Assembly: GCA_018267285.1 (NCBI GenBank)
Contig: JAFDYU010000019.1
Span: forward strand, 264,039-328,038
Direction: 5' to 3'
From: Bacteroidota bacterium
Lineage (GTDB): Bacteria; Bacteroidota; Bacteroidia; Cytophagales; Cyclobacteriaceae
Length of the DNA stretch: 64,000 bases
The first letter of the stretch is position 1, and each line of letters begins with the position of its first letter. The notes beneath the pieces are model-generated. The model saw only the letters and a program-made list of their open reading frames with translations, ran no database searches and was not told the origin of the DNA. Both the position numbers and the translations under genes were made by a program. Shown piece after piece: positions 1-64,000 of the stretch.

Positions 1-39
1 GTTTCCCGTTGTAGTTAAGAATTACTACTGCAACTTTGG

Positions 40-375
40 TCATCCCATGAAGCTGCTTAAGTCCATGCCGGGTATGTTGGGCAATAGGCCTTCGGTTGAT
101 TTTTTCAGTTGCTCTTTTGCCTGTGCTTCGGCTCCCTCACTGGCCTTGTTCACAGCAGCGATAACCAAGTCCTGTATCAATATTTTGTCGTCAGCTTTTA
201 GAATGGCCGCATCAATATCAAGTGCAACGAGTTGCCGTTTACCGTTTACCGTGGCTTTTACCATGCCTCCACCTGACTCGCCATCGATTTTTAGATTCAC
301 TAAATTTTCTTGTGCTGTTTTGAGCCGGGCCTGCACCTCTTTCATTTTGCCCATCATATTCATGAGATCAAACAT
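40..375 (-). CDS. YbaB/EbfC family nucleoid-associated protein
   Basis: This 111-aa protein belongs to the YbaB/EbfC family, small DNA-binding dimers that associate with the nucleoid. It begins with a Met-rich amphipathic helix (MFDLMNMMGKMKEVQ). The central GGGMVKATVNGKRQLVALDI stretch (about residues 35-54) is the family hallmark: a glycine run, then a V-x-V-x-G strand and a basic turn. The helical C-terminus ends in a flexible LPNIPGMDLSSFMG tail typical of the family. In many bacteria ybaB lies next to dnaX and recR, but here it is followed by the end of the window and preceded by an unrelated operon. The length is normal and the ATG start directly precedes the conserved helix. Confidence 0.93.
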   Translation of the reverse strand: MFDLMNMMGKMKEVQARLKTAQENLVNLKIDGESGGGMVKATVNGKRQLVALDIDAAILKADDKILIQDLVIAAVNKASEGAEAQAKEQLKKSTEGLLPNIPGMDLSSFMG

Positions 376-440
376 GGTGTATGTAATTAAACGAACGCGA
401 AGTTAGCACTCGTAACGGACTCGTATAGGTAGAGAATGAT

Positions 441-2336
441 TTATTTATGAATTAGTACAACGGTTCCCGCTTTCTTAAAGGTATTGCCGACTAAATCGGT
501 TATTTCGGCCGTCCACACATAGGTGGCATCGGGCATTTGGGTTCCATCGCGCCTGCCGTCCCAGGCGGTGTTATTATCGGTAAAGAAAACCAATGAACCC
601 CAGCGGTCGAATACCTGCAATTCCATCTTGGCTATGTAAAATCCCTTCACACTAAACGTGCGGTTCAATGCAGATTTGCTATCCGGATTAAATGCCGTTG
701 GGTAATACAGATTAACGTGCCGCTCTACTTTTATTTCATTAGATATGGAAACCGGAACACCCGCCTCCATTGCCTGCGCTATAATTTTGTAATAGACAAT
801 TTGATTAACCGGATCGGACAGCGAATCGACAAACGTGGAATCGAGTCCGGTATAAATGGTAGTGCCGGCTTGCCCCGGCTGAAAATATTTTTGCACGGAA
901 TAATATTTTACCCCTTGGTCCCAACCGATGTAGGCCGACCACTGTAAATTAATTTCATTTAACTGACCTACTGCGCCATTCAAAATTATAGGGCAGGCTG
1001 GCATACCCGTTGCGCTGGCATTACCACAGTTGTCTGTATAATTGATTTGGTAGCACAAACCGGTTTCATTATACGTTGAGTCGGTAAATTTTTGGATGTT
1101 TGATTTTCCTTGAAGTGAATAGGCACCTCCTGTTGGTTTGCGGAAAATATCGTAACCGGAGATGGTGTATGCCGGATCGGTAAGCCAACTCAAATCCACT
1201 TGAGCACTCCCCACCACTGCGCTTGTATTATTGATGCCAGCAGGTGTTTGTGTTAAAAAGGCTGTTCCGGTTTTTTCGAGCGAATAACTTTTTGCCCCCG
1301 ATGCATAATTGCTTATCAATTGATAGGTATAATCGGTTTTGCAGATGATGGCATTGTCGTTGTAGGTGGTAGCGGTGGCACTGACCGAAGTCAGTTTGGC
1401 GTTGTTGCGCTCAATATCAATCGTTGATATACCCGTGCTTGCTGTTTGCCAACTCAATTCATCCGTACCGCTCACCAAATTCAATTTAAAATTATGGCTA
1501 CAGATGGGCGGAGCATAAACATTGGTGTTGGCACACGGATCGAACGAACCGAGCCGGAAACAATAATAATTGTCGTCAACCAAAAGCCCCTTGGCAACCA
1601 TGGAAGTGGTGTCGTACAAAACTTGAAAAAGTTGAAAATTGGTTGAGTTGTTGTAGCCTATCTCACTGTGGTATTCGATATTGGTTTGCGGTGTATAATC
1701 AAGCTGCAACGTGCCGGCATCAACGGCAGTCAACGATTTAACAGAAGGTATTGGTAAATTGTTAAGTGCCGTAAACCCCTGTACCTTGGCCGCACAATTA
1801 TCGGCAGCATTTAATTTTTGCCCATGAATACTGATGTTGTAGTTGCCCACAACTCCATAGGCATGGGAAGCGGTTTGTGTGTTGCCCGAAGGTATGGCGG
1901 TATCAACGGAGCCATCGTTGTTGAAGTCGATAAAGTATTTATCGTAATTTTTGTCGGTGATGTTCACGTCCACCTTAGCACCTGCGCAGGTATAAATATC
2001 AAAATCGGGTTGGATGTTCGGATCAACGGTTATGGTGATGTCATCGCTTCCCGATCCTTGATGGATAACATTAAGTGTATAGGTGCCGGGTGTGGTATAA
2101 ACCAACGTGAAAACATTGGAACACGGAGGGTTGGTGGTGGCCAGGCAACTCGTGCCATCCGATACCATGGTGCAAGGATTACACGCTGCCACTGGCGAGA
2201 TATTAACGGTTAAGGGCGCACAGCCTCTAACCTGATCTACACTAAATCTGCCCAACCTACTGGTGTATGGGGTTATTACTTGTGCTTGTGCTATGCACAC
2301 AATCATTGACAAACCAACAAAGAGCGAATTCCTCAC
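441..2336 (-). CDS. Secreted PKD-type protein with gliding-motility/T9SS type B C-terminal domain
   Basis: This 631-aa exported protein has a signal peptide (hydrophobic residues 5-18, cleavage after AQA). A PKD-like Ig module lies near residues 40-110, with the FTLVYTTPGTYTLNV strand pattern. A second, calcium-loop-like stretch (DFNNDGSVDTAIP) follows, then fibronectin-like segments. The final ~90 residues form a gliding-motility-associated (CHU_C, type B sorting) domain: YPTAFNPDS, VFDRWGSLVF and WDGRRDGTQMPDATYVW are diagnostic. Such domains direct export through the type IX secretion system and cell-surface attachment. The start is GTG and overlaps the hutH stop by four bases (GTGA), so it is the last gene of the hisS-hutH operon. 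Its ligand is unknown. Confidence 0.88.
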   Translation of the reverse strand: MRNSLFVGLSMIVCIAQAQVITPYTSRLGRFSVDQVRGCAPLTVNISPVAACNPCTMVSDGTSCLATTNPPCSNVFTLVYTTPGTYTLNVIHQGSGSDDITITVDPNIQPDFDIYTCAGAKVDVNITDKNYDKYFIDFNNDGSVDTAIPSGNTQTASHAYGVVGNYNISIHGQKLNAADNCAAKVQGFTALNNLPIPSVKSLTAVDAGTLQLDYTPQTNIEYHSEIGYNNSTNFQLFQVLYDTTSMVAKGLLVDDNYYCFRLGSFDPCANTNVYAPPICSHNFKLNLVSGTDELSWQTASTGISTIDIERNNAKLTSVSATATTYNDNAIICKTDYTYQLISNYASGAKSYSLEKTGTAFLTQTPAGINNTSAVVGSAQVDLSWLTDPAYTISGYDIFRKPTGGAYSLQGKSNIQKFTDSTYNETGLCYQINYTDNCGNASATGMPACPIILNGAVGQLNEINLQWSAYIGWDQGVKYYSVQKYFQPGQAGTTIYTGLDSTFVDSLSDPVNQIVYYKIIAQAMEAGVPVSISNEIKVERHVNLYYPTAFNPDSKSALNRTFSVKGFYIAKMELQVFDRWGSLVFFTDNNTAWDGRRDGTQMPDATYVWTAEITDLVGNTFKKAGTVVLIHK

Positions 2337-3829
2337 GCCTCTAAATTAATTTCTTTAACAAATTTCTCGGCCTCTTTCATATCTCGGTGCAAAAAGCGAT
2401 CACTTTCTATAAACGGCACAAGCGAACGAAAAGTATCTACAAATTTTTCTAAAACGGGCGATGATTTTGCCGGTTTCCGGAAATGCAAAGCCTGTGTGGC
2501 CGTAATTAACTCGATGCCAAGAATGGAATATACATTGTTAACCACACGGTACGCTTTGGTGGCCGCATTGGCGCCCATACTCACGTGATCTTCCTGCCCA
2601 TTGCTCGATACAATGGAATCGGTTGAAGCCGGAGAACAAAGCTGTTTATTTTGGCTTACCAAGGAGGCCGCAGTATATTGTGGGATCATCAGACCCGAAT
2701 TAATGCCCGGATTGGCAACGAGGTAATTGGGCAAGTCGCGCGAACCGGAGATCAGTTGATAGGTTCTACGTTCGGAGATATTTCCAATCTCGGCAAGTGC
2801 AATAGATAAAAAATCTAATGCCAGAGCCAACGGTTGGCCGTGAAAATTTCCGGCTGAGATTATCTTGTCTTCATCCGGAAAAACATTGGGGTTATCGGTA
2901 ACACTGTTGATTTCGGTTAAGAAAGTCTGAGTTACAAATTGAACGGCATCATCGCTTGCCCCGTGCACCTGCGGGATGCAGCGAAACGAATACGGATCTT
3001 GAACGTGTTTTTTACTTTTTGCGATCAGCTCACTTCCGGTCAATAAATTTTTTATTTCTGCAGCAACTTTTAATTGCCCAGCGTGCGGCCGTATGCGGTG
3101 CACTTCAACACTAAAAGGATCTATTCGGCCGTCAAACGCATCGAGTGATAGCGCACTGATGATATTCGCTAATTTTAATATGCGCTGTGCCTGGAGCACG
3201 CACCATATTCCATAAGAACTCATAAACTGTGTGCCATTCAGCAGCGATAATCCTTCTTTTGATTTGAGGCGGATTTTGTCCCAGCCGAGTTGTTTCAGTA
3301 GGAGCGAGCTCTCCAGGTTTTTCCCCTGATAAAAAACTTCGCCCATGCCGATCAGCGGCAGCGACAAATGTGCCATGGGTGCGAGGTCACCGGATGCGCC
3401 CAACGAGCCCATTTCATAAATACGGGGCAAGACATGTTGGTTGAACATGTCGGCCATTCGTTGCACAGTTTCTACTTGCACACCCGAGTACCCGTAGGCG
3501 AGCGACTGGATCTTTAAAAACATCATGAGCCTAACCATTTCATGAGGTACTTCAGCGCCTGTACCGCACGCGTGCGATAGAACCAAATTTTCCTGAAGTT
3601 TTTCCAGTTGATCTTTGGGAATGTTTTTGTTGTACAGCGAGCCAAAGCCGGTGTTGATGCCATAAATGGGGTCTGACGAGGCAGTCATTTTATCGTCCAG
3701 GTATTGGCGGCATTTTTGGATAAGCTCAACAGCTTCGCTGGAGAGTACAAGCTGAGAATCTTTCGATAGTACGCTCTGTACATCGGCAAGCGAAAGTTTG
3801 GCTGAACGGATGGTATGAATGTAGCTCAC
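2333..3829 (-). CDS. hutH: Histidine ammonia-lyase
   Basis: This enzyme converts L-histidine to trans-urocanate and ammonia, the first step of histidine degradation. The Ala145-Ser146-Gly147 triad in GASGDLAPMAHLSL forms the autocatalytic MIO cofactor. The active-site loop YGINTGFG (Tyr56) and the RTYQLISGSRDLPNYL and SSNGQEDHVSMG segments are conserved across the family. At 498 aa it has the usual length. The start is GTG, overlapping the hisS stop as GTGA, and its own stop overlaps the next gene in the same way, so the three genes are probably translationally coupled. hutU and hutI are not in the window. A phenylalanine or tyrosine ammonia-lyase is a less likely alternative. Confidence 0.93.
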   Translation of the reverse strand: MSYIHTIRSAKLSLADVQSVLSKDSQLVLSSEAVELIQKCRQYLDDKMTASSDPIYGINTGFGSLYNKNIPKDQLEKLQENLVLSHACGTGAEVPHEMVRLMMFLKIQSLAYGYSGVQVETVQRMADMFNQHVLPRIYEMGSLGASGDLAPMAHLSLPLIGMGEVFYQGKNLESSLLLKQLGWDKIRLKSKEGLSLLNGTQFMSSYGIWCVLQAQRILKLANIISALSLDAFDGRIDPFSVEVHRIRPHAGQLKVAAEIKNLLTGSELIAKSKKHVQDPYSFRCIPQVHGASDDAVQFVTQTFLTEINSVTDNPNVFPDEDKIISAGNFHGQPLALALDFLSIALAEIGNISERRTYQLISGSRDLPNYLVANPGINSGLMIPQYTAASLVSQNKQLCSPASTDSIVSSNGQEDHVSMGANAATKAYRVVNNVYSILGIELITATQALHFRKPAKSSPVLEKFVDTFRSLVPFIESDRFLHRDMKEAEKFVKEINLEA

Positions 3830-5223
3830 TTGTGTTTAAAAATTTTGCTATTAAAATCTAAAATCATGGCGACAACTTCATCCAGCGAAAGCTTCGATTG
3901 ATTGCCTGTTTCCATATTCTTTACAGTCAACAAACCCGACTGCACTTCTTCGGGGCCAACCACCACCACAAATGGAATTTTTTTGCGATCGGCATATTCC
4001 ATCTGTTTTTTTATTTTTAATCGGTCGGGGTAGATTTCGCAACAGATTTCTTTTTCCCGAAAAGCCTGACCGATTTTCAGTGCAAACGGAAAGCTTCCCT
4101 CATCGAGGTGTGTAATCAGTACGGTGGTAGATGTAGTTGTATTTTTTGGAAATGCGTTCAGTTCTTCCAGGGCATCGTACAACCGATCAATGCCAAAAGA
4201 AAAGCCAACACCCGAGCTTTTCTCTTTTGCATCGAACACTGCGGTGAGATTATCGTAACGGCCACCACCGCTCACACTTCCAATGGCAACGTGGTTAATC
4301 TTTACTTCGAAAATACAGCCAGTGTAATAACTCAGGCCACGGGCAAGAGCCAGATCCAATTCAACATGTTCATCGGTAGAACCGAAAGTTTGCAGCAGTG
4401 AAAACACAGTAGTTAGGTCGTTGAGTCCTTTTTTTCCTTTTTCTGATGAGGTCATTTTTTTGGAAAGCCATTCAACTTTTTGTTGGATGTTTCCTTGAAA
4501 ATTCAATGTTTCAAAAAGCACGGGCAAGCTGCTTTCGTTAAAGCCTCTGGCTTTCAGTTCTTCCTTCACTTTTTCTTCCCCGATTTTATCAAGCTTATCG
4601 ATAGCCACAAAGAGAGAACTCTCGTTTCCGGTTGCGCCAATCATTTCTGCCAGGCCGGAGAGGATATCGCGGTGATTGATTTTAATTGTGTAATCGTTTA
4701 TGCCGAGCGATTTAAAAGAATCTTTAATCATTAAAATGATTTCGGCTTCGCACACCAGCGAGTCGGTGCCCACCACATCGGCATCGCATTGATAAAACTC
4801 GCGGTACCTGCCTTTCTGTGGCCGATCGGCCCGCCATACCGGTTGGATTTGATACCGCCTGAACGGAAACACGATTTCGTGCCGGTTCATAACCACATAG
4901 CGTGCAAACGGAACGGTGAGATCGTACCGCAAACCTTTTTCGGAAATATCGGGTGTTAAAAGTTTTGAGTTGCGAGCTTCGAGATTTGGTTGGCTTGCAT
5001 CTTTAAGGAAATCGCCTGAGTTAAGAATCTTGAACAATAACTGATCGCCTTCTTCTCCATATTTACCCGTAAGGGTAGAAAGGTTTTCCATGGCCGGAGT
5101 TTCCAGCGGTTGAAAGCCATACTTCTGAAATACTTTTTTAATAGAGTCGATGATAAATTGCCGTTTGGCCATCTGCTCGGGGCCGAAGTCACGTGTACCT
5201 TTGGGCAATGCTATTTTTTCCAT
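3826..5223 (-). CDS. hisS: Histidine-tRNA ligase
   Basis: This class II synthetase charges tRNA-His. The N-terminal LPKGTRDFGPEQM is the family start. Motif 2 is visible as PVWRADRPQKGRYREFYQCD, followed by the insertion domain. The histidine-binding motif LARGLSYYTGCIFEV and motif 3 (GVGFSFGIDRLYDAL) follow. The C-terminal anticodon-binding domain includes VLITHLDEGSF and FVVVVGPEE. The length of 465 aa is normal for a Bacteroidota HisS. It is first in an operon with hutH, an unusual pairing of a histidine-using translation enzyme with a histidine-degrading one. Upstream is a 104-bp divergent region shared with an outer-membrane protein gene. Confidence 0.96.
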   Translation of the reverse strand: MEKIALPKGTRDFGPEQMAKRQFIIDSIKKVFQKYGFQPLETPAMENLSTLTGKYGEEGDQLLFKILNSGDFLKDASQPNLEARNSKLLTPDISEKGLRYDLTVPFARYVVMNRHEIVFPFRRYQIQPVWRADRPQKGRYREFYQCDADVVGTDSLVCEAEIILMIKDSFKSLGINDYTIKINHRDILSGLAEMIGATGNESSLFVAIDKLDKIGEEKVKEELKARGFNESSLPVLFETLNFQGNIQQKVEWLSKKMTSSEKGKKGLNDLTTVFSLLQTFGSTDEHVELDLALARGLSYYTGCIFEVKINHVAIGSVSGGGRYDNLTAVFDAKEKSSGVGFSFGIDRLYDALEELNAFPKNTTTSTTVLITHLDEGSFPFALKIGQAFREKEICCEIYPDRLKIKKQMEYADRKKIPFVVVVGPEEVQSGLLTVKNMETGNQSKLSLDEVVAMILDFNSKIFKHK

Positions 5224-5301
5224 GCTACAAAACTAATTGTTATTCGCAGATGATGACAGTTTGTTGATTTGAGTTTGTTTGCGTGCTTAAAAATTTGTAG
5301 C
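5224..5301. promoter_or_regulatory. Divergent intergenic inverted repeat GCTACAAA/TTTGTAGC
   Basis: GCTACAAA at 5224-5231 and TTTGTAGC at 5294-5301 are perfect 8-bp inverted repeats at the two ends of the divergent hisS/outer-membrane-protein region. Each arm overlaps the position of a -7 box: TAGTTTTG on the minus strand (5228-5235) and AAAATTTG on the plus strand (5290-5297). The symmetry may only reflect two similar -7 elements, or it may mark a shared regulator site. Confidence 0.3.
5268..5297 (+). promoter_or_regulatory. Candidate Bacteroidota sigma-A promoter for outer-membrane protein gene
   Basis: TTTG at 5268-5271, an 18-nt spacer and AAAATTTG at 5290-5297 match the TTTG-N19-TAnnTTTG consensus with one -7 mismatch. 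The predicted start near 5304 leaves a leader of about 24 nt before the ATG at 5328. Confidence 0.42.
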
Positions 5302-5327
5302 TCGCGTCAAAAAATTAAACATCTGTT

Positions 5328-5852
5328 ATGAAAAACTTTTTTGCTGTTGGTTTAGTCGTGGCCTTAACGTTAGTGAGCTCCACAGCCTTTGGGCAATTTA
5401 AAAAAGGGGACAACCTGCTGAACTTGGGTTTGGGGCTTAATTCGTATTACAATGGGGGCATACCGCTCAGTGTTTCGCTGGAGCATGGCGTTACCAACGA
5501 GATAAGCGTGGGGGGTATCATCGATTACCTGTCGTACCATTACGGTTACATCGGCTCTAACTACAATTTTAACGCGTTTTTCATTGGAGCTCGAGGCTCT
5601 TACCACTTCAACAAAGTGTTGAACATCAATGATAAAGAGTGGGATATTTACGCAGGGCTCAGCCTTGGCCTTAGGTCGGTTAACTGGAACGACAATAACT
5701 TTAAGTACAGCAACGGGGCTTATGGCACAGGTCTTTTTCTGGGGGTGCATGCCGGGGCGCGCTATTATTTTAGCCCTAAAGTTGGAGGTTTTTTCGAACT
5801 GGGGGCGCTGGGTTCCACGAATGTGCGCCTTGGGGTAGCATTTAAATTCTAA
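5328..5852 (+). CDS. Outer-membrane beta-barrel protein
   Basis: This 174-aa protein has a cleavable signal peptide (residues 1-22, ending STAFGQ). The mature part is built of alternating glycine/aromatic strands such as LNLGLGLNSYYNGG, YDIYAGLSLGLRSV-like repeats and GVHAGARYYFSPK. It ends in a strand with terminal phenylalanine (NVRLGVAFKF), the usual C-terminal signal for the BAM machinery. About eight strands can be traced, as in small OmpW/OmpA-like barrels. It is divergent from hisS. The ligand or role cannot be read from sequence. Confidence 0.78.
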   Translation: MKNFFAVGLVVALTLVSSTAFGQFKKGDNLLNLGLGLNSYYNGGIPLSVSLEHGVTNEISVGGIIDYLSYHYGYIGSNYNFNAFFIGARGSYHFNKVLNINDKEWDIYAGLSLGLRSVNWNDNNFKYSNGAYGTGLFLGVHAGARYYFSPKVGGFFELGALGSTNVRLGVAFKF

Positions 5853-5856
5853 CGTA

Positions 5857-5886
5857 TTGTAATAAGGAAAATACTGATTACTTTTG
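5857..5886 (+). promoter_or_regulatory. Bacteroidota sigma-A promoter for the 49-aa microprotein
   Basis: TTG at 5857-5859, an exact 19-nt spacer and TACTTTTG at 5879-5886 match the phylum consensus TTG-N19-TAnnTTTG perfectly. Transcription should start near 5893, 16 nt before the ATG at 5909. This supports the microprotein as a separately expressed gene. Confidence 0.75.
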
Positions 5887-5908
5887 CGTTCTTTTAAAAA
5901 CAAAAGTT

Positions 5909-6058
5909 ATGTCAGTTACCCGCTTGAAACGAAAAAACCGCAAAGATAAAGCCAAGGCTTCGCGCAGAAGAACCGATTTGAAAGTGCAAAACTTCAAACC
6001 TGTTGCCAAAGCCGTAGATATTGAGAAAATCAAAGAAGAATTTAAGGCGAAGAAGTAA
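5909..6058 (+). CDS. 49-aa basic microprotein
   Basis: A short reading frame starting MSVTRLKRKNRKDKAKASRR encodes 49 residues that are over one-third Lys/Arg. Its second half, from RTDLKVQN to a C-terminal IEKIKEEFKAKK, looks helical. A consensus promoter lies 23 nt upstream and a textbook terminator begins 19 nt downstream, so it is a monocistronic transcription unit. I believe similar short basic proteins occur in related genomes, but I cannot name a family. The charge suggests binding to RNA, DNA or the ribosome; this is inference only. Confidence 0.72.
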   Translation: MSVTRLKRKNRKDKAKASRRRTDLKVQNFKPVAKAVDIEKIKEEFKAKK

Positions 6059-6076
6059 ATCTTCCATACAAGCTTC

Positions 6077-6112
6077 AAAAGCCAACGAAAAAACAATCGT
6101 TGGCTTTTTTTA
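6077..6112 (+). terminator. Rho-independent terminator after the 49-aa microprotein
   Basis: GCCAACG (6081-6087) pairs perfectly with CGTTGGC (6098-6104). Adjacent A and T runs extend the stem, the loop is short and a run of seven T follows. Confidence 0.85.
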
Positions 6113-6198
6113 TTTGATAACATCGGTATTACGATACCGCTTGCAACCCGTGCAACCTTCGGGTAAATATTGCGTCTATGCCAAAATACTCTTGCCCG

Positions 6199-7578
6199 AT
6201 GAAAAAATTACTGATTAGCGCTTTCTCGATTCTTTCAATAGTAGGTTTTAGTCAACGAAATATTAAAATTGAAATGACAGAAGGTTATGAACTGTCAAAC
6301 ATTTTGCTTGCGTTAACAAAGTATGGGAGAACCGATAAGTGGGACGTGCAGAAAATACCACCTTATTACGATGAGGTTTTAAACTATTTTGAACCCGTTA
6401 AAGATCATCCTCTTTTAGACAGCATTAATTACTCGCGGCCTAAATGGGAAAAGTTTCTTGGCTTTAGAACCGACATGTACGCCTTTTCATTTGATTCTAA
6501 CGGAAGATTAAAAAGGGATTATCCTTTTAATTCGTTCGGCCCCGTTGAAGTGGATAAGCACATTGATTTGATTAACGACTTTGTGGCAAAATCGAATTAC
6601 AGACAATTCTATAACAATCATAAAAGCTTTTACCAAAAAATTGTAGAGAACTACGAAGGATATTATTTCGTAGATCAATCAAAAAAATTTTTAGATAAAA
6701 TTGCCGGGAAGCCAAAAGCCGATAATCGTAAAAAATATATAGTTGCTATTTCCCCGTTAGTGGGTGGGCAAAATTGCCATCGTGACGTTGATAGTTTAAC
6801 CACTGTAGATTTTCCAAATATTAGCAAAGACCTTATCCAGGGAAACTTAAACTCTGATCTAACTACAAGGGTGGTGGAGAACCATTCGTTGTTCACAGAA
6901 ATGGACCACGGCTACATCAACCCGATTTCTGAAAAGTACGAAAACCTGATCGCAGCTAACTTCGATCTGAACAAATGGGATAACGAATCGGGCTATCCGG
7001 GTATAAATTGTTTCAATGAGTACATGACCTGGGCTGCCTACGATTTATTCATAAAAGAAAAATTCCCAAAAATGGCAGATTCGATATCGTTACAATGGCA
7101 ATATCAGAATGCTTCGCGTGGGTTTATAGCACAAAATATTTTTGCCCGTAAGGTTTCAGAACTTTACTTCAGCCAAAAGGGAGATAAGAAACTTGAGCCC
7201 ATTTATGTTCCATTGCTTAAATGGTGTAAGGAAGTAGAACGCATAGTATCGCAACCTTCATTACAAAATATTGACAAAGAAATTTTCGTAAAAACGGATC
7301 TGTCAAATCTTGTAGTTCAATTCTCCGAACCAATGAATACAGGTACTCCCTTTAAGGTTCAATTGGTTGAATTCAAAAACAGCAATCAAACAGGTAAAAA
7401 TAATTGGGTAGAAATAAAAGATGGCTGGATAAACAATGGAAAGAGTCTGAGACTCAAACTTAACACGAGCTTTGAAGAATTTGCGTTGATCTTTAATTGG
7501 TGGGGGAATGACAAACCACTCCTTTCAAAAAATGGAATATTTCTAAAACCACAGAGTTATATACTCTTAAAAAAATAA
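6199..7578 (+). CDS. Secreted DUF4932-like protein with degenerate HExxH motif
   Basis: The ATG at 6199 gives a good signal peptide (MKKLLISAFSILSIVGFSQ); an in-frame ATG at 6178 would only add seven polar residues, so 6199 is preferred (459 aa). The body resembles DUF4932 proteins, which I associate with the gluzincin-like metallopeptidase fold. The expected HExxH zinc motif appears here as TEMDH (ACA codon at 6895-6897), while a downstream glutamate (CFNEYMTW) that could be the third ligand is kept. The last ~110 residues form a separate Ig-like domain (VVQFSEPMN, WVEIKDGW, FNWWGND). It ends with zero spacing against the convergent phosphoesterase. The family call is moderate and loss of activity is inferred. 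Confidence 0.6.
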   Translation: MKKLLISAFSILSIVGFSQRNIKIEMTEGYELSNILLALTKYGRTDKWDVQKIPPYYDEVLNYFEPVKDHPLLDSINYSRPKWEKFLGFRTDMYAFSFDSNGRLKRDYPFNSFGPVEVDKHIDLINDFVAKSNYRQFYNNHKSFYQKIVENYEGYYFVDQSKKFLDKIAGKPKADNRKKYIVAISPLVGGQNCHRDVDSLTTVDFPNISKDLIQGNLNSDLTTRVVENHSLFTEMDHGYINPISEKYENLIAANFDLNKWDNESGYPGINCFNEYMTWAAYDLFIKEKFPKMADSISLQWQYQNASRGFIAQNIFARKVSELYFSQKGDKKLEPIYVPLLKWCKEVERIVSQPSLQNIDKEIFVKTDLSNLVVQFSEPMNTGTPFKVQLVEFKNSNQTGKNNWVEIKDGWINNGKSLRLKLNTSFEEFALIFNWWGNDKPLLSKNGIFLKPQSYILLKK

Positions 7579-8085
7579 TCAATTCATTGCCCCGCGCTTG
7601 CCCAATTCAATCACTTCCATGTTTTTGATTTCGTTAGTAACGATTTCAAAACGAACCAGTGTTTTCATGTGGTGAAACCCGTGATTGCCCGCTGCACCCG
7701 GATTGATGTACAGCATATTGTTATAGCTTGGATCTCTCTTGATGCGCAGGATGTGCGAATGGCCACAAATAAAAACATCTGGAGTTCTGTCTTTCAATAG
7801 CTTTTTAATACGTGGGTTGTAGTTTGGCGGTGCGCCACCAATATGCGTTATCCAAATGGATAGGCCTTCCACATCAAGCCAAAGGTCTTCCGGAAAACGG
7901 ATTTGAAGCGGTTGGTTATCGATATTTCCATGCACGGCCCGGAGCGGCTTAAATTTTTCAAGGTTATCTGCAACAGAGGCATCACCAATATCGCCCGCGT
8001 GCCAGATCTCATCCGCGTTTTTGAAATATTCAAAAACCTTGGAGTCCAGGAAACCGTGCGTATCTGAAATTAATCCGATCCTCAT
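7579..8085 (-). CDS. YfcE/MJ0936-type metallophosphoesterase
   Basis: This compact 168-aa calcineurin-like phosphoesterase has all the dinuclear metal motifs in order: LISDTHG (residues 4-10), HAGDIGD (30-36), VHGNID (49-54), the ITHIGG histidine motif, and GHSH with a C-terminal NPGAAG. Relatives hydrolyse phosphodiesters in vitro, but physiological substrates are mostly unknown. It is single-domain with no signal or membrane segment, so it is cytoplasmic. Its stop directly abuts the stop of the preceding convergent gene. Confidence 0.92.
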   Translation of the reverse strand: MRIGLISDTHGFLDSKVFEYFKNADEIWHAGDIGDASVADNLEKFKPLRAVHGNIDNQPLQIRFPEDLWLDVEGLSIWITHIGGAPPNYNPRIKKLLKDRTPDVFICGHSHILRIKRDPSYNNMLYINPGAAGNHGFHHMKTLVRFEIVTNEIKNMEVIELGKRGAMN

Positions 8086-8158
8086 CGATCTAAAATTAAA
8101 AATAATTCTGTTGTGGAATTATTCTATATCTATATCCCCTTAATGAAAAATTGAGGTC

Positions 8159-8188
8159 TTGATTCAATTCGTTTCTTAATTATATTTG
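8159..8188 (+). promoter_or_regulatory. Bacteroidota sigma-A promoter for isomerase-like gene
   Basis: TTG at 8159-8161, a 19-nt spacer and TATATTTG at 8181-8188 are an exact match to the phylum consensus. The start near 8195 leaves about 12 nt of leader before the ATG at 8207. Confidence 0.75.
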
Positions 8189-8206
8189 ATTCAATAAATT
8201 GTAACT

Positions 8207-9046
8207 ATGAACCGAAGATCGTTTATTGAACTGTCTGCTTTAGCGGCAACCACCTTGATACTTCCATCTGTTTTTGCCACAGAAAATAAAATGAAAATAG
8301 GGCTGCAACTTTATACGTTGCGTGATGTTATTAATAAAGATGTTTTGGGTACACTGCAACAAATTGCTTCGTTTGGTTATCAGGAATTAGAGTCGTATGG
8401 TTATACCGATGGAAAATTATTTGGCCTCCCAATAAAAGAGGTGGCAACAATGACATCGGATTTGGGAATGAAAATCACGAGTGGGCACTATGGCATTGAT
8501 CTTTTTACAGACTGGGAGCGTGCGGCCAACGATGCTAAAGAGATTGGCTGCTCAAACATGGTGGTTCCATCTTTACCTCAAGCCAATAGGCAAAATTTAG
8601 ACAGCATAAAAAAAACCTGCGAGCAAATGAATCGTCAAGCCGAGGTGTGCAAAAAATATGAAATTCAATTTGGCTACCACAATCATGCCGATGAATTTGC
8701 TGTGATTGAGGGTAAAACAGTTTATGAATGGATGCTTTCTTTGCTTGATCCCAAGCTGGTTTCTATGGAGATGGATATTTACTGGGTTACGTATGCCGGG
8801 CAAAATCCTTTGAAGTGGTTTGAAAACTACTCGGGTCGGTTTCAGCAGTGGCATGTTAAGGATATGAGCAAAACAGATCGAAAGCGTAATGCAGACCTGG
8901 GCACAGGCACGATAGACTTTAAAGCTATTTTTGCAAAAGCCAATCTGGCGGGGCTTAAGCATTTCTACATTGAACAAGAAACGTACCCGTCATCGTCAAT
9001 GGAAAGCGCTAAAGTCTGTGCAGACAATGTAAAGAAATTTTATTGA
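8207..9046 (+). CDS. Tat-exported sugar phosphate isomerase/epimerase-like TIM-barrel protein
   Basis: This 279-aa protein starts with a twin-arginine signal (MNRRSFIELSALAATT), so it is probably exported folded. The rest matches the xylose isomerase-like TIM barrel family: KIGLQLYTLRDVI, GYQELESYGY, FGYHNHADEF (metal-binding His/Asp region), VSMEMDIYWV, WHVKDMSK and a late acidic FYIEQETYPSS. In Bacteroidota such proteins often act in sugar-acid or inositol-like catabolism, but no catabolic neighbours are present here. The substrate is unknown. It sits between a phosphoesterase (divergent) and pckG (same direction, 72 bp away). Confidence 0.87.
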   Translation: MNRRSFIELSALAATTLILPSVFATENKMKIGLQLYTLRDVINKDVLGTLQQIASFGYQELESYGYTDGKLFGLPIKEVATMTSDLGMKITSGHYGIDLFTDWERAANDAKEIGCSNMVVPSLPQANRQNLDSIKKTCEQMNRQAEVCKKYEIQFGYHNHADEFAVIEGKTVYEWMLSLLDPKLVSMEMDIYWVTYAGQNPLKWFENYSGRFQQWHVKDMSKTDRKRNADLGTGTIDFKAIFAKANLAGLKHFYIEQETYPSSSMESAKVCADNVKKFY

Positions 9047-9118
9047 GTTTTATTGCAACCGTTTGAACTCGGTTTTTGCTCGCTTTTTTTTATCTTTAAG
9101 CCTTAAATCCATCATCTT

Positions 9119-10969
9119 ATGGTAGGCATAGAAAAGCACACTTCCACCTACAAGGTCAACCACACCGAATTAAAAAAATGGGTTCAGCAAATAGTTGAGC
9201 AATGCCAGCCCGAACGAGTGCATTGGTGCGATGGCTCAAAAGAAGAGTATGATGTTTTGTGCAAAGAATTGGTTGAGAAAGGAACATTCATAAAACTCAA
9301 TACTGAAAAAAGACCTAATAGTTATGCGTGTTTTTCGGATCCGAGCGATGTGGCCCGCGTAGAAGACAGAACCTTTATTTGCAGCAGAAAAAAAGAAGAC
9401 GCAGGCCCAACCAACAACTGGGTCGACCCCAAGGAGATGAAAAATACTTTGAGCAAACTGCTTGAGGGGTGTATGAAGGGGCGAACCATGTACGTGATAC
9501 CGTTCAGCATGGGGCCAGTCGGTTCTAACATCTCTCACATCGGAATAGAAATTACCGATTCTGAATATGTAGTGGTAAACATGCACCTGATGACGAGAGT
9601 TGGAAAAAAAGTTGTTGATACGTTGGGTTCTGATGGTGAATTTGTAAAGGCGTTGCATACCCTTGGAGCCCCACTTTCCCTTGGCCAAAAAGATGTGAAG
9701 TGGCCGTGCAATCCCACAACAAAATATATTGTTCATTATCCCGAAGAACGTTCTATCGTTTCTTATGGATCGGGTTATGGAGGCAATGCGCTGCTCGGTA
9801 AAAAATGTTTTGCCTTACGCATTGCATCATCGATGGCAGAAGAAGAAGGATGGCTGGCCGAGCACATGCTTATACTTGGAGTTGAAAGCCCCGACAAAGA
9901 AAAGACATACGTAGCGGCTGCTTTTCCCAGTGCGTGCGGAAAAACAAACTTTGCTATGCTTATTCCACCTAAAGAATTTGCAGGTTGGAAGGTTACAACC
10001 GTTGGCGATGACATTGCCTGGATTAAACCCGGAAAAGATGGAAGGCTGCACGCCATAAACCCGGAGGCCGGGTACTTTGGTGTGGCACCGGGCACCAATA
10101 CCAAGAGCAACCCCAACGCCATGCTCACCATTTCTAAGAACACCATCTTCACCAATGTTGCCGTTACGGATGATGGCGACGTGTGGTGGGAGGGAATGAC
10201 GAAAGAAGCTCCAAAAAACCTTACGGATTGGCGGGGGCAAAAATGGGATCCCGCTTCAGGCAAACCGGCCGCTCACCCCAACGCGCGGTTCACCGCTCCG
10301 GCCTCGCAATGCCCCAGCATCGACAGCGACTGGGAGAATCACAACGGTGTGCCAATCAGTGCTTTTATTTTTGGTGGCCGGAGAAGCAACACCATTCCTC
10401 TGATCTATCAGGCTCATAATTGGAATTATGGCGTTTACCTGGCCGCTACCATGGGATCGGAAATGACAGCCGCAGCCTTTGGTGAAGTAGGTAAAGTAAG
10501 GCGCGATCCGTTTGCCATGCTTCCGTTCTGTGGCTACCACATGGGCGATTATTTTAATCACTGGCTGCAGTTTGGCCGCGACATTCCGAATCCGCCCCGC
10601 ATCTTTGGGGTGAACTGGTTTCGCAAAGACGACAAAGGAAATTTCTCATGGCCCGGTTTTGGCGATAATATGCGGGTGTTAAAATGGATTGTTGAAAAAG
10701 TAAGAGGTAAATCAAACGCAGTCGAAAGCCCGATTGGCTGGATGCCACATTACGAAGATATCGACTGGACCGGCCTCGATTTTTCTAAACAGCAGTTTGA
10801 TGAAATCATGGTGATTGACCGAGAGCAATGGAAAACGGAACTCCACTCTCATGCAGAACTTTTCGAACGCATGTACGATCGCCTTCCAAAAGAATTTATT
10901 TTTATGCGTGAGCTGCTGCTGTCAAGCCTGTGGCGATCTCCCGAAAAATGGAGTGTTGAAGGGGAGTAA
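9119..10969 (+). CDS. pckG: Phosphoenolpyruvate carboxykinase (GTP)
   Basis: This 616-aa enzyme interconverts oxaloacetate and PEP with GTP, the entry step of gluconeogenesis. The GTP-class signature is clear: the P-loop [12 protein letters not shown], the kinase-2-like [10 protein letters not shown] with metal-binding Asp, the substrate loop [15 protein letters not shown] with the reactive cysteine, and [11 protein letters not shown]. The length is standard for PckG and unlike the ATP-type PckA. It is about 5 kb from PEP carboxylase, so both directions of the PEP-oxaloacetate branch are encoded here. No terminator is visible before the convergent gene 14 nt downstream. Confidence 0.96.
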
Positions 10970-10983
10970 ACAATTCGTTTTGA

Positions 10984-12144
10984 TTAGCTCATCTTCGAAA
11001 GCGCGTTGATGTATCGCTCGGGCAGTTCGCCTTTCGTAGCCATTTGATAGTCGGCATAGCTGCAGGGCACAACCGAGTTGCGCGCATATTTTGCACCCAG
11101 CCGTGCGTGGCTCACTTCCATCCACCATTTTTCGGTGAGTTTACTTTTATAGAAAACAATGGTTTCCGGTTCTACGGGCATAGATACCACAAACTTTAGA
11201 AAGTCGTTTGATTTGAAATTGGTCTCTTGCTTTCGCTGATAAAACCCTTCTATAAAATACCAAATCATGGTGGCTACCACCGAAGCAGTTTTTTTATGGA
11301 CATCGTCATACTGCGGATTGTATTCGTAAAACCCTGCCGAACTCAGTTTTTCATTCAGCCCTGCATACCAGCAAATCTGGCAAGCTTCTTCTCCGGTCAA
11401 CCCAAAAGGTTGGGCGTTAGCGTTGCCCGGTGCGTCCGTTGATTTAATGGCCGTAATATCAAACGAAAGCATATCGGCATAGCGGATGGCCGGTTCCATC
11501 TCGGCAAGGTTGGCACGCATCTGGCCAATCCGGTGTGCTTCAAAATTCAGTTTTTCAAGAACGGCAACCGAAAACGGATCGGTAAGGTAGGTTTGATGCG
11601 CAAGGTGTGTGTAACTAAACAAATAATTGGGCTCGTGCAGCAATACTTTGTGCAGGTGCTGTTGCGAAGCCGGGGCTGTTTTGCTGTCGTTCAAATCAAG
11701 AAAGGCATCGATGTTTAGAAAACTAACCAGCTTTTGCATGTCTTCGTAGCCTCGGTATTGCCCGTAGTCCAGATCGTGTGTGCCTCCCAAAAGTATGGGC
11801 ATCACATTTACTTCCAACAGCATTCGGCACACTTCACTGATACGTGTGTAGGTTTCATCCAGATCGACCCCCACATTCAGGTTGCCGAGGTCAACAATAT
11901 TGTAAGCCCCCGTTCCTTTTTTGAGGTGATATAGTTTTTTTCTGATTTCATTGGCGCCTTGCATCGCACCCTGATTATTTGGAGTGCCTCGCTCTTCGCA
12001 AATGCCAATCAATGCAATTTGTGCCTGCTTGTAATCCGGTATCTTTTCAGTGTAGGCTCTGATGTTTTTAAAAAAGGAATTGCTTGGGTAATCGGCATTG
12101 TAAATAGATTCATCGATGGGAGAGAAAAATAGGGTGAGGTCCAT
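10984..12144 (-). CDS. Formimidoylglutamase-like ureohydrolase-fold protein with altered metal site
   Basis: This 386-aa protein aligns by motif to the arginase/agmatinase/formimidoylglutamase superfamily. Active members bind two Mn ions through GGDHS, DAHxD and SxDxDxxDP. Here the motifs read GGTHD (His123 kept), DAFLD (His replaced by Phe148) and SFDITAIKSTDAP (Asp229 kept, second Asp replaced by Thr231). At least two metal ligands are therefore missing, which argues against ordinary hydrolase activity. I recall that related Bacteroidota proteins, often annotated formimidoylglutamase, carry similar changes, so this may be a conserved non-classical branch. The C-terminus contains a Trp-rich KWWMEVSHARLG segment. 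Catalytic function is uncertain. Confidence 0.8.
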   Translation of the reverse strand: MDLTLFFSPIDESIYNADYPSNSFFKNIRAYTEKIPDYKQAQIALIGICEERGTPNNQGAMQGANEIRKKLYHLKKGTGAYNIVDLGNLNVGVDLDETYTRISEVCRMLLEVNVMPILLGGTHDLDYGQYRGYEDMQKLVSFLNIDAFLDLNDSKTAPASQQHLHKVLLHEPNYLFSYTHLAHQTYLTDPFSVAVLEKLNFEAHRIGQMRANLAEMEPAIRYADMLSFDITAIKSTDAPGNANAQPFGLTGEEACQICWYAGLNEKLSSAGFYEYNPQYDDVHKKTASVVATMIWYFIEGFYQRKQETNFKSNDFLKFVVSMPVEPETIVFYKSKLTEKWWMEVSHARLGAKYARNSVVPCSYADYQMATKGELPERYINALSKMS

Positions 12145-12160
12145 GCAGTGGTTATTTAAA

Positions 12161-12191
12161 CAAAGCTAAAATTCTTGTGCTTCTTTAACAA
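12161..12191 (-). promoter_or_regulatory. Bacteroidota sigma-A promoter for formimidoylglutamase-like gene
   Basis: Read on the minus strand, TTG (12189-12191), a 20-nt spacer and TAGCTTTG (12161-12168) fit the consensus exactly. The predicted start near 12155 leaves about 10 nt before the ATG at 12144. Confidence 0.65.
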
Positions 12192-12234
12192 TGATGTTAT
12201 TTGTATTTTAGTATTCTTAAATCAAAAAAGCAAA

Positions 12235-12657
12235 ATGAAAAACATGGTAGCCTGCATTTTGGGGTTAATTACAGTGCCGGTTTTTGCCCAAACAATTGAG
12301 GGCACGTGGCAGATGACGGATAGCAGAACTTGCTTTCAATCTGAGATGAAAGAAAGCGATACGGAAAAAGAATTAGAGGGTATGATGGGCGCGAACTCGT
12401 CTAATTCGGTTGCTAAGATTATTATTTTCAAAAAAGACGGGTCGGGTAAAGAAGGTATTTTTTCTGTGGGCAAGAAAAAAGGTGACGACATGAACGCCTT
12501 TCAATACAAAATCAACGACAATATGCTACTATTTATAGATAAGAAATCAGGAATGGCTACACAGCGTTTTGTGATAGACGAACTTTCAGAATCTTCCCTT
12601 AAAATTCACGATGCAATGAAAGACTGCGAGACAAAGGCGTTTACAAAAGTAAAATAA
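12235..12657 (+). CDS. Small secreted lipocalin-like protein
   Basis: The ATG at 12235 gives a 140-aa product with a clean signal peptide (MKNMVACILGLITVPVFAQ). An upstream in-frame TTG would add 20 non-signal residues and is rejected. The mature part opens with TIEGTWQMTDSRTC, the G-x-W start typical of small lipocalin-like beta-barrels. A KEGIFSVGKKKGDDMNAFQY strand pair and a C-terminal DCETKAFTKVK follow. Two cysteines (in SRTCFQ and KDCETK) could form a disulfide. The ligand is unknown. It converges on the cupin gene with 4 nt between stops. Confidence 0.6.
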   Translation: MKNMVACILGLITVPVFAQTIEGTWQMTDSRTCFQSEMKESDTEKELEGMMGANSSNSVAKIIIFKKDGSGKEGIFSVGKKKGDDMNAFQYKINDNMLLFIDKKSGMATQRFVIDELSESSLKIHDAMKDCETKAFTKVK

Positions 12658-12661
12658 GAGA

Positions 12662-12994
12662 TCAGTCCACAACAAATAATTTCACCCCGCTTTCGCTATA
12701 CGTGCGGTGGCTTTCGGCATGGTCGCCCACTTGGTAGGTCATTCCTTTTTTCAGTTCGAACTTCCGTCCATCGGATAGCTCGGTAATCATAGAGCCTTCG
12801 ATGCAAAATATAAAATGGCCTTTGTTGCACCAATGGTCGGCCAGATAGTTGGCTGAATATTCCACCATTCGCAAGCGCACCTCACCGTGGTGCTGAATTT
12901 TCCAGTTGGCAAAACCGGTTGTGCCCTTGTGTCGTTCAGGGTCAATTTGATTCCAGTCGGTTGCGGAAAATTTTATTGAACTGTCTATTTTCAT
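12662..12994 (-). CDS. DHCW-motif cupin-fold protein
   Basis: This 110-aa single-domain cupin contains the motif DHWCNKGHFIFCIEG (around residues 50-65), which fits the group called DHCW-motif cupins. The second cupin half is MTYQVGDHAESHRTYSESG. The histidines and Glu could hold a metal, but no substrate is established. Its ATG overlaps the stop of the Rieske oxygenase as ATGA, so the two are very likely co-translated and may act on the same compound. Confidence 0.85.
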   Translation of the reverse strand: MKIDSSIKFSATDWNQIDPERHKGTTGFANWKIQHHGEVRLRMVEYSANYLADHWCNKGHFIFCIEGSMITELSDGRKFELKKGMTYQVGDHAESHRTYSESGVKLFVVD

Positions 12995-14076
12995 TCTGCA
13001 TTCATAAATTCAGCAATCAAACGATGAAAATGATGTGTGCCGGTTTCGCGCGTAACGGAATACCGACCATGTTGATAAAAACGAGAGCGTATTCCGCGCT
13101 GCACGTTTTGAACTACATCTTCATCTTCTAATTCTACTTTGTGAAGGTCGGCCCCGGCACCTTGCCGAAGTTTATTTTCATCTCGTACAAACGATAGAAA
13201 AGATACTTTGGTTTTGTCAATATCAATGGGGCAAACTAGGTTTATGGATAGGCCCCACGGATAAAAATTGAACATCATGTTCGGGAAAACCCAAAAATAA
13301 TAACTGGCCACGTGCTTACCGTAATCCGGGGAAGTGCGGGGCAGGTCGAACGCAATTTCATCTTCTTTGGCAATGCCAAGTTGTAAGCTCGAATAGCGAG
13401 AAAGTTCTACGGTATAATTACTGTAATCAATAACGGAGTTCAAATCGGCATGAACAAACGGAATATGAAAACCTTCGAGGTAATTTTCGCAATACAGAGC
13501 CCAGTGTGCGTTTATATGATACTCTTTCGAAAGTTCCGGATGAAAGATATAATCCTGTAACGGCATCCAGCCAACCCGATCTGCCATAGGTTTTAAGAAA
13601 GCTTCGGCATTCAATTTGGAATGGAGCGAAGTAAACAGCCATTTGCCCCAGGTGTGAAGCGGCAGTTTGTGTAAATGATCTGTCTCGGTCGGGAAATTCT
13701 TCACTTCTTTAAACTCTGGCATGGAAAGAAACTTTCCATCTAATTGAAACCTGCGGCCGTGGTATTTGCACCGGAGATCTTTAAGTTGGCAAGGCTTTTC
13801 TACAATAAGATTACCGCGATGCGTACATACATTAGAAAGGCAGTGCAAGTTGCTGTTTTGGTCTTTTGAAATAAGGATCGGCTCACCGATGAAATTCTCC
13901 AACAGGTTGACGGGCGTTACCCAACCATTTTCTTTCACCGAATCGGTATCGCCAATAAATTGCCAGCTGCGGCCGAAAATCTTTTCTTTCGATTTATGAA
14001 AAAGATCTTCGTTCAGATAGAAATTAGTATCGAGAGTTTTTGCGATAGAGATATCGGAATCAATAAAAAACGCCAT
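12991..14076 (-). CDS. Rieske non-heme iron oxygenase, alpha-subunit type
   Basis: This 361-aa protein has an N-terminal Rieske [2Fe-2S] domain (CTHRGN ... CKYHGRRF: Cys-x-His and Cys-x2-His) and a C-terminal catalytic domain with a mononuclear iron site (ENYLEGFHIPFVH: two His ligands). A later Asp in EDEDVVQNVQRG is probably the third ligand. The pattern is closest to choline-monooxygenase/carnitine-type and other ring-hydroxylating alpha subunits that act without a beta subunit. No ferredoxin reductase is nearby, so electrons must come from elsewhere. It forms a two-gene operon with a cupin. The substrate is unknown. Confidence 0.9.
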   Translation of the reverse strand: MAFFIDSDISIAKTLDTNFYLNEDLFHKSKEKIFGRSWQFIGDTDSVKENGWVTPVNLLENFIGEPILISKDQNSNLHCLSNVCTHRGNLIVEKPCQLKDLRCKYHGRRFQLDGKFLSMPEFKEVKNFPTETDHLHKLPLHTWGKWLFTSLHSKLNAEAFLKPMADRVGWMPLQDYIFHPELSKEYHINAHWALYCENYLEGFHIPFVHADLNSVIDYSNYTVELSRYSSLQLGIAKEDEIAFDLPRTSPDYGKHVASYYFWVFPNMMFNFYPWGLSINLVCPIDIDKTKVSFLSFVRDENKLRQGAGADLHKVELEDEDVVQNVQRGIRSRFYQHGRYSVTRETGTHHFHRLIAEFMNAE

Positions 14077-14154
14077 GACGAGTGAATTTGAATTACAAAT
14101 TACTAATTCAGTTTAACAAATTTTGCAAACAGGCAACCAACTTGTTGGATTGAT

Positions 14155-14808
14155 TTAGATATGAAGTGGTTCTTTAGCCCCAAGATGGTGAGGAGCGGTA
14201 TTGAGTATGTAGAGGTCTAACACAGCTTTGGTCCGCGCAAAGTATTCGCGAACAAAAACTCTAAGGGGGGTTTCATCTTCCGATTCCTGAGTTACCAGCG
14301 CAACGGCATCAATGTTGTAGTACCTGCTGATGAATAAAGCACGGTAGCTGTGAAAAGACTGGGTTATGATAGTAATTTTTTCCTGGCCAAAAATTTCTTT
14401 GCTTCGCACAATCGAGTCGAGCGTTCGAAGCCCCGCGTAATCAAGGGTAATGGCACTGTCGGGCACGCCAAGTTGCCCCAATGCTTTTTTCATTTCAATC
14501 GGCTCGTTGTAATAAACGGTACGGTTGTCGCCACTTACTATGATATGATTGATTTTTCCTTCGCGATAAAGTTCTGCGGCTGCTTTGATGCGGTTTTCGA
14601 AAAAGGGGTTTGCATCTCCATTGCTTAATTTGCTGCTGGTGCCGAGTACCAATGCCACGCGGTGGCCATTCAATAAATTAATATCGCGTACAACTTGATC
14701 TTCCGTACTAATCACCACCCAAAGGTTCGAGCAAATAATTAAGAGCAATGTCAGGCCAGACAAAACAACACCCACTATTTTCAACTTCCGCCAGGAAAAC
14801 ATGATCAA
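14155..14808 (-). CDS. SanA/YdcF-type DUF218 membrane protein
   Basis: This 217-aa protein has one N-terminal membrane segment (VVLSGLTLLLIICSNLWVV) followed by a DUF218 domain: ALVLGTS, NPFFENRIKAAAELY, HIIVSGDN, LDYAGLRTLDSI and ITQSFHSYRAL. The arrangement is that of SanA, an inner-membrane protein with its domain in the periplasm that affects envelope barrier function in enterobacteria. The biochemical activity is not known. It lies 25 bp upstream of trmH on the same strand, without a clear terminator between them. Confidence 0.88.
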   Translation of the reverse strand: MIMFSWRKLKIVGVVLSGLTLLLIICSNLWVVISTEDQVVRDINLLNGHRVALVLGTSSKLSNGDANPFFENRIKAAAELYREGKINHIIVSGDNRTVYYNEPIEMKKALGQLGVPDSAITLDYAGLRTLDSIVRSKEIFGQEKITIITQSFHSYRALFISRYYNIDAVALVTQESEDETPLRVFVREYFARTKAVLDLYILNTAPHHLGAKEPLHI

Positions 14809-14833
14809 TTTTTGATTAAAGCGTTAGACAAAG

Positions 14834-15514
14834 TTAGGCAATCGAACGGAGAAATTCTTGCTCGATCAAATCAGATCTACGCACGATTTTTCGAAACCAC
14901 TGCAAGCGCAACATTTCTTTTTCAGGCTCCGTAAGCTGCCAGTTTATTTCTGAAAGCCTCAGCTTCGTGAGAAAAGTATTTAAACAGAGCGCAGCACATA
15001 CGGAAATATTGAAGCTTTCGGTGAAGCCAAACATGGGCACAACTATTTTCTGATCTGCGTGTTCGATTGCATATTTCGAAGTACCCTGCAACTCGTTGCC
15101 CATAACAATTGCAATTTTTTGATCGATTGCGACTTCGTTAACCGAAATGCCATCGGGCGAGGGGTCTGTCACCAGGATTTTGTAACCCGATTGCCTAAGG
15201 TTGCGAAAGCATATCTCGGTATTGTTGAAACCTTTCATTTTGTGGCGATGTAGGTCAAGCCACTTGTTCGCACCTTTTAGCACTTTTTTGTTGGTGCCAT
15301 AATTGCTGGTGTCTTCAATGATGTGTACGTCTTGCAGGCCGAGGCATTCGCACGTGCGCAACGTAGCGCTGGCATTTTGCGATTGGTAGATGTTTTCAAG
15401 CACAAGGGTAATGTGCCGGGTACGTACGGCCAATACTTTTTCTATGAAAGCTTTCTTGTGCTCGGTAACGTATTGACTAAGGTGGTGGATGACCCGTTGT
15501 TCTTTAGACAGCAT
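14834..15514 (-). CDS. trmH: tRNA (guanosine-2'-O)-methyltransferase, TrmH/SpoU family
   Basis: This 226-aa SPOUT methyltransferase has motif 1 (NIYQSQNASATLRTCECLG), motif 2 (AIVMGNELQG) and motif 3 (IVVPMFGFTESFNISVCAAL), which together form the knotted SAM-binding site. The N-terminal helical extension and a C-terminal LTEPEKEMLRLQWFRKIV tail resemble TrmH, which methylates G18 in the tRNA D-loop, more than the longer rRNA enzyme RlmB. The exact target is inferred from similarity only. Confidence 0.85.
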   Translation of the reverse strand: MLSKEQRVIHHLSQYVTEHKKAFIEKVLAVRTRHITLVLENIYQSQNASATLRTCECLGLQDVHIIEDTSNYGTNKKVLKGANKWLDLHRHKMKGFNNTEICFRNLRQSGYKILVTDPSPDGISVNEVAIDQKIAIVMGNELQGTSKYAIEHADQKIVVPMFGFTESFNISVCAALCLNTFLTKLRLSEINWQLTEPEKEMLRLQWFRKIVRRSDLIEQEFLRSIA

Positions 15515-15579
15515 TATATTTCATCAGACCGCAAAGTACCCAGTCTTAATGAAACGACAAGACTTAATGTACTATTGAA

Positions 15580-16158
15580 TCAAGGGTTGCTTTCTTCCTC
15601 TTCTTCGGCAGCCTTAGCTTGCTGTTCGATAAAGCCATCTGCCCAAAAACGGTATTTATCGAGAATTGAAATCACGGCATTGCGCAGGTGTCTTTGATTG
15701 GCAAAATCAATATCGCCATAAAGCGCAGTGGCATAGCCTTGCCATATCGACCGATTGAGCCTGCGGTCGTAAAACTGGATAAGCAAGGTCCCCGTCTTCA
15801 AATTATATTTTTTCTTATCGTAGGTTAGGTTTTCTTTTCTGCTTTTGATCCAATTTTCAATGGCCGGCTGCATGTATCCATTAAATTTCAGGCTGTCGTT
15901 GTACATTTTGTAGCTGATGATCAGATGCGGGCGAGTGCCTGTTTTACGGTAGCCCAAAAACTTCATTCTTGAGACTATCGACTTCTCAATCGATGCGTTC
16001 ATCATCGAACTGTCTGCAATGCCAATGGGTTTGAGCATATCATAAGTTCGGTATCTTTTAAAATTCCCTTTGTAGCTGTAATCGTACTCTACCGGCAATT
16101 CCTTGTAGCCAAGGCAAGAAGTCAGTGCCAAAAACAAGATGAAGAATAGTTTTTTCAT
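15580..16158 (-). CDS. DUF4136-type lipoprotein
   Basis: This 192-aa protein has a lipoprotein signal (MKKLFFILFLALTSC, lipidated Cys15). The body matches DUF4136: a YDYSYKGNFKRYRTYDM strand at the start, paired residues around MKFLGYRK, a GTLLIQFYD strand, and a final IWQGYATALYG followed by a helix. These proteins are thought to sit in the periplasm attached to a membrane; their role is not established. It ends in an acidic tail (AAEEEEESNP). It is divergent from ppc. Confidence 0.82.
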   Translation of the reverse strand: MKKLFFILFLALTSCLGYKELPVEYDYSYKGNFKRYRTYDMLKPIGIADSSMMNASIEKSIVSRMKFLGYRKTGTRPHLIISYKMYNDSLKFNGYMQPAIENWIKSRKENLTYDKKKYNLKTGTLLIQFYDRRLNRSIWQGYATALYGDIDFANQRHLRNAVISILDKYRFWADGFIEQQAKAAEEEEESNP

Positions 16159-16175
16159 AACTTACGGATCAGAAT

Positions 16176-16206
16176 GAAAGTTAATATTTTATTTGCGTGA
16201 TTCAAA
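16176..16206 (-). promoter_or_regulatory. Candidate sigma-A promoter for DUF4136 lipoprotein
   Basis: On the minus strand, TTTG (16203-16206), a 19-nt spacer and TAACTTTC (16176-16183) match the consensus with one mismatch in the last -7 base. The start would be about 12 nt before the ATG. Confidence 0.5.
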
Positions 16207-16236
16207 CGAATAATAAATGTCTTATATTTTTTTTAT

Positions 16237-18789
16237 ATGTACGATCAATTAGTGGGTGCTCGGTTTCATGTCTACAACAGTTTATTTTTAAATCTTCCGT
16301 TTCAAAATGTATTGCGCACCGGCACGTTCCTGCCCTTGCTTCAGCAGTTATGCGAAACCCAATTTGAGCGAGGAACATCGCCCAAGGATATAATCAATGC
16401 TTTTTTTAAAGAGTATGCTCCCCAGCTATCCCGTAAGGAACGGTATGATATGCTTTTTAACTTCATTCAATATGTGGAGCGGCAGGTAGCTCTGTTCGAT
16501 TCGGTTGAAGATGCGGCCTTCGAACACGACAATAATTTGAACGGTAAGGGTACGGTGTCGGCCTTGTTGATGCGGGCTGCGTACGACCAGCAACAGCAAG
16601 AACTTCAACATAAGCTGCACAATTTTGGCCTGAGGGTGGTGCTCACCGCACACCCTACGCAGTTTTATCCGGGAAGTGTGTTGGGTATTTTAACAGACCT
16701 TGAAAAATCGATTCGTGAAAACGATTTGACTCAGATCAATTTATTGTTGCAACAACTGGGTAAAACAGCATTCATCAACGAGACGAAGCCCTCGCCTTAC
16801 GATGAAGCGGTTAGCTTGTGTTGGTATTTGGAAAATGTTTTTTACGCAACCATCCCTGAAATTGTAAAATCGCTTGCAGTAGGAGCGGGCATTGCTTTGC
16901 CCGAGTGGAAAAACGATAAACTGATCATGGTTGGCTTTTGGCCCGGTGGCGATCGGGATGGGAATCCGTTTGTAACGAGCGAGATCACACTAAGAGTAGC
17001 TGCCCGTTTAAATGAAACAATTCTCCGGTGTTATTATCGCGATCTTCGCTTGCTTAGGCGCAGGCTTACGTTTCATACGGTCTATAAAATTATTTTTTCA
17101 GTTGAGCAAAAGATACTTAGTCAACTCACCAACAAAACAAAAAATTACCACGATGCAAACGAATTGATTTCTGAACTGCAACAGGCGCGCCAAAGTCTTA
17201 TAGATGAACACAACGGCTTGTTTCTCGAATTGCTTGATGATTTTATCCTGAAAGTAAAAATGTTCGGGTTTCATTTTGCAAGCCTGGACATCCGTCAGGA
17301 CAGCCGCAAACACGATGCCGTTTGGGATACGATCCTTCAGGCTCTTTCGCAAAAGAAGGTTACGGTGTCTTTGAACGATTACGAATCTAAATCGGCAAAA
17401 GAAAAAATAGATTATTTGCTTAACCTCCGGTGCGACTTATCCGGTGAAAGTACAGATGATGAACTTACCCGCGAAACACTGAACAGTATTCTTGCCATCA
17501 AATCAATACAAAAAGAAAACGGAGAAAACGGTTGCCATCGGTACATCATCAGCAATTGCCAAAGTGCTTTGCACGTAATGGAGGTTTTTGTGCTGGCTCG
17601 CCTGCTGTTGGGCGATGCCGACATAGCACTCGATATTGTTCCACTGTTTGAAACCATAGACGATCTTGCACGAGCCCCTGCTATTATGGATGAACTGTAT
17701 TCGATTGACGTGTACCGTAAGCATCTTAAAAAAAGGAACGACCGGCAGACGATTATGCTTGGGTTTTCAGACGGCACTAAAGATGGCGGTTACCTTCGAG
17801 CCAATTGGTCCATTTTCAGGGCGAAAGAAAATCTAACTTCAGTTTCTCGAAAGTATTCGTTGAAAGCAATCTTTTTTGACGGCCGGGGCGGGCCGCCAGC
17901 ACGCGGAGGGGGCAACACACACGACTTTTATGCATCCTTGGGCGATACAATTGAAAGCGAAGAAGTTCAGATTACCATTCAGGGGCAGACGATCAGCTCG
18001 AATTTTGGTAAGCTTTCTTCTTGTCGATATAATTTAGAACAGCTATTATCGTCCGGACTTGAGAGTGCAATAAGCCATTCTAAAAATCAGTTGACCGAAG
18101 AGAATAAAAAATTAATAGATGAGCTTGCCGATGAGGCATTTCACGCTTACCTCGATTTAAAAAATGACACGAAATTTATAGACTACCTCGAAAAAGTTAC
18201 TCCGCTTTCTTTCTTTGGCGACACGAATATTGGCTCACGACCCGTAAAAAGAAGCTCTGGCGGAGGATTAAAATTTGAAGACCTACGGGCAATTCCGTTT
18301 GTAGGGTCCTGGGCTATGATGAAGCAAAATATCCCGGGCTATCATGGGGTAGGCACGGCTTTACAAAGAATGACAAGCCGCGGACATGAAAATAAGCTGA
18401 AAGAACTTTACCAAAATTCACTTTACTTCCGCACACTATTGGGCAATAGCATGATGTCGTTAACTAAGTCGAACATGCAGGCCACAGCCTATCTTAAAGA
18501 AGACGAGGAGTACCGTTCTTTTTGGCTGAAGTTGCACGATGAATTTTTGCTTTCTAGAGATATGGTACTCGCTATTTCCGGGTTGGATGAATTAATGGCG
18601 GGCAACCCGAAGATACGTGACTCGGTGAAGTTGCGCGAAAAAATTGTCCTTCCCTTGATCGCCATTCAGCAATATGCAATGATGAACTTACGCCACCCGG
18701 CTGATGGAGATCAAGATGAGGCCTTGTACCGAAAACTGATTATCCGCTGTATGTTTGGAATTATCAACGCAGCCCGTAATTCGGCATGA
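16237..18789 (+). CDS. ppc: Phosphoenolpyruvate carboxylase
   Basis: This 850-aa enzyme carboxylates PEP to oxaloacetate, an anaplerotic reaction. The catalytic His139 motif VLTAHPTQ, the GGDRDGNPF motif and GSRPVKR are all present. The glycine-rich loop that usually reads FHGRGG is here FDGRGGPPARGGG (Asp548 in place of the usual His), followed by NTHDFYASLG. I recall the same form in other Bacteroidota carboxylases, so it probably marks a lineage variant and not an inactive enzyme. The stop overlaps the next start by ATGA. The length is within the normal range. Confidence 0.94.
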   Translation: MYDQLVGARFHVYNSLFLNLPFQNVLRTGTFLPLLQQLCETQFERGTSPKDIINAFFKEYAPQLSRKERYDMLFNFIQYVERQVALFDSVEDAAFEHDNNLNGKGTVSALLMRAAYDQQQQELQHKLHNFGLRVVLTAHPTQFYPGSVLGILTDLEKSIRENDLTQINLLLQQLGKTAFINETKPSPYDEAVSLCWYLENVFYATIPEIVKSLAVGAGIALPEWKNDKLIMVGFWPGGDRDGNPFVTSEITLRVAARLNETILRCYYRDLRLLRRRLTFHTVYKIIFSVEQKILSQLTNKTKNYHDANELISELQQARQSLIDEHNGLFLELLDDFILKVKMFGFHFASLDIRQDSRKHDAVWDTILQALSQKKVTVSLNDYESKSAKEKIDYLLNLRCDLSGESTDDELTRETLNSILAIKSIQKENGENGCHRYIISNCQSALHVMEVFVLARLLLGDADIALDIVPLFETIDDLARAPAIMDELYSIDVYRKHLKKRNDRQTIMLGFSDGTKDGGYLRANWSIFRAKENLTSVSRKYSLKAIFFDGRGGPPARGGGNTHDFYASLGDTIESEEVQITIQGQTISSNFGKLSSCRYNLEQLLSSGLESAISHSKNQLTEENKKLIDELADEAFHAYLDLKNDTKFIDYLEKVTPLSFFGDTNIGSRPVKRSSGGGLKFEDLRAIPFVGSWAMMKQNIPGYHGVGTALQRMTSRGHENKLKELYQNSLYFRTLLGNSMMSLTKSNMQATAYLKEDEEYRSFWLKLHDEFLLSRDMVLAISGLDELMAGNPKIRDSVKLREKIVLPLIAIQQYAMMNLRHPADGDQDEALYRKLIIRCMFGIINAARNSA

Positions 18790-19271
18790 TCGATTTACAA
18801 AAATTTCGAATTTCTACTCAGAACAAAGCTGCTGAGAACAAAGATTTTTTCAAACGCCTAAAAAAAACAGATTCACGAAAAGTAGACAGGGCCTTTCATC
18901 AGGCTCATCAAGAAGTTTTCGAGGAAATCGATTGCCTCACCTGTGCCAACTGTTGCAAAACAACTAGCCCCATTTTTTACCAGACCGATATTGAGCGTAT
19001 AGCTAAATTTCTGAAAATAAAGCCGGGCGATTTTGTAACGGAATATTTGCGTGTAGACGAAGATAAAGACTATGTTCTTAAAACCTCACCGTGTCCATTT
19101 CTCGATTCAGAAAATTATTGCACGGTCTATTCGGCACGCCCTAAAGCCTGTCGCGAATACCCACACACCGACCGCAAAAAGATGGTTCAGATTACGGAGT
19201 TAACCTACAAAAATACGCTGGTTTGCCCTGCGGTGCTCGCCATGGTCGAACGCTTAAAGAAAGAATTTTGA
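18786..19271 (+). CDS. YkgJ-type cysteine cluster protein
   Basis: This 161-aa protein carries the zinc/iron-chelating YkgJ cysteine pattern: CLTCANCC, then SPCPFLDSENYCTVYSARPKACREYPH, giving a CxxCxxC-type N-terminal cluster and a CPF...C...RPxxCRxYP block. Members probably bind a metal or Fe-S cluster; the function is not known. It is translationally coupled to ppc through an ATGA overlap. Confidence 0.88.
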   Translation: MIDLQKFRISTQNKAAENKDFFKRLKKTDSRKVDRAFHQAHQEVFEEIDCLTCANCCKTTSPIFYQTDIERIAKFLKIKPGDFVTEYLRVDEDKDYVLKTSPCPFLDSENYCTVYSARPKACREYPHTDRKKMVQITELTYKNTLVCPAVLAMVERLKKEF

Positions 19272-19317
19272 TCATCAAAAAACATTTGCACCTACCGGAA
19301 TAGTTTTGCTACTTGGG

Positions 19318-20448
19318 ATGATGATGCGACTTCTATTTTTCATTTCCTTTCTACCAGCGTACTGTTTTGGTTTCATACGACCAGTCGAAACCGATACCTC
19401 CATTGTATCGCTCCGGTTTATAAATGAATACATACTTCCCAATAATTTAATATTTGACAGCACCCGGGTTGGGGGCTTATCGGGCATTGATTACGATCCG
19501 ATCGATGATGTTTACTACCTGATTTCCGATGACCGTTCTGCTATTAACCCTGCCCGGTTTTACAAAGCCAAAATAATTCTTGATAAAACAGGTATCGACA
19601 GTGTACGATTTATAGAAAAGAATTTTTTGCAACAAGCCAATGGACAGAAATACCCCTCGGCTAAACAAGATAAGGCACACAACCCCGACCCCGAGTCTAT
19701 GCGCTACCACCGAGCAGCCCACTGCTTGGTTTGGACGAGCGAAGGCGAACGAACTACATTGAACCAACCCTCAGTTAATATTATCACTACAGAAGGCAAG
19801 CTTACCGGATCATATCCACTTCCCAAAAATTTGGAGATGACCGCTTCGGAAAAAGGGCTTCGCCAAAATGGCTCCTTAGAGTCTATAACTTTTTCGAGCG
19901 ACTTCAGAGCATTGTTTACAGCAAACGAAGAGCCTTTGTACGAAGATGGCCCTCGTGCCGAGGTTGCTCCAACAAAATCATGGTCGCGTATTTTTAAATT
20001 TGATGTTAAGCGGAAAGAAAACACGGCTCAGTATGCGTATGCGTTGGAACCGGTGGCTTACCCGGCATCACCCATTGATGCATTTAAGGTCAACGGTATT
20101 TCAGAAATGCTGTACACGTCAAAAAATAAATTACTTGTGGTGGAGCGTTCTTATTCCACAGGACGAGTATCCTGCACCATCAAAATTTTTGAGGCCGATC
20201 TCGGCAGAGCCCGCGATGTAAAAGGAATTAATTCATTAACCCAACACCCACCGGTTCACCCGGTTGCAAAAAGATTATTACTTAACTTGAATGACCTCGG
20301 TATTTATATTGACAATATTGAAGGTGTTACGTTTGGCCCGCGTTTACCCAATGGACATCGAACATTGATTTTTGTTTCCGACAATAATTTTAATCCATTT
20401 CAAAGAACTCAGTTTTTACTTTTTGAAGTAATTGAGGAAGCACGTTAG
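19318..20448 (+). CDS. Secreted esterase-like/phytase-like beta-propeller protein
   Basis: Three consecutive ATGs occur at 19318, 19321 and 19324; the first is used here (376 aa), and an upstream in-frame TTG at 19306 is not favoured. A signal peptide (LLFFISFLPAYCFG) precedes a domain resembling the 'esterase-like activity of phytase' family: FDSTRVGGLSGIDYDP, YYLISDDRS, PDPESMRYH, LESITFSSD, LFTANEEPLY and NIEGVTFGPRL. These repeats fit a beta-propeller. The substrate is unknown; phosphatase or esterase activity is inferred from the family. Confidence 0.82.
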   Translation: MMMRLLFFISFLPAYCFGFIRPVETDTSIVSLRFINEYILPNNLIFDSTRVGGLSGIDYDPIDDVYYLISDDRSAINPARFYKAKIILDKTGIDSVRFIEKNFLQQANGQKYPSAKQDKAHNPDPESMRYHRAAHCLVWTSEGERTTLNQPSVNIITTEGKLTGSYPLPKNLEMTASEKGLRQNGSLESITFSSDFRALFTANEEPLYEDGPRAEVAPTKSWSRIFKFDVKRKENTAQYAYALEPVAYPASPIDAFKVNGISEMLYTSKNKLLVVERSYSTGRVSCTIKIFEADLGRARDVKGINSLTQHPPVHPVAKRLLLNLNDLGIYIDNIEGVTFGPRLPNGHRTLIFVSDNNFNPFQRTQFLLFEVIEEAR

Positions 20449-20483
20449 CCAACGTATTCGATTTTTTTCGTATACTCGTAGGA

Positions 20484-21197
20484 ATGAGCTTAAAAGATAA
20501 TTGGCTTACAGACGGACTGATTGATTTTGAATTCAAAAAATATCAGTTGCTGGGTTATTTAAAAAAAGTAAAAGATTCTTTTTTACGTGTTGAATTGTAT
20601 CCGCACCTCTCGGATTTAGTGTTTCATTACCGCAACCTAATTTCTCTGCGCGAAAACAAAATGCTGCTTGGCGATTCTTTTCCGAGAGAGCTGTCGCACG
20701 AAAGCCTGAAAAAATTGAAGGTCAGTTACCGCAAAATGATTGAAGACGATGCCGTGATGAACGAAATTGAATCGATCATGGAGTTTGCTTTACCTCAATT
20801 TAAAACATCGCTTGACGAAGGCTCTTTTCTGTATGAGTATGTAGAATCGAACTGCGAGATTTCACCCGTTGGGCTCACCTCGTTGTATGCCAACGAAGGA
20901 TATTTATTTGTAACTCAACCGCCAGAACGCGAAACCAACATTTACCGCTATCAGGTAACTTTTTTTGAGAGCAGCAACGAGTCTATGCGTGGCATTGAAA
21001 CCACATTTCTTGAAAAAAGAGAAAAAAATCTGGCCTCTTCCTACGAAACAATAAAGCTGAACCTGATTAGAAGATATACCGACTTGCCCAATCCCGCTGC
21101 TTACTTGGTGTACTCAACCATACAATTCCCATACATGCAAACGTTGATGCCTGTGGCCAAACGTATGCTGGTGAGGGAGGTGACTAAAGCAGCCTAA
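20484..21197 (+). CDS. Conserved hypothetical protein, 237 aa
   Basis: I do not recognise this family. The protein is cytoplasmic by appearance, with no signal or membrane segment. The N-terminal half is mainly helical and charged (LIDFEFKKYQLLGYLKKVKD, LVFHYRNLISLRENKMLL). The C-terminal half holds predicted strands (GYLFVTQPPERETNIYRYQV) and ends in a helix (QTLMPVAKRMLVREV). It converges on secG with only 3 nt between stops. Confidence 0.7.
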   Translation: MSLKDNWLTDGLIDFEFKKYQLLGYLKKVKDSFLRVELYPHLSDLVFHYRNLISLRENKMLLGDSFPRELSHESLKKLKVSYRKMIEDDAVMNEIESIMEFALPQFKTSLDEGSFLYEYVESNCEISPVGLTSLYANEGYLFVTQPPERETNIYRYQVTFFESSNESMRGIETTFLEKREKNLASSYETIKLNLIRRYTDLPNPAAYLVYSTIQFPYMQTLMPVAKRMLVREVTKAA

Positions 21198-21200
21198 TTT

Positions 21201-21533
21201 TTATTTCTTAGTGGTATCCGTAGGGATATTCAACGGCTTGGTGGTTACGGGGGCACTTTGTTGGTTAGCCTTTTCCATAATCTCGTCTGGCGCGCTTGTC
21301 GCAATACCTGGGCTGGTGAGGTTGGTGGCCATAGAAAACACAATAATGGCAACGGCAAAACCCCAGGTAAGGCGCTCAAGAATATCCCCGGTTTTCTTAA
21401 CACCAATCAGATTACTCGCACCGGAGCCACCAAATTGGCTGGTTAAACCACCGCCTTTTGAATTTTGGGCTAACACAACTAACACCAAGAGAATTGAGCT
21501 TACAATAGCCAGACTGATAAATAAAGTGTACAT
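21201..21533 (-). CDS. secG: Protein translocase subunit SecG
   Basis: This 110-aa inner-membrane protein has the two SecG membrane segments (TLFISLAIVSSILLVLVVLA and TWGFAVAIIVFSMATNL). They are joined by the conserved loop AQNSKGGGLTSQFGGSG, which is specific for SecG. The C-terminus is a long polar tail. SecG assists SecYE in protein export. It is the last gene of the miaB-sigma54 activator-lptE-TPR-secG cluster. Confidence 0.93.
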   Translation of the reverse strand: MYTLFISLAIVSSILLVLVVLAQNSKGGGLTSQFGGSGASNLIGVKKTGDILERLTWGFAVAIIVFSMATNLTSPGIATSAPDEIMEKANQQSAPVTTKPLNIPTDTTKK

Positions 21534-21540
21534 GAAACGA

Positions 21541-22347
21541 TTATTTTCTTAATTCTTCGATTTGGGCTGCAAAGTAAGCCTTTTTCTGCGGAAACTTCCA
21601 AATCAGCTTTTTCAAAGCTTCAATGGCTTTTTCTTTCTTGCCTTGTTTAAGCAGTATTTCAACCAGTGTCTCGGAGACAATATTCTCACCAAACTGGCTG
21701 CTGTTCGCTGCCAGGTCGGTAGCAGGAGCCGGAGTAGGTTTGGTGCGGGTTATGGAAGGCTGAGTTTTTATGAATTGATCGATAATTTCAATCTGTTCGA
21801 TTTGTTTGGAGTCGGTTGGCTTTATTTTCTTTTTAGTGATTTTAATCTCTTCGATTAACCCTTCGGTGGCAGGCAACTTATCCTTTTGTGCAGGCTTTTC
21901 TTTATTTGAATTTTCATCGGTTATCTTCTTCTCCATCTTCAACGGAACCGACTTGCCTGTTTCCAACGATTCGATCACTTGCTCAAAAAAGCGCTTGGAT
22001 TCTCTAAGGGCAGCCATGTCGTTCATCAGCCGTTCGTGGAGGGCATCGAGCGAAGGCTCATCGGAAGGAGTTACGGGCTCGCCCTGTTTGGAATTGATTT
22101 CAATTCGGGCATTGCGCGGAGCAGTCATCATTGATTTTAAGGCTGAGCGATCTGTGCTGTAAATGGCACTGAGGTGAAGCAGGGTTTCTTTCGAAGAAAG
22201 GTTATTATCTTGAGCCGATCTCGCTGCCAGATTGTGAATTACCTGGCTGTAGGGAAAACTTTTAGAAAGAGCCACAAGCTGGTCTGCTTCAAGGGCCGTC
22301 AATGAAGTATAGTTTGAAAGTAAATTGCTAAACGACTCTTTTTCCAA
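21541..22347 (-). CDS. Helical TPR-like protein between lptE and secG
   Basis: This 268-aa protein begins with a TTG start at 22345-22347. An in-frame stop lies two codons upstream and there is no early internal ATG, so TTG is the only reasonable choice. The N-terminal part is helical, the middle is low-complexity and charged, and the end (VSETLVEILLKQGKKEKAIE to IWKFPQKKAYFAAQIEEL) is one TPR-like hairpin. No signal peptide is seen. The position between lptE and secG suggests an envelope or secretion role, but nothing in the sequence proves it. Confidence 0.72.
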   Translation of the reverse strand: MEKESFSNLLSNYTSLTALEADQLVALSKSFPYSQVIHNLAARSAQDNNLSSKETLLHLSAIYSTDRSALKSMMTAPRNARIEINSKQGEPVTPSDEPSLDALHERLMNDMAALRESKRFFEQVIESLETGKSVPLKMEKKITDENSNKEKPAQKDKLPATEGLIEEIKITKKKIKPTDSKQIEQIEIIDQFIKTQPSITRTKPTPAPATDLAANSSQFGENIVSETLVEILLKQGKKEKAIEALKKLIWKFPQKKAYFAAQIEELRK

Positions 22348-22404
22348 GGGTTATGAGTTCGGGTGAAAGTAAATGTAAAAGAAAAACAGGGGAGTAGCAA
22401 CAAT

Positions 22405-22938
22405 TTACCAGTTGGCAATGGTTGCGTTAAAAATATCGATCAGTATCTGGTCGAAGATTTTTTTTTCAAGGCCTTCTTGAACCGAGAAAAAATCTTGAGA
22501 GTTATCAAAGTCAGCGTAGAAACTAAATGTTTTGTCTTTAAAACTGTTTTTTGGCTCCAGGTTGTCGGTATAATTTACTTTGACTGCTATGGTAAGCCGG
22601 GTCTGGTTGCCGTAGTTTGGTGTTGCGTTAACGCCACTTCCCGTACTTGCCTGTGGAGAAATGGGAGCAGTTCCGTAGGTAACGATCGTGCCCTCAATCT
22701 GTAGTTCTCCGGCCGTAGGCACAACGCGCAGACTAGAGTTTTGCTGGTAATAATCTTTTACGCGGTTGGTGAGCGTTTGCCCCAGGTTGGCAGAGCTTAG
22801 TTCTGTATTGTTGTAAAACTGATCTACCTGTATGGATTTGGCATTGGTAGATGCCCCCGACAAGGAGTATTTAATGCAACCCGATTCGCTAAGCAAAAGT
22901 AAAAGTAGTACTATTGATATTTTTGATAATCTACTCAT
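22405..22938 (-). CDS. lptE: LptE-like LPS-assembly lipoprotein
   Basis: This 177-aa lipoprotein (lipidated Cys21 in LSESGC) resembles Bacteroidota LptE, the plug of the LptD outer-membrane LPS translocon. Recognisable parts are GCIKYSLSGAST, SIQVDQFYNNTELS, LGQTLTNRVKDYYQQNSSLR, and the following ELQIEGTIVTY strand. The gene follows the sigma-54 activator with a 2-nt gap. The rest of the Lpt machinery is not in the window. Confidence 0.82.
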   Translation of the reverse strand: MSRLSKISIVLLLLLLSESGCIKYSLSGASTNAKSIQVDQFYNNTELSSANLGQTLTNRVKDYYQQNSSLRVVPTAGELQIEGTIVTYGTAPISPQASTGSGVNATPNYGNQTRLTIAVKVNYTDNLEPKNSFKDKTFSFYADFDNSQDFFSVQEGLEKKIFDQILIDIFNATIANW

Positions 22939-22940
22939 TA

Positions 22941-24179
22941 TCAGCTTTCTAAATCGTATTCTTTTATTTTCCGATAAAGGGTTCTTTCTGAGATGCCCAG
23001 ATCGCGTGCCGCATTTTTTCTGCGGTTTTTATTTTTAGTTAAAGCCCGGACTATAAGTTCTTTTTCTTTTTTCTGAATCGAGAGCGACTCATCTTCGGCT
23101 TCGTGGGCGATGTCCTGTATTTCTTCTTCGGCCTCTACCGGCATGGCACTTTGCGAAATAACCACCGGTTGGTCTTGTAGTTTGGGTTCTTGCATCCCCT
23201 CAAAAAGATGGGTATTGTTTTTTAAAATCTGGTGCGCCTGTGTGGGGTCGGCAAAAATTTCGAGCACCATTCTTTTTACATCGGTTACATCTTTTTTTAA
23301 ATCGAAAAGCACCTTGTACAGAATCTCTCGTTCGGAAATATCGCTACCGTTTTTACTGTTGACGATGGAGGGCAATGTTTGGTCTTTGGGCAAAAAGCCC
23401 GATAACGTTGCGCCATCAATTTCTTTGTGATCGGAGGAGAGCACTGAAATTTGTTCGACCAGGTTTTTCAATTGGCGAATGTTTCCGGGAAAACGATATT
23501 TCAACAAAATAGCCTTGGCATCTTCCGCAAGCGAAATCGGTTTTACTTTATACTTTTCGGCAAAGTCGGTCGCAAATTTCCGGAACAGCAGTTCCACATC
23601 TTTTTCGCGTTCGCGCAAGGGCGGTACAAAAATGGGGACGGAGTTTAATCGATAATATAAATCTTCGCGAAAGCGCCCCTCGGAAACTCTGTTTATCAGA
23701 TTTACATTGGTGGCAGCCACTACACGTACGTCTGTCTTCTGGACTTTGGACGAGCCTACTTTAATGAACTCACCGTATTCCAGCACCCGAAGCAACCGGG
23801 CTTGAGTGCCGAGCGGCATTTCACCGATTTCATCGAGAAAAATGGTTCCGCCATTGGTTACTTCAAAATACCCTTTGCGCGCTTCGTGTGCTCCGGTAAA
23901 AGATCCTTTTTCATGGCCAAACAATTCCGAATCGATTGTACCTTCCGGGATAGACCCACAGTTGATGGCGATGAATTGCCCATGTTTACGATGGCTAAGG
24001 CTGTGGATGATTTTTGAAAAAGATTCTTTGCCGCTGCCGCTTTCACCGGTAATGAGTACCGACATATCCGTAGGGGCAACCTGCATGGCCACACGCACGG
24101 CATGGTTGAGCATCGGGGCATTGCCGATGATGCCAAATTTCTGTTTGATGCTCAGTATTTCTGCTTCAACAATTGCCAT
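22941..24179 (-). CDS. Sigma-54-dependent transcriptional activator, Fis family
   Basis: This 412-aa enhancer-binding protein has an AAA+ domain starting only ~16 residues from the N-terminus: Walker A GESGSGKE, the sigma-54 contact loop ELFGHEKGSFTGA (GSFTGA in place of GAFTGA), Walker B GGTIFLDEIGEM, and the sensor/arginine-finger region FREDLYYRLN. A poorly conserved linker of about 120 residues follows, then a Fis-type helix-turn-helix (ARDLGISERTLYRKIKEY). No receiver, GAF or PAS domain is present, so activity is not controlled by a built-in sensor. It lies 2 nt downstream of miaB. Confidence 0.93.
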   Translation of the reverse strand: MAIVEAEILSIKQKFGIIGNAPMLNHAVRVAMQVAPTDMSVLITGESGSGKESFSKIIHSLSHRKHGQFIAINCGSIPEGTIDSELFGHEKGSFTGAHEARKGYFEVTNGGTIFLDEIGEMPLGTQARLLRVLEYGEFIKVGSSKVQKTDVRVVAATNVNLINRVSEGRFREDLYYRLNSVPIFVPPLREREKDVELLFRKFATDFAEKYKVKPISLAEDAKAILLKYRFPGNIRQLKNLVEQISVLSSDHKEIDGATLSGFLPKDQTLPSIVNSKNGSDISEREILYKVLFDLKKDVTDVKRMVLEIFADPTQAHQILKNNTHLFEGMQEPKLQDQPVVISQSAMPVEAEEEIQDIAHEAEDESLSIQKKEKELIVRALTKNKNRRKNAARDLGISERTLYRKIKEYDLES

Positions 24180-24181
24180 AA

Positions 24182-25639
24182 TTAATCAACAATTCTACCT
24201 GTTAAGGTTGCCGTTGTACAACTCTCTACAAAAACATTGACGTATTCGCCCTTACTTCTATTTCCTTTCGGGAAAACAATTACTTTGTTGGCGGTGTTTC
24301 TCCCCTGTAAAAATTCTTCCGACCTTTTCGAAACACCCTCAATCAATACCTTGTGTATTTTGTTTACGTCACGCTGGTTTCTTTCCAGAGAAAGCTGTGA
24401 TTGTTTTTGAATGATCTCGTCCAGCCGTTGTTTTTTTGTTTCAACGGGTATATCGTCTGCAAATTTTTTGGCAGCGAGAGTTCCGGGTCTTTCCGAATAG
24501 AAAAACATAAACGCGTAATCGTATTTTACTACATCCATCAGCGAAATGGTTTCGCGATGTTCTTCTTCCGTTTCCGTGCAAAAGCCGGCAATCATATCGG
24601 AAGTGATCCCGCAATCTTCACCCAAAATAGCCCTGATGCTTGCTACCCTATTTAAGTACCACTCGCGTGAGTAGCCGCGGTTCATCAGTTCAAGCACACG
24701 GCTGCTTCCGCTTTGCACGGGTAAATGGATATTCTTGCAAATGTTTTCATGCTTGGCCATGGTGTAGAGCACTTCATCGGTAATGTCTTTGGGGTGCGAG
24801 GTAGAAAAACGCACACGCAGGTCGGGGTGGATAAGAGCAACCCTTTCCAGCAGGTTTGCAAAGTTTACAACCTGGTTTACTTCTTTCTTTTCGAGCCGGG
24901 CTTTGTTGTTTTCTTCTTCACTCCACTTGTACGAATCCACATTTTGGCCAAGCAGAGTCACTTCGCGATATCCGCGAGCAAATAAATCTTTGGCTTCGGC
25001 AAGGATGGAGTGTGGGTCGCGGCTGCGCTCGCGGCCACGGGTGAGAGGCACTACGCAAAACGAACACATGTTGTCGCACCCGCGCATGATGGAAATGAAG
25101 GCAGTTACCCCATTGGAGTTCAGCCGCACGGGGCTGATGTCGGCATAGGTTTCTTCGCGCGACAAAAAAGTATTTACAGCCTTTGCCCCATCGTCTACTT
25201 GTAAAATCAGTTGAGGCAAATCGCGGTAGGCATCGGGGCCGGCCACGAGGTCAACAATCTTTTCTTCTTCCAGTAATTTTGTTTTCAGGCGCTCGGCCAT
25301 ACAACCGAGCACGCCCACCATCATTTCGGGTTTTTTCTTTTTCAACCCATTGATGTGGTTGAGCCTGTTGCGCACGGTCTGCTCCGCCTTTTCGCGTATG
25401 GAACAAGTATTTAAGAATATCAGGTCGGCCTGATCGATGTCGGAAGTAGTATCGAACCCCTCTTTGTGTAAAATCGAGGCCACGATTTCACTGTCCGAAA
25501 AATTCATCTGGCAGCCATAGCTCTCTATATAGAGTTTTCGTTTGTTGCCCGAGTTGTAATCTCCCGTAGTCTTTACTTCTTGGTTCGGTTCCTTGCTTGG
25601 GTTAATGATATCAATGTCTTCAATCAGGTTCGGCATCAC
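24182..25639 (-). CDS. miaB: tRNA-2-methylthio-N6-dimethylallyladenosine synthase
   Basis: This 485-aa radical-SAM methylthiotransferase modifies A37 of tRNAs reading codons that start with U. The N-terminal UPF0004 domain holds three cysteines ([23 protein letters not shown]) for the auxiliary Fe-S cluster. The radical-SAM motif is [12 protein letters not shown]. The C-terminal TRAM domain includes [10 protein letters not shown] and the terminal VNVFVES. The length and order are normal. It is the first gene of the operon running through to secG. Confidence 0.95.
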
Positions 25640-25658
25640 ATTCTCGTATTTCGGACTG

Positions 25659-25666
25659 CAAATTTA
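25659..25666 (-). promoter_or_regulatory. Candidate -7 box of the miaB operon promoter
   Basis: TAAATTTG on the minus strand is a perfect TAnnTTTG element. The upstream -33 element is imperfect (TTC at 25684-25686, 17-nt spacer). Transcription would start about 13 nt before the miaB ATG. Confidence 0.45.
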
Positions 25667-25766
25667 ATAAAAAATTGAATTTTGAATGACAGATTGGCAG
25701 AAGGAGAGGCTCATTATTTTATAGTCAAATCTTCCTATCTTGGCGCGGCTTTAATTGAATTTAACA

Positions 25767-26942
25767 ATGAAAAAAATATCGGTTGTCGTTGCCTTGTTGG
25801 CAATTATTCTATGTAGTACAAACAATGTTTGGGCAGAAGTTACACCCATTGCAAACGGTTACCATGTAGTGGTTGCCACCTTTAGTGAGAAGCAAGAAAA
25901 GGAAGCTCGTCATTTTTCGCAGAAACTTAACAAACAAGGTTACCACTCGGGTTATGGGTTAGAAAAAGGGAAACAGTTTATCTATGTGTTTCTTCAGTCG
26001 TTTGAATTTGGCCATTATGATGAAGCCGTAAATGCTATGCTTGAGGCGCGGAAGAAGCCTGAGTTTGCCACAGCTTGGGTGGTAAAGATTAAAGACGGAA
26101 GGGAGATTAAAGAAGATGAGCCCATAGTTGAGGAAAAGAAAGTGGAAACGCCCGAAGATACGGTTGCAAATATTGTTACAGAATACATTGACAACCCACC
26201 GATGACACCCATTCCAAGCCCGCAACATTTGGGCAATACACCAGTTTTCCTCGGAGTATATCGCGATAAAGATGGAAAAGAAGTTCAGGCAGACGTAAAA
26301 GTTTACGATGTTGAAAAAGACAAATTGATTACCACCGCAAAAAGCAACGCCTACTTGAATCTTCCGGACCCAAAATCTAAGTCGGGCAAACTTGGGTTGA
26401 CTGCCACTGCCTTTGGTTACAGCGATTCTAAATTGGAAATAGGCTATTACACTACGGAACAAGATACATTGCAAAAAAATGTTGTTTTGTTTGGCAGCTA
26501 TTTCCAGTTGATGTTCCCTCTCACCAAGATGAATGTTGGACAAGAGGTTGTCTTATCTAAAGTCTCTTTCTTTAACGATGCCGCGATTATGACCCCCGCC
26601 AGCAAAGATCAGTTGATGAATTTGCTCGATATGCTTACCGAAAACCCTTCGATGCGAATTCGTTTAAATGGGCATACGGCAAGTAACGGCAGGGGCAAAG
26701 TAATTTACATGGGACCCAGCAAGAATTTTTTTGGGCTGACACCGGATCGGAAAGAAGAAAACGGATCTTCAAAAGAATTGTCGTTGGCACGTGCACAGGT
26801 AATTAAAGATTGGCTTGTGGAGCAAGGAGTGGCTGCAGATCGTGTTGAAGCCGTGGGCTGGGGCGGGTCTAAACCCGTGTACGATAAGAAGGGTACGAAC
26901 GCCCGGAAAAATGCACGCGTTGAGTTGGAAGTACTGCAATGA
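25767..26942 (+). CDS. Outer-membrane OmpA-family protein with N-terminal SPOR-like domain
   Basis: The ATG at 25767 gives 391 aa with a signal peptide (MKKISVVVALLAIILC...VWAEV); an in-frame TTG at 25755 is rejected. Residues ~30-110 look like a SPOR domain (YHVVVATFSEKQEKEARHF, KQFIYVFLQSFEFGHYDEA), a fold that binds denuded peptidoglycan. A middle CarboxypepD-like/Ig domain follows. The C-terminus is an OmpA peptidoglycan-binding domain (MRIRLNGHTASNGRG, ELSLARAQVIKDWLVEQGV, VEAVGWGGSKP, NARKNARVELEV). Two cell-wall-binding modules in one protein suggest an anchor between wall and outer membrane. Confidence 0.85.
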   Translation: MKKISVVVALLAIILCSTNNVWAEVTPIANGYHVVVATFSEKQEKEARHFSQKLNKQGYHSGYGLEKGKQFIYVFLQSFEFGHYDEAVNAMLEARKKPEFATAWVVKIKDGREIKEDEPIVEEKKVETPEDTVANIVTEYIDNPPMTPIPSPQHLGNTPVFLGVYRDKDGKEVQADVKVYDVEKDKLITTAKSNAYLNLPDPKSKSGKLGLTATAFGYSDSKLEIGYYTTEQDTLQKNVVLFGSYFQLMFPLTKMNVGQEVVLSKVSFFNDAAIMTPASKDQLMNLLDMLTENPSMRIRLNGHTASNGRGKVIYMGPSKNFFGLTPDRKEENGSSKELSLARAQVIKDWLVEQGVAADRVEAVGWGGSKPVYDKKGTNARKNARVELEVLQ

Positions 26943-27051
26943 GTTTAAAATATGCAGTCTCGTAAATCTATTTTCATAAGACTGTAATTGAGAAAATCTT
27001 TTAAAGCAGTGTCTCGTCAACTTACTTTACTGTTCGTAAAACTGCAAGATT

Positions 27052-27564
27052 ATGGCACTCATTAAATCCGTACGCGGGTACACTCCGAAATTTGGTGCTA
27101 ATTGTTTCTTAGCCGATAATGCTACGGTTGTGGGCGAAGTAAAAATGGGCGACTCGTGCACGGTGTGGTTTAATGCGGTGGTGCGTGGCGATGTGCACTC
27201 CATCACAATTGGAAACAATACTAATATTCAAGATGGGGCTATCATTCATTGCACCTACCAAAAGGCTAACGTGGTGATTGGCAATAACGTGTCCATTGCA
27301 CACAGTGCGATTGTTCACGGTTGCACTATTGAAGATAACGTGCTGATAGGAATGGGAGCCATTATCATGGATGATGCAGTTATCGGTACAGGCTCAGTGA
27401 TTGCTGCCGGTGCCGTGGTGCTACCGGGAACTAAGGTAGAGCCGGGCAGCGTATTTGCTGGTACTCCCGCGAAGAAGGTGAAATCGGTTGGAGCGGAAAT
27501 GACCGAGGTAATAGCGCGCACGGCTAGAAATTACCCCATGTATGCCGAGTGGTATAAGAAGTAA
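27052..27564 (+). CDS. Gamma-class carbonic anhydrase family protein
   Basis: This 170-aa left-handed beta-helix protein has repeated hexapeptides. The three histidines expected as metal ligands are in AIIHCTY, SIAHSAIV and IVHGCTI. WFNAVVRGDVHSI and IGMGAIIMDDAVIG are typical of the family known as YrdA/PaaY/gamma carbonic anhydrase. It probably forms a trimer in the cytoplasm. Carbonic anhydrase activity is plausible but many relatives show little activity. Confidence 0.92.
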   Translation: MALIKSVRGYTPKFGANCFLADNATVVGEVKMGDSCTVWFNAVVRGDVHSITIGNNTNIQDGAIIHCTYQKANVVIGNNVSIAHSAIVHGCTIEDNVLIGMGAIIMDDAVIGTGSVIAAGAVVLPGTKVEPGSVFAGTPAKKVKSVGAEMTEVIARTARNYPMYAEWYKK

Positions 27565-27589
27565 AATCTCCATTACCTATTCTTCAAAA

Positions 27590-27619
27590 TTGTGCCCTTT
27601 TTAAATTAGCTTATATTTG
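27590..27619 (+). promoter_or_regulatory. Bacteroidota sigma-A promoter for OmpH/Skp-like gene
   Basis: TTG (27590-27592), a 19-nt spacer and TATATTTG (27612-27619) match the consensus exactly. The start near 27626 leaves about 12 nt before the ATG at 27638. Confidence 0.75.
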
Positions 27620-27637
27620 CGCCTTAATTAAATTAAA

Positions 27638-28255
27638 ATGAAAAACATTTCTCTCATCCTGAATGGGATTCTTATTGTAGCCGTTGGCGTATTATACTAT
27701 TTGCATTTCACAGGATCAAAAAGCAGCAGCTCGAGTTCGGTTTCTGCTCCGGCTGATTTGAAATTCGCCTATATTAAATCGGATTCTGTATTGAAGTACT
27801 ATGATTTCTTCAAAGATATGAAGACAATCTATGAGGCAAAAAACAAAAGACTCGACAAAGATTTGCAAAACCGGGCTCAGAGTTTGCAAACCGACATCGA
27901 AGCCTACCAACGCAACGTAGGTAATCTTACCATTGGGCAAGCAAAGGCCGTGGAAGAAGATCTGGGAAAGAAACAGCAAAACTTTCAATTGTTCCGCCAA
28001 AGTGTTGAGCAGGAAGTTATCAATGACCAGAATAAACTTACCGAACAACTTTACGGAAAGATTACCGCTTTCTTAAAAAAATATGCCGAAGGCAGTGACT
28101 TGCAGGTGGTGATGAAGTACGATCAGACCAGCGATGTATTGTTTGGTGGCCCCGGCATTGATATTTCGCAAGATGTGATTAAAGGCTTGAACGATGAGTA
28201 TAAAATTGAAAAGCAAAGCTCAACTAAAACCGATTCTACGTCAACAAAAAAATAA
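27638..28255 (+). CDS. OmpH/Skp-family periplasmic chaperone
   Basis: This 205-aa protein has an N-terminal membrane/signal segment (ISLILNGILIVAVGVLYYLHF), a Ser-rich linker, then an OmpH/Skp domain. The first strand KFAYIKSDSVLKYYDFF is followed by long charged coiled-coil tentacles (~residues 65-140), and VVMKYDQTSDVLFGG closes the core strands. Skp-like trimers hold unfolded outer-membrane proteins in the periplasm. The lack of a clear cleavage site suggests it may stay membrane-anchored. It has its own promoter and a strong terminator. Confidence 0.88.
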   Translation: MKNISLILNGILIVAVGVLYYLHFTGSKSSSSSSVSAPADLKFAYIKSDSVLKYYDFFKDMKTIYEAKNKRLDKDLQNRAQSLQTDIEAYQRNVGNLTIGQAKAVEEDLGKKQQNFQLFRQSVEQEVINDQNKLTEQLYGKITAFLKKYAEGSDLQVVMKYDQTSDVLFGGPGIDISQDVIKGLNDEYKIEKQSSTKTDSTSTKK

Positions 28256-28278
28256 TCTTTAAGCAACTGATTTTTAAA

Positions 28279-28308
28279 AGTGCCCCGCAACCGCGGGGTA
28301 TTTTTTTT
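28279..28308 (+). terminator. Rho-independent terminator after OmpH/Skp-like gene
   Basis: CCCCGC (28283-28288) pairs with GCGGGG (28293-28298) around an AACC loop, followed by TATTTTTTTT. Confidence 0.88.
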
Positions 28309-28355
28309 GATTTCCACAAACGTAAAAGGGATTGTTTTTCGTACTTTCGTTTCTT

Positions 28356-28868
28356 ATGATCCGTATCCGTAAAGCTAAATTTGAAGAAGTGCTTGCTGTT
28401 CGTCAGTTGGCAATTGAAGTGTACACCGACACCTTTGCCACTCAAAATACAAAGGCAAACATGGATGCCTTTTTTACCGAATCGTACAGCATCGAAAAAT
28501 TTAACTCAGAATTTAACGAACCCGATTCGGTTTTATATGTAGCCGTTGACGACCTGAAAATAATAGGCTTCCTGCGTTTGCGCAGACACAACGAGGTAGA
28601 CGGGCAGTTAGGAAAAAACCATATTGAATTGCAGCGGCTTTACATCCATCGCGATTATCAGGGTGGTGAAGCCTCCCGGCTTTTGATGGAGGAAGCGTTG
28701 AACTATGCGAAGCAAAGAAATTTTGAGTGGCTTTGGCTTGGCGTATGGGAAAAAAATTTCAGAGCTCAAAAATTCTATGCCCGGTGGGGTTTTGAAAAAT
28801 TCAGTGAACACATTTTTCACATGGGCGAAGACCCGCAAACCGATTGGCTGTTGAAATTGAAATTGTGA
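28356..28868 (+). CDS. GNAT-family N-acetyltransferase
   Basis: The ATG at 28356 gives 170 aa starting MIRIRKAKFEEVLAVRQLA, the usual beta1-alpha1 of GNAT enzymes. The acetyl-CoA binding motif A is ELQRLYIHRDYQGGEASRLL, with the pyrophosphate loop QGGEAS. WLWLGVWEKNFRAQKFYARW then forms motif B, where FYxRxGF is characteristic. No substrate is apparent and no functionally linked neighbour helps. Confidence 0.9.
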   Translation: MIRIRKAKFEEVLAVRQLAIEVYTDTFATQNTKANMDAFFTESYSIEKFNSEFNEPDSVLYVAVDDLKIIGFLRLRRHNEVDGQLGKNHIELQRLYIHRDYQGGEASRLLMEEALNYAKQRNFEWLWLGVWEKNFRAQKFYARWGFEKFSEHIFHMGEDPQTDWLLKLKL

Positions 28869-28896
28869 GCCCTTACAGGCTTGACTTAGCGCAAGA

Positions 28897-29421
28897 TCAA
28901 AGCCCTAATCGATCGGCTCTTTTTTGAAAAAGTGGACGTAGAATAGTGCGGTCAAGCAATATCAATGCTAACAAAGCATTAATCATCACGATGATTTTAA
29001 CTACAAATTTTATGTCGTAACTGACAGTTGGTGTTTTCACCCAATCCGTTTTTAAAATGCCGTTATTGAAATTAATAAGTGTGTGCCATTGGTCGAAAAC
29101 ACCAGTCGAGGCGAGCAATAGCGCTAAAGCGGAAGCGATGACCAACCCAATTAAAAGAAGCAATCCGTTTTTTGGCGAAAGCAAATTAGATGAAACCTGC
29201 CGGTGCAGGCCGGCCATCACTTTATTTGTAAAGACTTTTGAGAGCTGTTCAACGCCTGCTTGATTTTTTAAAATTAGGTGGACGGCCTCCAACTCTTTCA
29301 ATCGGTTTAAATGAGTTTGGTTGTTTGCAATTTTTTCAATTAGTGCCTTACGCTCTGCATCGGTTCCGTTACCATCGAGATAACTTAATAATTGTTCATC
29401 CGATATTTTAATTGATTCCAT
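28897..29421 (-). CDS. Putative anti-sigma factor, membrane protein
   Basis: This 174-aa protein lies 2 nt downstream of an ECF sigma gene, the usual place for its anti-sigma factor. The N-terminal cytoplasmic part (DEQLLSYLDGNGTDAERKAL) resembles the start of zf-HC2-like anti-sigma domains, without the zinc-binding His/Cys residues. Two membrane segments follow (around LLLLIGLVIASALALLLAS and VVKIIVMINALLALILL). The assignment rests on context and the N-terminal pattern. Confidence 0.75.
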   Translation of the reverse strand: MESIKISDEQLLSYLDGNGTDAERKALIEKIANNQTHLNRLKELEAVHLILKNQAGVEQLSKVFTNKVMAGLHRQVSSNLLSPKNGLLLLIGLVIASALALLLASTGVFDQWHTLINFNNGILKTDWVKTPTVSYDIKFVVKIIVMINALLALILLDRTILRPLFQKRADRLGL

Positions 29422-29423
29422 AA

Positions 29424-29981
29424 CTATAAAGTTAGTGCTTCTTCTTTTAATATTTTTTTCAGTTCATCGGCCAACCGCTGCCTTGCGCGATGTACCCGCA
29501 CCTTGAGCGTGTTTATATTTTGCCCCAGCATTTCGGCAGTTTCTTCCAACGAAAACTCTTTAATATAATACAGTTGCACAGCTACCCGGTCTGCTTCCGT
29601 TAATTTTTCGATAGCTTTGGTTACAAACTTTTTCTTTTCTTCTTTTTCTATTTCATCATCGGATTTGCCTGCGTACTCAATATGGTTTTCGATACTCTGA
29701 AATTGAATTTTATTTTTCCGTTTGTAACTGATGGCTGTATTAAATACAATCCTATACAACCAAGTGCTGAACTTCGCTTCGCGGTTAAATTTTTTTAAAT
29801 AATGAAACGCCTTGATAAAGCCATCTTGGGCTATTTCTTCGGCCTCGGCTCTGTTCCCAACAACTTTTAGCGCAATGGTAAACGCATAACTCTTATACTT
29901 ATCTACCAATACGGCATATTGGGCTTCTTCGCCCGCAATAACCCGGTCGATCAGCGAATATTCTTGCGTTGTTGTGATCAC
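29424..29981 (-). CDS. ECF-type RNA polymerase sigma factor
   Basis: This 185-aa sigma-70 family factor has region 2 (YKSYAFTIALKVVGNRAEAEE, DGFIKAFHYLKKF, FSTWLYRIVFNTAISYKRK) and region 4 (LPxx-like EADRVAVQLYYIKEFSLEE, then TAEMLGQNINTLKVRVHRAR). It begins with GTG at 29979-29981. The gene is followed immediately by a putative anti-sigma factor. Upstream is a symmetric pair of candidate ECF promoters, so autoregulation is likely. Confidence 0.93.
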   Translation of the reverse strand: MITTTQEYSLIDRVIAGEEAQYAVLVDKYKSYAFTIALKVVGNRAEAEEIAQDGFIKAFHYLKKFNREAKFSTWLYRIVFNTAISYKRKNKIQFQSIENHIEYAGKSDDEIEKEEKKKFVTKAIEKLTEADRVAVQLYYIKEFSLEETAEMLGQNINTLKVRVHRARQRLADELKKILKEEALTL

Positions 29982-29985
29982 AGCC

Positions 29986-30016
29986 CTTTGACGCTTGATT
30001 TTAAAATTAAGTTACA
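29986..30016 (+). promoter_or_regulatory. Candidate ECF-sigma promoter toward DUF6249 gene
   Basis: CTTTGACGC (29986-29994), a 16-nt spacer and GTTACA (30011-30016) form a -35/-10 pair identical to one on the opposite strand. The 16-nt spacing is standard for ECF promoters. A start near 30023 would give a ~70-nt leader. Confidence 0.6.
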
Positions 30017-30038
30017 CGTAAAAAAGTATATTTTTGAA

Positions 30039-30069
30039 TGTAACCGATCGGGCAGAGGCTGCGTCAAAG
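30039..30069 (-). promoter_or_regulatory. Candidate ECF-sigma promoter toward the sigma/anti-sigma operon
   Basis: Read on the minus strand, CTTTGACGC (30061-30069), a 16-nt spacer and GTTACA (30039-30044) repeat exactly the motif and spacing on the plus strand. The two -10 boxes face each other across 22 nt, so the predicted 5' ends overlap slightly. This points to autoregulation of the sigma gene. Confidence 0.6.
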
Positions 30070-30093
30070 CGGCAAAACTAAAATAATAAAATT

Positions 30094-30429
30094 ATGGGAC
30101 CGGAAATTATTGGGGTGATGATCCCCATCATCTTATCGATCGGAGCATTCATCACCATTGTTTACCTCCGCAAATTTCAAAACCTCGAACGGATGGCCAT
30201 TATTGATAAAGGGCTTGACCCGGGGCTTTTCAAAAAAGAAAGCACTTCGGCCCCAACGTTGAGGCTTGCGTTGTTGTTGATAGGCGCGGGGGTTGGGCTG
30301 CTTCTCGGGTATTTCCTCGATCGTACCTGGGATATGGAGGAAGTGGCCTATTTCTCAATGCTCTTTGTCTTTGGCGGGCTTGGCTTAGGCCTGGCTTATA
30401 TTATTGAAGAAAGAAAAGCAAAACGATAG
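30094..30429 (+). CDS. DUF6249 membrane protein
   Basis: This 111-aa protein has three predicted membrane helices (residues ~5-25, 57-77 and 88-106). A short basic loop with the pattern RKFQNLERMAIIDKGLDPGL follows the first helix and is typical of the DUF6249 family in Bacteroidota. No enzymatic motif is visible. It is divergent from the ECF sigma gene and preceded by the same promoter motif, so it may be a target or partner of that system. Confidence 0.78.
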   Translation: MGPEIIGVMIPIILSIGAFITIVYLRKFQNLERMAIIDKGLDPGLFKKESTSAPTLRLALLLIGAGVGLLLGYFLDRTWDMEEVAYFSMLFVFGGLGLGLAYIIEERKAKR

Positions 30430-30439
30430 CCTGCACTTT

Positions 30440-30490
30440 GTTGATCGTTATTCGTGATCGAGAATTAACGGATAACGATCAACTTTTTTT
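30440..30490 (+). terminator. Long-stem terminator after DUF6249 gene
   Basis: A 15-bp stem, 30440-30454 with 30469-30483 (one G-T wobble), is followed by seven T. It overlaps the last codons of the convergent phosphoesterase gene. Confidence 0.75.
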
Positions 30491-31723
30491 CAATTCAAAA
30501 ATCGTTAACTCAGGCGGCATGCCGATTCTTCCCGGGTAGCCCAGGTAGCCAAAGCCGCGGTTTACATACAGATATTGTTCTCCTTCCTGATACAGCCCGG
30601 CCCATTGCTTGTAAACGTACTGACAGGGGCTCCATTTTATGTTTCCAATCTCTACACCAAACTGAAAACCATGTGTGTGCCCCGATAAAGTGAGATCAAT
30701 GTCTTTGTGTGCCGGGCGAACAATGGCATCCCAACTGGTGGGGTCGTGCGACAATAGTATTTTCGCAGCAGCCTCATCAACACCTCGGTAAGCTTGGTCT
30801 AATTTTCCGTATTTCGAAAATCTTCCTGCGCCCCAGTTTTCAATGCCAATAATGGCAAGCTTTTCCCCATTTTGTGTAATGATTCGGTTCTCATTCATCA
30901 ACAGATCGTATCCCAGCAATCGGTGTGCTTCAATCAGGTCTTTAAAATTTTGTTGTTTCGCTTCCTGGGTTTTCCACGGACGATAGTCGCCATAATCGTG
31001 ATTACCCGTAGTGGAAAATACACCGAGCGGGGCTTTCAGTTTTTCAAATACAGGGATGTAGTCTTTCACTTCCGAGGTTTCATTATTCACCAGATCGCCC
31101 GTAAAAAAAATAAGATCGGGTTTTTCGGCCATCATCATTTCCACTCCGCCTTTCACTGCTTTCTTGTTCCAGAAACTTCCCGAATGGATATCAGAAACTT
31201 GACCGATCCGGATCCCGTCAAATGATTTTGGAAGGTTGGGCAGCTTCAGGGTTATACGCTTTACGCGATAATCATGAGCTCCTGAAATTACCCCGTAAAC
31301 CGAAAGGCCAAGCGGAACGGCTGAAGCGATAAGCGCTGCTTGCGAAAGAAACTCAGCCCGATTAATTGGAGCTCCGGGCAAACTATCTTTGCTTTTGCTA
31401 AAATATTGAACCAACCAGCGTGTGCCGCGCTGCAGATCATCCACAAATAAAAACAAGACTGCGAATATTTTTGAGAGGTAAAGGATGGCTGAGCCTACAA
31501 TAACATAAATGCGTACATAATCCGTTCCTTTATACGGATCGCTGAAACTCCACCATACTAACCCACTAACAGAGATAAGGGTAGGCAGCCAATAGCCGTA
31601 CCTAAAAACCTGTTTCCATAACGGTGACCAATTTTTACTAACCGTGAGCACGGCCTGAAAAACGTAAAAGTCGATTACCAGAAAAATCAAAATAAAAATA
31701 AAAACAGCCATGATTCTATTCAT
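30479..31723 (-). CDS. Membrane-bound YkuE-type metallophosphoesterase
   Basis: This 414-aa protein has four N-terminal membrane segments (within residues ~1-110). A fifth hydrophobic stretch follows near residue 130, and then a calcineurin-like phosphoesterase domain: IGQVSDIHSG, FFTGDLVNN, TTGNHDYGDY, LLSHDPTSWD and LTLSGHTHGFQFG. The domain order matches YkuE-like phosphohydrolases that act on membrane-linked substrates. Its ATG lies 1 nt after the T-run of the efflux operon terminator, so its own promoter is hard to place. Confidence 0.9.
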   Translation of the reverse strand: MNRIMAVFIFILIFLVIDFYVFQAVLTVSKNWSPLWKQVFRYGYWLPTLISVSGLVWWSFSDPYKGTDYVRIYVIVGSAILYLSKIFAVLFLFVDDLQRGTRWLVQYFSKSKDSLPGAPINRAEFLSQAALIASAVPLGLSVYGVISGAHDYRVKRITLKLPNLPKSFDGIRIGQVSDIHSGSFWNKKAVKGGVEMMMAEKPDLIFFTGDLVNNETSEVKDYIPVFEKLKAPLGVFSTTGNHDYGDYRPWKTQEAKQQNFKDLIEAHRLLGYDLLMNENRIITQNGEKLAIIGIENWGAGRFSKYGKLDQAYRGVDEAAAKILLSHDPTSWDAIVRPAHKDIDLTLSGHTHGFQFGVEIGNIKWSPCQYVYKQWAGLYQEGEQYLYVNRGFGYLGYPGRIGMPPELTIFELKKS

Positions 31724-31764
31724 AAAAAAAATGATCGCCTTGTTTGTGTCAAGACGATCATTTT
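31724..31764 (-). terminator. Terminator of the RND efflux operon
   Basis: On the minus strand a 15-bp stem (31750-31764 with 31728-31742, including one wobble) and a 7-nt loop are followed by a T-run corresponding to 31724-31730. It lies between the RND gene and the start of the next gene on the same strand. Confidence 0.85.
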
Positions 31765-31775
31765 AGAAATTTATT

Positions 31776-34700
31776 TTAAGCTACCGATTCGGGAGCCGGT
31801 GTTTCTTCCGAGGAGCTCTTGCGCACCCAGGCGATCAACCGTGCAAGTCGTTCTTTAAATTTCAACCGCATCAAATACATGGCGGGTACAAATATTAAAG
31901 TTAAGAATGTGCCGAAGATGATGCCGAAGATCATCGTCCACGACATGGGCTTCCAGAAAGCTACGTTATCGCCACCAAAGAAAATATGTGGGTTAAACTC
32001 GGTGAAGAGTGTTGCGAAGTCAATGTTTAGACCCACGGCCAACGGCACTAAGCCTAACGTTGCGGCCATGGCGGTGAGCAACACCGGAGTCATCCGCGTT
32101 TTACTGGCTTCAATAATTGCTTCTTTCACTTCCATACCTTGCGAAATCAGTAAGTCAGTAAATTCTACCAATAAAATTCCGTTGCGCACAACAATACCCG
32201 AGAAGGCAAGCAAGCCCACGCCCGTCATTACGATAGAAATTTCCATTTTGAAAAGTGAGAAACCGATGAGCACCCCGATCAAGCTTAAGAAAATTTCAGA
32301 AGTGATGATTACGGGTTTCAGCACGGAGTTGAACTGCAACACAAGGATCATAAAGATAAGTCCAAGCGCTATCATGCCGGCAGCACCTAGAAATGCCATA
32401 GTTTCTGCTTGTTTTTCTTGTTCACCGGTCATATTTACGGTTACACCATCGGGCAAGGTGAATGCATCCATCGCTTTTTTGATTTGCGCCACCACTTCGT
32501 TGGGAGTATATCCGGTCAGCACATTGGAACCCAGCGTAATGGTACGCTTCTGATCAATCCTGCGAATGCCTGCGTAACTGTTGGAGTATTCTATTTTGGC
32601 AAACGAAGAAAGGGGCACTTGCCGCACCTGGCCGCCCATGGTCATGTCTCGGAAGGTGATGGGCAAATTCATCAACGTGTTGATGTCGTTGCGCTGGCTT
32701 TGTTTGATGCGCAACTGAATGGGGTAGTCATCGTTATCATCGCGGAATTTTGAAATTTCCAACCCGTAGATGGCCGTGCGCAATGCACCTCCGATCTGAG
32801 CCGTAGAGATACCTTCGCGGTTGGCCTTCTCCCGGTCTATGCTTACTACAATTTCCGGTTTGTCGCTTTGAAAATCTGATTTCAATTCTTCAACACCGGG
32901 AACCTGCAAAGAGTCTAAATATTTTTTGGCACGGTTTGCTGTGGAAGTCAGCAAGTCAAAATTTTCAGATGATATTTCAATGCTGATCGGCTTGCCGGTA
33001 GGAGGGCCACCTTTTTCCTGATCTACAGAAACTTCGGCTCCTTTGATACCTTTTACAGCCTCGCGTATTTTATCTAGGTATTCTACGGTAGATTGTCCAT
33101 CACGTTTGGCATATGTTGCAAAAGCTACGGTTACCTTACCCAAGTGGGGGCTTGCGTTGCCGCCAACGTCCATCTGATTTTCGCTTGCACCGATTGCCAC
33201 ATTGGAAATGATAGACTCTACAATTTTATTGTCTTTGCCCACCACCGCAGTTACTTTTTTCTCAACTACAGACGTGACCGAGTCGGTTACACGTTGATCG
33301 GTGCCTATAGGCATTTGTATGTACGTGAAAATGAAATTTGGATCTCCGTTAGGGAAAAACACTACCGGAGGTTTGCGTATGGCGGTGAAGACGAACGAAA
33401 AAATGAAAAGTACGAACACCGAGACCAAGATGCCAATGGGGCGATAACCCTGCAGGCACCAACGTATAATGTTTTTGTAACTGTTCTGCACACGTGGCCA
33501 CCAGTTTGTTTGAAAATTGGAGATCACTTGTTCTAAAACAAAACGGTGCAACGAGTACAAGCCGAAAATAAAAATGGTGAAATTACCCATTCCCAGCGAC
33601 CCGGTAATGTAAAACAAAAGTGCTACGGCTATGAAAATTACACCGGATATTTTGTAGCCTTTGGTAAATTTTTTACGACTGTGATCGTGGTCGTGTGTGC
33701 CCATGAAGTCGGCAGCAAACACCGGATTCATAATGTAAGCCACTACCAACGATGCCAGTAAAGCAATAATCAATGTGATGGGCAGAAACTTCATAAACTC
33801 GCCAATGGTGCCGGGCCAAAACGCCAGCGGCACAAAGGGTGCAAGCACCACCAGTGTACCCGAAAGCACCGGTAAAAACACTTCGCCCGCTGCAATTTTC
33901 GCTGCCTTGCGTATGGGCACTTTGCCGTTATCGAAAATACGGTGCGTGTTTTCAATCACAACGATGGCGTCATCCACTACAATACCCAAAGCAAGCAGGA
34001 ACGAAAATAGTGTCATCAAATTCAATGTGAAATTGATGGTAGGAAAAACCAAGAACGCAATAAAACTGGAGATCGGTACCGAAAGGCCAACAAAAATGGC
34101 GTTGGTTGCACCCATGAAAAACATAAGCACAATCGTAACCAGAATAAAACCGATGATGATGGTATTGATCAGGTCGTGCACGGTGGTGCGCGTGTTCACG
34201 CTTTGGTCGGCAGTGATCGTAATTTTTACACCAGGGGGCAGAATGTTTTCTTCAAACTCTTTTACAATTTCATTGATTTTATCGGAGGCGTTGATCAGGT
34301 TTTCGCCACCACGCTTTACAATGTTTAGGGTAATTACATTTTTTCCGTCAAGGCGCGCAAAACTTTCTTGCTCCTTGTGCGAATCGGTAACTTCGGCTAC
34401 GTCTTTCAGGTAAATTTTTCCTCCTTTAATGGAGCCGATCACCGTGTTGCCGATTTGCTCTGCGTTGATGTATTCTCCGTTCACGCTGAGCGAACGCTTC
34501 ATGCCATCTACCGAAAGCTGGCCTCCTGAAATTATTTTATTTTCAAGATTGATGGCTCCCGAAATATCGTCTAAGCTTACTCCGGCCAACGCTGCTTTGT
34601 ACATATCTACATTGATCTGGATTTCCCGGTCCAACGCACCAACAATATCCACTCTTCGTATTTCGGTTAACGTTTCAATGCGATCTTGCATTTGATCGGC

Positions 34701-35198
34701 ATACTTCTTCAACGTTTTCAAATCGTAATCGCCCGACAGATTGATGTTCATAATCGGGAATTCGGAGAAGTCAATTTCTTTCACCTGCGGTTCGGTGGGT
34801 AAGCTGGTGGGCACCGGAGGCAAATCCGTTTTGGCTTTGTCAACCGCTTCTTGCACTTCGCGCTTGGCTTCTTTTACTTCTATATCGGTTTCAAATTCGA
34901 TAACGATGCTGGAGAAGTCTTGTACGGAATTGCTCGTAATTTTTTTGATGCCGGCAATCGACTTCACCTGCTTTTCAATTTGTTTGGTTACCAGGTTCTC
35001 TACGTCTTCGGGAGAAGCTCCCGGAAATGCCGTAGCCACAAACACTTGTGGTAAAACAATTTCGGGGAAATTTTCTTTTGGCAGGCTGTTGAAGGTCATC
35101 ATCCCGGCCAAGCAGATGATGGCGGTGGCCACATAAATGGCAACTTTATTTTCTACGGCCCAACTGGTGGGCTTAAATTCTTTTTCGAGGTCTTTCAT
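31776..35198 (-). CDS. RND efflux transporter, inner-membrane permease
   Basis: This 1140-aa proton-driven pump has the RND layout: TM1 (NKVAIYVATAIICLAGMMTF), a large periplasmic domain, TM2-6, a second periplasmic domain and TM7-12. The charged residues of the proton relay lie in ALGIVVDDAIVVIENTHRI (Asp-Asp in TM4), and GVGLLAFSGIVVRNGILLVE is the matching TM10 region. The extra cytoplasmic/hydrophobic stretch around residues 505-560 includes a His-rich DHDHSRKK. It forms a tripartite system with the adaptor and TolC genes upstream. The substrate is unknown. Confidence 0.93.
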   Translation of the reverse strand: MKDLEKEFKPTSWAVENKVAIYVATAIICLAGMMTFNSLPKENFPEIVLPQVFVATAFPGASPEDVENLVTKQIEKQVKSIAGIKKITSNSVQDFSSIVIEFETDIEVKEAKREVQEAVDKAKTDLPPVPTSLPTEPQVKEIDFSEFPIMNINLSGDYDLKTLKKYADQMQDRIETLTEIRRVDIVGALDREIQINVDMYKAALAGVSLDDISGAINLENKIISGGQLSVDGMKRSLSVNGEYINAEQIGNTVIGSIKGGKIYLKDVAEVTDSHKEQESFARLDGKNVITLNIVKRGGENLINASDKINEIVKEFEENILPPGVKITITADQSVNTRTTVHDLINTIIIGFILVTIVLMFFMGATNAIFVGLSVPISSFIAFLVFPTINFTLNLMTLFSFLLALGIVVDDAIVVIENTHRIFDNGKVPIRKAAKIAAGEVFLPVLSGTLVVLAPFVPLAFWPGTIGEFMKFLPITLIIALLASLVVAYIMNPVFAADFMGTHDHDHSRKKFTKGYKISGVIFIAVALLFYITGSLGMGNFTIFIFGLYSLHRFVLEQVISNFQTNWWPRVQNSYKNIIRWCLQGYRPIGILVSVFVLFIFSFVFTAIRKPPVVFFPNGDPNFIFTYIQMPIGTDQRVTDSVTSVVEKKVTAVVGKDNKIVESIISNVAIGASENQMDVGGNASPHLGKVTVAFATYAKRDGQSTVEYLDKIREAVKGIKGAEVSVDQEKGGPPTGKPISIEISSENFDLLTSTANRAKKYLDSLQVPGVEELKSDFQSDKPEIVVSIDREKANREGISTAQIGGALRTAIYGLEISKFRDDNDDYPIQLRIKQSQRNDINTLMNLPITFRDMTMGGQVRQVPLSSFAKIEYSNSYAGIRRIDQKRTITLGSNVLTGYTPNEVVAQIKKAMDAFTLPDGVTVNMTGEQEKQAETMAFLGAAGMIALGLIFMILVLQFNSVLKPVIITSEIFLSLIGVLIGFSLFKMEISIVMTGVGLLAFSGIVVRNGILLVEFTDLLISQGMEVKEAIIEASKTRMTPVLLTAMAATLGLVPLAVGLNIDFATLFTEFNPHIFFGGDNVAFWKPMSWTMIFGIIFGTFLTLIFVPAMYLMRLKFKERLARLIAWVRKSSSEETPAPESVA

Positions 35199-35250
35199 AT
35201 TTTTATGACGTTAGTAGTTAGACGTGCGACAAATTGTGTCTCTTGTCTTT

Positions 35251-36381
35251 TTATAATTTGATCAGTTCACCGTCATTCAATCCCTGGTAGCCCACGGTAA
35301 TAATTTTATCACCTGCTTTCAATCCGGTTTTTACTTCGGCCAGGTTATCGTAAACCCCCGTTACTTCAACTACTTTTCTGCGGGCAACCAGGTTTTTTCC
35401 ATCGTTCTCTGCGATGTAAACAATTTTCTCACCGTTTATGTCTTGCACTACATTTACGGGCACACAAAGAGCAGAAGGTTCGGTGTGGAAAACAATTCGT
35501 AAAACGGCCGTCATGTTGGGGCGCAAGAAAGGAGCGGAGGGCAGTTTTACTTCCAGCGGAAACGAGCGCGTGAGTGCATCGATATTGCGGCCCACAAAAG
35601 TTACGTTTGCCGTGATACTCTTATCCAGATCCGGTAGCGACACTACCGCTTTGTTTCCTTTTTGAATGTCGGTGATGAAAGCCTCCGAAACTTTGGCGTA
35701 CGCTTTTAAATCGCTGGTGTTGATAACGCGAAATACAGGCATGCCGGGCGCTACGTTTTCACCCACTTTAATATTCACTACTTCAACCGTACCGTTAATC
35801 GGAGCTTTGATTTTGGTCATTTCGTTTTGCTCGTTGAGCGTAGAGAGTCTGCGCTCCAGGCTTTCTTTATTCGACTTGGCCTGCAAGTACTGAACTTCCG
35901 TGCCGATCTTTTGGTCCCACAGGTTTTTCTGGCGGTCGTACACGGTCCTTGCTAACTCCAGGTTGGCTTTCAGTTCATCAATGCCACGCAAGATCATGGT
36001 GTTATCCACCTGAGCCATAACCTGGCCTTGTGCCACCGCCTCACCCTCGCGGGCATAAACGTGAGTTACCACACCAACTGATTTTGAGCTCATCTGGATG
36101 TTGTCAACGGCCAACACACTGCCTTGCGTTTGCACAAAATGATCGAAGGAACGGGGCGAAACCTCCACCACATTTACCTCTTTCATTTTCACTTTGATGG
36201 CATCGGGGTTTTCTTTGGAGATTTCTTTTTCGAGTGCATCAATTTTCTGAGCCAGCTCGGCTTGTTGTTTCTTTAACGATTCTAATTGCTCGGTTTTGTT
36301 TTCGGGTTGGCTGCTGCAGGCGGCCATCAGTACAATTAATGTAAGTGCACTTGTATTGCGGAGGTTGAGTAAGGATTTCAT
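35251..36381 (-). CDS. RND efflux periplasmic adaptor lipoprotein
   Basis: This 376-aa membrane-fusion protein is lipidated at Cys22 (LMAAC). A short coiled-coil (residues ~30-60, SLKKQQAELAQKIDALEKEI) precedes the lipoyl half-motifs VYAREGEAVAQGQVMAQVD and IKAPINGTVEVVNIKVGENV. A helical hairpin lies between them and a beta-barrel follows. It links the inner-membrane pump to TolC. It sits between those two genes with spacings of 25 and 52 nt. Confidence 0.93.
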   Translation of the reverse strand: MKSLLNLRNTSALTLIVLMAACSSQPENKTEQLESLKKQQAELAQKIDALEKEISKENPDAIKVKMKEVNVVEVSPRSFDHFVQTQGSVLAVDNIQMSSKSVGVVTHVYAREGEAVAQGQVMAQVDNTMILRGIDELKANLELARTVYDRQKNLWDQKIGTEVQYLQAKSNKESLERRLSTLNEQNEMTKIKAPINGTVEVVNIKVGENVAPGMPVFRVINTSDLKAYAKVSEAFITDIQKGNKAVVSLPDLDKSITANVTFVGRNIDALTRSFPLEVKLPSAPFLRPNMTAVLRIVFHTEPSALCVPVNVVQDINGEKIVYIAENDGKNLVARRKVVEVTGVYDNLAEVKTGLKAGDKIITVGYQGLNDGELIKL

Positions 36382-36406
36382 ATCGTAGTTTTAAAATATT
36401 GTGTTT

Positions 36407-37861
36407 TTAGTTTTGTGTTGTGTTTGCAGGTAATAATTTTCCAAATGCTTTATCGAGATCTGTTTTTGCAATCAAAGCATTATACAAGGCGTTGTAATAA
36501 TTAACTTGCGATTCTTTCAGACTTGATTCTGCATCAACCACTTCTATATTAGAACCTATCCCTTGTTGATATTTTATTTTAGTTACGCGGGCCACTTTAT
36601 CTGCGAGTTTCATATTCTTTTTTTGAGACTCAAGCGATTGCATACTATTCAGATAGTTAGTTACGGCTTGCTTGATTTGTAAATCAATTCCGGATTTCAA
36701 TGACTTAAAGCTATTGTTGATTTTTTCGAGTTTAAGTTTTTCTTGCTGCAATTGATTGCTGCGTTGCAATCCACTGAAAATAGGAATACTCAGGTTAACT
36801 CCGATCGAACTATAGGGATACATTTTACCGGGGCCAATGCCATTTACTTCTGTAAAAGTAGGTACCGGAGCAAACAAGTTACTGTATGAGTTTGCCTGTT
36901 TGCTGTAGCCAAGAGTAGCACTTGCGCTCAATACAGGCATGCCCGCAGCGTACTTATTTTTAACATTCAACTCTTGAAGTTTCTTATTGGTTTCAAGCAC
37001 CTGATAATCGGGCCGGTTTTTGTAGTTCCAATCTTTGGTATAATTATCAAGCAATATATCAATGCTAATATCTGATATGTTTCCGCTGATTTCCATGGAC
37101 TGATCCATTGGATAATTCATCTGAAACTTCAGAGCTTCAATACTCACCACTTGCAAACGCTCAAAATTTGATTTTTCGGTAACAAGGTTGTTTAGTGAAA
37201 CTTGAATGCGATCCACATCAATGCTTTCGGCAAAACCATTTACATTCAAAGCAGTTGTGTTCTTTAACAAAGAATCTACTCGTGAGATATTATTCTCAAA
37301 CAATTTTATCCTTTCATTGTTTATCAATGCCGTGTAGAATGCTTTCGTTACCAGTTCTATGGTTTGCTCTTTGGTTTGCAGAGTGGATTTTGTAGCTAAT
37401 TCTTTAAAAGTAGACGAGGCTTTTAGTCCAACTAAGTAAGAGCCGTTAAATATTAATTGATTTACGGTTACAGTTGTATTGAGGCTGTTCTTAAGCTGAA
37501 AGAAATTTTGAGCAGCCATAACGTCATTGTCTTTCAAGTTTGGAAAAAAGTTTGGATAGTCCGATGGCGTTAGTCCTGAGAATCCAAACATTCTTTGTTT
37601 TGTACCAAAGAATCTTGGTAACTGTGGGTTTGAGGTGGCATTTGCATTTGCAGTGATTTGCGGTAACCCAATTCCAATAGTCTCTTTTACTTTAGAGCTT
37701 GCTATTTGCTCATCGAGCAAAATGTTCTGCACGTTTACTGAATTTTGCAGAGCATATTCGATACATTGTTCCAGAGTAAACTTGGGAGTTTCTTGCGCTA
37801 AGATACGATTGGCCATCAGCCAGATCGGTATAACTAAAATTAGTTTGTACTTGTACTTCAT
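36407..37861 (-). CDS. TolC-family outer-membrane efflux channel
   Basis: This 484-aa protein has a signal peptide (ending MANRILAQ). Two repeated OEP domains follow, starting FTLEQCIEYALQNSVNVQ and, in the second half, LETNKKLQELNVKNKYAAGM. The long coiled-coil near the end (LKSGIDLQIKQAVTNYLNSM) and YNALYNALIAKTDLDKAFG close the channel. It is the outer-membrane exit duct of this efflux system. The start overlaps the tetR stop as ATGA. Confidence 0.93.
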   Translation of the reverse strand: MKYKYKLILVIPIWLMANRILAQETPKFTLEQCIEYALQNSVNVQNILLDEQIASSKVKETIGIGLPQITANANATSNPQLPRFFGTKQRMFGFSGLTPSDYPNFFPNLKDNDVMAAQNFFQLKNSLNTTVTVNQLIFNGSYLVGLKASSTFKELATKSTLQTKEQTIELVTKAFYTALINNERIKLFENNISRVDSLLKNTTALNVNGFAESIDVDRIQVSLNNLVTEKSNFERLQVVSIEALKFQMNYPMDQSMEISGNISDISIDILLDNYTKDWNYKNRPDYQVLETNKKLQELNVKNKYAAGMPVLSASATLGYSKQANSYSNLFAPVPTFTEVNGIGPGKMYPYSSIGVNLSIPIFSGLQRSNQLQQEKLKLEKINNSFKSLKSGIDLQIKQAVTNYLNSMQSLESQKKNMKLADKVARVTKIKYQQGIGSNIEVVDAESSLKESQVNYYNALYNALIAKTDLDKAFGKLLPANTTQN

Positions 37862-38496
37862 AATGCAGTAGTTAGTTGTGGTTTGTGGTTTTCTTTGTAT
37901 TTCTGATATAGTTTTTTCCCTTTTTCGGTGCAGAGGCCGTACACAAATTGCTCGAATACCTGCGCCTGCACTTCGCCCATATTAAATTTTCCGTGCGGGA
38001 AATATTGGTCATCGCAACAGATTTGAATGGTGGCCAGCCGCAGTTGTGCAAAAATCTCGGCATTTACTTCGGGGCGTATGAGTCCGTCTTTGATTCCGTT
38101 TTTAATATTGCGCACAATCGAACTGTGGATGTAGCTGTTGCGGTATTCCACCCACACATTCCAGGCTTTGGGGTGAAATTTTTGAATGTCGAACAACAGC
38201 GAAGGGTTTTGCTCTTCGAGGTGCCTGCGCACGTGCATCCCTATTTTGTGCAATTCGTCTATCGAGTTTTCGGCCTGTTTACGGATGTCGTCATACAGTT
38301 TTTTGTTGCAGGCCATGTGGGCTTGCGTAACCGTGGTTACCAGTTCGTCTTTGTCAACAAAATGCTGGTACAGCGTTTTTTTTGATACGGCCAGGTGTCG
38401 GGCTATGTCGTCCATTGAAATGCTGCGGATTCCGTACTTCATAAATAAGCTTTCGGCACCTTTCAATATCCTTTCTTTAATGTCGTGTTCTTCCAT
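37858..38496 (-). CDS. TetR/AcrR-family regulator of the efflux operon
   Basis: This 212-aa repressor has an N-terminal helix-turn-helix (ILKGAESLFMKYGIRSISMD, then DIARHLAVSKKTLYQHFVDK) and a divergent ligand-binding C-terminal domain. It is the first gene of the efflux operon, coupled to tolC, so it probably represses its own operon and releases it on binding a pump substrate. A palindromic operator lies just upstream of it, between the -33 and -7 regions. Confidence 0.94.
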   Translation of the reverse strand: MEEHDIKERILKGAESLFMKYGIRSISMDDIARHLAVSKKTLYQHFVDKDELVTTVTQAHMACNKKLYDDIRKQAENSIDELHKIGMHVRRHLEEQNPSLLFDIQKFHPKAWNVWVEYRNSYIHSSIVRNIKNGIKDGLIRPEVNAEIFAQLRLATIQICCDDQYFPHGKFNMGEVQAQVFEQFVYGLCTEKGKKLYQKYKENHKPQLTTAL

Positions 38497-38529
38497 GTTT
38501 AAACGTTTGTGTTGCTCCTATTATGGGCG

Positions 38530-38560
38530 CAAAACTATGGAAACTTTTTTTAAATTGAAA
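38530..38560 (-). promoter_or_regulatory. Promoter of the tetR-efflux operon
   Basis: On the minus strand TTTC (38557-38560), a 19-nt spacer and TAGTTTTG (38530-38537) give a perfect -7 box with a one-base mismatch in the -33 element. The palindromic operator covers the spacer and the -33 element. Confidence 0.6.
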
Positions 38561-38567
38561 GTTTCCA
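38538..38567. promoter_or_regulatory. Palindromic operator upstream of tetR
   Basis: TGGAAACTTT (38538-38547) and AAAGTTTCCA (38558-38567) are perfect 10-bp inverted repeats around a 10-nt AT-rich centre. A further GTTTCC half-site lies at 38570-38575. Its position within the promoter suits repression by the TetR protein encoded just downstream. Confidence 0.7.
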
Positions 38568-38639
38568 CGGTTTCCTTCAACGCTTTTGGACTTGAATGGT
38601 TACTTTTTTAACAAAAAAAGGTGAATATTTTTTTGGCTA

Positions 38640-39011
38640 TCAGGTGTTAGGTTTTTCGGTTGGTGCTGCGTGTTCGTTCCAACCACACCATTTGTCTTTA
38701 AGCTTTTGTTTAAACCGTTCCCGTTCTTCGGGGCTCATGGTGTTCCACTTTTCTTTCCAATACGGGCGCCACGGGCCACCACCATGCCTGTGCCCTTTGG
38801 TAAAACCAGAGAAGAGTATTTTACTCAGGAGCAGCAGCCCCATGGTTTGCCAATAATTAATCTGTGGGCCATGAAACAAATCGGGAACAAGCCAATTCCA
38901 CAACCACATGGTTATCCAACTCAACGCCACAATGGCGAGCAGCACAAAGGCTACAATCTTCACAATCCAGGTTCCTCTTTTCATATCTTCTATTTTATCT
39001 TTAAACTTCAA
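38640..39011 (-). CDS. Small membrane protein co-transcribed with a sigma factor
   Basis: This 123-aa protein (or 114 aa from the ATG at 38984) starts 10 nt after the sigma-factor stop if the TTG at 39011 is used. Membrane segments are IVAFVLLAIVALSWITMWLW and YWQTMGLLLLSKILFSGF. A His/Gly-rich turn (KGHRHGGGPW) and a charged cytoplasmic helix with MSPEERERFKQKLKDKW follow. I have seen this architecture next to sigma factors in Bacteroidota but cannot name a family. It may regulate or be a target of the sigma factor. Confidence 0.68.
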   Translation of the reverse strand: MKFKDKIEDMKRGTWIVKIVAFVLLAIVALSWITMWLWNWLVPDLFHGPQINYWQTMGLLLLSKILFSGFTKGHRHGGGPWRPYWKEKWNTMSPEERERFKQKLKDKWCGWNEHAAPTEKPNT

Positions 39012-39021
39012 GGCTCCACTT

Positions 39022-39600
39022 CTAACTTCCGGTTACGTCATTGTAAAACGCTTGTAATCTTTTTCTAAGCGAAAGGATGGCGTATCGCTTTCGCGAGAGC
39101 AAGGTGTTTATAGACACCCCGGTTTCTTCGGATATTTCACGAAATCCTTTTTCTTCAATTTCATTTAGAACAAAAATTTCCCGCTGATCATCGGGCAGCT
39201 CGGCCAAGGCTTCGGTAATCTCATCCCAAATCGCTTCGCGCAACAGGGTAGATTCGGGGCTGCTGCCGAGGTCGGGCAGAATCTCCTGGAGGGTGAGTGG
39301 TGTTTCGTCATCCTTACCCGAGCGCAATTCAAAATCGGTACGTTGTGGGCGAACGGCATCCCTGCGGTAACGGTCAATAATTTTATTTCTCGCCACGCTG
39401 TAGAGCCAGGAAGTAGCTCGGTCTATCGATTCAATGGCTTCGAAGCCCAATACAAACTGGTAGAAAACATCCTGAAGGATATCTTCGGCTTCTTCGGTGG
39501 AAGACACACGGCTGCGTATAAACCCGAGCAGTTTGTCTTTCTCTTTTAGAAATGTATTTTGTTGTATCTGAGACATGGCCAGGTCCATCGCCTGCAACAT
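39022..39600 (-). CDS. Sigma-70 family RNA polymerase sigma factor (ECF type)
   Basis: This 192-aa sigma factor has region 2 (LLGFIRSRVSSTEEAEDILQ, DVFYQF, ATSWLYSVARNKIIDRYRRD) and region 4 (LPDDQREIFVLNEIEEKGFR, then EISEETGVSINTLLSRKRYA). A 40-residue acidic linker separates them. ATGs at 39600, 39588 and 39576 are all possible; the first is given. It is followed by a small membrane protein but no classic anti-sigma factor. Divergent from an alpha/beta hydrolase. Confidence 0.92.
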   Translation of the reverse strand: MLQAMDLAMSQIQQNTFLKEKDKLLGFIRSRVSSTEEAEDILQDVFYQFVLGFEAIESIDRATSWLYSVARNKIIDRYRRDAVRPQRTDFELRSGKDDETPLTLQEILPDLGSSPESTLLREAIWDEITEALAELPDDQREIFVLNEIEEKGFREISEETGVSINTLLSRKRYAILSLRKRLQAFYNDVTGS

Positions 39601-39697
39601 TTTGAGGATAGAGACGCGGCAGGTGGAGTTTTATTTTAAAAAGTTTTAAAATTTCTGTAAAGTTGGAAATAATACGTTTATACCTGATAAAAGTTTA

Positions 39698-40486
39698 ATG
39701 TCAGAAAATTGTGTTTTATTCAGAGGCAGCCGGCTATTCTATTACAAATATGGAGACGGAAGGAAATTTATGTTGTTGTTTCATGGCTTTGGACAAGACC
39801 ACCGGGCATTCGAACCGTGGGTAGAAAAATTGAAAACGGAGTATTCTATTATCTCTTTCGATTTGTTTTTTCATGGTGCCAGCACTTGGGTCGATAAAGG
39901 AGCCTTGAAGAAAGAGGATTGGAAAAATATTATTCTATTGATTTTGGAAAAAGAACGGATCGAAAAATTTGCTCTCGGTGCATTTAGCTTAGGTGGCAAA
40001 TTTGCGCTCGCCACCGTAGAGTTGTTTTATGAACGCGTGGAAAGGCTGGTTCTTGTTGCAGCCGATGGAATCAAAACTAATTTTTGGTACAGCTTGGCCA
40101 CCTACCCAATATTAATAAGGTCTCTGTTTAGGCGCATTGTGGTGAAACCCCATTTCTTTTTTGTGTTGTTGAAAACCTTACGTTCGCTTCGGCTGGTTGA
40201 CAAAGGCCTGCTTCGTTTTGCCTACTCGCAAATGGATACGGAGATAAAAAGAAAACGAGTTTACGATTCGTGGGTTAATTTTAGGTATTTAAAATTTGAT
40301 GGGAGTATCATCGCTTCAATGTTAAACGGTACGGGTTGTAAGGTGATTGTAATTACGGGTAAATACGATAAAGTGATTCCTCCAAAAATAATGAACACCT
40401 TTACAGAATTGATTCATCAAAAACAGGTTTGTATTTTAGATGCCGGCCACAATGAAATGATTTTTAAGTCAACCGAATTATTATGA
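39698..40486 (+). CDS. Alpha/beta-hydrolase
   Basis: This 262-aa alpha/beta-hydrolase has the oxyanion-hole motif LLFHGFGQDHRAF, the nucleophile elbow GAFSLGGKFAL (Ser in the G-x-S-x-G pattern), an Asp loop near VITGKYDKVIPP and the catalytic His in DAGHNEMIFKS. No signal peptide is seen, so it is cytoplasmic. Its stop overlaps the next hydrolase gene as ATGA, so the two are coupled. The substrate is unknown. Confidence 0.87.
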   Translation: MSENCVLFRGSRLFYYKYGDGRKFMLLFHGFGQDHRAFEPWVEKLKTEYSIISFDLFFHGASTWVDKGALKKEDWKNIILLILEKERIEKFALGAFSLGGKFALATVELFYERVERLVLVAADGIKTNFWYSLATYPILIRSLFRRIVVKPHFFFVLLKTLRSLRLVDKGLLRFAYSQMDTEIKRKRVYDSWVNFRYLKFDGSIIASMLNGTGCKVIVITGKYDKVIPPKIMNTFTELIHQKQVCILDAGHNEMIFKSTELL

Positions 40487-41265
40487 AAACAGTATTCACT
40501 CTTATTCTGATCAGTACCCTTTCTGTATTGAAAGCTCAAGATTTGAATTTGTATTTGAAAAAGGAATATAAAGCTGAAGCCGGCACAACACTTCCTTACC
40601 GAATTCTTTACCCGGAAAATTACGACAAGACAAAAAAATATCCTCTAATACTTTTTTTGCATGGCGCTGGAGAGCGAGGCAACAACAATGAAAAACAGTT
40701 GACGCATGGCAAAAAACTTTTCTTAACCGACCAAGCCAGAAAGAATTTCCCCTGCATCGTGATTTTTCCGCAGTGCCCGGAAGAAAGTTATTGGAGCAGT
40801 GTGAATGTTGATCGCACAAAAGTGCCACTTGGGCTGGATTTTGATTACACCCGATCAATTATGCCCCCGCTTAAAGCGGCTATTGAATTGGTAAAAACAA
40901 TTACGGATAAAGAGGGTGTGGATAAAAAAAGAATTTATGTTACAGGCCTTTCGATGGGGGGGATGGGCACGTTCGAGGCGGTTTACCGTTATCCAAAATT
41001 GTTTGCTGCTGCGCTGCCTATTTGTGGTGGTGGCGATGCGAAAAGATACGACAAGCGAGTGAAGAAAATTCCGTTCTGGGTTTTTCATGGCGGTGCCGAT
41101 AAAACTGTGGATGTGAACTGTTCGCGCGAGATGGTAGAAAAATTAAAGACGATCGGTGCGAAAGTCAGGTATTCGGAATACCCGGGCGTAGGCCACAACA
41201 GTTGGAACAACACTTTTGCAGAGCCCGATTTTCTAAGCTGGATGTTTTCGAACAAACGAAAGTGA
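40483..41265 (+). CDS. Secreted carboxylesterase/prolyl-oligopeptidase-like hydrolase
   Basis: This 260-aa protein has a signal peptide (MKTVFTLILISTLSVLKAQ) and an alpha/beta-hydrolase domain. Visible motifs are the oxyanion-hole LILFLHGAGERGNNN, the nucleophile elbow YVTGLSMGGMGTFEA, an Asp in WVFHGGADKTVDV and the catalytic His in YPGVGHNSWNN. The set resembles phospholipase/carboxylesterase-like proteins that trim esters from polysaccharides. It is exported, whereas the coupled upstream hydrolase is cytoplasmic, which might form a two-step process across the membrane. Confidence 0.87.
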   Translation: MKTVFTLILISTLSVLKAQDLNLYLKKEYKAEAGTTLPYRILYPENYDKTKKYPLILFLHGAGERGNNNEKQLTHGKKLFLTDQARKNFPCIVIFPQCPEESYWSSVNVDRTKVPLGLDFDYTRSIMPPLKAAIELVKTITDKEGVDKKRIYVTGLSMGGMGTFEAVYRYPKLFAAALPICGGGDAKRYDKRVKKIPFWVFHGGADKTVDVNCSREMVEKLKTIGAKVRYSEYPGVGHNSWNNTFAEPDFLSWMFSNKRK

Positions 41266-41276
41266 GCGCATCAATT

Positions 41277-41852
41277 TCAAGAGCCAAAGTGGTAGCCTAC
41301 GCTAATTGATATTGGCAGGCTTAGTTTGTACATATCGGTGTATAATTTCACTTGTGGGTTCTTTTTAACAGCGTCAATATCTGAATTGTAATTACTAGGG
41401 CGAATGGGAACAACTACTTCAAAATTCCAGAAATTACCTTCGTTTACCGTAGATCGCCACATCACGCCCAGCGAAACCGAAGGCCCATAATAAAGCTTTG
41501 AATATCCGTTTACTCCCTCCACATAAATAGCTCCGTTTACACCGTACATTGCACCGAGTGTGGGCACAATTTTATTATTAGGATTCAATCTCCCTTGCAC
41601 ACCTACATTCCATCCAAAACCGGCTACTGCAAATCCGCCACATACAAACGCCCCAACAGTTGGGGTGGGCAAGAACGTGTACCGGGCACCAAGCCCACCG
41701 TAATCATACCCATACCCAAAGCCAACATTCGATTTGCTTTCATCCTGAACCGAAGCCTTGCCCTTGTGCCTGTAATAATGCACTCTGTTGTATTGTGCGA
41801 AGCAGGCCTGCCCTGAAATAAAAATAAATAAAATGGCAACAACTGATTTCAT
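41277..41852 (-). CDS. Outer-membrane barrel-like secreted protein
   Basis: This 191-aa protein has a signal peptide (ending GQACFAQ) and glycine/aromatic strand repeats (NVGFGYGYDYGGLGARYTFL, WNVGVQGRLNP, GAMYGVNGAIYVEG, YYGPSVSLGVMW). It ends with ISISVGYHFGS, typical of outer-membrane barrels. No conserved family is recognised. A 16-bp perfect palindrome lies 19 nt upstream of its ATG. Confidence 0.7.
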   Translation of the reverse strand: MKSVVAILFIFISGQACFAQYNRVHYYRHKGKASVQDESKSNVGFGYGYDYGGLGARYTFLPTPTVGAFVCGGFAVAGFGWNVGVQGRLNPNNKIVPTLGAMYGVNGAIYVEGVNGYSKLYYGPSVSLGVMWRSTVNEGNFWNFEVVVPIRPSNYNSDIDAVKKNPQVKLYTDMYKLSLPISISVGYHFGS

Positions 41853-41870
41853 AATGGGGATGCTTGTAGG

Positions 41871-41886
41871 TTACGAAATTTCGTAA
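41871..41886. promoter_or_regulatory. 16-bp perfect palindrome between a barrel gene and purL
   Basis: TTACGAAATTTCGTAA is completely self-complementary. It lies in the 91-bp divergent region, 19 nt from the barrel-gene ATG and 57 nt from the purL ATG. The form fits an operator for a dimeric regulator. There is no T-run, so a terminator is unlikely. Confidence 0.5.
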
Positions 41887-41943
41887 ATATAAAAATTCCT
41901 TATCCATAAAATTCATGTTAATTTTGGGCTTACATCTTCGCCC

Positions 41944-44900
41944 ATGATCTTTTTCTTTCGTGCCAACGGCTCGAATACCTACGCGGTCGGCACCTATCAA
42001 CCGCTTGAAACCCACGATTATCAAAAATTAACATGGCTTTTGGGAGGCGCAAAACCCATCCCTGAAAAGGAATTGAAGGGGGTTTTCCTTGGCCCTCGAA
42101 GGGAAATGGTTACACCCTGGAGTACCAATGCGGTTGAAATAACGCAGACCATGGGCATTGCAGGCATCGAGCGGATGGAAGAGTTTTTTGAAGTGAACGA
42201 TGAACACGCTATGCATGACCGAATGCTTCAGCGCATCTATACTACTCTTGATCAAGATTTGTTTAAGTTGCTCCACACTCCGCAACCGATTCTTGAAGTG
42301 GATGACCTGGCTGCCTACAGCGAAAAAGAAGGGCTTGCCCTTAGTGCCGAAGAAGTAGCGTACCTGGGCGAAGTGAGCCTGAAATTAGGCCGCAAGCTTA
42401 CCGACAGCGAAGTGTTTGGTTTCTCGCAGGTAAACAGTGAGCACTGCAGGCACAAAATTTTCAATGGTACTTTTGTTATTGATGGAAAAGAAAAAGAGTC
42501 AACGCTTTTTCAGTTGATCAAGAAAACTTCAAAAGAGAATCCAAACTTTTTGGTATCGGCCTATAAAGACAACGTTGCGTTCATTCAAGGACCAACCATT
42601 GAACAGTTTGCACCCGCCCGCCAGGATGTTCCCGATTTTTTCGAAACGAAAGAAATTGATTCGGTTATCTCGCTTAAAGCAGAGACTCATAATTTTCCCA
42701 CAACAGTTGAGCCCTTCAACGGTGCGGCCACCGGTTCGGGCGGAGAGATTCGAGATCGGCTTGCGGGCGGAAAAGGTTCTCTGCCCTTGGCCGGTACTGC
42801 CGTTTATATGACATCGTACCCCAGAATTGAACACGGCAGATCGTGGGAGAAAAATTTTTCTGAACGAAAATGGCTGTACCAAACCCCGCTCGAAATCCTG
42901 ATCAAAGCCTCAGACGGAGCCAGCGATTTTGGAAACAAATTCGGGCAGCCTCTCATCTGCGGCAGTGTACTTACGTTCGAACATTTTGAAGACGATAAAA
43001 AATTTGGTTTTGATAAAGTGATTATGCTGGCGGGCGGCATAGGTTTTGGAAAAGCTAAAGACAGCCAAAAAGAACATCTTGAAACGGGCGATAAGATTGT
43101 GTTGCTCGGGGGCGACAACTACCGGATTGGCATGGGAGGCGGTGCGGTTTCTTCGGTAACCACCGGAGAGATGAGCAATGAAATCGAACTCAATGCCATT
43201 CAGCGCTCAAACCCCGAAATGCAAAAACGTGTGATGAACGCCATCCGGGCTATGGTGGAAGCAGACGAAAACCCAATCGTTTCCATTCACGACCACGGAG
43301 CAGGAGGGCATCTAAATTGTCTTTCGGAATTACTGGAAGAAACCGGAGGCATCATAGATATTAACAAACTGCCGGTTGGAGACCCCACGTTATCCGATAA
43401 GGAAATTATCAGTAACGAATCGCAAGAGCGGATGGGGCTGGCCATTGGTGAGAAAAATATAGAATGGTTAAAAAAAATAGCCGAACGCGAACGTGCACCG
43501 ATGTACATTGTGGGTACTGCCACAGGCGATAAGAAATTAATTTTTTCGAATTCGAAAAATGGGCTGAAACCCGTTGATCTGAAATTGGAAAATCTTTTTG
43601 GTTCATCGCCCAAAACAATTCTTACAGACGCTTCTGTTAAGTATGAATTTGCCGATATACCCTATCGTCAAGAAAAATTTCAAGAATATCTCGAACAAGT
43701 TTTGCAGCTCGAAGCTGTGGCTTGTAAAGATTGGTTAACCAACAAAGTAGATCGTTGCGTGTCGGGCAAGGTAGCCACCCAGCAAACCTGCGGAGCTATT
43801 CAACTGCCCTTAAACAACGTAGGTGTAATGGCGCTGGACTTTTCGAGCCACAATGGCGTGGCAACAGCTATTGGCCATGCCCCGGCTGCCGCATTAGTTG
43901 ATCCGGCTGCCGGAAGTAAACTGGCGATTGCCAAGGCACTGACCAACATTGTATGGGCGCAACTTACCCACGGCTTGAAGGGAGTTTCGCTCAGTGCCAA
44001 CTGGATGTGGCCTGCAAAAAATGCAGGAGAGAATGCAAAACTCTACCAAGCGGTAGAAGCAGTTAGCGATTTTGCCTGCAAGCTTGGGATTAATATCCCT
44101 ACCGGAAAAGATTCGCTTTCCATGGCACAGAAATACCCCGATGGAACTAAAGTTTTATCGCCCGGTACCGTGATTATTTCTGCCGTGGCCGAAGTGAATG
44201 ACATTAGCAAAACCATTTCACCCGATTTAAAAAATATACCCGGTTCGAAAATTGTTTATGTAGATTTTTCAAAAGATGCTCCCAAACTTGGAGGCAGTGC
44301 CTTCGGACAGATCGTTAACAAATTGGGGCAACATGCACCCACCGTTCAAGACGAAAAATATTTCAGTAAATGCTTTGAAGCGATTCAATATCTGATCAAA
44401 AAGAATTTGATTTTGGCCGGCCACGATATTTCATCGGGCGGATTGATCACTACGTTGTTAGAAATGTGTTTCCCTGTTCCCAATGCAGGGATGGAACTAA
44501 ATACAGTTTTACTTGGAAACGATTTGATCAAATCTTTGTTCACTGAAAACCCGGGCGTAGCGATTCAAGTGGAGAATAATTCTACTGCGACAGATTATTT
44601 ACAGAAAGAAGGAATTGATTTCAAAGTAATCGGACACGTAAACAACCAAAGATCGTTCACAATAAACCAACAATCGTTGGATATTGATTGGTTGAGGGTA
44701 AAGTGGTTTGAAACTTCGTATCAATTCGATCGCATTCAAAGGCCAAAAGGACATGCCGAAAAACGTAAGGAAAATATTTTCAGTCAACAGCTGGAATATC
44801 AATTCCCCAAACGATTTGATGGTAAATTTTCCACCTATGGTCTCGATCCAAAACGAAAAAATAAATCGGGGATACGGGCTGCGATTATTCGGGAGAAAGG

Positions 44901-45618
44901 TGTGAACAGCGACCGCGAAATGGCGTACGCACTTTTCCTTGCCGGCTTTGATGTAAAAGACGTTCACATGACCGATCTGGTGACAGGCCGCGAAGATTTG
45001 AGTGATGTAAACCTGATTGTTTTTGTTGGTGGATTTTCAAACAGCGATGTATTGGGTGCCGCCAAAGGCTGGGCAGGAGCATTTTTATACAACGCAAAAG
45101 CTAAAACTGCTCTTGATAATTTTTACAAACGCAAGGACACGCTGAGCCTGGGTGTGTGTAACGGTTGCCAACTCATGATGGAGTTGGGGCTGCTGTATCC
45201 GGAGTGGCAGGAAAAAATGCACCACAATGACTCGGGAAAATTTGAATGTGGATTTATTTCTGTTACCATCCCTGAAAATAATTCGGTAATGCTTTCAAGC
45301 TTCGCAGGTACAAGACTGGGTGTGTGGCTGGCACATGGCGAAGGTAAATTTAAACTCCCGGCCGACACATCTCTCTACAAAGTGGCTGCAACGTATTCGC
45401 ATTCCGAATATCCGGGTAACCCAAACAATTCTGACCTTTCGGCTGCTGCACTTTGTTCTAAAGACGGGAGGCATTTGGCCATCATGCCACACATTGAGCG
45501 CACCTTGTTTCCGTGGAACTGGCCACACTACACACGCGATAAAACAAAAGATGAAGTAGGGCCGTGGATGGAGGCTTTCGCAAACGCGCACGAATGGGTA
45601 AAGGATAAAATTAAATAG
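41944..45618 (+). CDS. purL: Phosphoribosylformylglycinamidine synthase, single-chain form
   Basis: This 1224-aa enzyme converts FGAR to FGAM in purine synthesis, using glutamine. The FGAM synthase part has the family hallmarks VNSEHCRHKIF, LKAETHNFPTTVEPF, GAATGSGGEIRD and the ATP-binding HDHGAGGHLN. The C-terminal class I glutaminase domain starts at RAAIIREKGVNSDREMAYAL; its nucleophile is Cys in LGVCNGCQLM and the His/Glu dyad is near the end (MPHIERTLFP). This large form corresponds to PurL+PurQ fused, with no PurS. A terminator follows. Confidence 0.95.
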   Translation: MIFFFRANGSNTYAVGTYQPLETHDYQKLTWLLGGAKPIPEKELKGVFLGPRREMVTPWSTNAVEITQTMGIAGIERMEEFFEVNDEHAMHDRMLQRIYTTLDQDLFKLLHTPQPILEVDDLAAYSEKEGLALSAEEVAYLGEVSLKLGRKLTDSEVFGFSQVNSEHCRHKIFNGTFVIDGKEKESTLFQLIKKTSKENPNFLVSAYKDNVAFIQGPTIEQFAPARQDVPDFFETKEIDSVISLKAETHNFPTTVEPFNGAATGSGGEIRDRLAGGKGSLPLAGTAVYMTSYPRIEHGRSWEKNFSERKWLYQTPLEILIKASDGASDFGNKFGQPLICGSVLTFEHFEDDKKFGFDKVIMLAGGIGFGKAKDSQKEHLETGDKIVLLGGDNYRIGMGGGAVSSVTTGEMSNEIELNAIQRSNPEMQKRVMNAIRAMVEADENPIVSIHDHGAGGHLNCLSELLEETGGIIDINKLPVGDPTLSDKEIISNESQERMGLAIGEKNIEWLKKIAERERAPMYIVGTATGDKKLIFSNSKNGLKPVDLKLENLFGSSPKTILTDASVKYEFADIPYRQEKFQEYLEQVLQLEAVACKDWLTNKVDRCVSGKVATQQTCGAIQLPLNNVGVMALDFSSHNGVATAIGHAPAAALVDPAAGSKLAIAKALTNIVWAQLTHGLKGVSLSANWMWPAKNAGENAKLYQAVEAVSDFACKLGINIPTGKDSLSMAQKYPDGTKVLSPGTVIISAVAEVNDISKTISPDLKNIPGSKIVYVDFSKDAPKLGGSAFGQIVNKLGQHAPTVQDEKYFSKCFEAIQYLIKKNLILAGHDISSGGLITTLLEMCFPVPNAGMELNTVLLGNDLIKSLFTENPGVAIQVENNSTATDYLQKEGIDFKVIGHVNNQRSFTINQQSLDIDWLRVKWFETSYQFDRIQRPKGHAEKRKENIFSQQLEYQFPKRFDGKFSTYGLDPKRKNKSGIRAAIIREKGVNSDREMAYALFLAGFDVKDVHMTDLVTGREDLSDVNLIVFVGGFSNSDVLGAAKGWAGAFLYNAKAKTALDNFYKRKDTLSLGVCNGCQLMMELGLLYPEWQEKMHHNDSGKFECGFISVTIPENNSVMLSSFAGTRLGVWLAHGEGKFKLPADTSLYKVAATYSHSEYPGNPNNSDLSAAALCSKDGRHLAIMPHIERTLFPWNWPHYTRDKTKDEVGPWMEAFANAHEWVKDKIK

Positions 45619-45682
45619 GAGTAGTTTCAAAATAGTGTGTTTGATTTTTATTAAATTGTATAATACAACAATAGAGTTCTAA

Positions 45683-45713
45683 ATATCAGATGAACATCTG
45701 ATATAGTTTTTTT
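45683..45713 (+). terminator. Rho-independent terminator after purL
   Basis: ATATCAGAT (45683-45691) pairs with ATCTGATAT (45696-45704) around GAAC, followed by GTTTTTTT. Confidence 0.8.
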
Positions 45714-45734
45714 AAAAGCTCAAAATATTTTCAT

Positions 45735-45742
45735 TAGGTTTG
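45735..45742 (+). promoter_or_regulatory. Candidate -7 box for the barrel gene at 45.8 kb
   Basis: TAGGTTTG matches TAnnTTTG and would start transcription near 45749, 20 nt before the ATG. The -33 region only shows TTT, 21 nt upstream. Confidence 0.4.
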
Positions 45743-45768
45743 ACAAACAATACTTAAAACAAAAAAAT

Positions 45769-46353
45769 ATGAAAAGAAAAATTTTAGTTAGTTCAGTTTT
45801 AGTGGCGTTGATCTCATTATCTACAAGCAATACTTCAGCTCAAGATATTTCGCTTGGCGCGCGCTTTGGTTTGAACTTTGCAAATGTTTCTGAATCTGGA
45901 GGGGGCGCTACAACTACATACAGCACACGCACAAGCATTTTGCTTGGCGGTTATGCTACAATTATGTTTCAAAAAAATATGGGCATTCAACCTGAGCTTT
46001 TTTATTTTGGTAGTGGAGCCAACTATAGTTCATCCACTTTAAAATTTAATTATATCAGTTTGCCAGTTTTCTTTAGATATAATTTTAATGAACAATTTCA
46101 CTTACTTGTTGGTCCTCAGCTTGGAATTTTAGCTTCCGCAAAAGTTAAAAGCGGAAACACAACGGTTGACGTGAAGGATCAAACAAGCGGTTCAGATTTT
46201 GGTGGAGCTATTGGGGTAGGTTATGACTATGAAAAATTTAATTTTGGAATACGGTATTACAATGGTTTTTCAAATATGTCGAAGAATGCCGGCACAACGG
46301 ATAAAAACCATTCATTCCAGATTGTGGTAGGCTATAAACTATGGGGAAAATAA
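45769..46353 (+). CDS. PorT-like outer-membrane beta-barrel protein
   Basis: This 194-aa protein has a signal peptide (ending NTSAQD) and a barrel domain of the type called outer-membrane beta-barrel/PorT. The start is ISLGARFGLNFANVS, followed by ILLGGYATIMFQKNMGIQPE, YISLPVFFRYNF, FHLLVGPQLGILASAK and a terminal SFQIVVGYKLWGK. About eight strands are visible. PorT proper works in type IX secretion, but most relatives have no known role. It has its own promoter and terminator. Confidence 0.82.
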   Translation: MKRKILVSSVLVALISLSTSNTSAQDISLGARFGLNFANVSESGGGATTTYSTRTSILLGGYATIMFQKNMGIQPELFYFGSGANYSSSTLKFNYISLPVFFRYNFNEQFHLLVGPQLGILASAKVKSGNTTVDVKDQTSGSDFGGAIGVGYDYEKFNFGIRYYNGFSNMSKNAGTTDKNHSFQIVVGYKLWGK

Positions 46354-46373
46354 TTAAAACGCGAACAGGAATT

Positions 46374-46402
46374 AAAAAAACCGCTCATGGGGCGGTTTTT
46401 TT
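46374..46402. terminator. Bidirectional terminator between barrel gene and yebC
   Basis: CCGC (46381-46384) pairs with GCGG (46392-46395), extended by A and T runs on both sides; the loop is ATG-centred. The A-tract and T-tract allow it to work on both strands for this convergent pair. Confidence 0.85.
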
Positions 46403-46404
46403 GT

Positions 46405-47112
46405 TTATGCCAGGTTATGATAAACGTTTTGCACGTCATCGTCTTCTTCAATAGCCTCAATGCATTTTAATACTTCATCTTGCTCTGCTTCGGCTAATTC
46501 TTTTGTAGTGGTGGGCAGGTATTGCAAGGCTGAACTTTTTGCTTCTAATTTTTTTGTTTCTAAAAATTTTTGAAAATGGCCGAAGTCGGCAAACTTGGTA
46601 TAGACCATAATCTCTTCTTCATCTTTTTGAATATCTTCTGCTCCGCCATCAATCAGATCCAACTCCAGTTCGTCAAGATTTAATTTAGAAGGATCAAATT
46701 TAAAAACGCCTTTACGTTCGAACATAAATGCAACAGATCCCGAGTTGCCCATGCTGCCGCCATTTTTTGAAAAGTGAAGTCGCACGTTTGCCACGGTGCG
46801 GGTGGGGTTGTCGGTGGCGCATTCTACCATAACCGGAACCCCGTGGGGTGCATAGCCCTCGTAAACAACTTCTTGAAAATCTTTTTCTTCTTTGGAAGAA
46901 GCGCGTTTGATTGCCGATTCAACCCGGTCTTTGGGCATGTTGGCTCCTTTGGCATTTTGGATAGCCATACGCAGTTTTGGGTTGTTATCGGGGTTGGGCC
47001 CTGCCTGCTTTACTGCAATGGCAATGTCTTTTCCTATCCGGGTAAATGTTTTCGCCATCTTGTCGAAGCGCGCAAACATTTTATGCTTTCGTTTTTCAAA
47101 AATTCGTCCCAT
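46405..47112 (-). CDS. yebC: YebC/PmpR family protein (TACO1-like)
   Basis: This 235-aa protein has the N-terminal KHKMFARFDKMAKTFTRIGK, the IRxAIxxAKxxNMPKD-like RMAIQNAKGANMPKDRVESA and VYEGYAPHGVPVMVECATDN, all characteristic of YebC. The C-terminal domains include GSVAFMFERKGVF and the acidic DEVLKCIEAIEEDDDVQNVY. YebC-type proteins have been described as transcription regulators and, in later work, as factors helping ribosomes through proline stretches. Length is normal for the family. Confidence 0.93.
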   Translation of the reverse strand: MGRIFEKRKHKMFARFDKMAKTFTRIGKDIAIAVKQAGPNPDNNPKLRMAIQNAKGANMPKDRVESAIKRASSKEEKDFQEVVYEGYAPHGVPVMVECATDNPTRTVANVRLHFSKNGGSMGNSGSVAFMFERKGVFKFDPSKLNLDELELDLIDGGAEDIQKDEEEIMVYTKFADFGHFQKFLETKKLEAKSSALQYLPTTTKELAEAEQDEVLKCIEAIEEDDDVQNVYHNLA

Positions 47113-47138
47113 GAATTCGATGTAGTAATTATGTGCGG

Positions 47139-47146
47139 CAAAAATA
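47139..47146 (-). promoter_or_regulatory. Candidate -7 box for yebC
   Basis: On the minus strand this reads TATTTTTG, a perfect TAnnTTTG element 26 nt before the ATG. No good -33 element was found at the right distance. Confidence 0.35.
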
Positions 47147-47175
47147 GCAAAATGTTTTTACCGAAAGAGGCGGGG

Positions 47176-47206
47176 TTGTTTGCCTGAACACTTTCTATTA
47201 AATTTG
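47176..47206 (+). promoter_or_regulatory. Bacteroidota sigma-A promoter for the 34-aa microprotein
   Basis: TTG (47176-47178), a 20-nt spacer and TAAATTTG (47199-47206) fit the consensus exactly. The start near 47213 leaves 17 nt before the ATG at 47230. Confidence 0.65.
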
Positions 47207-47229
47207 ATAAACTTTAAAACCCTACAATT

Positions 47230-47334
47230 ATGTCAAAAGGAATGGATAAGAAAAAAGAAGACAAGAAGAAAGCCACTAAGACCCTGAAAGAGAAGCGGGC
47301 GGAAAAACGCGCCAAACGCGATGCCAAGAATTAA
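47230..47334 (+). CDS. 34-aa Lys-rich microprotein
   Basis: This very short gene encodes a 34-residue protein starting MSKGMDKKKEDKKKATKT and ending EKRAKRDAKN. About half the residues are Lys or Arg. It has a consensus promoter. Similar MSKG...KKK-type microproteins appear in my memory of several bacterial genomes, but I cannot name a family. The next gene follows after 18 nt on the same strand, so it may be co-transcribed. Confidence 0.6.
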   Translation: MSKGMDKKKEDKKKATKTLKEKRAEKRAKRDAKN

Positions 47335-47352
47335 TTGATTAATTCAACTTGA

Positions 47353-47814
47353 ATGAGGTTATTGTTACTTTACATTCTACTGTGGGTACAAGGCGATATT
47401 CCGTTCAAACCCGCAGAAGAGTTTCAGGTTCATGTTGAGGTGAAGTTCAAAAATAAACCCGCAGAATACAAACCAAATACCTTTGATAAGGGTGGACAAC
47501 AAATAGATACGCCAACTGGTGGATTAGGTGCTTTTATTGTCGTTAACATTGTAAATCTTAAAATCCAACCAGATGAATCAAAGATAGTAGTAAAAAACTC
47601 CAACGGTATTGCGCTGCTTAAGAAAAAAACTTCACCTATACCTGAAATAAAACTTGAACTAGGCTTTGCAGATGACATGAAAACAAAGACTACAGCCAAT
47701 GAATTTACGGTGTACTTCTTATCACATAAGAAAGATAAACTAAGAAAGATAGTTCTCACCGTTGAGCCCGATGGAAATTTTCTGGTTAATGGTAAATGGC
47801 ACGGTAAATTTTAA
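47353..47814 (+). CDS. Hypothetical secreted protein, 153 aa
   Basis: I do not recognise the family. A short hydrophobic start (MRLLLLYILLWVQG) is probably a signal peptide or anchor. The rest is polar and strand-rich (FQVHVEVKFKNKPAEYKP, GGLGAFIVVNIVNLKIQ, NEFTVYFLSHKKDKLRK) and ends with DGNFLVNGKWHGKF. A terminator follows at 47846-47877. Confidence 0.65.
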   Translation: MRLLLLYILLWVQGDIPFKPAEEFQVHVEVKFKNKPAEYKPNTFDKGGQQIDTPTGGLGAFIVVNIVNLKIQPDESKIVVKNSNGIALLKKKTSPIPEIKLELGFADDMKTKTTANEFTVYFLSHKKDKLRKIVLTVEPDGNFLVNGKWHGKF

Positions 47815-47845
47815 ATGAATTGTTAATTTCTATTGAAATATGCTG

Positions 47846-47877
47846 AGCGGCTGACTAAGAGCCGCTTTTATTTTTTT
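47846..47877 (+). terminator. Rho-independent terminator before the PIG-L gene
   Basis: AGCGGCT (47846-47852) pairs with AGCCGCT (47860-47866), followed by TTTATTTTTTT. It sits inside the longest possible reading frame of the PIG-L gene, which supports the later start codon at 47902. Confidence 0.85.
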
Positions 47878-47901
47878 ACTTCGTTCCTAAATATTCTTGT
47901 C

Positions 47902-50418
47902 ATGAGATTTTTATTTTTATTTCTTTTTTTCTTCAACGCATGGATGTTGGCAGCCCAGAGCCACCGACAGCCCGGTTCATCCGAAATCTTACTGAGGCTT
48001 AAGAAATTGAATTTTCTTGGTTCGGTTTTATATGTAGCGGCACATCCCGATGATGAAAATACCCGTGCCATTTCTTTTTTTGTCAGCGATCGGCTTGCAG
48101 CAACTGCGTACCTGTCGATGACCCGCGGAGATGGCGGCCAAAACTTAATCGGACCGGAGATTCGAGATCAGCTAGGATTGATCCGCACCCAAGAGCTCTT
48201 GGCAGCACGCAGAATTGATGGTGGCCAACAATTTTTTACGCGAGCCAATGACTTTGGTTATTCCAAAAACTCAAACGAGACCTTCGAAATTTGGAACAAA
48301 GATGAAGTTCTTTCTGACGTTGTTCGTATATACCGACAGTTTCAACCCGATGTTGTTCTCACCCGTTTCCCACCCGATGAACGTGCGGGGCACGGCCACC
48401 ATACGGCTTCGGCCATGCTCGCTATTGAAGCTTTTGATATAAGCAATAACATCAATAGTTTTCCCTATCAAATAAAAGATTGGAGCGCGTGGCAACCGAA
48501 GCGCCTGTTTATCAACACAGGCAGATGGTGGAATCAAACTATCAACGAAAAAACACCCGGCATAATTTCTGTAAATGTGGGCACCTACAATAGCTTGCTG
48601 GGAAAATCATATTCTGAAATTGCAGCCGAGAGCCGCACACAACACAAAAGTCAGGGATTTGGCTCAGCGGGAAGAAGGGGGGATGCTCTGGAGTTTTTTG
48701 AACTTACAAAAGGTGATAAAGCAGATAAAAATATTTTTGATGGTGTAAACACAACCTGGTCACGTTTATCGGGTGCAGAAAAAATTACAGATCTCGTCAA
48801 TGAGGCGATCACCGATTTTAAAGACGAAGATCCTGCTGCCAGTGTTTCGCAACTTTTGAAAATAAGAAATGCTATAACTGCATTACCTCCTTCTGTTTGG
48901 AGAAACAGAAAATTAATAGAAACCAATTTGCTGATTCAAGATTGCCTCGGGCTTTTTGTGGAGGTATCGGCCAACACGTTTTGGGCATCTCCCTCCGAGA
49001 AAATAACGGTCAATTCCGAAATCATCAACAGGGCGGGCTCATCGGTTACGCTTAAACAGATTACGGCCTCCAAGTTGTCGTTCGACAGTGCGTTGAATGC
49101 TCCACTGAATAAAAATGTGCCCATTGAATTTAAGTCGACAAGAAAATTGAACGGTGATTTAACTTATTCGGATCCGTATTGGCTGAAACAACCGCATTCG
49201 CTTGGGCTGTTTACGGTTGCCGACAATAGAATGATTGGAAAAGCTGAAAACGACCCGGCCATACTTTTTAATTTTACTTTTGAGATCAATGGCGAGTCAT
49301 TAGAAGTTCATTCTCAACTTATGTACAAACGAACCGATCCGGTTAAAGGCGAAGTAACCCGTCCGTTTGAAATTGTACCGCCCGTGTTTATTAATCTGGA
49401 TAAATCGGTTTACCTGTTCAACAATTCATCCGGGCATGAGGTGAAAGTAGTTGTTACTTCATCCAAAGAAAATTGTAACGGCAAAGTAGAATTGAAATTA
49501 CCGGAAGGGTGGAAGTCTGAGCCGGCATCGTTTCAATTTGAATTGAAAAAACCGGAAGATGGGCAATCGTTTTCATTCCGAGTGTTGCCCGGTAAAGTTG
49601 AAAAAACTTCGGTTATTGGTGCGCAAGCAACTATTGATGGCAAGATTTATGATTATTCTCTGCAAACCATTCAATACGACCACATCCCAACACAAACACT
49701 TTTGCCGAAGGCTGCGTCAAAAGCATTGAGAATAAATATTAAAAAAGAAGGTAGTGTAATTGGTTATATTAAAGGGGCCGGTGATGAAATACCCGTAAGC
49801 CTGCGCAATATGGGCTTTGAAGTTTGGGAAATGAAAGATGAGGAAATTACAGCACCTAATTTAAAAAAGGTTGATGCGGTAGTTTTGGGTGTTCGTGCGT
49901 TAAATACAAACGAGAACATTGATCGCGCCATGCCGGCTCTTTTAGATTTTGTTAAAGAAGGCGGCACTATGGTGGTGCAATACAACAATAATTTTAGATT
50001 AGAAATTGATGCAAAGAAATTTTCTCCGTTTCCCATCACGATGTCGCGCGACCGGGTCACCCAAGAAAACAGTGAAGTTAGAATTTTAAAACCCAACCAT
50101 CCCTTACTTAACTATCCTAACAAAATTGATCAAAAAGATTTTGATGGTTGGGTGCAAGAGCGCGGATTGTATTTTCCATCAGCTTGGTCATCGGAATACG
50201 AAGCGTTACTATCTATGAACGACCCGGGCGAATTGCCAAAGGACGGTAGTTTGCTCGTGGCAGGCTATGGTAAAGGCCAATACATCTACACTTCGCTTTC
50301 CTTTTTCAGAGAGCTGCCCGAAGGAGTGGCCGGAGCGTATAAACTTTTTGCTAACCTTGTCTCTAACACAAGAACTAAAAAACCGGATGAAGTAAAATTG
50401 AAAACCAAATCAAAATGA
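47902..50418 (+). CDS. PIG-L family deacetylase, large secreted form
   Basis: The ATG at 47902 gives 838 aa with a signal peptide (MRFLFLFLFFFNAWMLAAQS); an ATG at 47833 lies upstream of a terminator and adds non-signal residues, so it is rejected. The N-terminal LmbE/PIG-L domain has the zinc motif AAHPDDEN (residues ~46-53), MTRGDGGQN and the downstream RAGHGHHTASA. Those enzymes remove acetyl groups from N-acetylglucosamine-type sugars. The rest holds Ig-like domains and a C-terminal glutamine-amidotransferase-like fold (VDAVVLGVRALNTN, GGTMVVQYNNNF, GKGQYIYTSLSFFRELP). It ends in ATGA overlap with a microprotein gene. Confidence 0.88.
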   Translation: MRFLFLFLFFFNAWMLAAQSHRQPGSSEILLRLKKLNFLGSVLYVAAHPDDENTRAISFFVSDRLAATAYLSMTRGDGGQNLIGPEIRDQLGLIRTQELLAARRIDGGQQFFTRANDFGYSKNSNETFEIWNKDEVLSDVVRIYRQFQPDVVLTRFPPDERAGHGHHTASAMLAIEAFDISNNINSFPYQIKDWSAWQPKRLFINTGRWWNQTINEKTPGIISVNVGTYNSLLGKSYSEIAAESRTQHKSQGFGSAGRRGDALEFFELTKGDKADKNIFDGVNTTWSRLSGAEKITDLVNEAITDFKDEDPAASVSQLLKIRNAITALPPSVWRNRKLIETNLLIQDCLGLFVEVSANTFWASPSEKITVNSEIINRAGSSVTLKQITASKLSFDSALNAPLNKNVPIEFKSTRKLNGDLTYSDPYWLKQPHSLGLFTVADNRMIGKAENDPAILFNFTFEINGESLEVHSQLMYKRTDPVKGEVTRPFEIVPPVFINLDKSVYLFNNSSGHEVKVVVTSSKENCNGKVELKLPEGWKSEPASFQFELKKPEDGQSFSFRVLPGKVEKTSVIGAQATIDGKIYDYSLQTIQYDHIPTQTLLPKAASKALRINIKKEGSVIGYIKGAGDEIPVSLRNMGFEVWEMKDEEITAPNLKKVDAVVLGVRALNTNENIDRAMPALLDFVKEGGTMVVQYNNNFRLEIDAKKFSPFPITMSRDRVTQENSEVRILKPNHPLLNYPNKIDQKDFDGWVQERGLYFPSAWSSEYEALLSMNDPGELPKDGSLLVAGYGKGQYIYTSLSFFRELPEGVAGAYKLFANLVSNTRTKKPDEVKLKTKSK

Positions 50419-50531
50419 TGGAAGAGAAACCCCCCGTCTTTCAGTCGTGGAGTGCCTGGTATAAGCTTGTAATCGGTATTATGCTGGTGCAGTTGATTGT
50501 ATATTCATTCATCACACATTTATTTTCATGA
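50415..50531 (+). CDS. 38-aa membrane microprotein between PIG-L deacetylase and symporter
   Basis: The short frame MMEEKPPVFQSWSAWYKLVI ... YSFITHLFS has one predicted membrane helix (about residues 18-36) after a Trp-rich amphipathic start. Its ATG overlaps the deacetylase stop and its stop overlaps the symporter start, both as ATGA, a strong sign that the three proteins are made together. By analogy with YhdT for PanF and DUF4212 small subunits for other sodium-solute symporters, it could be an accessory subunit of the symporter. That is inference. Confidence 0.75.
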   Translation: MMEEKPPVFQSWSAWYKLVIGIMLVQLIVYSFITHLFS

Positions 50532-52237
50532 ATGCCCTCGACTGGCTTGTGCTCGGTGGTACCCTTGCGTTTATTGTGTTGTACGGAACCTGGAAAACAC
50601 GGGGAGCAAAAAACGTTGAATCTTTTTTAAAAGGCGATCAGCAGCAAAAATGGTGGATGATAGGCGTCTCCATCATGGCCACTCAGGCCAGTGCCATCAC
50701 GTTTCTTTCTACTCCCGGGCAGGCCGCTCAAGACGGCATGCGGTTTATCCAATTTTATTTTGGGCTGCCGTTGGCGATGGTTATCATTTCCGTGACGATG
50801 CTCCCCATCTATTACCGACTTAAAGTGTACACCGCCTACGAATATCTTGAATCGCGCTTCGACCTGAAGACCCGAACACTTGCTGCGATTTTGTTTCTTC
50901 TGCTGCGCGGCCTCTCGGTTGGCATCACACTTTTTGCGCCTTCGCTGGTGCTGTCAACAATTTTGGGATGGAATATTTTTTTTACAACAATATTGATAGG
51001 GGCTCTGGTAATTGTGTATAGTGTATCGGGCGGGAACAATGCTGTGAGTTTAACACAGCGTCTTCAAATGACATTGATAATGAGCGGCATGTTGTTGGCC
51101 GGAATCATTGCTATTTCACTTTTGCCTAAAAATATTTCGTTTGTTGATTCCATTCGAGTTGCGGGCGAGATGGGAAAATTAAATATCATCACCACTCAAT
51201 TCAGTTGGGGCGACCGCTTTAATATTTGGTCGGGGTTGCTGGCATCTACTTTTCTTTTTCTTGCCTACTTCGGCACGGACCAATCGCAGGTGGCCCGTTA
51301 TCTCGGAGGTAAATCGTTGACCGAAAGCCGGATGGGATTAATTTTTAACGGGCTACTGAAAATCCCGATGCAGTTTGTTATTCTTTTTATTGGCGTGACG
51401 GTGTTTGTTTTCTATCAATTTAATCCGGCACCTGTTTTTCATAACCAAGTTGTGCTGAACGAGGTGAAGGAGTCCAAGAGTGCACCGTTGATTAAGGATA
51501 TAGAAAATCAATCATTGAAAGTTTTTTCAGCGAAAGAAGAGTTGCTTCAAAAAATGACAAACAGTTTCCATGAAGAAAACAGCGATGAGCTAATTGCGGT
51601 TAAAACTAAATTGAAAAGAATTAGAAATATAGAAGATAGCCTGAAACTGGCCACCCGCAGCGTGATTGCTCATGAAAAAAATATTGCCTTGAAGAATGTG
51701 AAAGACACAGACTATGTTTTTCTCAATTTCGTGTTATCGTATTTACCGCATGGGGTCATTGGTCTGTTGTTGGCGGTAATGTTTTCGGCAGCGATGTCGT
51801 CAATGGCATCGGAGCTCAATGCTTTGGCATCTACTACCACAGTAGATATTTACCAGCGTATTTTTCAGCCAAATGCATCAGCCGGGCACTATTTAATTTC
51901 TTCAAAAACTTTTACCGTTTTGTGGGCACTTATTGCAATGGCTTTTGCTTCGCTCGCCAATTTTTCTGAAAACTTGATTCAATATGTAAATATTGTCGGT
52001 TCTCTTTTTTACGGAACTATCCTGGGGATTTTCTTAGTTGCGTTTTACATAAAAAATATTGGAAGCAATGCAGTTTTCTGGGCAGCTGTGGTGGCCGAAC
52101 TTTCCGTGCTTGCCTGCTACTTCTATAAGTATGAAGAAATCGGATTTTTGTATTACAACATTATTGGGTGTGTAATCGTAGTTGTTGCTTCTTTTCTGTT
52201 GCAATTTATTTTTAACAAGAGAAGTGTTCCGAACTAA
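50528..52237 (+). CDS. Sodium:solute symporter (SSS family)
   Basis: This 569-aa transporter has about 13 membrane helices with the SSS hallmarks. Visible parts are SIMATQASAITFLSTPGQA (TM2), YGTDQSQVARYLG-like FGTDQSQVARYLGGKS, and FSAAMSSMASELNALASTTT (TM with Na-binding residues). A hydrophilic, charged insertion of about 95 residues (positions ~300-396, DNA 51425-51715) lies between two helices and looks coiled-coil-like. It is coupled to a 38-aa membrane microprotein and a secreted PIG-L deacetylase, suggesting uptake of a deacetylation product. Substrate not determined. Confidence 0.9.
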   Translation: MNALDWLVLGGTLAFIVLYGTWKTRGAKNVESFLKGDQQQKWWMIGVSIMATQASAITFLSTPGQAAQDGMRFIQFYFGLPLAMVIISVTMLPIYYRLKVYTAYEYLESRFDLKTRTLAAILFLLLRGLSVGITLFAPSLVLSTILGWNIFFTTILIGALVIVYSVSGGNNAVSLTQRLQMTLIMSGMLLAGIIAISLLPKNISFVDSIRVAGEMGKLNIITTQFSWGDRFNIWSGLLASTFLFLAYFGTDQSQVARYLGGKSLTESRMGLIFNGLLKIPMQFVILFIGVTVFVFYQFNPAPVFHNQVVLNEVKESKSAPLIKDIENQSLKVFSAKEELLQKMTNSFHEENSDELIAVKTKLKRIRNIEDSLKLATRSVIAHEKNIALKNVKDTDYVFLNFVLSYLPHGVIGLLLAVMFSAAMSSMASELNALASTTTVDIYQRIFQPNASAGHYLISSKTFTVLWALIAMAFASLANFSENLIQYVNIVGSLFYGTILGIFLVAFYIKNIGSNAVFWAAVVAELSVLACYFYKYEEIGFLYYNIIGCVIVVVASFLLQFIFNKRSVPN

Positions 52238-52252
52238 TCACCATTAGTTAAG

Positions 52253-52289
52253 TAAAAAAAAGAGGCTGTCAAAAAATTTGAACAGCCTC
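52253..52289 (-). terminator. Terminator after the DUF2911 gene
   Basis: On the minus strand GAGGCTGT (52282-52289 complement) pairs with ACAGCCTC (52262-52269 complement), followed by a T-run matching the A-tract at 52253-52261. On the plus strand only CCTTT follows, so it works better for the minus-strand gene. Confidence 0.78.
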
Positions 52290-52311
52290 CTTTACACTGA
52301 AAATATAATCT

Positions 52312-53154
52312 TTACTTCAATGATTTTTGAAGTTCGTCATTCATCTTAACATAATCCATATTTTTTGCTTTTTCTGCAGCGGCTTTGCTTGCTGTTGAAG
52401 ATTCAAGCGCGGCTTTCTTATCGCCAAGCGATTTCTGGATTTTTGCTTTTAACAACCATATCCAATACGCATCTTTATTAGCAGAAGCTGCAATCGTTGC
52501 CCATTCCAGAGCTTGCTTCAGGTCTTTACCATTTTCAAAGTAATAGTTGGCTGCTGTGTAGAAATTATTGGTGCCTGTATTTTTTTTGATCGACTCCATT
52601 ACTTTAGAATCAAAATCTACAGCGATTGTAAATTTTACCGATGTGTTTTCCCAGGCGAGTTGCACTTTAGCGGTTTTGCTGTCGTCAGAAATATCCCCAA
52701 TCTCGTAGGTGAGTGTTTCCACTTTTTCGGAAAGTTTAGTAGGCTTTACTTTGAAGTTGGCTGCTTCTTTGGTTTTGTCGTAGTGCTCATAGTCTCCGCC
52801 CAACTCTAAATCTTTATACAAAGAGATAGTCCACTCGTTTGCACCGGGCCAGGCATAGATCAGATACTGCCCTGCAACCACTTTTGTTCCTTCAACGGTA
52901 ACATCATCAGAAAATGTGATCTTACTTCCGTTGTTGGCGCCAGCACGCCAAAGCGATCCGTACGACTGCAGATAGGCTGATCCTTCACCAAATATTTTTC
53001 TGCCCCTCACACGAGGGCGTGAGTATTCAATTTTTACATCGGTTAGGCCTACTACGGTAGATACCACACCTGCCGGGCTGGCAGAGGGTGCTTTTATCTG
53101 CGCTTCTGCGATAAGGCAGGCAGCTGATAATACTATAGATAAAATGGTTTTCAT
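52312..53154 (-). CDS. DUF2911 secreted protein
   Basis: The ATG at 53152-53154 gives 280 aa with a signal peptide (MKTILSIVLSAACLIAEAQ); an upstream in-frame start would add 20 non-signal residues. The DUF2911 domain is recognised by VKIEYSRPRVRGRKIFG, SLWRAGANNGSKITFS, GQYLIYAWPGANEWTISL and WENTSVKFTI. After it comes a TPR-like helical tail (EWATIAASANKDAYWIWLLK, LGDKKAALESSTASK). DUF2911 proteins are common in Bacteroidota and their function is unknown. Confidence 0.88.
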   Translation of the reverse strand: MKTILSIVLSAACLIAEAQIKAPSASPAGVVSTVVGLTDVKIEYSRPRVRGRKIFGEGSAYLQSYGSLWRAGANNGSKITFSDDVTVEGTKVVAGQYLIYAWPGANEWTISLYKDLELGGDYEHYDKTKEAANFKVKPTKLSEKVETLTYEIGDISDDSKTAKVQLAWENTSVKFTIAVDFDSKVMESIKKNTGTNNFYTAANYYFENGKDLKQALEWATIAASANKDAYWIWLLKAKIQKSLGDKKAALESSTASKAAAEKAKNMDYVKMNDELQKSLK

Positions 53155-53237
53155 AAAATATTTTTGTTGTTTGAACATAGTTACAAATTTAAAATACTTT
53201 CGCATGAAATGCACTATTTAACATAGCTTTAACATCC

Positions 53238-53828
53238 ATGAAATTACCGCTTGAATTTTATCTGCGAAAGAATGTAACCACCATTGCTAAAGATCTACTC
53301 GGAAAAATTCTTTGTACACGGATAAAAAATGCAACTACCTCTGGAATGATTATTGAAACCGAAGCGTATTCGTGCAGAGAACGTGGCTCTCACGCGTTTC
53401 GAGGTAAAACAAAACGAAACGAAGTGATGTACGAGAACGGAGGTATTGCTTATGTTTATCTGTGCTACGGAATTCATGAAATGTTTAATGTTGTTACGAA
53501 CGTAAAAGATAAGGCAGAAGCTGTTTTAATTCGTGCGCTTTCACCTTTAGATGGAACAGCCACGATGATGCAACGAATGAACACCGATTCGTTAAAAAGA
53601 ATAACTTCAGGGCCGGGCAAACTGACCAAAGCACTGAACATAGACCGATCGTTTAATGGGATGTCGTTAAGCAACAATGAACTTTGGATTGAAGACCGTG
53701 GAATTGCAATACACACAAAAGACATTGTATGTGGCCCACGCATTGGCATAGATTATGCCGGAGAAGATGCAAAGCTTCCATGGAGATTCTACTTAAAAGA
53801 GCCGAAACAGAAATCAACTATAATTTGA
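53238..53828 (+). CDS. 3-methyladenine DNA glycosylase, AAG/MPG type
   Basis: This 196-aa base-excision repair enzyme removes alkylated purines. Family features are ARxLLGK-like KDLLGKILCTRI, the catalytic Glu in GMIIETEAYSC, RGSHAFRGKTKRNEVMYENG, YVYLCYGIHEMFNVV, and RITSGPGKLTKAL. The length is normal for bacterial AAG enzymes. It is divergent from DUF2911 and runs in the same direction as the OmpA/PD40 gene after 27 nt. Confidence 0.92.
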   Translation: MKLPLEFYLRKNVTTIAKDLLGKILCTRIKNATTSGMIIETEAYSCRERGSHAFRGKTKRNEVMYENGGIAYVYLCYGIHEMFNVVTNVKDKAEAVLIRALSPLDGTATMMQRMNTDSLKRITSGPGKLTKALNIDRSFNGMSLSNNELWIEDRGIAIHTKDIVCGPRIGIDYAGEDAKLPWRFYLKEPKQKSTII

Positions 53829-53855
53829 TTATCAAGTTGTAATTTGCACCGTTCT

Positions 53856-55370
53856 ATGGTAAATAAAATTTTAGTTCTTAGTATCTTTTTTGGCTGCACA
53901 GAAGTGCTATCGCAACAACTGGTAAGTGCGCCATTTCATTTGGTTAATTCAAAATACGATGAACAAAACCCGGTTGTAGGGCCTGGGGCTTTGTTTCTAA
54001 CCGTTGCAAACCATCCGCAAAATGTAGGAGGTAAAAAAGACCCGGGCGACATCTGGATTTCGTTATGGGTAGATGGAAGGTGGAACACGCCTGTACACGG
54101 AGGCTATACGTTAAATGATGCAAACTACAATGCCGTAGCAGGCTTTAGCCCCGATGGCAACCAACTTTTTTTGTTGGGCCACTATGGAAAAAAAGGAAAC
54201 CTTGCTTCCACGCAAGGCATCTCGGTTTCAAAAAGAATTGATGACGGATGGTCTTCACCTGAAAACATTTCGATTCCTTATTTTATGAATCGGTCTCAAC
54301 ATTTTTCAGGGTCGATGAACCCGGCCGGCAATGTTTTATTATTCTCTGCCGAATCGTACGGCACTATTGGTGCGGAAGATATTTATGTAAGTGTTAAGCA
54401 GGCCGGGAAGTGGGGTGAGCCGATCAACCTCGGGGCAACCATTAACACACGCTTTCAAGAATATACTCCTTCGTTAAGCTACGATGGAAAGACAATATAC
54501 TTTTCTTCCAACGGGCTAAACGGGGAAGGAGGCTTTGATGTGTACCAAGCCGATAAGCTTGACAGTACTTGGAAATTATGGTCAGCACCCAAACCGATTG
54601 ACTCGCCACCCAACACCGAAGCTCGCGAGCTTTTCTACCGCACATCAGCAAAAGGTATGGCTCTTTTTACAACCACTCAAAACAGCGATGGTTATGGCGA
54701 CATTCGTGCCTGGGTGGATACGCTTCAAAAAAAAATTAATGAACCTATGGTTGTTCTTAGAAAAGGTAAAGTCCACATTACCGGAAAAATCACCAATTCA
54801 AAATCAGGAGCTACCGTTGCTGCAGAAATTGTATTTCAATCCGATTCTTTATATCGAACTCAGACTTCGTCAGACGGAAATTATGTAATTGATGTGCCAG
54901 CCAACTACAAGTTTAACATTGAGGTGAGCGCTAAGGGGTTTGTTAATCTAACGGAACAAGCAAGCCTTGAGAATTTTAAATTAACATCCCTCTCGATGGA
55001 TTTTAAAATTCAACCTATTGAAATTGGAACGGTTGTGAACCTGAAGAATATCTTATTCTACATAGGTACTACCAGCTTATTGGAAGATTCGTACCCCGAG
55101 TTAAACAGCATCGTTTCTTTTTTAAAGGCTAACCCTAAAATTGAAATTGAATTAGAAGGCCATACCGATAATCGTGGCGACCCCAAGAAAAATCTCATAT
55201 TATCACAGCAACGTGTGGATGCAATTAAAAACTATCTGGTATCAAGGGGTGTGAGATCCAAAAGAATAAAAGGCAAAGGCTTTGGTGGTACTCGTCCCGT
55301 TTCAACAGACGATACCGAAGAGGCGCATAAGCTTAATCGTAGAGTGGAGTTTGTAATTTTGAAAGATTGA
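53856..55370 (+). CDS. OmpA-family protein with PD40 propeller repeats
   Basis: The ATG at 53856 gives 504 aa with a signal peptide (MVNKILVLSIFFGCTEVLSQ); an in-frame TTG at 53844 is not preferred. Residues ~60-280 contain PD40/WD40-like repeats (NAVAGFSPDGNQLFLLG, FSGSMNPAGNVLLFSAES, YTPSLSYDGKTIYFSS). A CarboxypepD-like Ig domain follows (HITGKITNSKSGATVAAEI). The C-terminus is an OmpA peptidoglycan-binding domain (IELEGHTDNRGDPKKNL, RVDAIKNYLVSRGV, KGKGFGGTRPVS). This layout resembles the Bacteroidota PorE-type proteins linked to type IX secretion, but the assignment to PorE itself is not claimed. The stop directly abuts the ggt stop. Confidence 0.85.
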   Translation: MVNKILVLSIFFGCTEVLSQQLVSAPFHLVNSKYDEQNPVVGPGALFLTVANHPQNVGGKKDPGDIWISLWVDGRWNTPVHGGYTLNDANYNAVAGFSPDGNQLFLLGHYGKKGNLASTQGISVSKRIDDGWSSPENISIPYFMNRSQHFSGSMNPAGNVLLFSAESYGTIGAEDIYVSVKQAGKWGEPINLGATINTRFQEYTPSLSYDGKTIYFSSNGLNGEGGFDVYQADKLDSTWKLWSAPKPIDSPPNTEARELFYRTSAKGMALFTTTQNSDGYGDIRAWVDTLQKKINEPMVVLRKGKVHITGKITNSKSGATVAAEIVFQSDSLYRTQTSSDGNYVIDVPANYKFNIEVSAKGFVNLTEQASLENFKLTSLSMDFKIQPIEIGTVVNLKNILFYIGTTSLLEDSYPELNSIVSFLKANPKIEIELEGHTDNRGDPKKNLILSQQRVDAIKNYLVSRGVRSKRIKGKGFGGTRPVSTDDTEEAHKLNRRVEFVILKD

Positions 55371-57059
55371 TCAATAACCCTCTGCACGATCATCACCCCG
55401 CAGGTGGTCGGCACCTGCCTCAAGTTTTCCATTGGGCAATACCAAAATGGCATCAACACGCCCTATTGCCCTGCGTGTTGTAAAGACATGCCCCATCTTT
55501 GTTAGCGAGATACTGTCTTCCTTTTTTAGCGCACCACCCTCAATGGCAACCACATCGGGCAGCCACTGACTGTGTATACGTTTGGCATCTACGGCTTCTT
55601 GCATGCCCATTTTGTGATCCACCACATTTAGAATAACCTGAAATATAGAGGTGATTATGGTAGAGCCACCTGGGGTTCCTACAACCATAAAAAGTTCTTT
55701 GTTTTTTTCAACGATGGTTGGTGTCATGGCACTAAGCATCCGCTTGTTGGGTTCTATTTTGTTGGCCTCAGCACCGAGCACACCAAATTGATTGGGCACT
55801 CCGGGCTTCGCACTGAAATCGTCCATTTCATTGTTGAGGAAAAAACCCGATCCGGCCACAACAACGTGCGAGCCAAACCAACCGTTAAGTGTGGTAGTTA
55901 CGGCAACCGCATTTCCTTTTGCGTCTACAATCGAGAAATGCGTGGTCTCTTCCGATTCGTAGCCTTCAATTTTCCCTTCCTTGATTTCACTGCTTGGTGT
56001 GGCCCGATCCGGATTGAAATTGCTCATCCGTTCGTCATTATATTGATCATCGAGCAACCGCTTTACAGGAACATTAAAAAAATCAGGATCGCCCAAATAT
56101 TTTGTGCGGTCTGCATAAACCCTTCGTTCGGCCTCTACCATCAAATGGATATTTTTTGATGAATTGTGTCTCCAAGACTTAATGGGGTAGGGTTCGACAC
56201 TTTTCAATAATTGAATCAGGCATACTCCTCCGCTTGATGATGGTGGCATGGAGATAATTTTATATTCTTTGTAATTGCCTGTAATCGGCTCGCGCCAGTC
56301 GGATTTGTAATTTTTCAAATCCTCCAAGGAGATTAACCCGTTTCCACGTTTCATTTCGGCCACTAAATTTTCTGCTGTCTTTCCTTCGTAAAAGCCCGCA
56401 CGGCCATTGTCGCGGATCAGTTCCAGCGTATGGCCTAAGTCAACAAATTTGATGAGGTCACCTTCCTTCCAGTTGTCTTTCAATACATTTTCTGGTTTTA
56501 CGGTATTGTATTTGAGTAAGTCTTCGCGCATTCCGTTAAACCATTTGGCTTCGCGCGCAGTGAGCGGAAATCCTCCAAGGGCTAAATCAATAGCGGGTTG
56601 GATGAGATCCTTCCACGGCAAGGAACCAAATTTTTTATGAGCTTCAACCATGCCATCAACCGAGCCCGGTACACCCGAGGCAAGATGCCCTTCAAGACTT
56701 AGATTAGGAATGACATCTCCATTTTTATCGAGGTACATGTTGGTGGTGGCTTTTGCGGGCGCTTTCTCCCGATAATCGAGAGCTGCAATTGTTCCGTTAT
56801 CCATACGTGCAACGAGATAGCCGCCCCCACCAATGTTTCCGGCTGCCGGAAATACTACGGCAAGCGCAAATTGTACGGCTACGGCTGCATCCACCGCATT
56901 GCCTCCTTTTTTTAGAATGTCAACACCAATTTTTGATGCCAGCGGATGAGCTGAAACTACGAGAGCCGAATCAGCTACAAGCCCAACAACCTTTTTGGTA
57001 TTTTCCGACCCACAAGCCAGAGCAACCAATGCCAACAAAAGAATACAGACGCGCTTCAT
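55371..57059 (-). CDS. ggt: Gamma-glutamyltransferase
   Basis: This 562-aa enzyme cleaves the gamma-glutamyl bond of glutathione and transfers or hydrolyses the glutamyl group. It has a lipoprotein-type signal (Cys16 in LVALAC). SAHPLASKIGVDILKKGGNAVDAAVA is the family start. The autocleavage threonine lies in ESEETTHFSIVD, where the subunits split; LNNEMDDFSAKPG and MLSAMTPTIV are conserved later. The mature enzyme should be a periplasmic or lipid-anchored heterodimer. Convergent neighbour has zero spacing. Confidence 0.93.
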   Translation of the reverse strand: MKRVCILLLALVALACGSENTKKVVGLVADSALVVSAHPLASKIGVDILKKGGNAVDAAVAVQFALAVVFPAAGNIGGGGYLVARMDNGTIAALDYREKAPAKATTNMYLDKNGDVIPNLSLEGHLASGVPGSVDGMVEAHKKFGSLPWKDLIQPAIDLALGGFPLTAREAKWFNGMREDLLKYNTVKPENVLKDNWKEGDLIKFVDLGHTLELIRDNGRAGFYEGKTAENLVAEMKRGNGLISLEDLKNYKSDWREPITGNYKEYKIISMPPSSSGGVCLIQLLKSVEPYPIKSWRHNSSKNIHLMVEAERRVYADRTKYLGDPDFFNVPVKRLLDDQYNDERMSNFNPDRATPSSEIKEGKIEGYESEETTHFSIVDAKGNAVAVTTTLNGWFGSHVVVAGSGFFLNNEMDDFSAKPGVPNQFGVLGAEANKIEPNKRMLSAMTPTIVEKNKELFMVVGTPGGSTIITSIFQVILNVVDHKMGMQEAVDAKRIHSQWLPDVVAIEGGALKKEDSISLTKMGHVFTTRRAIGRVDAILVLPNGKLEAGADHLRGDDRAEGY

Positions 57060-57166
57060 GGAAATACGTTTTTGTTTTACGCGATAAAAATATTACTTAC
57101 TCTGCAAACAAAGAGTAGTTTTACTAAAAATCACACTTCTTTTTCAATGGAAGGTTGATTAAGCAT

Positions 57167-57796
57167 ATGGGACTAAGAAAAGAGAAAGCAGCTTTATTAA
57201 AACTTTCGGTTTTGGATAATACTCTAAAACTGATCGGTAAGAAGCCGTTTGACGATTTACATGTAGAAGAGATCTGTGCCCGTGTAAAGATTTCAAAGGT
57301 CACCCTCTTTAAGTATTTTCCTAAAAAAGAAGATATTTTGCTCTACTACTTTAGAATATGGTGCTTGAGGCGTGCCGTTGAGTTGCGCACAAAACCAAAA
57401 GAAGGGCTGAACGGAATTTCTTTTTTATTTGATAAACTGAGTGAAGACAGCGATCTGAACCCCGGAATTATCCTAAGCCTGTTTGCCTACCTCGCAGATT
57501 TAAAACGGGCACTTAAACCTTTCCCCGTAAAAGCAGAAGAAAAAAAGCTGCTCTTTCCCGATGAGAAAGAAATTCTCTCGATTGAAATTCAGTCGGTAGA
57601 TCAGATGATCGAGAAGTTCGCCCTGGAAGCAATTTTTAAAAAAGAAATTACCAAAAACACCTCCACAAGAGATATCACCAATTTATTGCTTTCTGTTTTT
57701 TATGGCTCACTCGTTACGGCTCACATCAATCAACTCTCGCCCTTGAAGATTTTCTTTAGAAAGAATTTAGAGATATTGTTGCGAGGACTTGAGTAA
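57167..57796 (+). CDS. TetR/AcrR-family transcriptional regulator
   Basis: The ATG at 57167 gives 209 aa; a TTG at 57155 is in frame but less likely. The N-terminal helix-turn-helix is LDNTLKLIGKKPFDDLHVEE, then ICARVKISKVTLFKYFPKKE. The C-terminal domain is divergent, so the ligand cannot be predicted. It lies between ggt (divergent) and a small lipoprotein (convergent). No clear palindromic operator was found upstream. Confidence 0.87.
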   Translation: MGLRKEKAALLKLSVLDNTLKLIGKKPFDDLHVEEICARVKISKVTLFKYFPKKEDILLYYFRIWCLRRAVELRTKPKEGLNGISFLFDKLSEDSDLNPGIILSLFAYLADLKRALKPFPVKAEEKKLLFPDEKEILSIEIQSVDQMIEKFALEAIFKKEITKNTSTRDITNLLLSVFYGSLVTAHINQLSPLKIFFRKNLEILLRGLE

Positions 57797-57991
57797 CTAA
57801 TTCATCCGCACCGTTTTGATTCTTCTGCGCTTAAAAAGATGAATGTGCCGTACACCAACGGGTATGTCGATTAAGTACTTGTTTCCTTTGGCCCAGATTT
57901 TATGAGTTTTTGGTTTCACCACTTTAGTGCTACGCGTGGACTTGCACGAGAACATAAAGAGCAGCATCAAAATAAAAACCAATAAGCGCAT
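57797..57991 (-). CDS. Small putative lipoprotein
   Basis: The ATG at 57991 gives 64 aa with a lipoprotein signal (MRLLVFILMLLFMFSC, Cys16). A longer frame from 58057 would overlap the next gene's start and place 22 residues before the signal, so it is rejected. The rest is short and basic, with KTHKIWAKGNKYLIDIPVGV and RRRIKTV. No family is recognised. Its stop abuts the stop of the TetR gene. Confidence 0.6.
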   Translation of the reverse strand: MRLLVFILMLLFMFSCKSTRSTKVVKPKTHKIWAKGNKYLIDIPVGVRHIHLFKRRRIKTVRMN

Positions 57992-58055
57992 GAGTTGGGC
58001 TTGCAAACCCCTAAAATAACTTTTTATTTCAACTTGCAAGTTTTTAACTTTAGAC

Positions 58056-58370
58056 ATGAAAAATTTTGAGACGATTTCAGAAGCCTTGGCCGAATTAAAA
58101 CTTCGGGGCTATGTCAACGATTTTAATTTGCATCCCGAATGGATTGAATGTGTTCCTATGAACGTCAAGCTCAAGCCCAATGAATTTCATGTGGATGAAG
58201 TGTACCGCTTTGAAGGTGCGACAGATCCTGCTGACAGTGCCGTGATTTATGCAATCAATTCAAAACATGGTGTTAAGGGCGTTCTGCTCGATGCGTATGG
58301 CACGTATGCAAACTCACTCAGCGGTGAAATGATCCGATGCCTTACAATTGACCGAAGCACTCAGCATTGA
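58056..58370 (+). CDS. Conserved hypothetical protein, 104 aa
   Basis: This small cytoplasmic protein starts MKNFETISEALAELKLRGY and contains NDFNLHPEWIECVPMNVKL, FHVDEVYRFEGATDPADSAV and GVKGVLLDAYGTYANSLS. I recall similar Bacteroidota proteins carrying the misleading name phosphoribosylpyrophosphate synthetase, but the sequence has none of the PRPP synthetase motifs. The function is unknown. It lies 38 nt before the enoyl-CoA hydratase gene. Confidence 0.72.
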   Translation: MKNFETISEALAELKLRGYVNDFNLHPEWIECVPMNVKLKPNEFHVDEVYRFEGATDPADSAVIYAINSKHGVKGVLLDAYGTYANSLSGEMIRCLTIDRSTQH

Positions 58371-58408
58371 ACTATTAATACATCCTTCATTTTTTTGATA
58401 AGAATAAC

Positions 58409-59191
58409 ATGCCGTATAAATTTTTGAAATACGAGGTTACTGCTGGTGTGGCAACAATTACACTCAACCGCCCTGAAGTTTACAACGCATTGAACGATGA
58501 CATTACTTTTGAGCTTCAAGATGCAATTAAAACAGTGGGGAAGGATCAGGCTGTGCGTGTTGTGGTACTGACAGGGGAGGGGAAAGCCTTCTGCTCAGGT
58601 CAAGATCTTAAAGCCAGCTCCGGTCAGGCTAAGCGTTCGTTTTTAGATTCTTTACACAAGAGATACAACCCATTGATTCTCGCTATGCGCAATTTGCCCA
58701 AGCCAATTATATGCAGACTTAATGGAGTTGCAGCAGGCGCAGGCTGCTCGCTGGCGTTGGCAAGCGATATTATTGTTGCCTCGGAAGAAGCAACACTCAT
58801 CGAAGTGTTTATTAATATCGGACTGGTTCCCGATTCCGGTTCGTCTTATTTTCTTCCAAGACTCACGGGCATGGCCAAAGCGTTTGAGTTGTGCAGCATG
58901 GGCAGTAGGGTGAAAGCGAGTGAAGCGCTTGCGCTTGGTTTGGTAAATAAAGTGGTTGCCTCTAACCAACTTGACGCAGCCGTAAAAACCTACACCGATT
59001 ACTTTGCAAACGCCCCAACCCGTGCTATTGGACTTATCAAAAAGATGCTTACTAAATCGGCCACATCCTCACTCGAAGAAATGCTCGAGTACGAAGCCTA
59101 TTGCCAGGAAATTGCAGGCCAAACACATGACCACAAAGAAGGGGTGGAGGCATTTCTCGAAAAAAGAAAACCTGAGTTTAAGGGGGTTTGA
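58409..59191 (+). CDS. Enoyl-CoA hydratase/isomerase family protein, PaaG-like
   Basis: This 260-aa crotonase-fold protein starts with LKYEVTAGVATITLNRPEV-like residues and has the oxyanion-hole segment GKAFCSGQDLKA and RLNGVAAGAGCSLALASDI. The GLVPDSGSSYFLPRLTG segment carries the Asp typical of PaaG (1,2-epoxyphenylacetyl-CoA isomerase) in place of the usual Glu of a hydratase. LINKVV-like LGLVNKVVASNQ and a terminal EKRKPEFKG complete the fold. No other phenylacetate genes are in the window, so the gene symbol is left blank. Confidence 0.85.
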   Translation: MPYKFLKYEVTAGVATITLNRPEVYNALNDDITFELQDAIKTVGKDQAVRVVVLTGEGKAFCSGQDLKASSGQAKRSFLDSLHKRYNPLILAMRNLPKPIICRLNGVAAGAGCSLALASDIIVASEEATLIEVFINIGLVPDSGSSYFLPRLTGMAKAFELCSMGSRVKASEALALGLVNKVVASNQLDAAVKTYTDYFANAPTRAIGLIKKMLTKSATSSLEEMLEYEAYCQEIAGQTHDHKEGVEAFLEKRKPEFKGV

Positions 59192-59194
59192 TCC

Positions 59195-59959
59195 TTAAAA
59201 ACCGTTTAACGAAATACCCATTGTCATGGTGTTCATGTTGGTGGTGCTCAGATCAACCGAAGTATTGTGTGGCCCTTTTCCGGTGGCGAAATAGGGAGAC
59301 ACATTGTAGAAGAAAAACCAATTGAAATTACCGATACCCACTCTGCCATACAAACCATATCGAAACGGGTTGAGGCCATGAGGTTGTTTGTCTTTTAGAG
59401 TACCACTCACTCCGTTTGCAGAATATTTAATTTTGGTATGAGATTCTATCAATATGCCCACCCGGGCACCTATGCTTACATTAAAACTCCTCGACAGGTC
59501 TTTGGGTCTTGAGTCATAACGGAATTCCAACGGCATCAAATCAAAATAATTGGCTACAAGCACGCTTTTCTTTATACCACCACCTTGCAAAAAAGTTATT
59601 GGGCTAGCAAGGTCTGCAGGGTTTCCAAGAATATAGGATCCGTCACTTGAGGGTTGCGGCATCAACGAATAGTTATTGCTGAACTTAAACCGCTCAAAAG
59701 AAAACCCACCGCCCGGGTTGTACGAAAACCTGGATTTTGAAATTTGAACCGGATAGTGGTAATAGAAATTGAACGTGCGCGATCCCAACACACTCGTGTT
59801 AAAGTTTTGCGGTAGAGCTAAGCCTCGGTTTACCCCAAAGTCGAGTAGGAATGAACCCGGAAGGTCGGGGCGATAGATTTTCTTAGGTTTCTCCTGTGCA
59901 TACAAAGTACCCAATGCAACTACTGACATCAAAATCACAAACAACCTTCTCTTCGCCAT
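59195..59959 (-). CDS. Outer-membrane barrel-like secreted protein, 254 aa
   Basis: This protein has a signal peptide (ending LGTLYAQ). Barrel-like strands follow, such as SFLLDFGVNRGLALP, FNFYYHYPVQISKSRFSYN, GGGFSFERFKF, NVSIGARVGILIES and YGLYGRVGIGNFNWFFFYNV. It ends in MGISLNGF with terminal Phe, fitting an outer-membrane protein. I do not recognise a family. It has a consensus promoter back-to-back with that of the tRNA gene and converges with the PaaG-like gene with 3 nt between stops. Confidence 0.72.
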   Translation of the reverse strand: MAKRRLFVILMSVVALGTLYAQEKPKKIYRPDLPGSFLLDFGVNRGLALPQNFNTSVLGSRTFNFYYHYPVQISKSRFSYNPGGGFSFERFKFSNNYSLMPQPSSDGSYILGNPADLASPITFLQGGGIKKSVLVANYFDLMPLEFRYDSRPKDLSRSFNVSIGARVGILIESHTKIKYSANGVSGTLKDKQPHGLNPFRYGLYGRVGIGNFNWFFFYNVSPYFATGKGPHNTSVDLSTTNMNTMTMGISLNGF

Positions 59960-59977
59960 GGTATTTCTTTAGTGCGG

Positions 59978-60008
59978 CAAAAATACATTTTTGTGTGTTG
60001 TAGCCAAA
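59978..60008 (-). promoter_or_regulatory. Bacteroidota sigma-A promoter for the 254-aa barrel gene
   Basis: On the minus strand TTTG (60005-60008), a 19-nt spacer and TATTTTTG (59978-59985) match the consensus perfectly, 18 nt before the ATG. Confidence 0.7.
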
Positions 60009-60015
60009 AAGAAGA

Positions 60016-60046
60016 TTTGGCGATAGGATTAATTCTCTTAAATTTG
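60016..60046 (+). promoter_or_regulatory. Bacteroidota sigma-A promoter for tRNA-Arg
   Basis: TTTG (60016-60019), a 19-nt spacer and TAAATTTG (60039-60046) match the consensus perfectly. Transcription should begin near 60053, 13 nt before the tRNA. Confidence 0.75.
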
Positions 60047-60065
60047 CCGCTTTGTAAAAATTATT

Positions 60066-60139
60066 GGGCTCGTAGCTCAACTGAATAGAGCATCTGACTA
60101 CGGATCAGAAGGTTTGGGGTTTGAATCCCTACGGGCCCA
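60066..60139 (+). tRNA. tRNA-Arg (anticodon ACG)
   Basis: A 74-nt cloverleaf can be folded. The acceptor stem is GGGCTCG with CGGGCCC (one G-U), the D stem is GCTC/GAGC, and the anticodon stem TCTGA/TCAGA encloses loop CTACGGA, giving anticodon ACG. The T stem is GGGG/CCCT-like with the usual TTTGAAT loop. The discriminator base is A and CCA is not encoded. The A34 would normally be edited to inosine to read CGN codons. Confidence 0.95.
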
Positions 60140-60194
60140 CTTTTAAAACTTTTTATAGACAATAATACATCATTAGCTTAGTTAAAGCACCGGA

Positions 60195-61544
60195 ATGCGT
60201 AGTAGGATTTTTTTACTGATGATGGTTGTCTTGCTGATTTGGTCGTGCGAAGACCCAACCACCTTGCCCGTTAGCAATATTTTTAATAATAACAGGCTGC
60301 AAACGGCATACATTGACACATTCTCTGTAATTACTTCTACGGTTCAACTGGATACGGTACTAACAAATGGTTCTGGTACTATGCTATTGGGAAAATATCA
60401 CGATGATAGATTGGGGGATGTGTCTTCATCTACTTATTTTCAACTTAATTATAAAAGCACATTTTTGCCAGATAAGCAATTCATTTTTGACTCTGCTGTT
60501 TTAATACTTCCATACAGCCACAATTATGTAGGGGATACCACAGTACCATTAAAAATAAATGTACATCAATTGAGTGAACCGATGAGAGTGAGGCTGCTTC
60601 CACCCACAGCGGATCTTAAACTTTCGGTGTATAATAGTACTTATGGTTTTTTTAACTCCAGTAAACAGAATTATTATCCGAACCCAATTGTATCAGTTAC
60701 CACTAAACTGAGCCCTCATACCGATTCACTTAATATTACTTTACCTTATTCTTTTGGTGCTAATTGGTTTAGGTTAGCTCAATTTGACTCAGCACAGATA
60801 TTCTCTAATTCCGTGAATTTCACCAATTATTTCAATGGATTTCACATCAATGTTGACCCTGGACAAAGCTCTTGTGTTGCTGACTTTAATGTTAATAAAA
60901 TTAAATTGAGGATGTATTATAAACTATACAACGGTGATTTTTTGATAAATAAATTTGTTGATTTTATAGTACAAAATCCGTTTTTTCAATTTAATCACAT
61001 AGAGTTCGATCGATCAACAGGTAGCGAAACCGCATTAGCCGCTTCGCAAAAATTTCAAGCCGTGTCAACATTAGTGACGAACAATACAGCATATGTCCAG
61101 TCTGGCACTGGATTGGTTGCTCAACTATATTTCCCATCAATTAAAAATTTTTTTTCAATCAATAATGGCGTTACTCTTAACGCTGCGTACCTAGAAGTCT
61201 ATCCTGTTAGTGGCTCATACCCCTACTATTCACAACCTCCAAAATCAGTTCAGTTGTACACAACTGACAATTCTAATATCCCATTAGCTTCTGTACCTGG
61301 TGGGTCGGCCGGAATCACGTATGATTATGAATATGGTATAAACACATTTTATAGGTTTGATCTGTTTTCTTTTATATTCAGCCAGATACACAATAATCAA
61401 AATTATATTACACCTTTGATCCTTGGTCCACCTTTAAGCCCTGGTATTCAAGGAAGTAGTGTAAAACGATTATATTTTGGAGATCGTTTCCATGGACAAA
61501 ACAAAATAAAACTAAAAATTTACTACTCTTATTCACTTAAATAG
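60195..61544 (+). CDS. DUF4270 lipoprotein
   Basis: This 449-aa lipoprotein (Cys18 in LLIWSC) matches DUF4270: the start ISTVQLDT-like VITSTVQLDTVLTN, LLGKYHDDRLGDVSSSTYFQ, FDSAVLILPY, and the end VKRLYFGDRFHGQNKIKLKI with a terminal aromatic. These proteins occur in Bacteroidota, probably at the cell surface, with unknown function. It is followed after 5 nt by a kelch-repeat lipoprotein, so the two form an operon. Confidence 0.85.
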   Translation: MRSRIFLLMMVVLLIWSCEDPTTLPVSNIFNNNRLQTAYIDTFSVITSTVQLDTVLTNGSGTMLLGKYHDDRLGDVSSSTYFQLNYKSTFLPDKQFIFDSAVLILPYSHNYVGDTTVPLKINVHQLSEPMRVRLLPPTADLKLSVYNSTYGFFNSSKQNYYPNPIVSVTTKLSPHTDSLNITLPYSFGANWFRLAQFDSAQIFSNSVNFTNYFNGFHINVDPGQSSCVADFNVNKIKLRMYYKLYNGDFLINKFVDFIVQNPFFQFNHIEFDRSTGSETALAASQKFQAVSTLVTNNTAYVQSGTGLVAQLYFPSIKNFFSINNGVTLNAAYLEVYPVSGSYPYYSQPPKSVQLYTTDNSNIPLASVPGGSAGITYDYEYGINTFYRFDLFSFIFSQIHNNQNYITPLILGPPLSPGIQGSSVKRLYFGDRFHGQNKIKLKIYYSYSLK

Positions 61545-61549
61545 AAATT

Positions 61550-62665
61550 ATGAAATACGTTGTTTCAACTATAAGCTTAGGTTTGCTCTTCCTTTTTTGC
61601 TTAGGCATTTCATCGTGCAACAATACAACTCCCACCACCACGCTGCCCGGATCTTGGGATAAGATCGGTGATTTTAATGGTGTACCCCGAAGTGGTGCTG
61701 TATCGTTCGTTATAGGCGGATATGCATACATCGGAGGAGGCTTTAACTACGATGCGGTGGGGCAACCGGGCACTCCTACGGGCAGACTAAATGATTTCTG
61801 GAAATACGACCCGGTGAGCGATACATGGACTCAGATGGCAAATTTCCCCGGCACGGCACGCAGCAACGCGGCCTCGTTCACACTCAACGGCAAGGGTTAT
61901 GTAGGTACAGGGTTTGATGGCACGAATGCTTATTCAGATTTTTATGAGTTCGACCCTACTGTTGGAGCTAGAGGCAAGTGGACACGGATTGCAGATTTTG
62001 GATATTCTGCCGACCAGCAAGACACAACAGTCTCGGCAAGGTATGGTTGCGTTGCATTCACGGTGAAGAACAGGGCATTTGTTGGGGCCGGGCATTACAT
62101 AAGCGACTTAAAAGATCTATGGGAATACGACCCGACCAATAATGTGTGGATTTCAAGGGGTAGCACAGGCGGATCGAAAAGACAAAATGGCTTTGTTATG
62201 GTGATCAACGATATAGCCTATGTGGGTGGTGGAACAGATAACGGGCAATATGTTCGTGACTTTTATAAATTTGATGTAGATCAGGTTGATTCCGGAAGCC
62301 CATGGACGGCTCTGAATGGTTTAACCGGAAAGGATGCAAACGGAAATCCAATCGTGCAGCCCAAACCACGTGAGTTAGCATCTACATTCTCCCTTGGGAA
62401 TTTCGGCTATCTGGTTTGCGGAAGTTTGGGTGGCCCACTGAACGACACCTGGCAATATGACCCCTCAACGGATACTTGGATTCAATATTACAATTTCTCA
62501 ACCAACACTCCGATTAGCGGAAGTGCCAGAAGCAGTGCGTGTGCTTTTGCGCTCACCTCCTCACTGGGCACGTATGGCTATTTGGTTGCAGGGGGAAGTG
62601 GGAATCTTAAGTTTGATGACTGCTGGCTTTTTAATCCTGTTGGGATTGAACCGGATAACAAATAA
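61550..62665 (+). CDS. Kelch-repeat lipoprotein
   Basis: This 371-aa lipoprotein (Cys23 in GISSC) consists of kelch repeats that should fold into a beta-propeller. Repeats are seen as GAVSFVIGGYAYIGGGF, LNDFWKYDPVSDTWTQMANF, AASFTLNGKGYVGTGFDG, LKDLWEYDPTNNVW and LNDTWQYDPSTDTW. Each has the GG pair and the aromatic W/Y-DP...W pattern. Propellers of this type bind proteins or glycans. It lies in an operon with DUF4270 and ends in a bidirectional terminator. Confidence 0.9.
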   Translation: MKYVVSTISLGLLFLFCLGISSCNNTTPTTTLPGSWDKIGDFNGVPRSGAVSFVIGGYAYIGGGFNYDAVGQPGTPTGRLNDFWKYDPVSDTWTQMANFPGTARSNAASFTLNGKGYVGTGFDGTNAYSDFYEFDPTVGARGKWTRIADFGYSADQQDTTVSARYGCVAFTVKNRAFVGAGHYISDLKDLWEYDPTNNVWISRGSTGGSKRQNGFVMVINDIAYVGGGTDNGQYVRDFYKFDVDQVDSGSPWTALNGLTGKDANGNPIVQPKPRELASTFSLGNFGYLVCGSLGGPLNDTWQYDPSTDTWIQYYNFSTNTPISGSARSSACAFALTSSLGTYGYLVAGGSGNLKFDDCWLFNPVGIEPDNK

Positions 62666-62671
62666 GTTTCT

Positions 62672-62701
62672 AAAAAGGCTCAGTTAAATCTGGGCCTTTT
62701 T
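62672..62701. terminator. Bidirectional terminator between the kelch and DUF5690 genes
   Basis: GGCTCAG (62677-62683) pairs with CTGGGCC (62690-62696, one G-T wobble). An A-run precedes and a T-run follows it, serving both convergent genes. Confidence 0.8.
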
Positions 62702-63974
62702 ATTTATCGTGTTTCTTTTTCTTAAAATAGTAATACGATAACATCATCATAACACTACCCGCAACGGAGATAAAATAGCCACTGCCTACGAAGAACGAAT
62801 TCCAGCTTAATTCTTTTTGTCCAAAGTATTTATAGAGCAACACGCTAACACTTCCCAAATACCCAAACGAATCAGCCAGGTTGATCAGAAAGGCTACGGT
62901 GCCGGCATACGCAAATGCTGCCAGTAACCGATCAAAAAAAATACTGTTGAATTGAATATAACCAAAGTACAAACCCATCCCTACCGTTGTCATCCAGAAT
63001 ACCGGAGAAATAATTTCTTGCTCATATAAAAATGTACCGATGCCCACCAGCAGCATCCCAAAAATGATCATGAGGTGATTGATGAAAAGAGCCTTACGGT
63101 TATTTTTTATTAACATCAACGCAGCGATGGCAATGAGTACAATAATGGATATGGGGGTTTCGGTTCGCGTAAAAATTGACGGATCGTTTCCGAGCGACAA
63201 CGATTTCCACAACTCGGCAGAAAAATTATCTCGAAAATCGCGGAATGTAGTGAGCAACGCATAAGAAAAAATCAGCAACACTAACCCTGGCCAGAATGTT
63301 TTAATAAACGTTAACCGTTCAACGCCCGTCATCGGTCTGCGCTTGGTGCGAAACGCTTCGTCTTGGGCAGAAGGCGGAGGCACTTTGTCGAGAAGCCATA
63401 AAAAAAGAAGCAACGGTATAAAAAAAAGACACGAAGCAACAAACGGCATCCAGTATTCATTCACGTGCCAATCGCTCATCAGCCATCCGCCAACGGTTTT
63501 GCCAAAACCTGCAGCGAAAATAAAACTTACCGATAAACTGGCGCCCAACACTTCGGTATTTCTCCGTCCTTCCAAGTAACTAAAAACTAAACTCCATACC
63601 ATACCCAACGGCAACCCGTTAAGAAATAGAAACAACAAGTTGTAAGGTGCCGGTGTGAGTGCAAACAGCAACCACGATACTGAGGCTACGCTTACCAGAA
63701 TCAGAATGCCGCTCGACCTTTTTCTCAATTGCAGCTCCGAAGCTACTTTTATCCCGATTACTTTAGAAATCAGGTAGCCGATAACTTGTGATATAACCAT
63801 CCACGCCTTGAAGTCGAGTCCCCCGTAAGAGATACCTTCGTACAACGCAACACCAAATGTTTTGCGAAGCGAAAAGATACAAGTGTACAAACAAAAAGAA
63901 ACAACAGAAGCATATAGGGTAAAGCTCAGTGGGCTTGCTTGTCTCAACCAATTTGTTATCGAATGTTCTTTCAT
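62700..63974 (-). CDS. DUF5690/MFS-like membrane protein
   Basis: This 424-aa protein has about 12 predicted membrane helices, beginning LSFTLYASVVSFCLYTCIFS with the following FSLRKTFGVALYEG loop, which I recognise from DUF5690 proteins. They look like major-facilitator transporters (LFLNGLPLGMVWSLVFSYLE, then GRRNTEVLGA in the loop after TM5). The central cytoplasmic loop contains RTKRRPMTGVERL. The substrate is unknown. It is the last gene of the window and is complete, starting at 63974. Confidence 0.85.
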   Translation of the reverse strand: MKEHSITNWLRQASPLSFTLYASVVSFCLYTCIFSLRKTFGVALYEGISYGGLDFKAWMVISQVIGYLISKVIGIKVASELQLRKRSSGILILVSVASVSWLLFALTPAPYNLLFLFLNGLPLGMVWSLVFSYLEGRRNTEVLGASLSVSFIFAAGFGKTVGGWLMSDWHVNEYWMPFVASCLFFIPLLLFLWLLDKVPPPSAQDEAFRTKRRPMTGVERLTFIKTFWPGLVLLIFSYALLTTFRDFRDNFSAELWKSLSLGNDPSIFTRTETPISIIVLIAIAALMLIKNNRKALFINHLMIIFGMLLVGIGTFLYEQEIISPVFWMTTVGMGLYFGYIQFNSIFFDRLLAAFAYAGTVAFLINLADSFGYLGSVSVLLYKYFGQKELSWNSFFVGSGYFISVAGSVMMMLSYYYFKKKKHDK

Positions 63975-64000
63975 AAGGTAAATGGCTGATAATTTTGACA

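Follow-up and report, generated by a model that had tools for sequence, protein, structure and literature searches.

What is the role of an 84-bp element, built from two inverted copies of the same pair of short blocks, that separates an ECF sigma factor gene from a divergent DUF6249 gene, and in which direction is it read? The element lies in the window, the whole stretch of 64,000 nucleotides analysed here, and a preliminary description took it for two promoters facing each other. We consider it very probable that it consists instead of two divergent ECF promoters, placed back to back and of the form TGTAAC-N16-GCGTC, which serve the sigma and DUF6249 genes and are read by the adjacent ECF factor. 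On this reading the features of the locus are as follows:

28897..29421, minus strand: probable membrane anti-sigma factor gene, 2 nt past the sigma gene, with an RsiW profile match
29424..29981, minus strand: ECF sigma factor gene, GTG start, 185 aa, with Pfam Sigma70_r2 and Sigma70_r4_2
29981, minus strand: predicted transcription start of the sigma operon, the first base of the GTG codon (motif position 36)
29990..29994, minus strand: -10 box of the sigma promoter, GCGTC (in the arm GCGTCAAAG of the preliminary description, 29986-29994)
30011..30016, minus strand: -35 box of the sigma promoter, TGTAAC, extended to TGTAACTT at 30009-30016 (from the sequence and the family motif alignment)
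30017..30038, no strand: 22-bp spacer between both -35 boxes, variable in length and sequence in relatives
30039..30044, plus strand: -35 box of the DUF6249 promoter, TGTAAC, then C
30061..30065, plus strand: -10 box of the DUF6249 promoter, GCGTC (in the arm GCGTCAAAG, 30061-30069)
30074, plus strand: predicted DUF6249 transcription start, the A of a conserved CAA (motif positions 35-37), with a leader of about 20 nt
30094..30429, plus strand: DUF6249 gene, 111-aa protein, PF19762 with E 9.5e-20

Pfam matches bear out the two neighbours named in the preliminary description, an ECF sigma gene and a DUF6249 membrane gene. The sigma protein consists of regions 2 and 4 only, with Sigma70_r2 and Sigma70_r4_2/r4 as its sole Pfam matches, and residue 170 of its 185 is the last of region 4. 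No NCBIfam equivalog within the best 25 of 91 matches reaches its cut-off. For the anti-sigma candidate, neither Pfam nor NCBIfam gives a match at E<=0.001. A profile built from 42 orthologues matches RsiW (5wuq) with E 5.1e-5 over profile positions 10-78, with weaker matches to RseA (E 0.031) and RsrA (E 0.055), and a fold search with the predicted model also places RsiW first, at an E of 3.3 that is not significant.

The DUF6249 protein is predicted to form three long helices (mean pLDDT 86, pTM 0.55), and this fold has no match in the PDB at E<=0.001. DUF6249 proteins share a motif, approximately N-x-ERMA-x-IEKG-x-DP, where predicted helix 1 ends and the next loop follows (residues 30-42, window 30181-30219); it is a candidate interaction site. 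A literature search for DUF6249 returned nothing beyond unrelated work on bean receptor kinases.

The blocks are present where the preliminary description placed them: CTTTGACGC at 29986-29994, GTTACA at 30011-30016, TGTAAC at 30039-30044 and GCGTCAAAG at 30061-30069. On either side of the element 16 nt separate the blocks, and the two spacer sequences are unrelated. The full pattern matches the 64-kb window twice with no mismatch and nowhere else with three or fewer. Because shuffled sequences give a mean of 1.97 matches when three mismatches are permitted, loose matches are expected by chance, and the two stand out from chance by being exact. The core TGTAAC-N16-GCGTC has exactly two occurrences in the 64 kb, a count that none of 100 dinucleotide shuffles gave.

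Relatives of the locus and the direction of reading

Our comparison is based on a core set of 45 loci: the window, 15 loci from named genomes (sigma identity at least 54%, out of 80 fetched) and 29 family loci. The last of these were reached via the anti-sigma protein, which matched 42 of 196 genomes; 30 of the 42 gave loci, the window's own among those 30. The DUF6249 gene is divergent from the sigma gene in 37 loci, co-directional with it in seven and absent from the locus in one.

Motif rows were selected for TGTAAC and GTC no more than 60 nt upstream of the sigma start, or 130 nt for DUF6249. Identity of the core letters therefore arises by construction and distances are bounded; independent evidence of conservation comes from the remaining positions alone, and family loci share descent so that counts are not independent events. 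With this in mind, of the 38 loci in which DUF6249 is either divergent or missing, 36 have the sigma-side motif, and of the 44 loci that have the gene, 37 have the DUF6249-side motif (30/37 divergent, 7/7 co-directional). Mononucleotide-shuffled intergenic regions yield the sigma-side motif 0.0003 times per locus. Each locus that misses the motif on the sigma side (L140, L142) or on the DUF6249 side (L042, L045, L121, L129, L130, L136, L140) has one core base changed and keeps the spacing of 17 between TGTAAC and CGTC. With a stricter CGTC pattern, the 37 divergent loci divide into 26 with both copies, eight with the sigma side only, one with the DUF6249 side only and two with neither. The preliminary description had proposed the same divergent region in relatives as a check; conservation of the blocks there is directly observed, as is their co-occurrence with the sigma gene.

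The motif extends well beyond this family. Among 47 more distant loci (L046-L092), 33 have a divergent DUF6249 gene (detected at E<=0.01, some weakly), and 25 of these carry both motifs, two the sigma side alone and six neither. A relaxed pattern adds the second side in the two; of the six, it finds both sides in four and one side in two. Record titles of the distant loci with both motifs include Flavobacteriaceae and Bacteroidales. In the remaining 18 loci (L093-L110) there is no DUF6249 match, and the motif is seen solely in L093.

Could the element be an imperfect large palindrome, a set of operators for a repressor or activator rather than promoters? Its inverted-repeat layout, common to both divergent genes, would suit such a role. 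Yet the gap between the two start codons varies from 112 to 343 bp among the 37 divergent loci, and the separation of the half-sites is thus not fixed; the spacing that is kept is the one between every copy and its own gene. Single copies also persist in the co-directional loci, and either half by itself fits an ECF promoter. We therefore regard operators as extremely improbable and continue with promoters.

Which way do these promoters point? In the preliminary description CTTTGACGC was the -35 box and GTTACA the -10 box, which places the promoters face to face with transcripts that overlap at their 5' ends and could compete. The blocks and the 16-nt spacing are compatible with either direction. 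According to excerpts of PMC3426412, however, ECF promoters typically have AAC as part of the -35 and CGT as part of the -10 region, a consensus that makes TGTAAC the -35 and GCGTC the -10 box, and that the face-to-face arrangement inverts.

The relatives in which DUF6249 has another position are decisive here. In all seven co-directional loci, where DUF6249 lies upstream of the sigma gene and in line with it, one copy precedes DUF6249, with TGTAAC followed by CGTC towards the gene (AGTC, one base changed, in L137 and L138). In these loci the gap between DUF6249 and the sigma gene has no promoter match with up to two mismatches, and the 130 bp upstream of DUF6249 hold no opposite-pointing copy with up to one. 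In genome G024 no DUF6249 is detectable within the 3.5 kb of the sigma locus, and the strongest match to our promoter model is on another contig, upstream of a relocated DUF6249 gene and pointing at it; this copy was absent from the training set of the model. Furthermore, the block nearest to the sigma start codon in the scored rows is the GTC block, never TGTAAC.

The co-directional loci and the relocated gene, with TGTAAC upstream and the GTC block beside the gene, lead us to reject the face-to-face arrangement, and we assign it a next to negligible probability. Each half is best read outward as TGTAAC, N16, GCGTC, so that the promoters diverge and each faces its nearer gene. The notion of two copies of one ECF-type promoter is well supported by the comparison of relatives, and the recognition motif proposed for this sigma group is real, although it must be read as TGTAAC-N16-GCGTC. 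With outward-pointing promoters the 5' ends are separate and do not overlap, so competition between them does not arise, and the transcription start once expected 6-9 nt after GTTACA falls with the reversed polarity. The housekeeping TAnnTTTG box shows no excess in the family intergenic regions, with 5/37 towards sigma and 2/37 towards DUF6249 where shuffles expect 3.5 and 2.4.

A further observation in G024 concerns the surroundings of the relocated gene. There, DUF6249 and its promoter copy lie directly downstream of a Peptidase_M50 gene (L156, G024:C11, 30-1397 and 1558-1902), which carries PDZ domains and is of the RseP-like site-2 protease type. RseP-like site-2 proteases cleave anti-sigma factors in other bacteria.

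Predicted transcription starts and the bases after the -35 boxes

For both genes we took the first in-frame start codon after the -10 box. Within the bounds set by the row selection, sigma start codons lie 5-13 nt past the -10 box in 36/36 rows and DUF6249 start codons 22-33 nt past it in 35/37; the exceptions are L142, at 16 nt, and L038, where the rule picked a GTG at 4 nt and the ATG is at 22. On the sigma side, a GTG lies 8 nt past the -10 box in 17 of the 36 rows and an ATG 11 nt past it in 13, with the other six within 5-13 nt. The window belongs to the first kind, with 8 nt from CGTC to GTG.

Bases further along the motif (counted from the T of TGTAAC) point to the starts themselves. 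On the DUF6249 side positions 35-37 read C-A-A in 23, 28 and 24 of the 30 rows with the common spacing, and on the sigma side positions 36-37 read G-T in 32 and 30 of 35 rows; in the window this G-T is the start of the GTG codon. If the start offset is equal on both sides, the sigma mRNA begins at its own start codon. We thus predict that the sigma mRNA is leaderless or near-leaderless. The DUF6249 leader shows no RNA structure beyond that of shuffled sequences. Leaderless mRNAs appear scarce in this phylum in excerpts of three reports: 5.5% of mRNAs in F. psychrophilum (PMC9723704), about 3.7% of 5' UTRs shorter than 10 nt in B. thetaiotaomicron (PMC7366714), and leaderless mRNAs in one of 37 Bacteroidetes/Chlorobi genomes in a computational survey (PMC3160421).

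The two promoters also differ right after their -35 boxes. In the family set (L031-L045, L114-L142 and the window) TGTAAC is followed by TT on the sigma side in 35/36 rows and by C on the DUF6249 side in 36/37, counts that are not independent as the rows are related by descent. The window bases concerned are 30009-30016 on the sigma side and 30039-30045 on the DUF6249 side. Among the 65 distant loci (L046-L110), 36 have the motif, and 66 of the 67 copies read TGTAACC on whichever side they lie. The TT is therefore a feature of this sigma's closer family.

Reach of the proposed circuit and its paralogue

How many other genes might this sigma factor control? Across the genome of 3.33 Mb, the 15-base pattern is matched exactly twice, both times at this locus; no match has one mismatch, and a single match has two. 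The one-mismatch search suggested in the preliminary description thus returned no further site. With up to three mismatches there are 56 matches against 105 for a reversed-pattern control, and hence no genome-wide enrichment. Two candidates were rejected: C17:8833, the sole two-mismatch match, is inside a long open reading frame, and C1:40764, a third exact match to TGTAAC-N17-CGTC, lies antisense within an open reading frame.

We also built a sequence model from 58 promoters and searched 16 genomes that carry the system, with 150 candidates per genome scored in full. The 32 matches at E<=0.5 comprise 28 at the locus, one at the relocated DUF6249, two within open reading frames and one upstream of a permease gene; since all 16 genomes supplied at least one training sequence, the locus matches arise largely by construction and it is the scarcity elsewhere that is informative. 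The two matches within reading frames (G173 and G152, in what looks by eye like a transporter adaptor) were discarded. In the window's genome, where 150 of 533 candidates were scored, a threshold as loose as E<=10 still gave just the two sites. A large regulon is thus unsupported in this genome, and the regulon looks private to sigma, anti-sigma and DUF6249 as judged from these searches; given the 150 of 533 candidates scored, a wider regulon of weak or degenerate sites may exist.

The permease case deserves a mention of its own. In G033 a promoter-like match, TGTAAC..GCGTCCAAGG, lies on the minus strand upstream of a MacB/FtsX-type permease gene (L172, G033:C3:496459; E 0.08), and this gene is perhaps an extra target there.

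A useful contrast is provided by 16 genomes of the family without a detectable anti-sigma orthologue, 12 of which gave no model match. The two best matches in this negative set, in G005 and G004, fall at new ECF genes with a DUF6249 gene in divergent orientation (E 1.1e-19 and 1.7e-19). Behind each of these ECF genes lies a short gene that does not match the anti-sigma query. Both promoters are present in G004, and the sigma-side promoter in G005 by the strict pattern. The three other matches in the negative set have nothing nearby that matches the sigma, anti-sigma or DUF6249 queries. That the model found unseen ECF-DUF6249 divergons shows that the motif can lead to the circuit when the locus is not known beforehand. 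A literature search, which did not extend to the EcfO paper or the ECF reclassification, found no published TGTAAC ECF motif for Bacteroidetes.

The window's genome hosts a second such circuit, a paralogous divergent ECF-DUF6249 pair (L112, G000:C23:6745-10047) with TGCAAC as its -35 box. The pattern TGCAAC-N16-GCGTC has four exact matches in this genome, at C23:8088, C6:100824, C5:167863 and C1:179953, against none for the reversed control. Each is in the sense orientation upstream of a gene, the genes being the sigma paralogue, two permeases (MacB_PCD and FtsX domains) and a DUF2807 gene. The two circuits are possibly insulated from each other by this one -35 base, TGTAAC or TGCAAC.

The paralogue bears on a remaining alternative, that the two promoters are genuine ECF promoters whose main reader is a different ECF factor in the cell. 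Promoters can be shared between ECF factors, and the paralogous pair supplies a candidate. However, the promoter of the paralogue and the three other exact matches have TGCAAC rather than TGTAAC, and in two of the 16 negative-set genomes the best model matches fall at diverged copies of the same gene pair. We judge this alternative to be unlikely, and retain the adjacent sigma factor as the reader of both promoters.

How might the circuit operate? The membrane anti-sigma factor would hold the ECF factor at the membrane until its release, and the released factor would then recognise both promoters, as their linkage and co-occurrence with its gene suggest. Leftward, it would drive the sigma and anti-sigma genes, probably as one transcript, and so amplify its own operon. 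Rightward, the second promoter would drive DUF6249, which could be an output or a feedback part. The factor would have few or no other strong targets. Activation by the sigma factor of its own gene and of the anti-sigma gene, with DUF6249 as co-target, had been anticipated from the window and remains probable.

Significance and comparison with known systems

Local autoregulating ECF circuits are already known, and this locus is a well-supported further example. Less usual are the predicted leaderless sigma gene, the difference between TT and C after the -35 box and the paralogous TGCAAC circuit. These results supply an ECF group of the Bacteroidota with a promoter code that is open to test, TGTAAC-N16-GCGTC, and they tie DUF6249, a little-studied membrane family, to an ECF circuit across the phylum. 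They also predict that the sigma mRNA is leaderless or near-leaderless as a conserved trait, in a phylum with few such mRNAs, and correct the reading direction of the promoters ahead of start mapping.

A more ambitious reading is a stress module found throughout the Bacteroidota. This would comprise an ECF factor with essentially one partner, DUF6249, as a dedicated feedback component or effector; a sigma gene that is leaderless by design; promoters tuned by TT and C in this family; and paralogous circuits insulated by TGTAAC versus TGCAAC. If true, the amplification of sigma and the DUF6249 output would differ in strength or translation under stress. We put this forward tentatively, and consider it somewhat doubtful.

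ECF41 circuits are a close parallel. In excerpts of PMC3426412 they have the promoter TGTCACA-n16-CGTC, and the neighbouring genes are the sole targets detected. As here, a group-specific promoter lies upstream of the sigma gene and/or its neighbour, and the upstream co-directional neighbour usually carries the promoter. The excerpted text gives ECF41 factors a fused C-terminal regulatory domain, where this locus has a separate membrane anti-sigma gene, and neighbours that are decarboxylases, oxidoreductases or epimerases, where this locus has DUF6249. Although the two circuits would work similarly, we rejected an identity with ECF41: with region 4 reaching to residue 170 of a 185-aa protein, there is no room for the large C-terminal extension, and the -35 box is TGTAAC, not TGTCACA.

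The M. tuberculosis sigE gene is, like the sigma gene here by prediction, an ECF gene with a leaderless mRNA. It differs in that two papers disagree on the promoter responsible: a review assigns the leaderless mRNA to a SigE-transcribed promoter (PMC10027907), and another report to a different promoter with a WhiB7 motif (PMC4921905). Within the phylum, the SM6 motif of F. psychrophilum, in excerpts of PMC9723704, also comprises ECF-type promoters with a CGT -10 box and targets that include an ECF/anti-sigma pair; SM6 is tied to secretion-system genes.

In SigW/RsiW and RpoE/RseA, as here, a membrane anti-sigma gene directly follows the sigma gene, and the N-terminus of our anti-sigma candidate matches RsiW. 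SigW and RpoE control many genes, whereas the regulon here appears private. The locus has features of the general pattern of an autoregulated ECF operon: a sigma factor of regions 2 and 4 only, preceded by an AAC-type -35 box and a CGT-type -10 box some 16 bp apart, and an adjacent gene with an anti-sigma domain (2-nt gap, RsiW E 5.1e-5).
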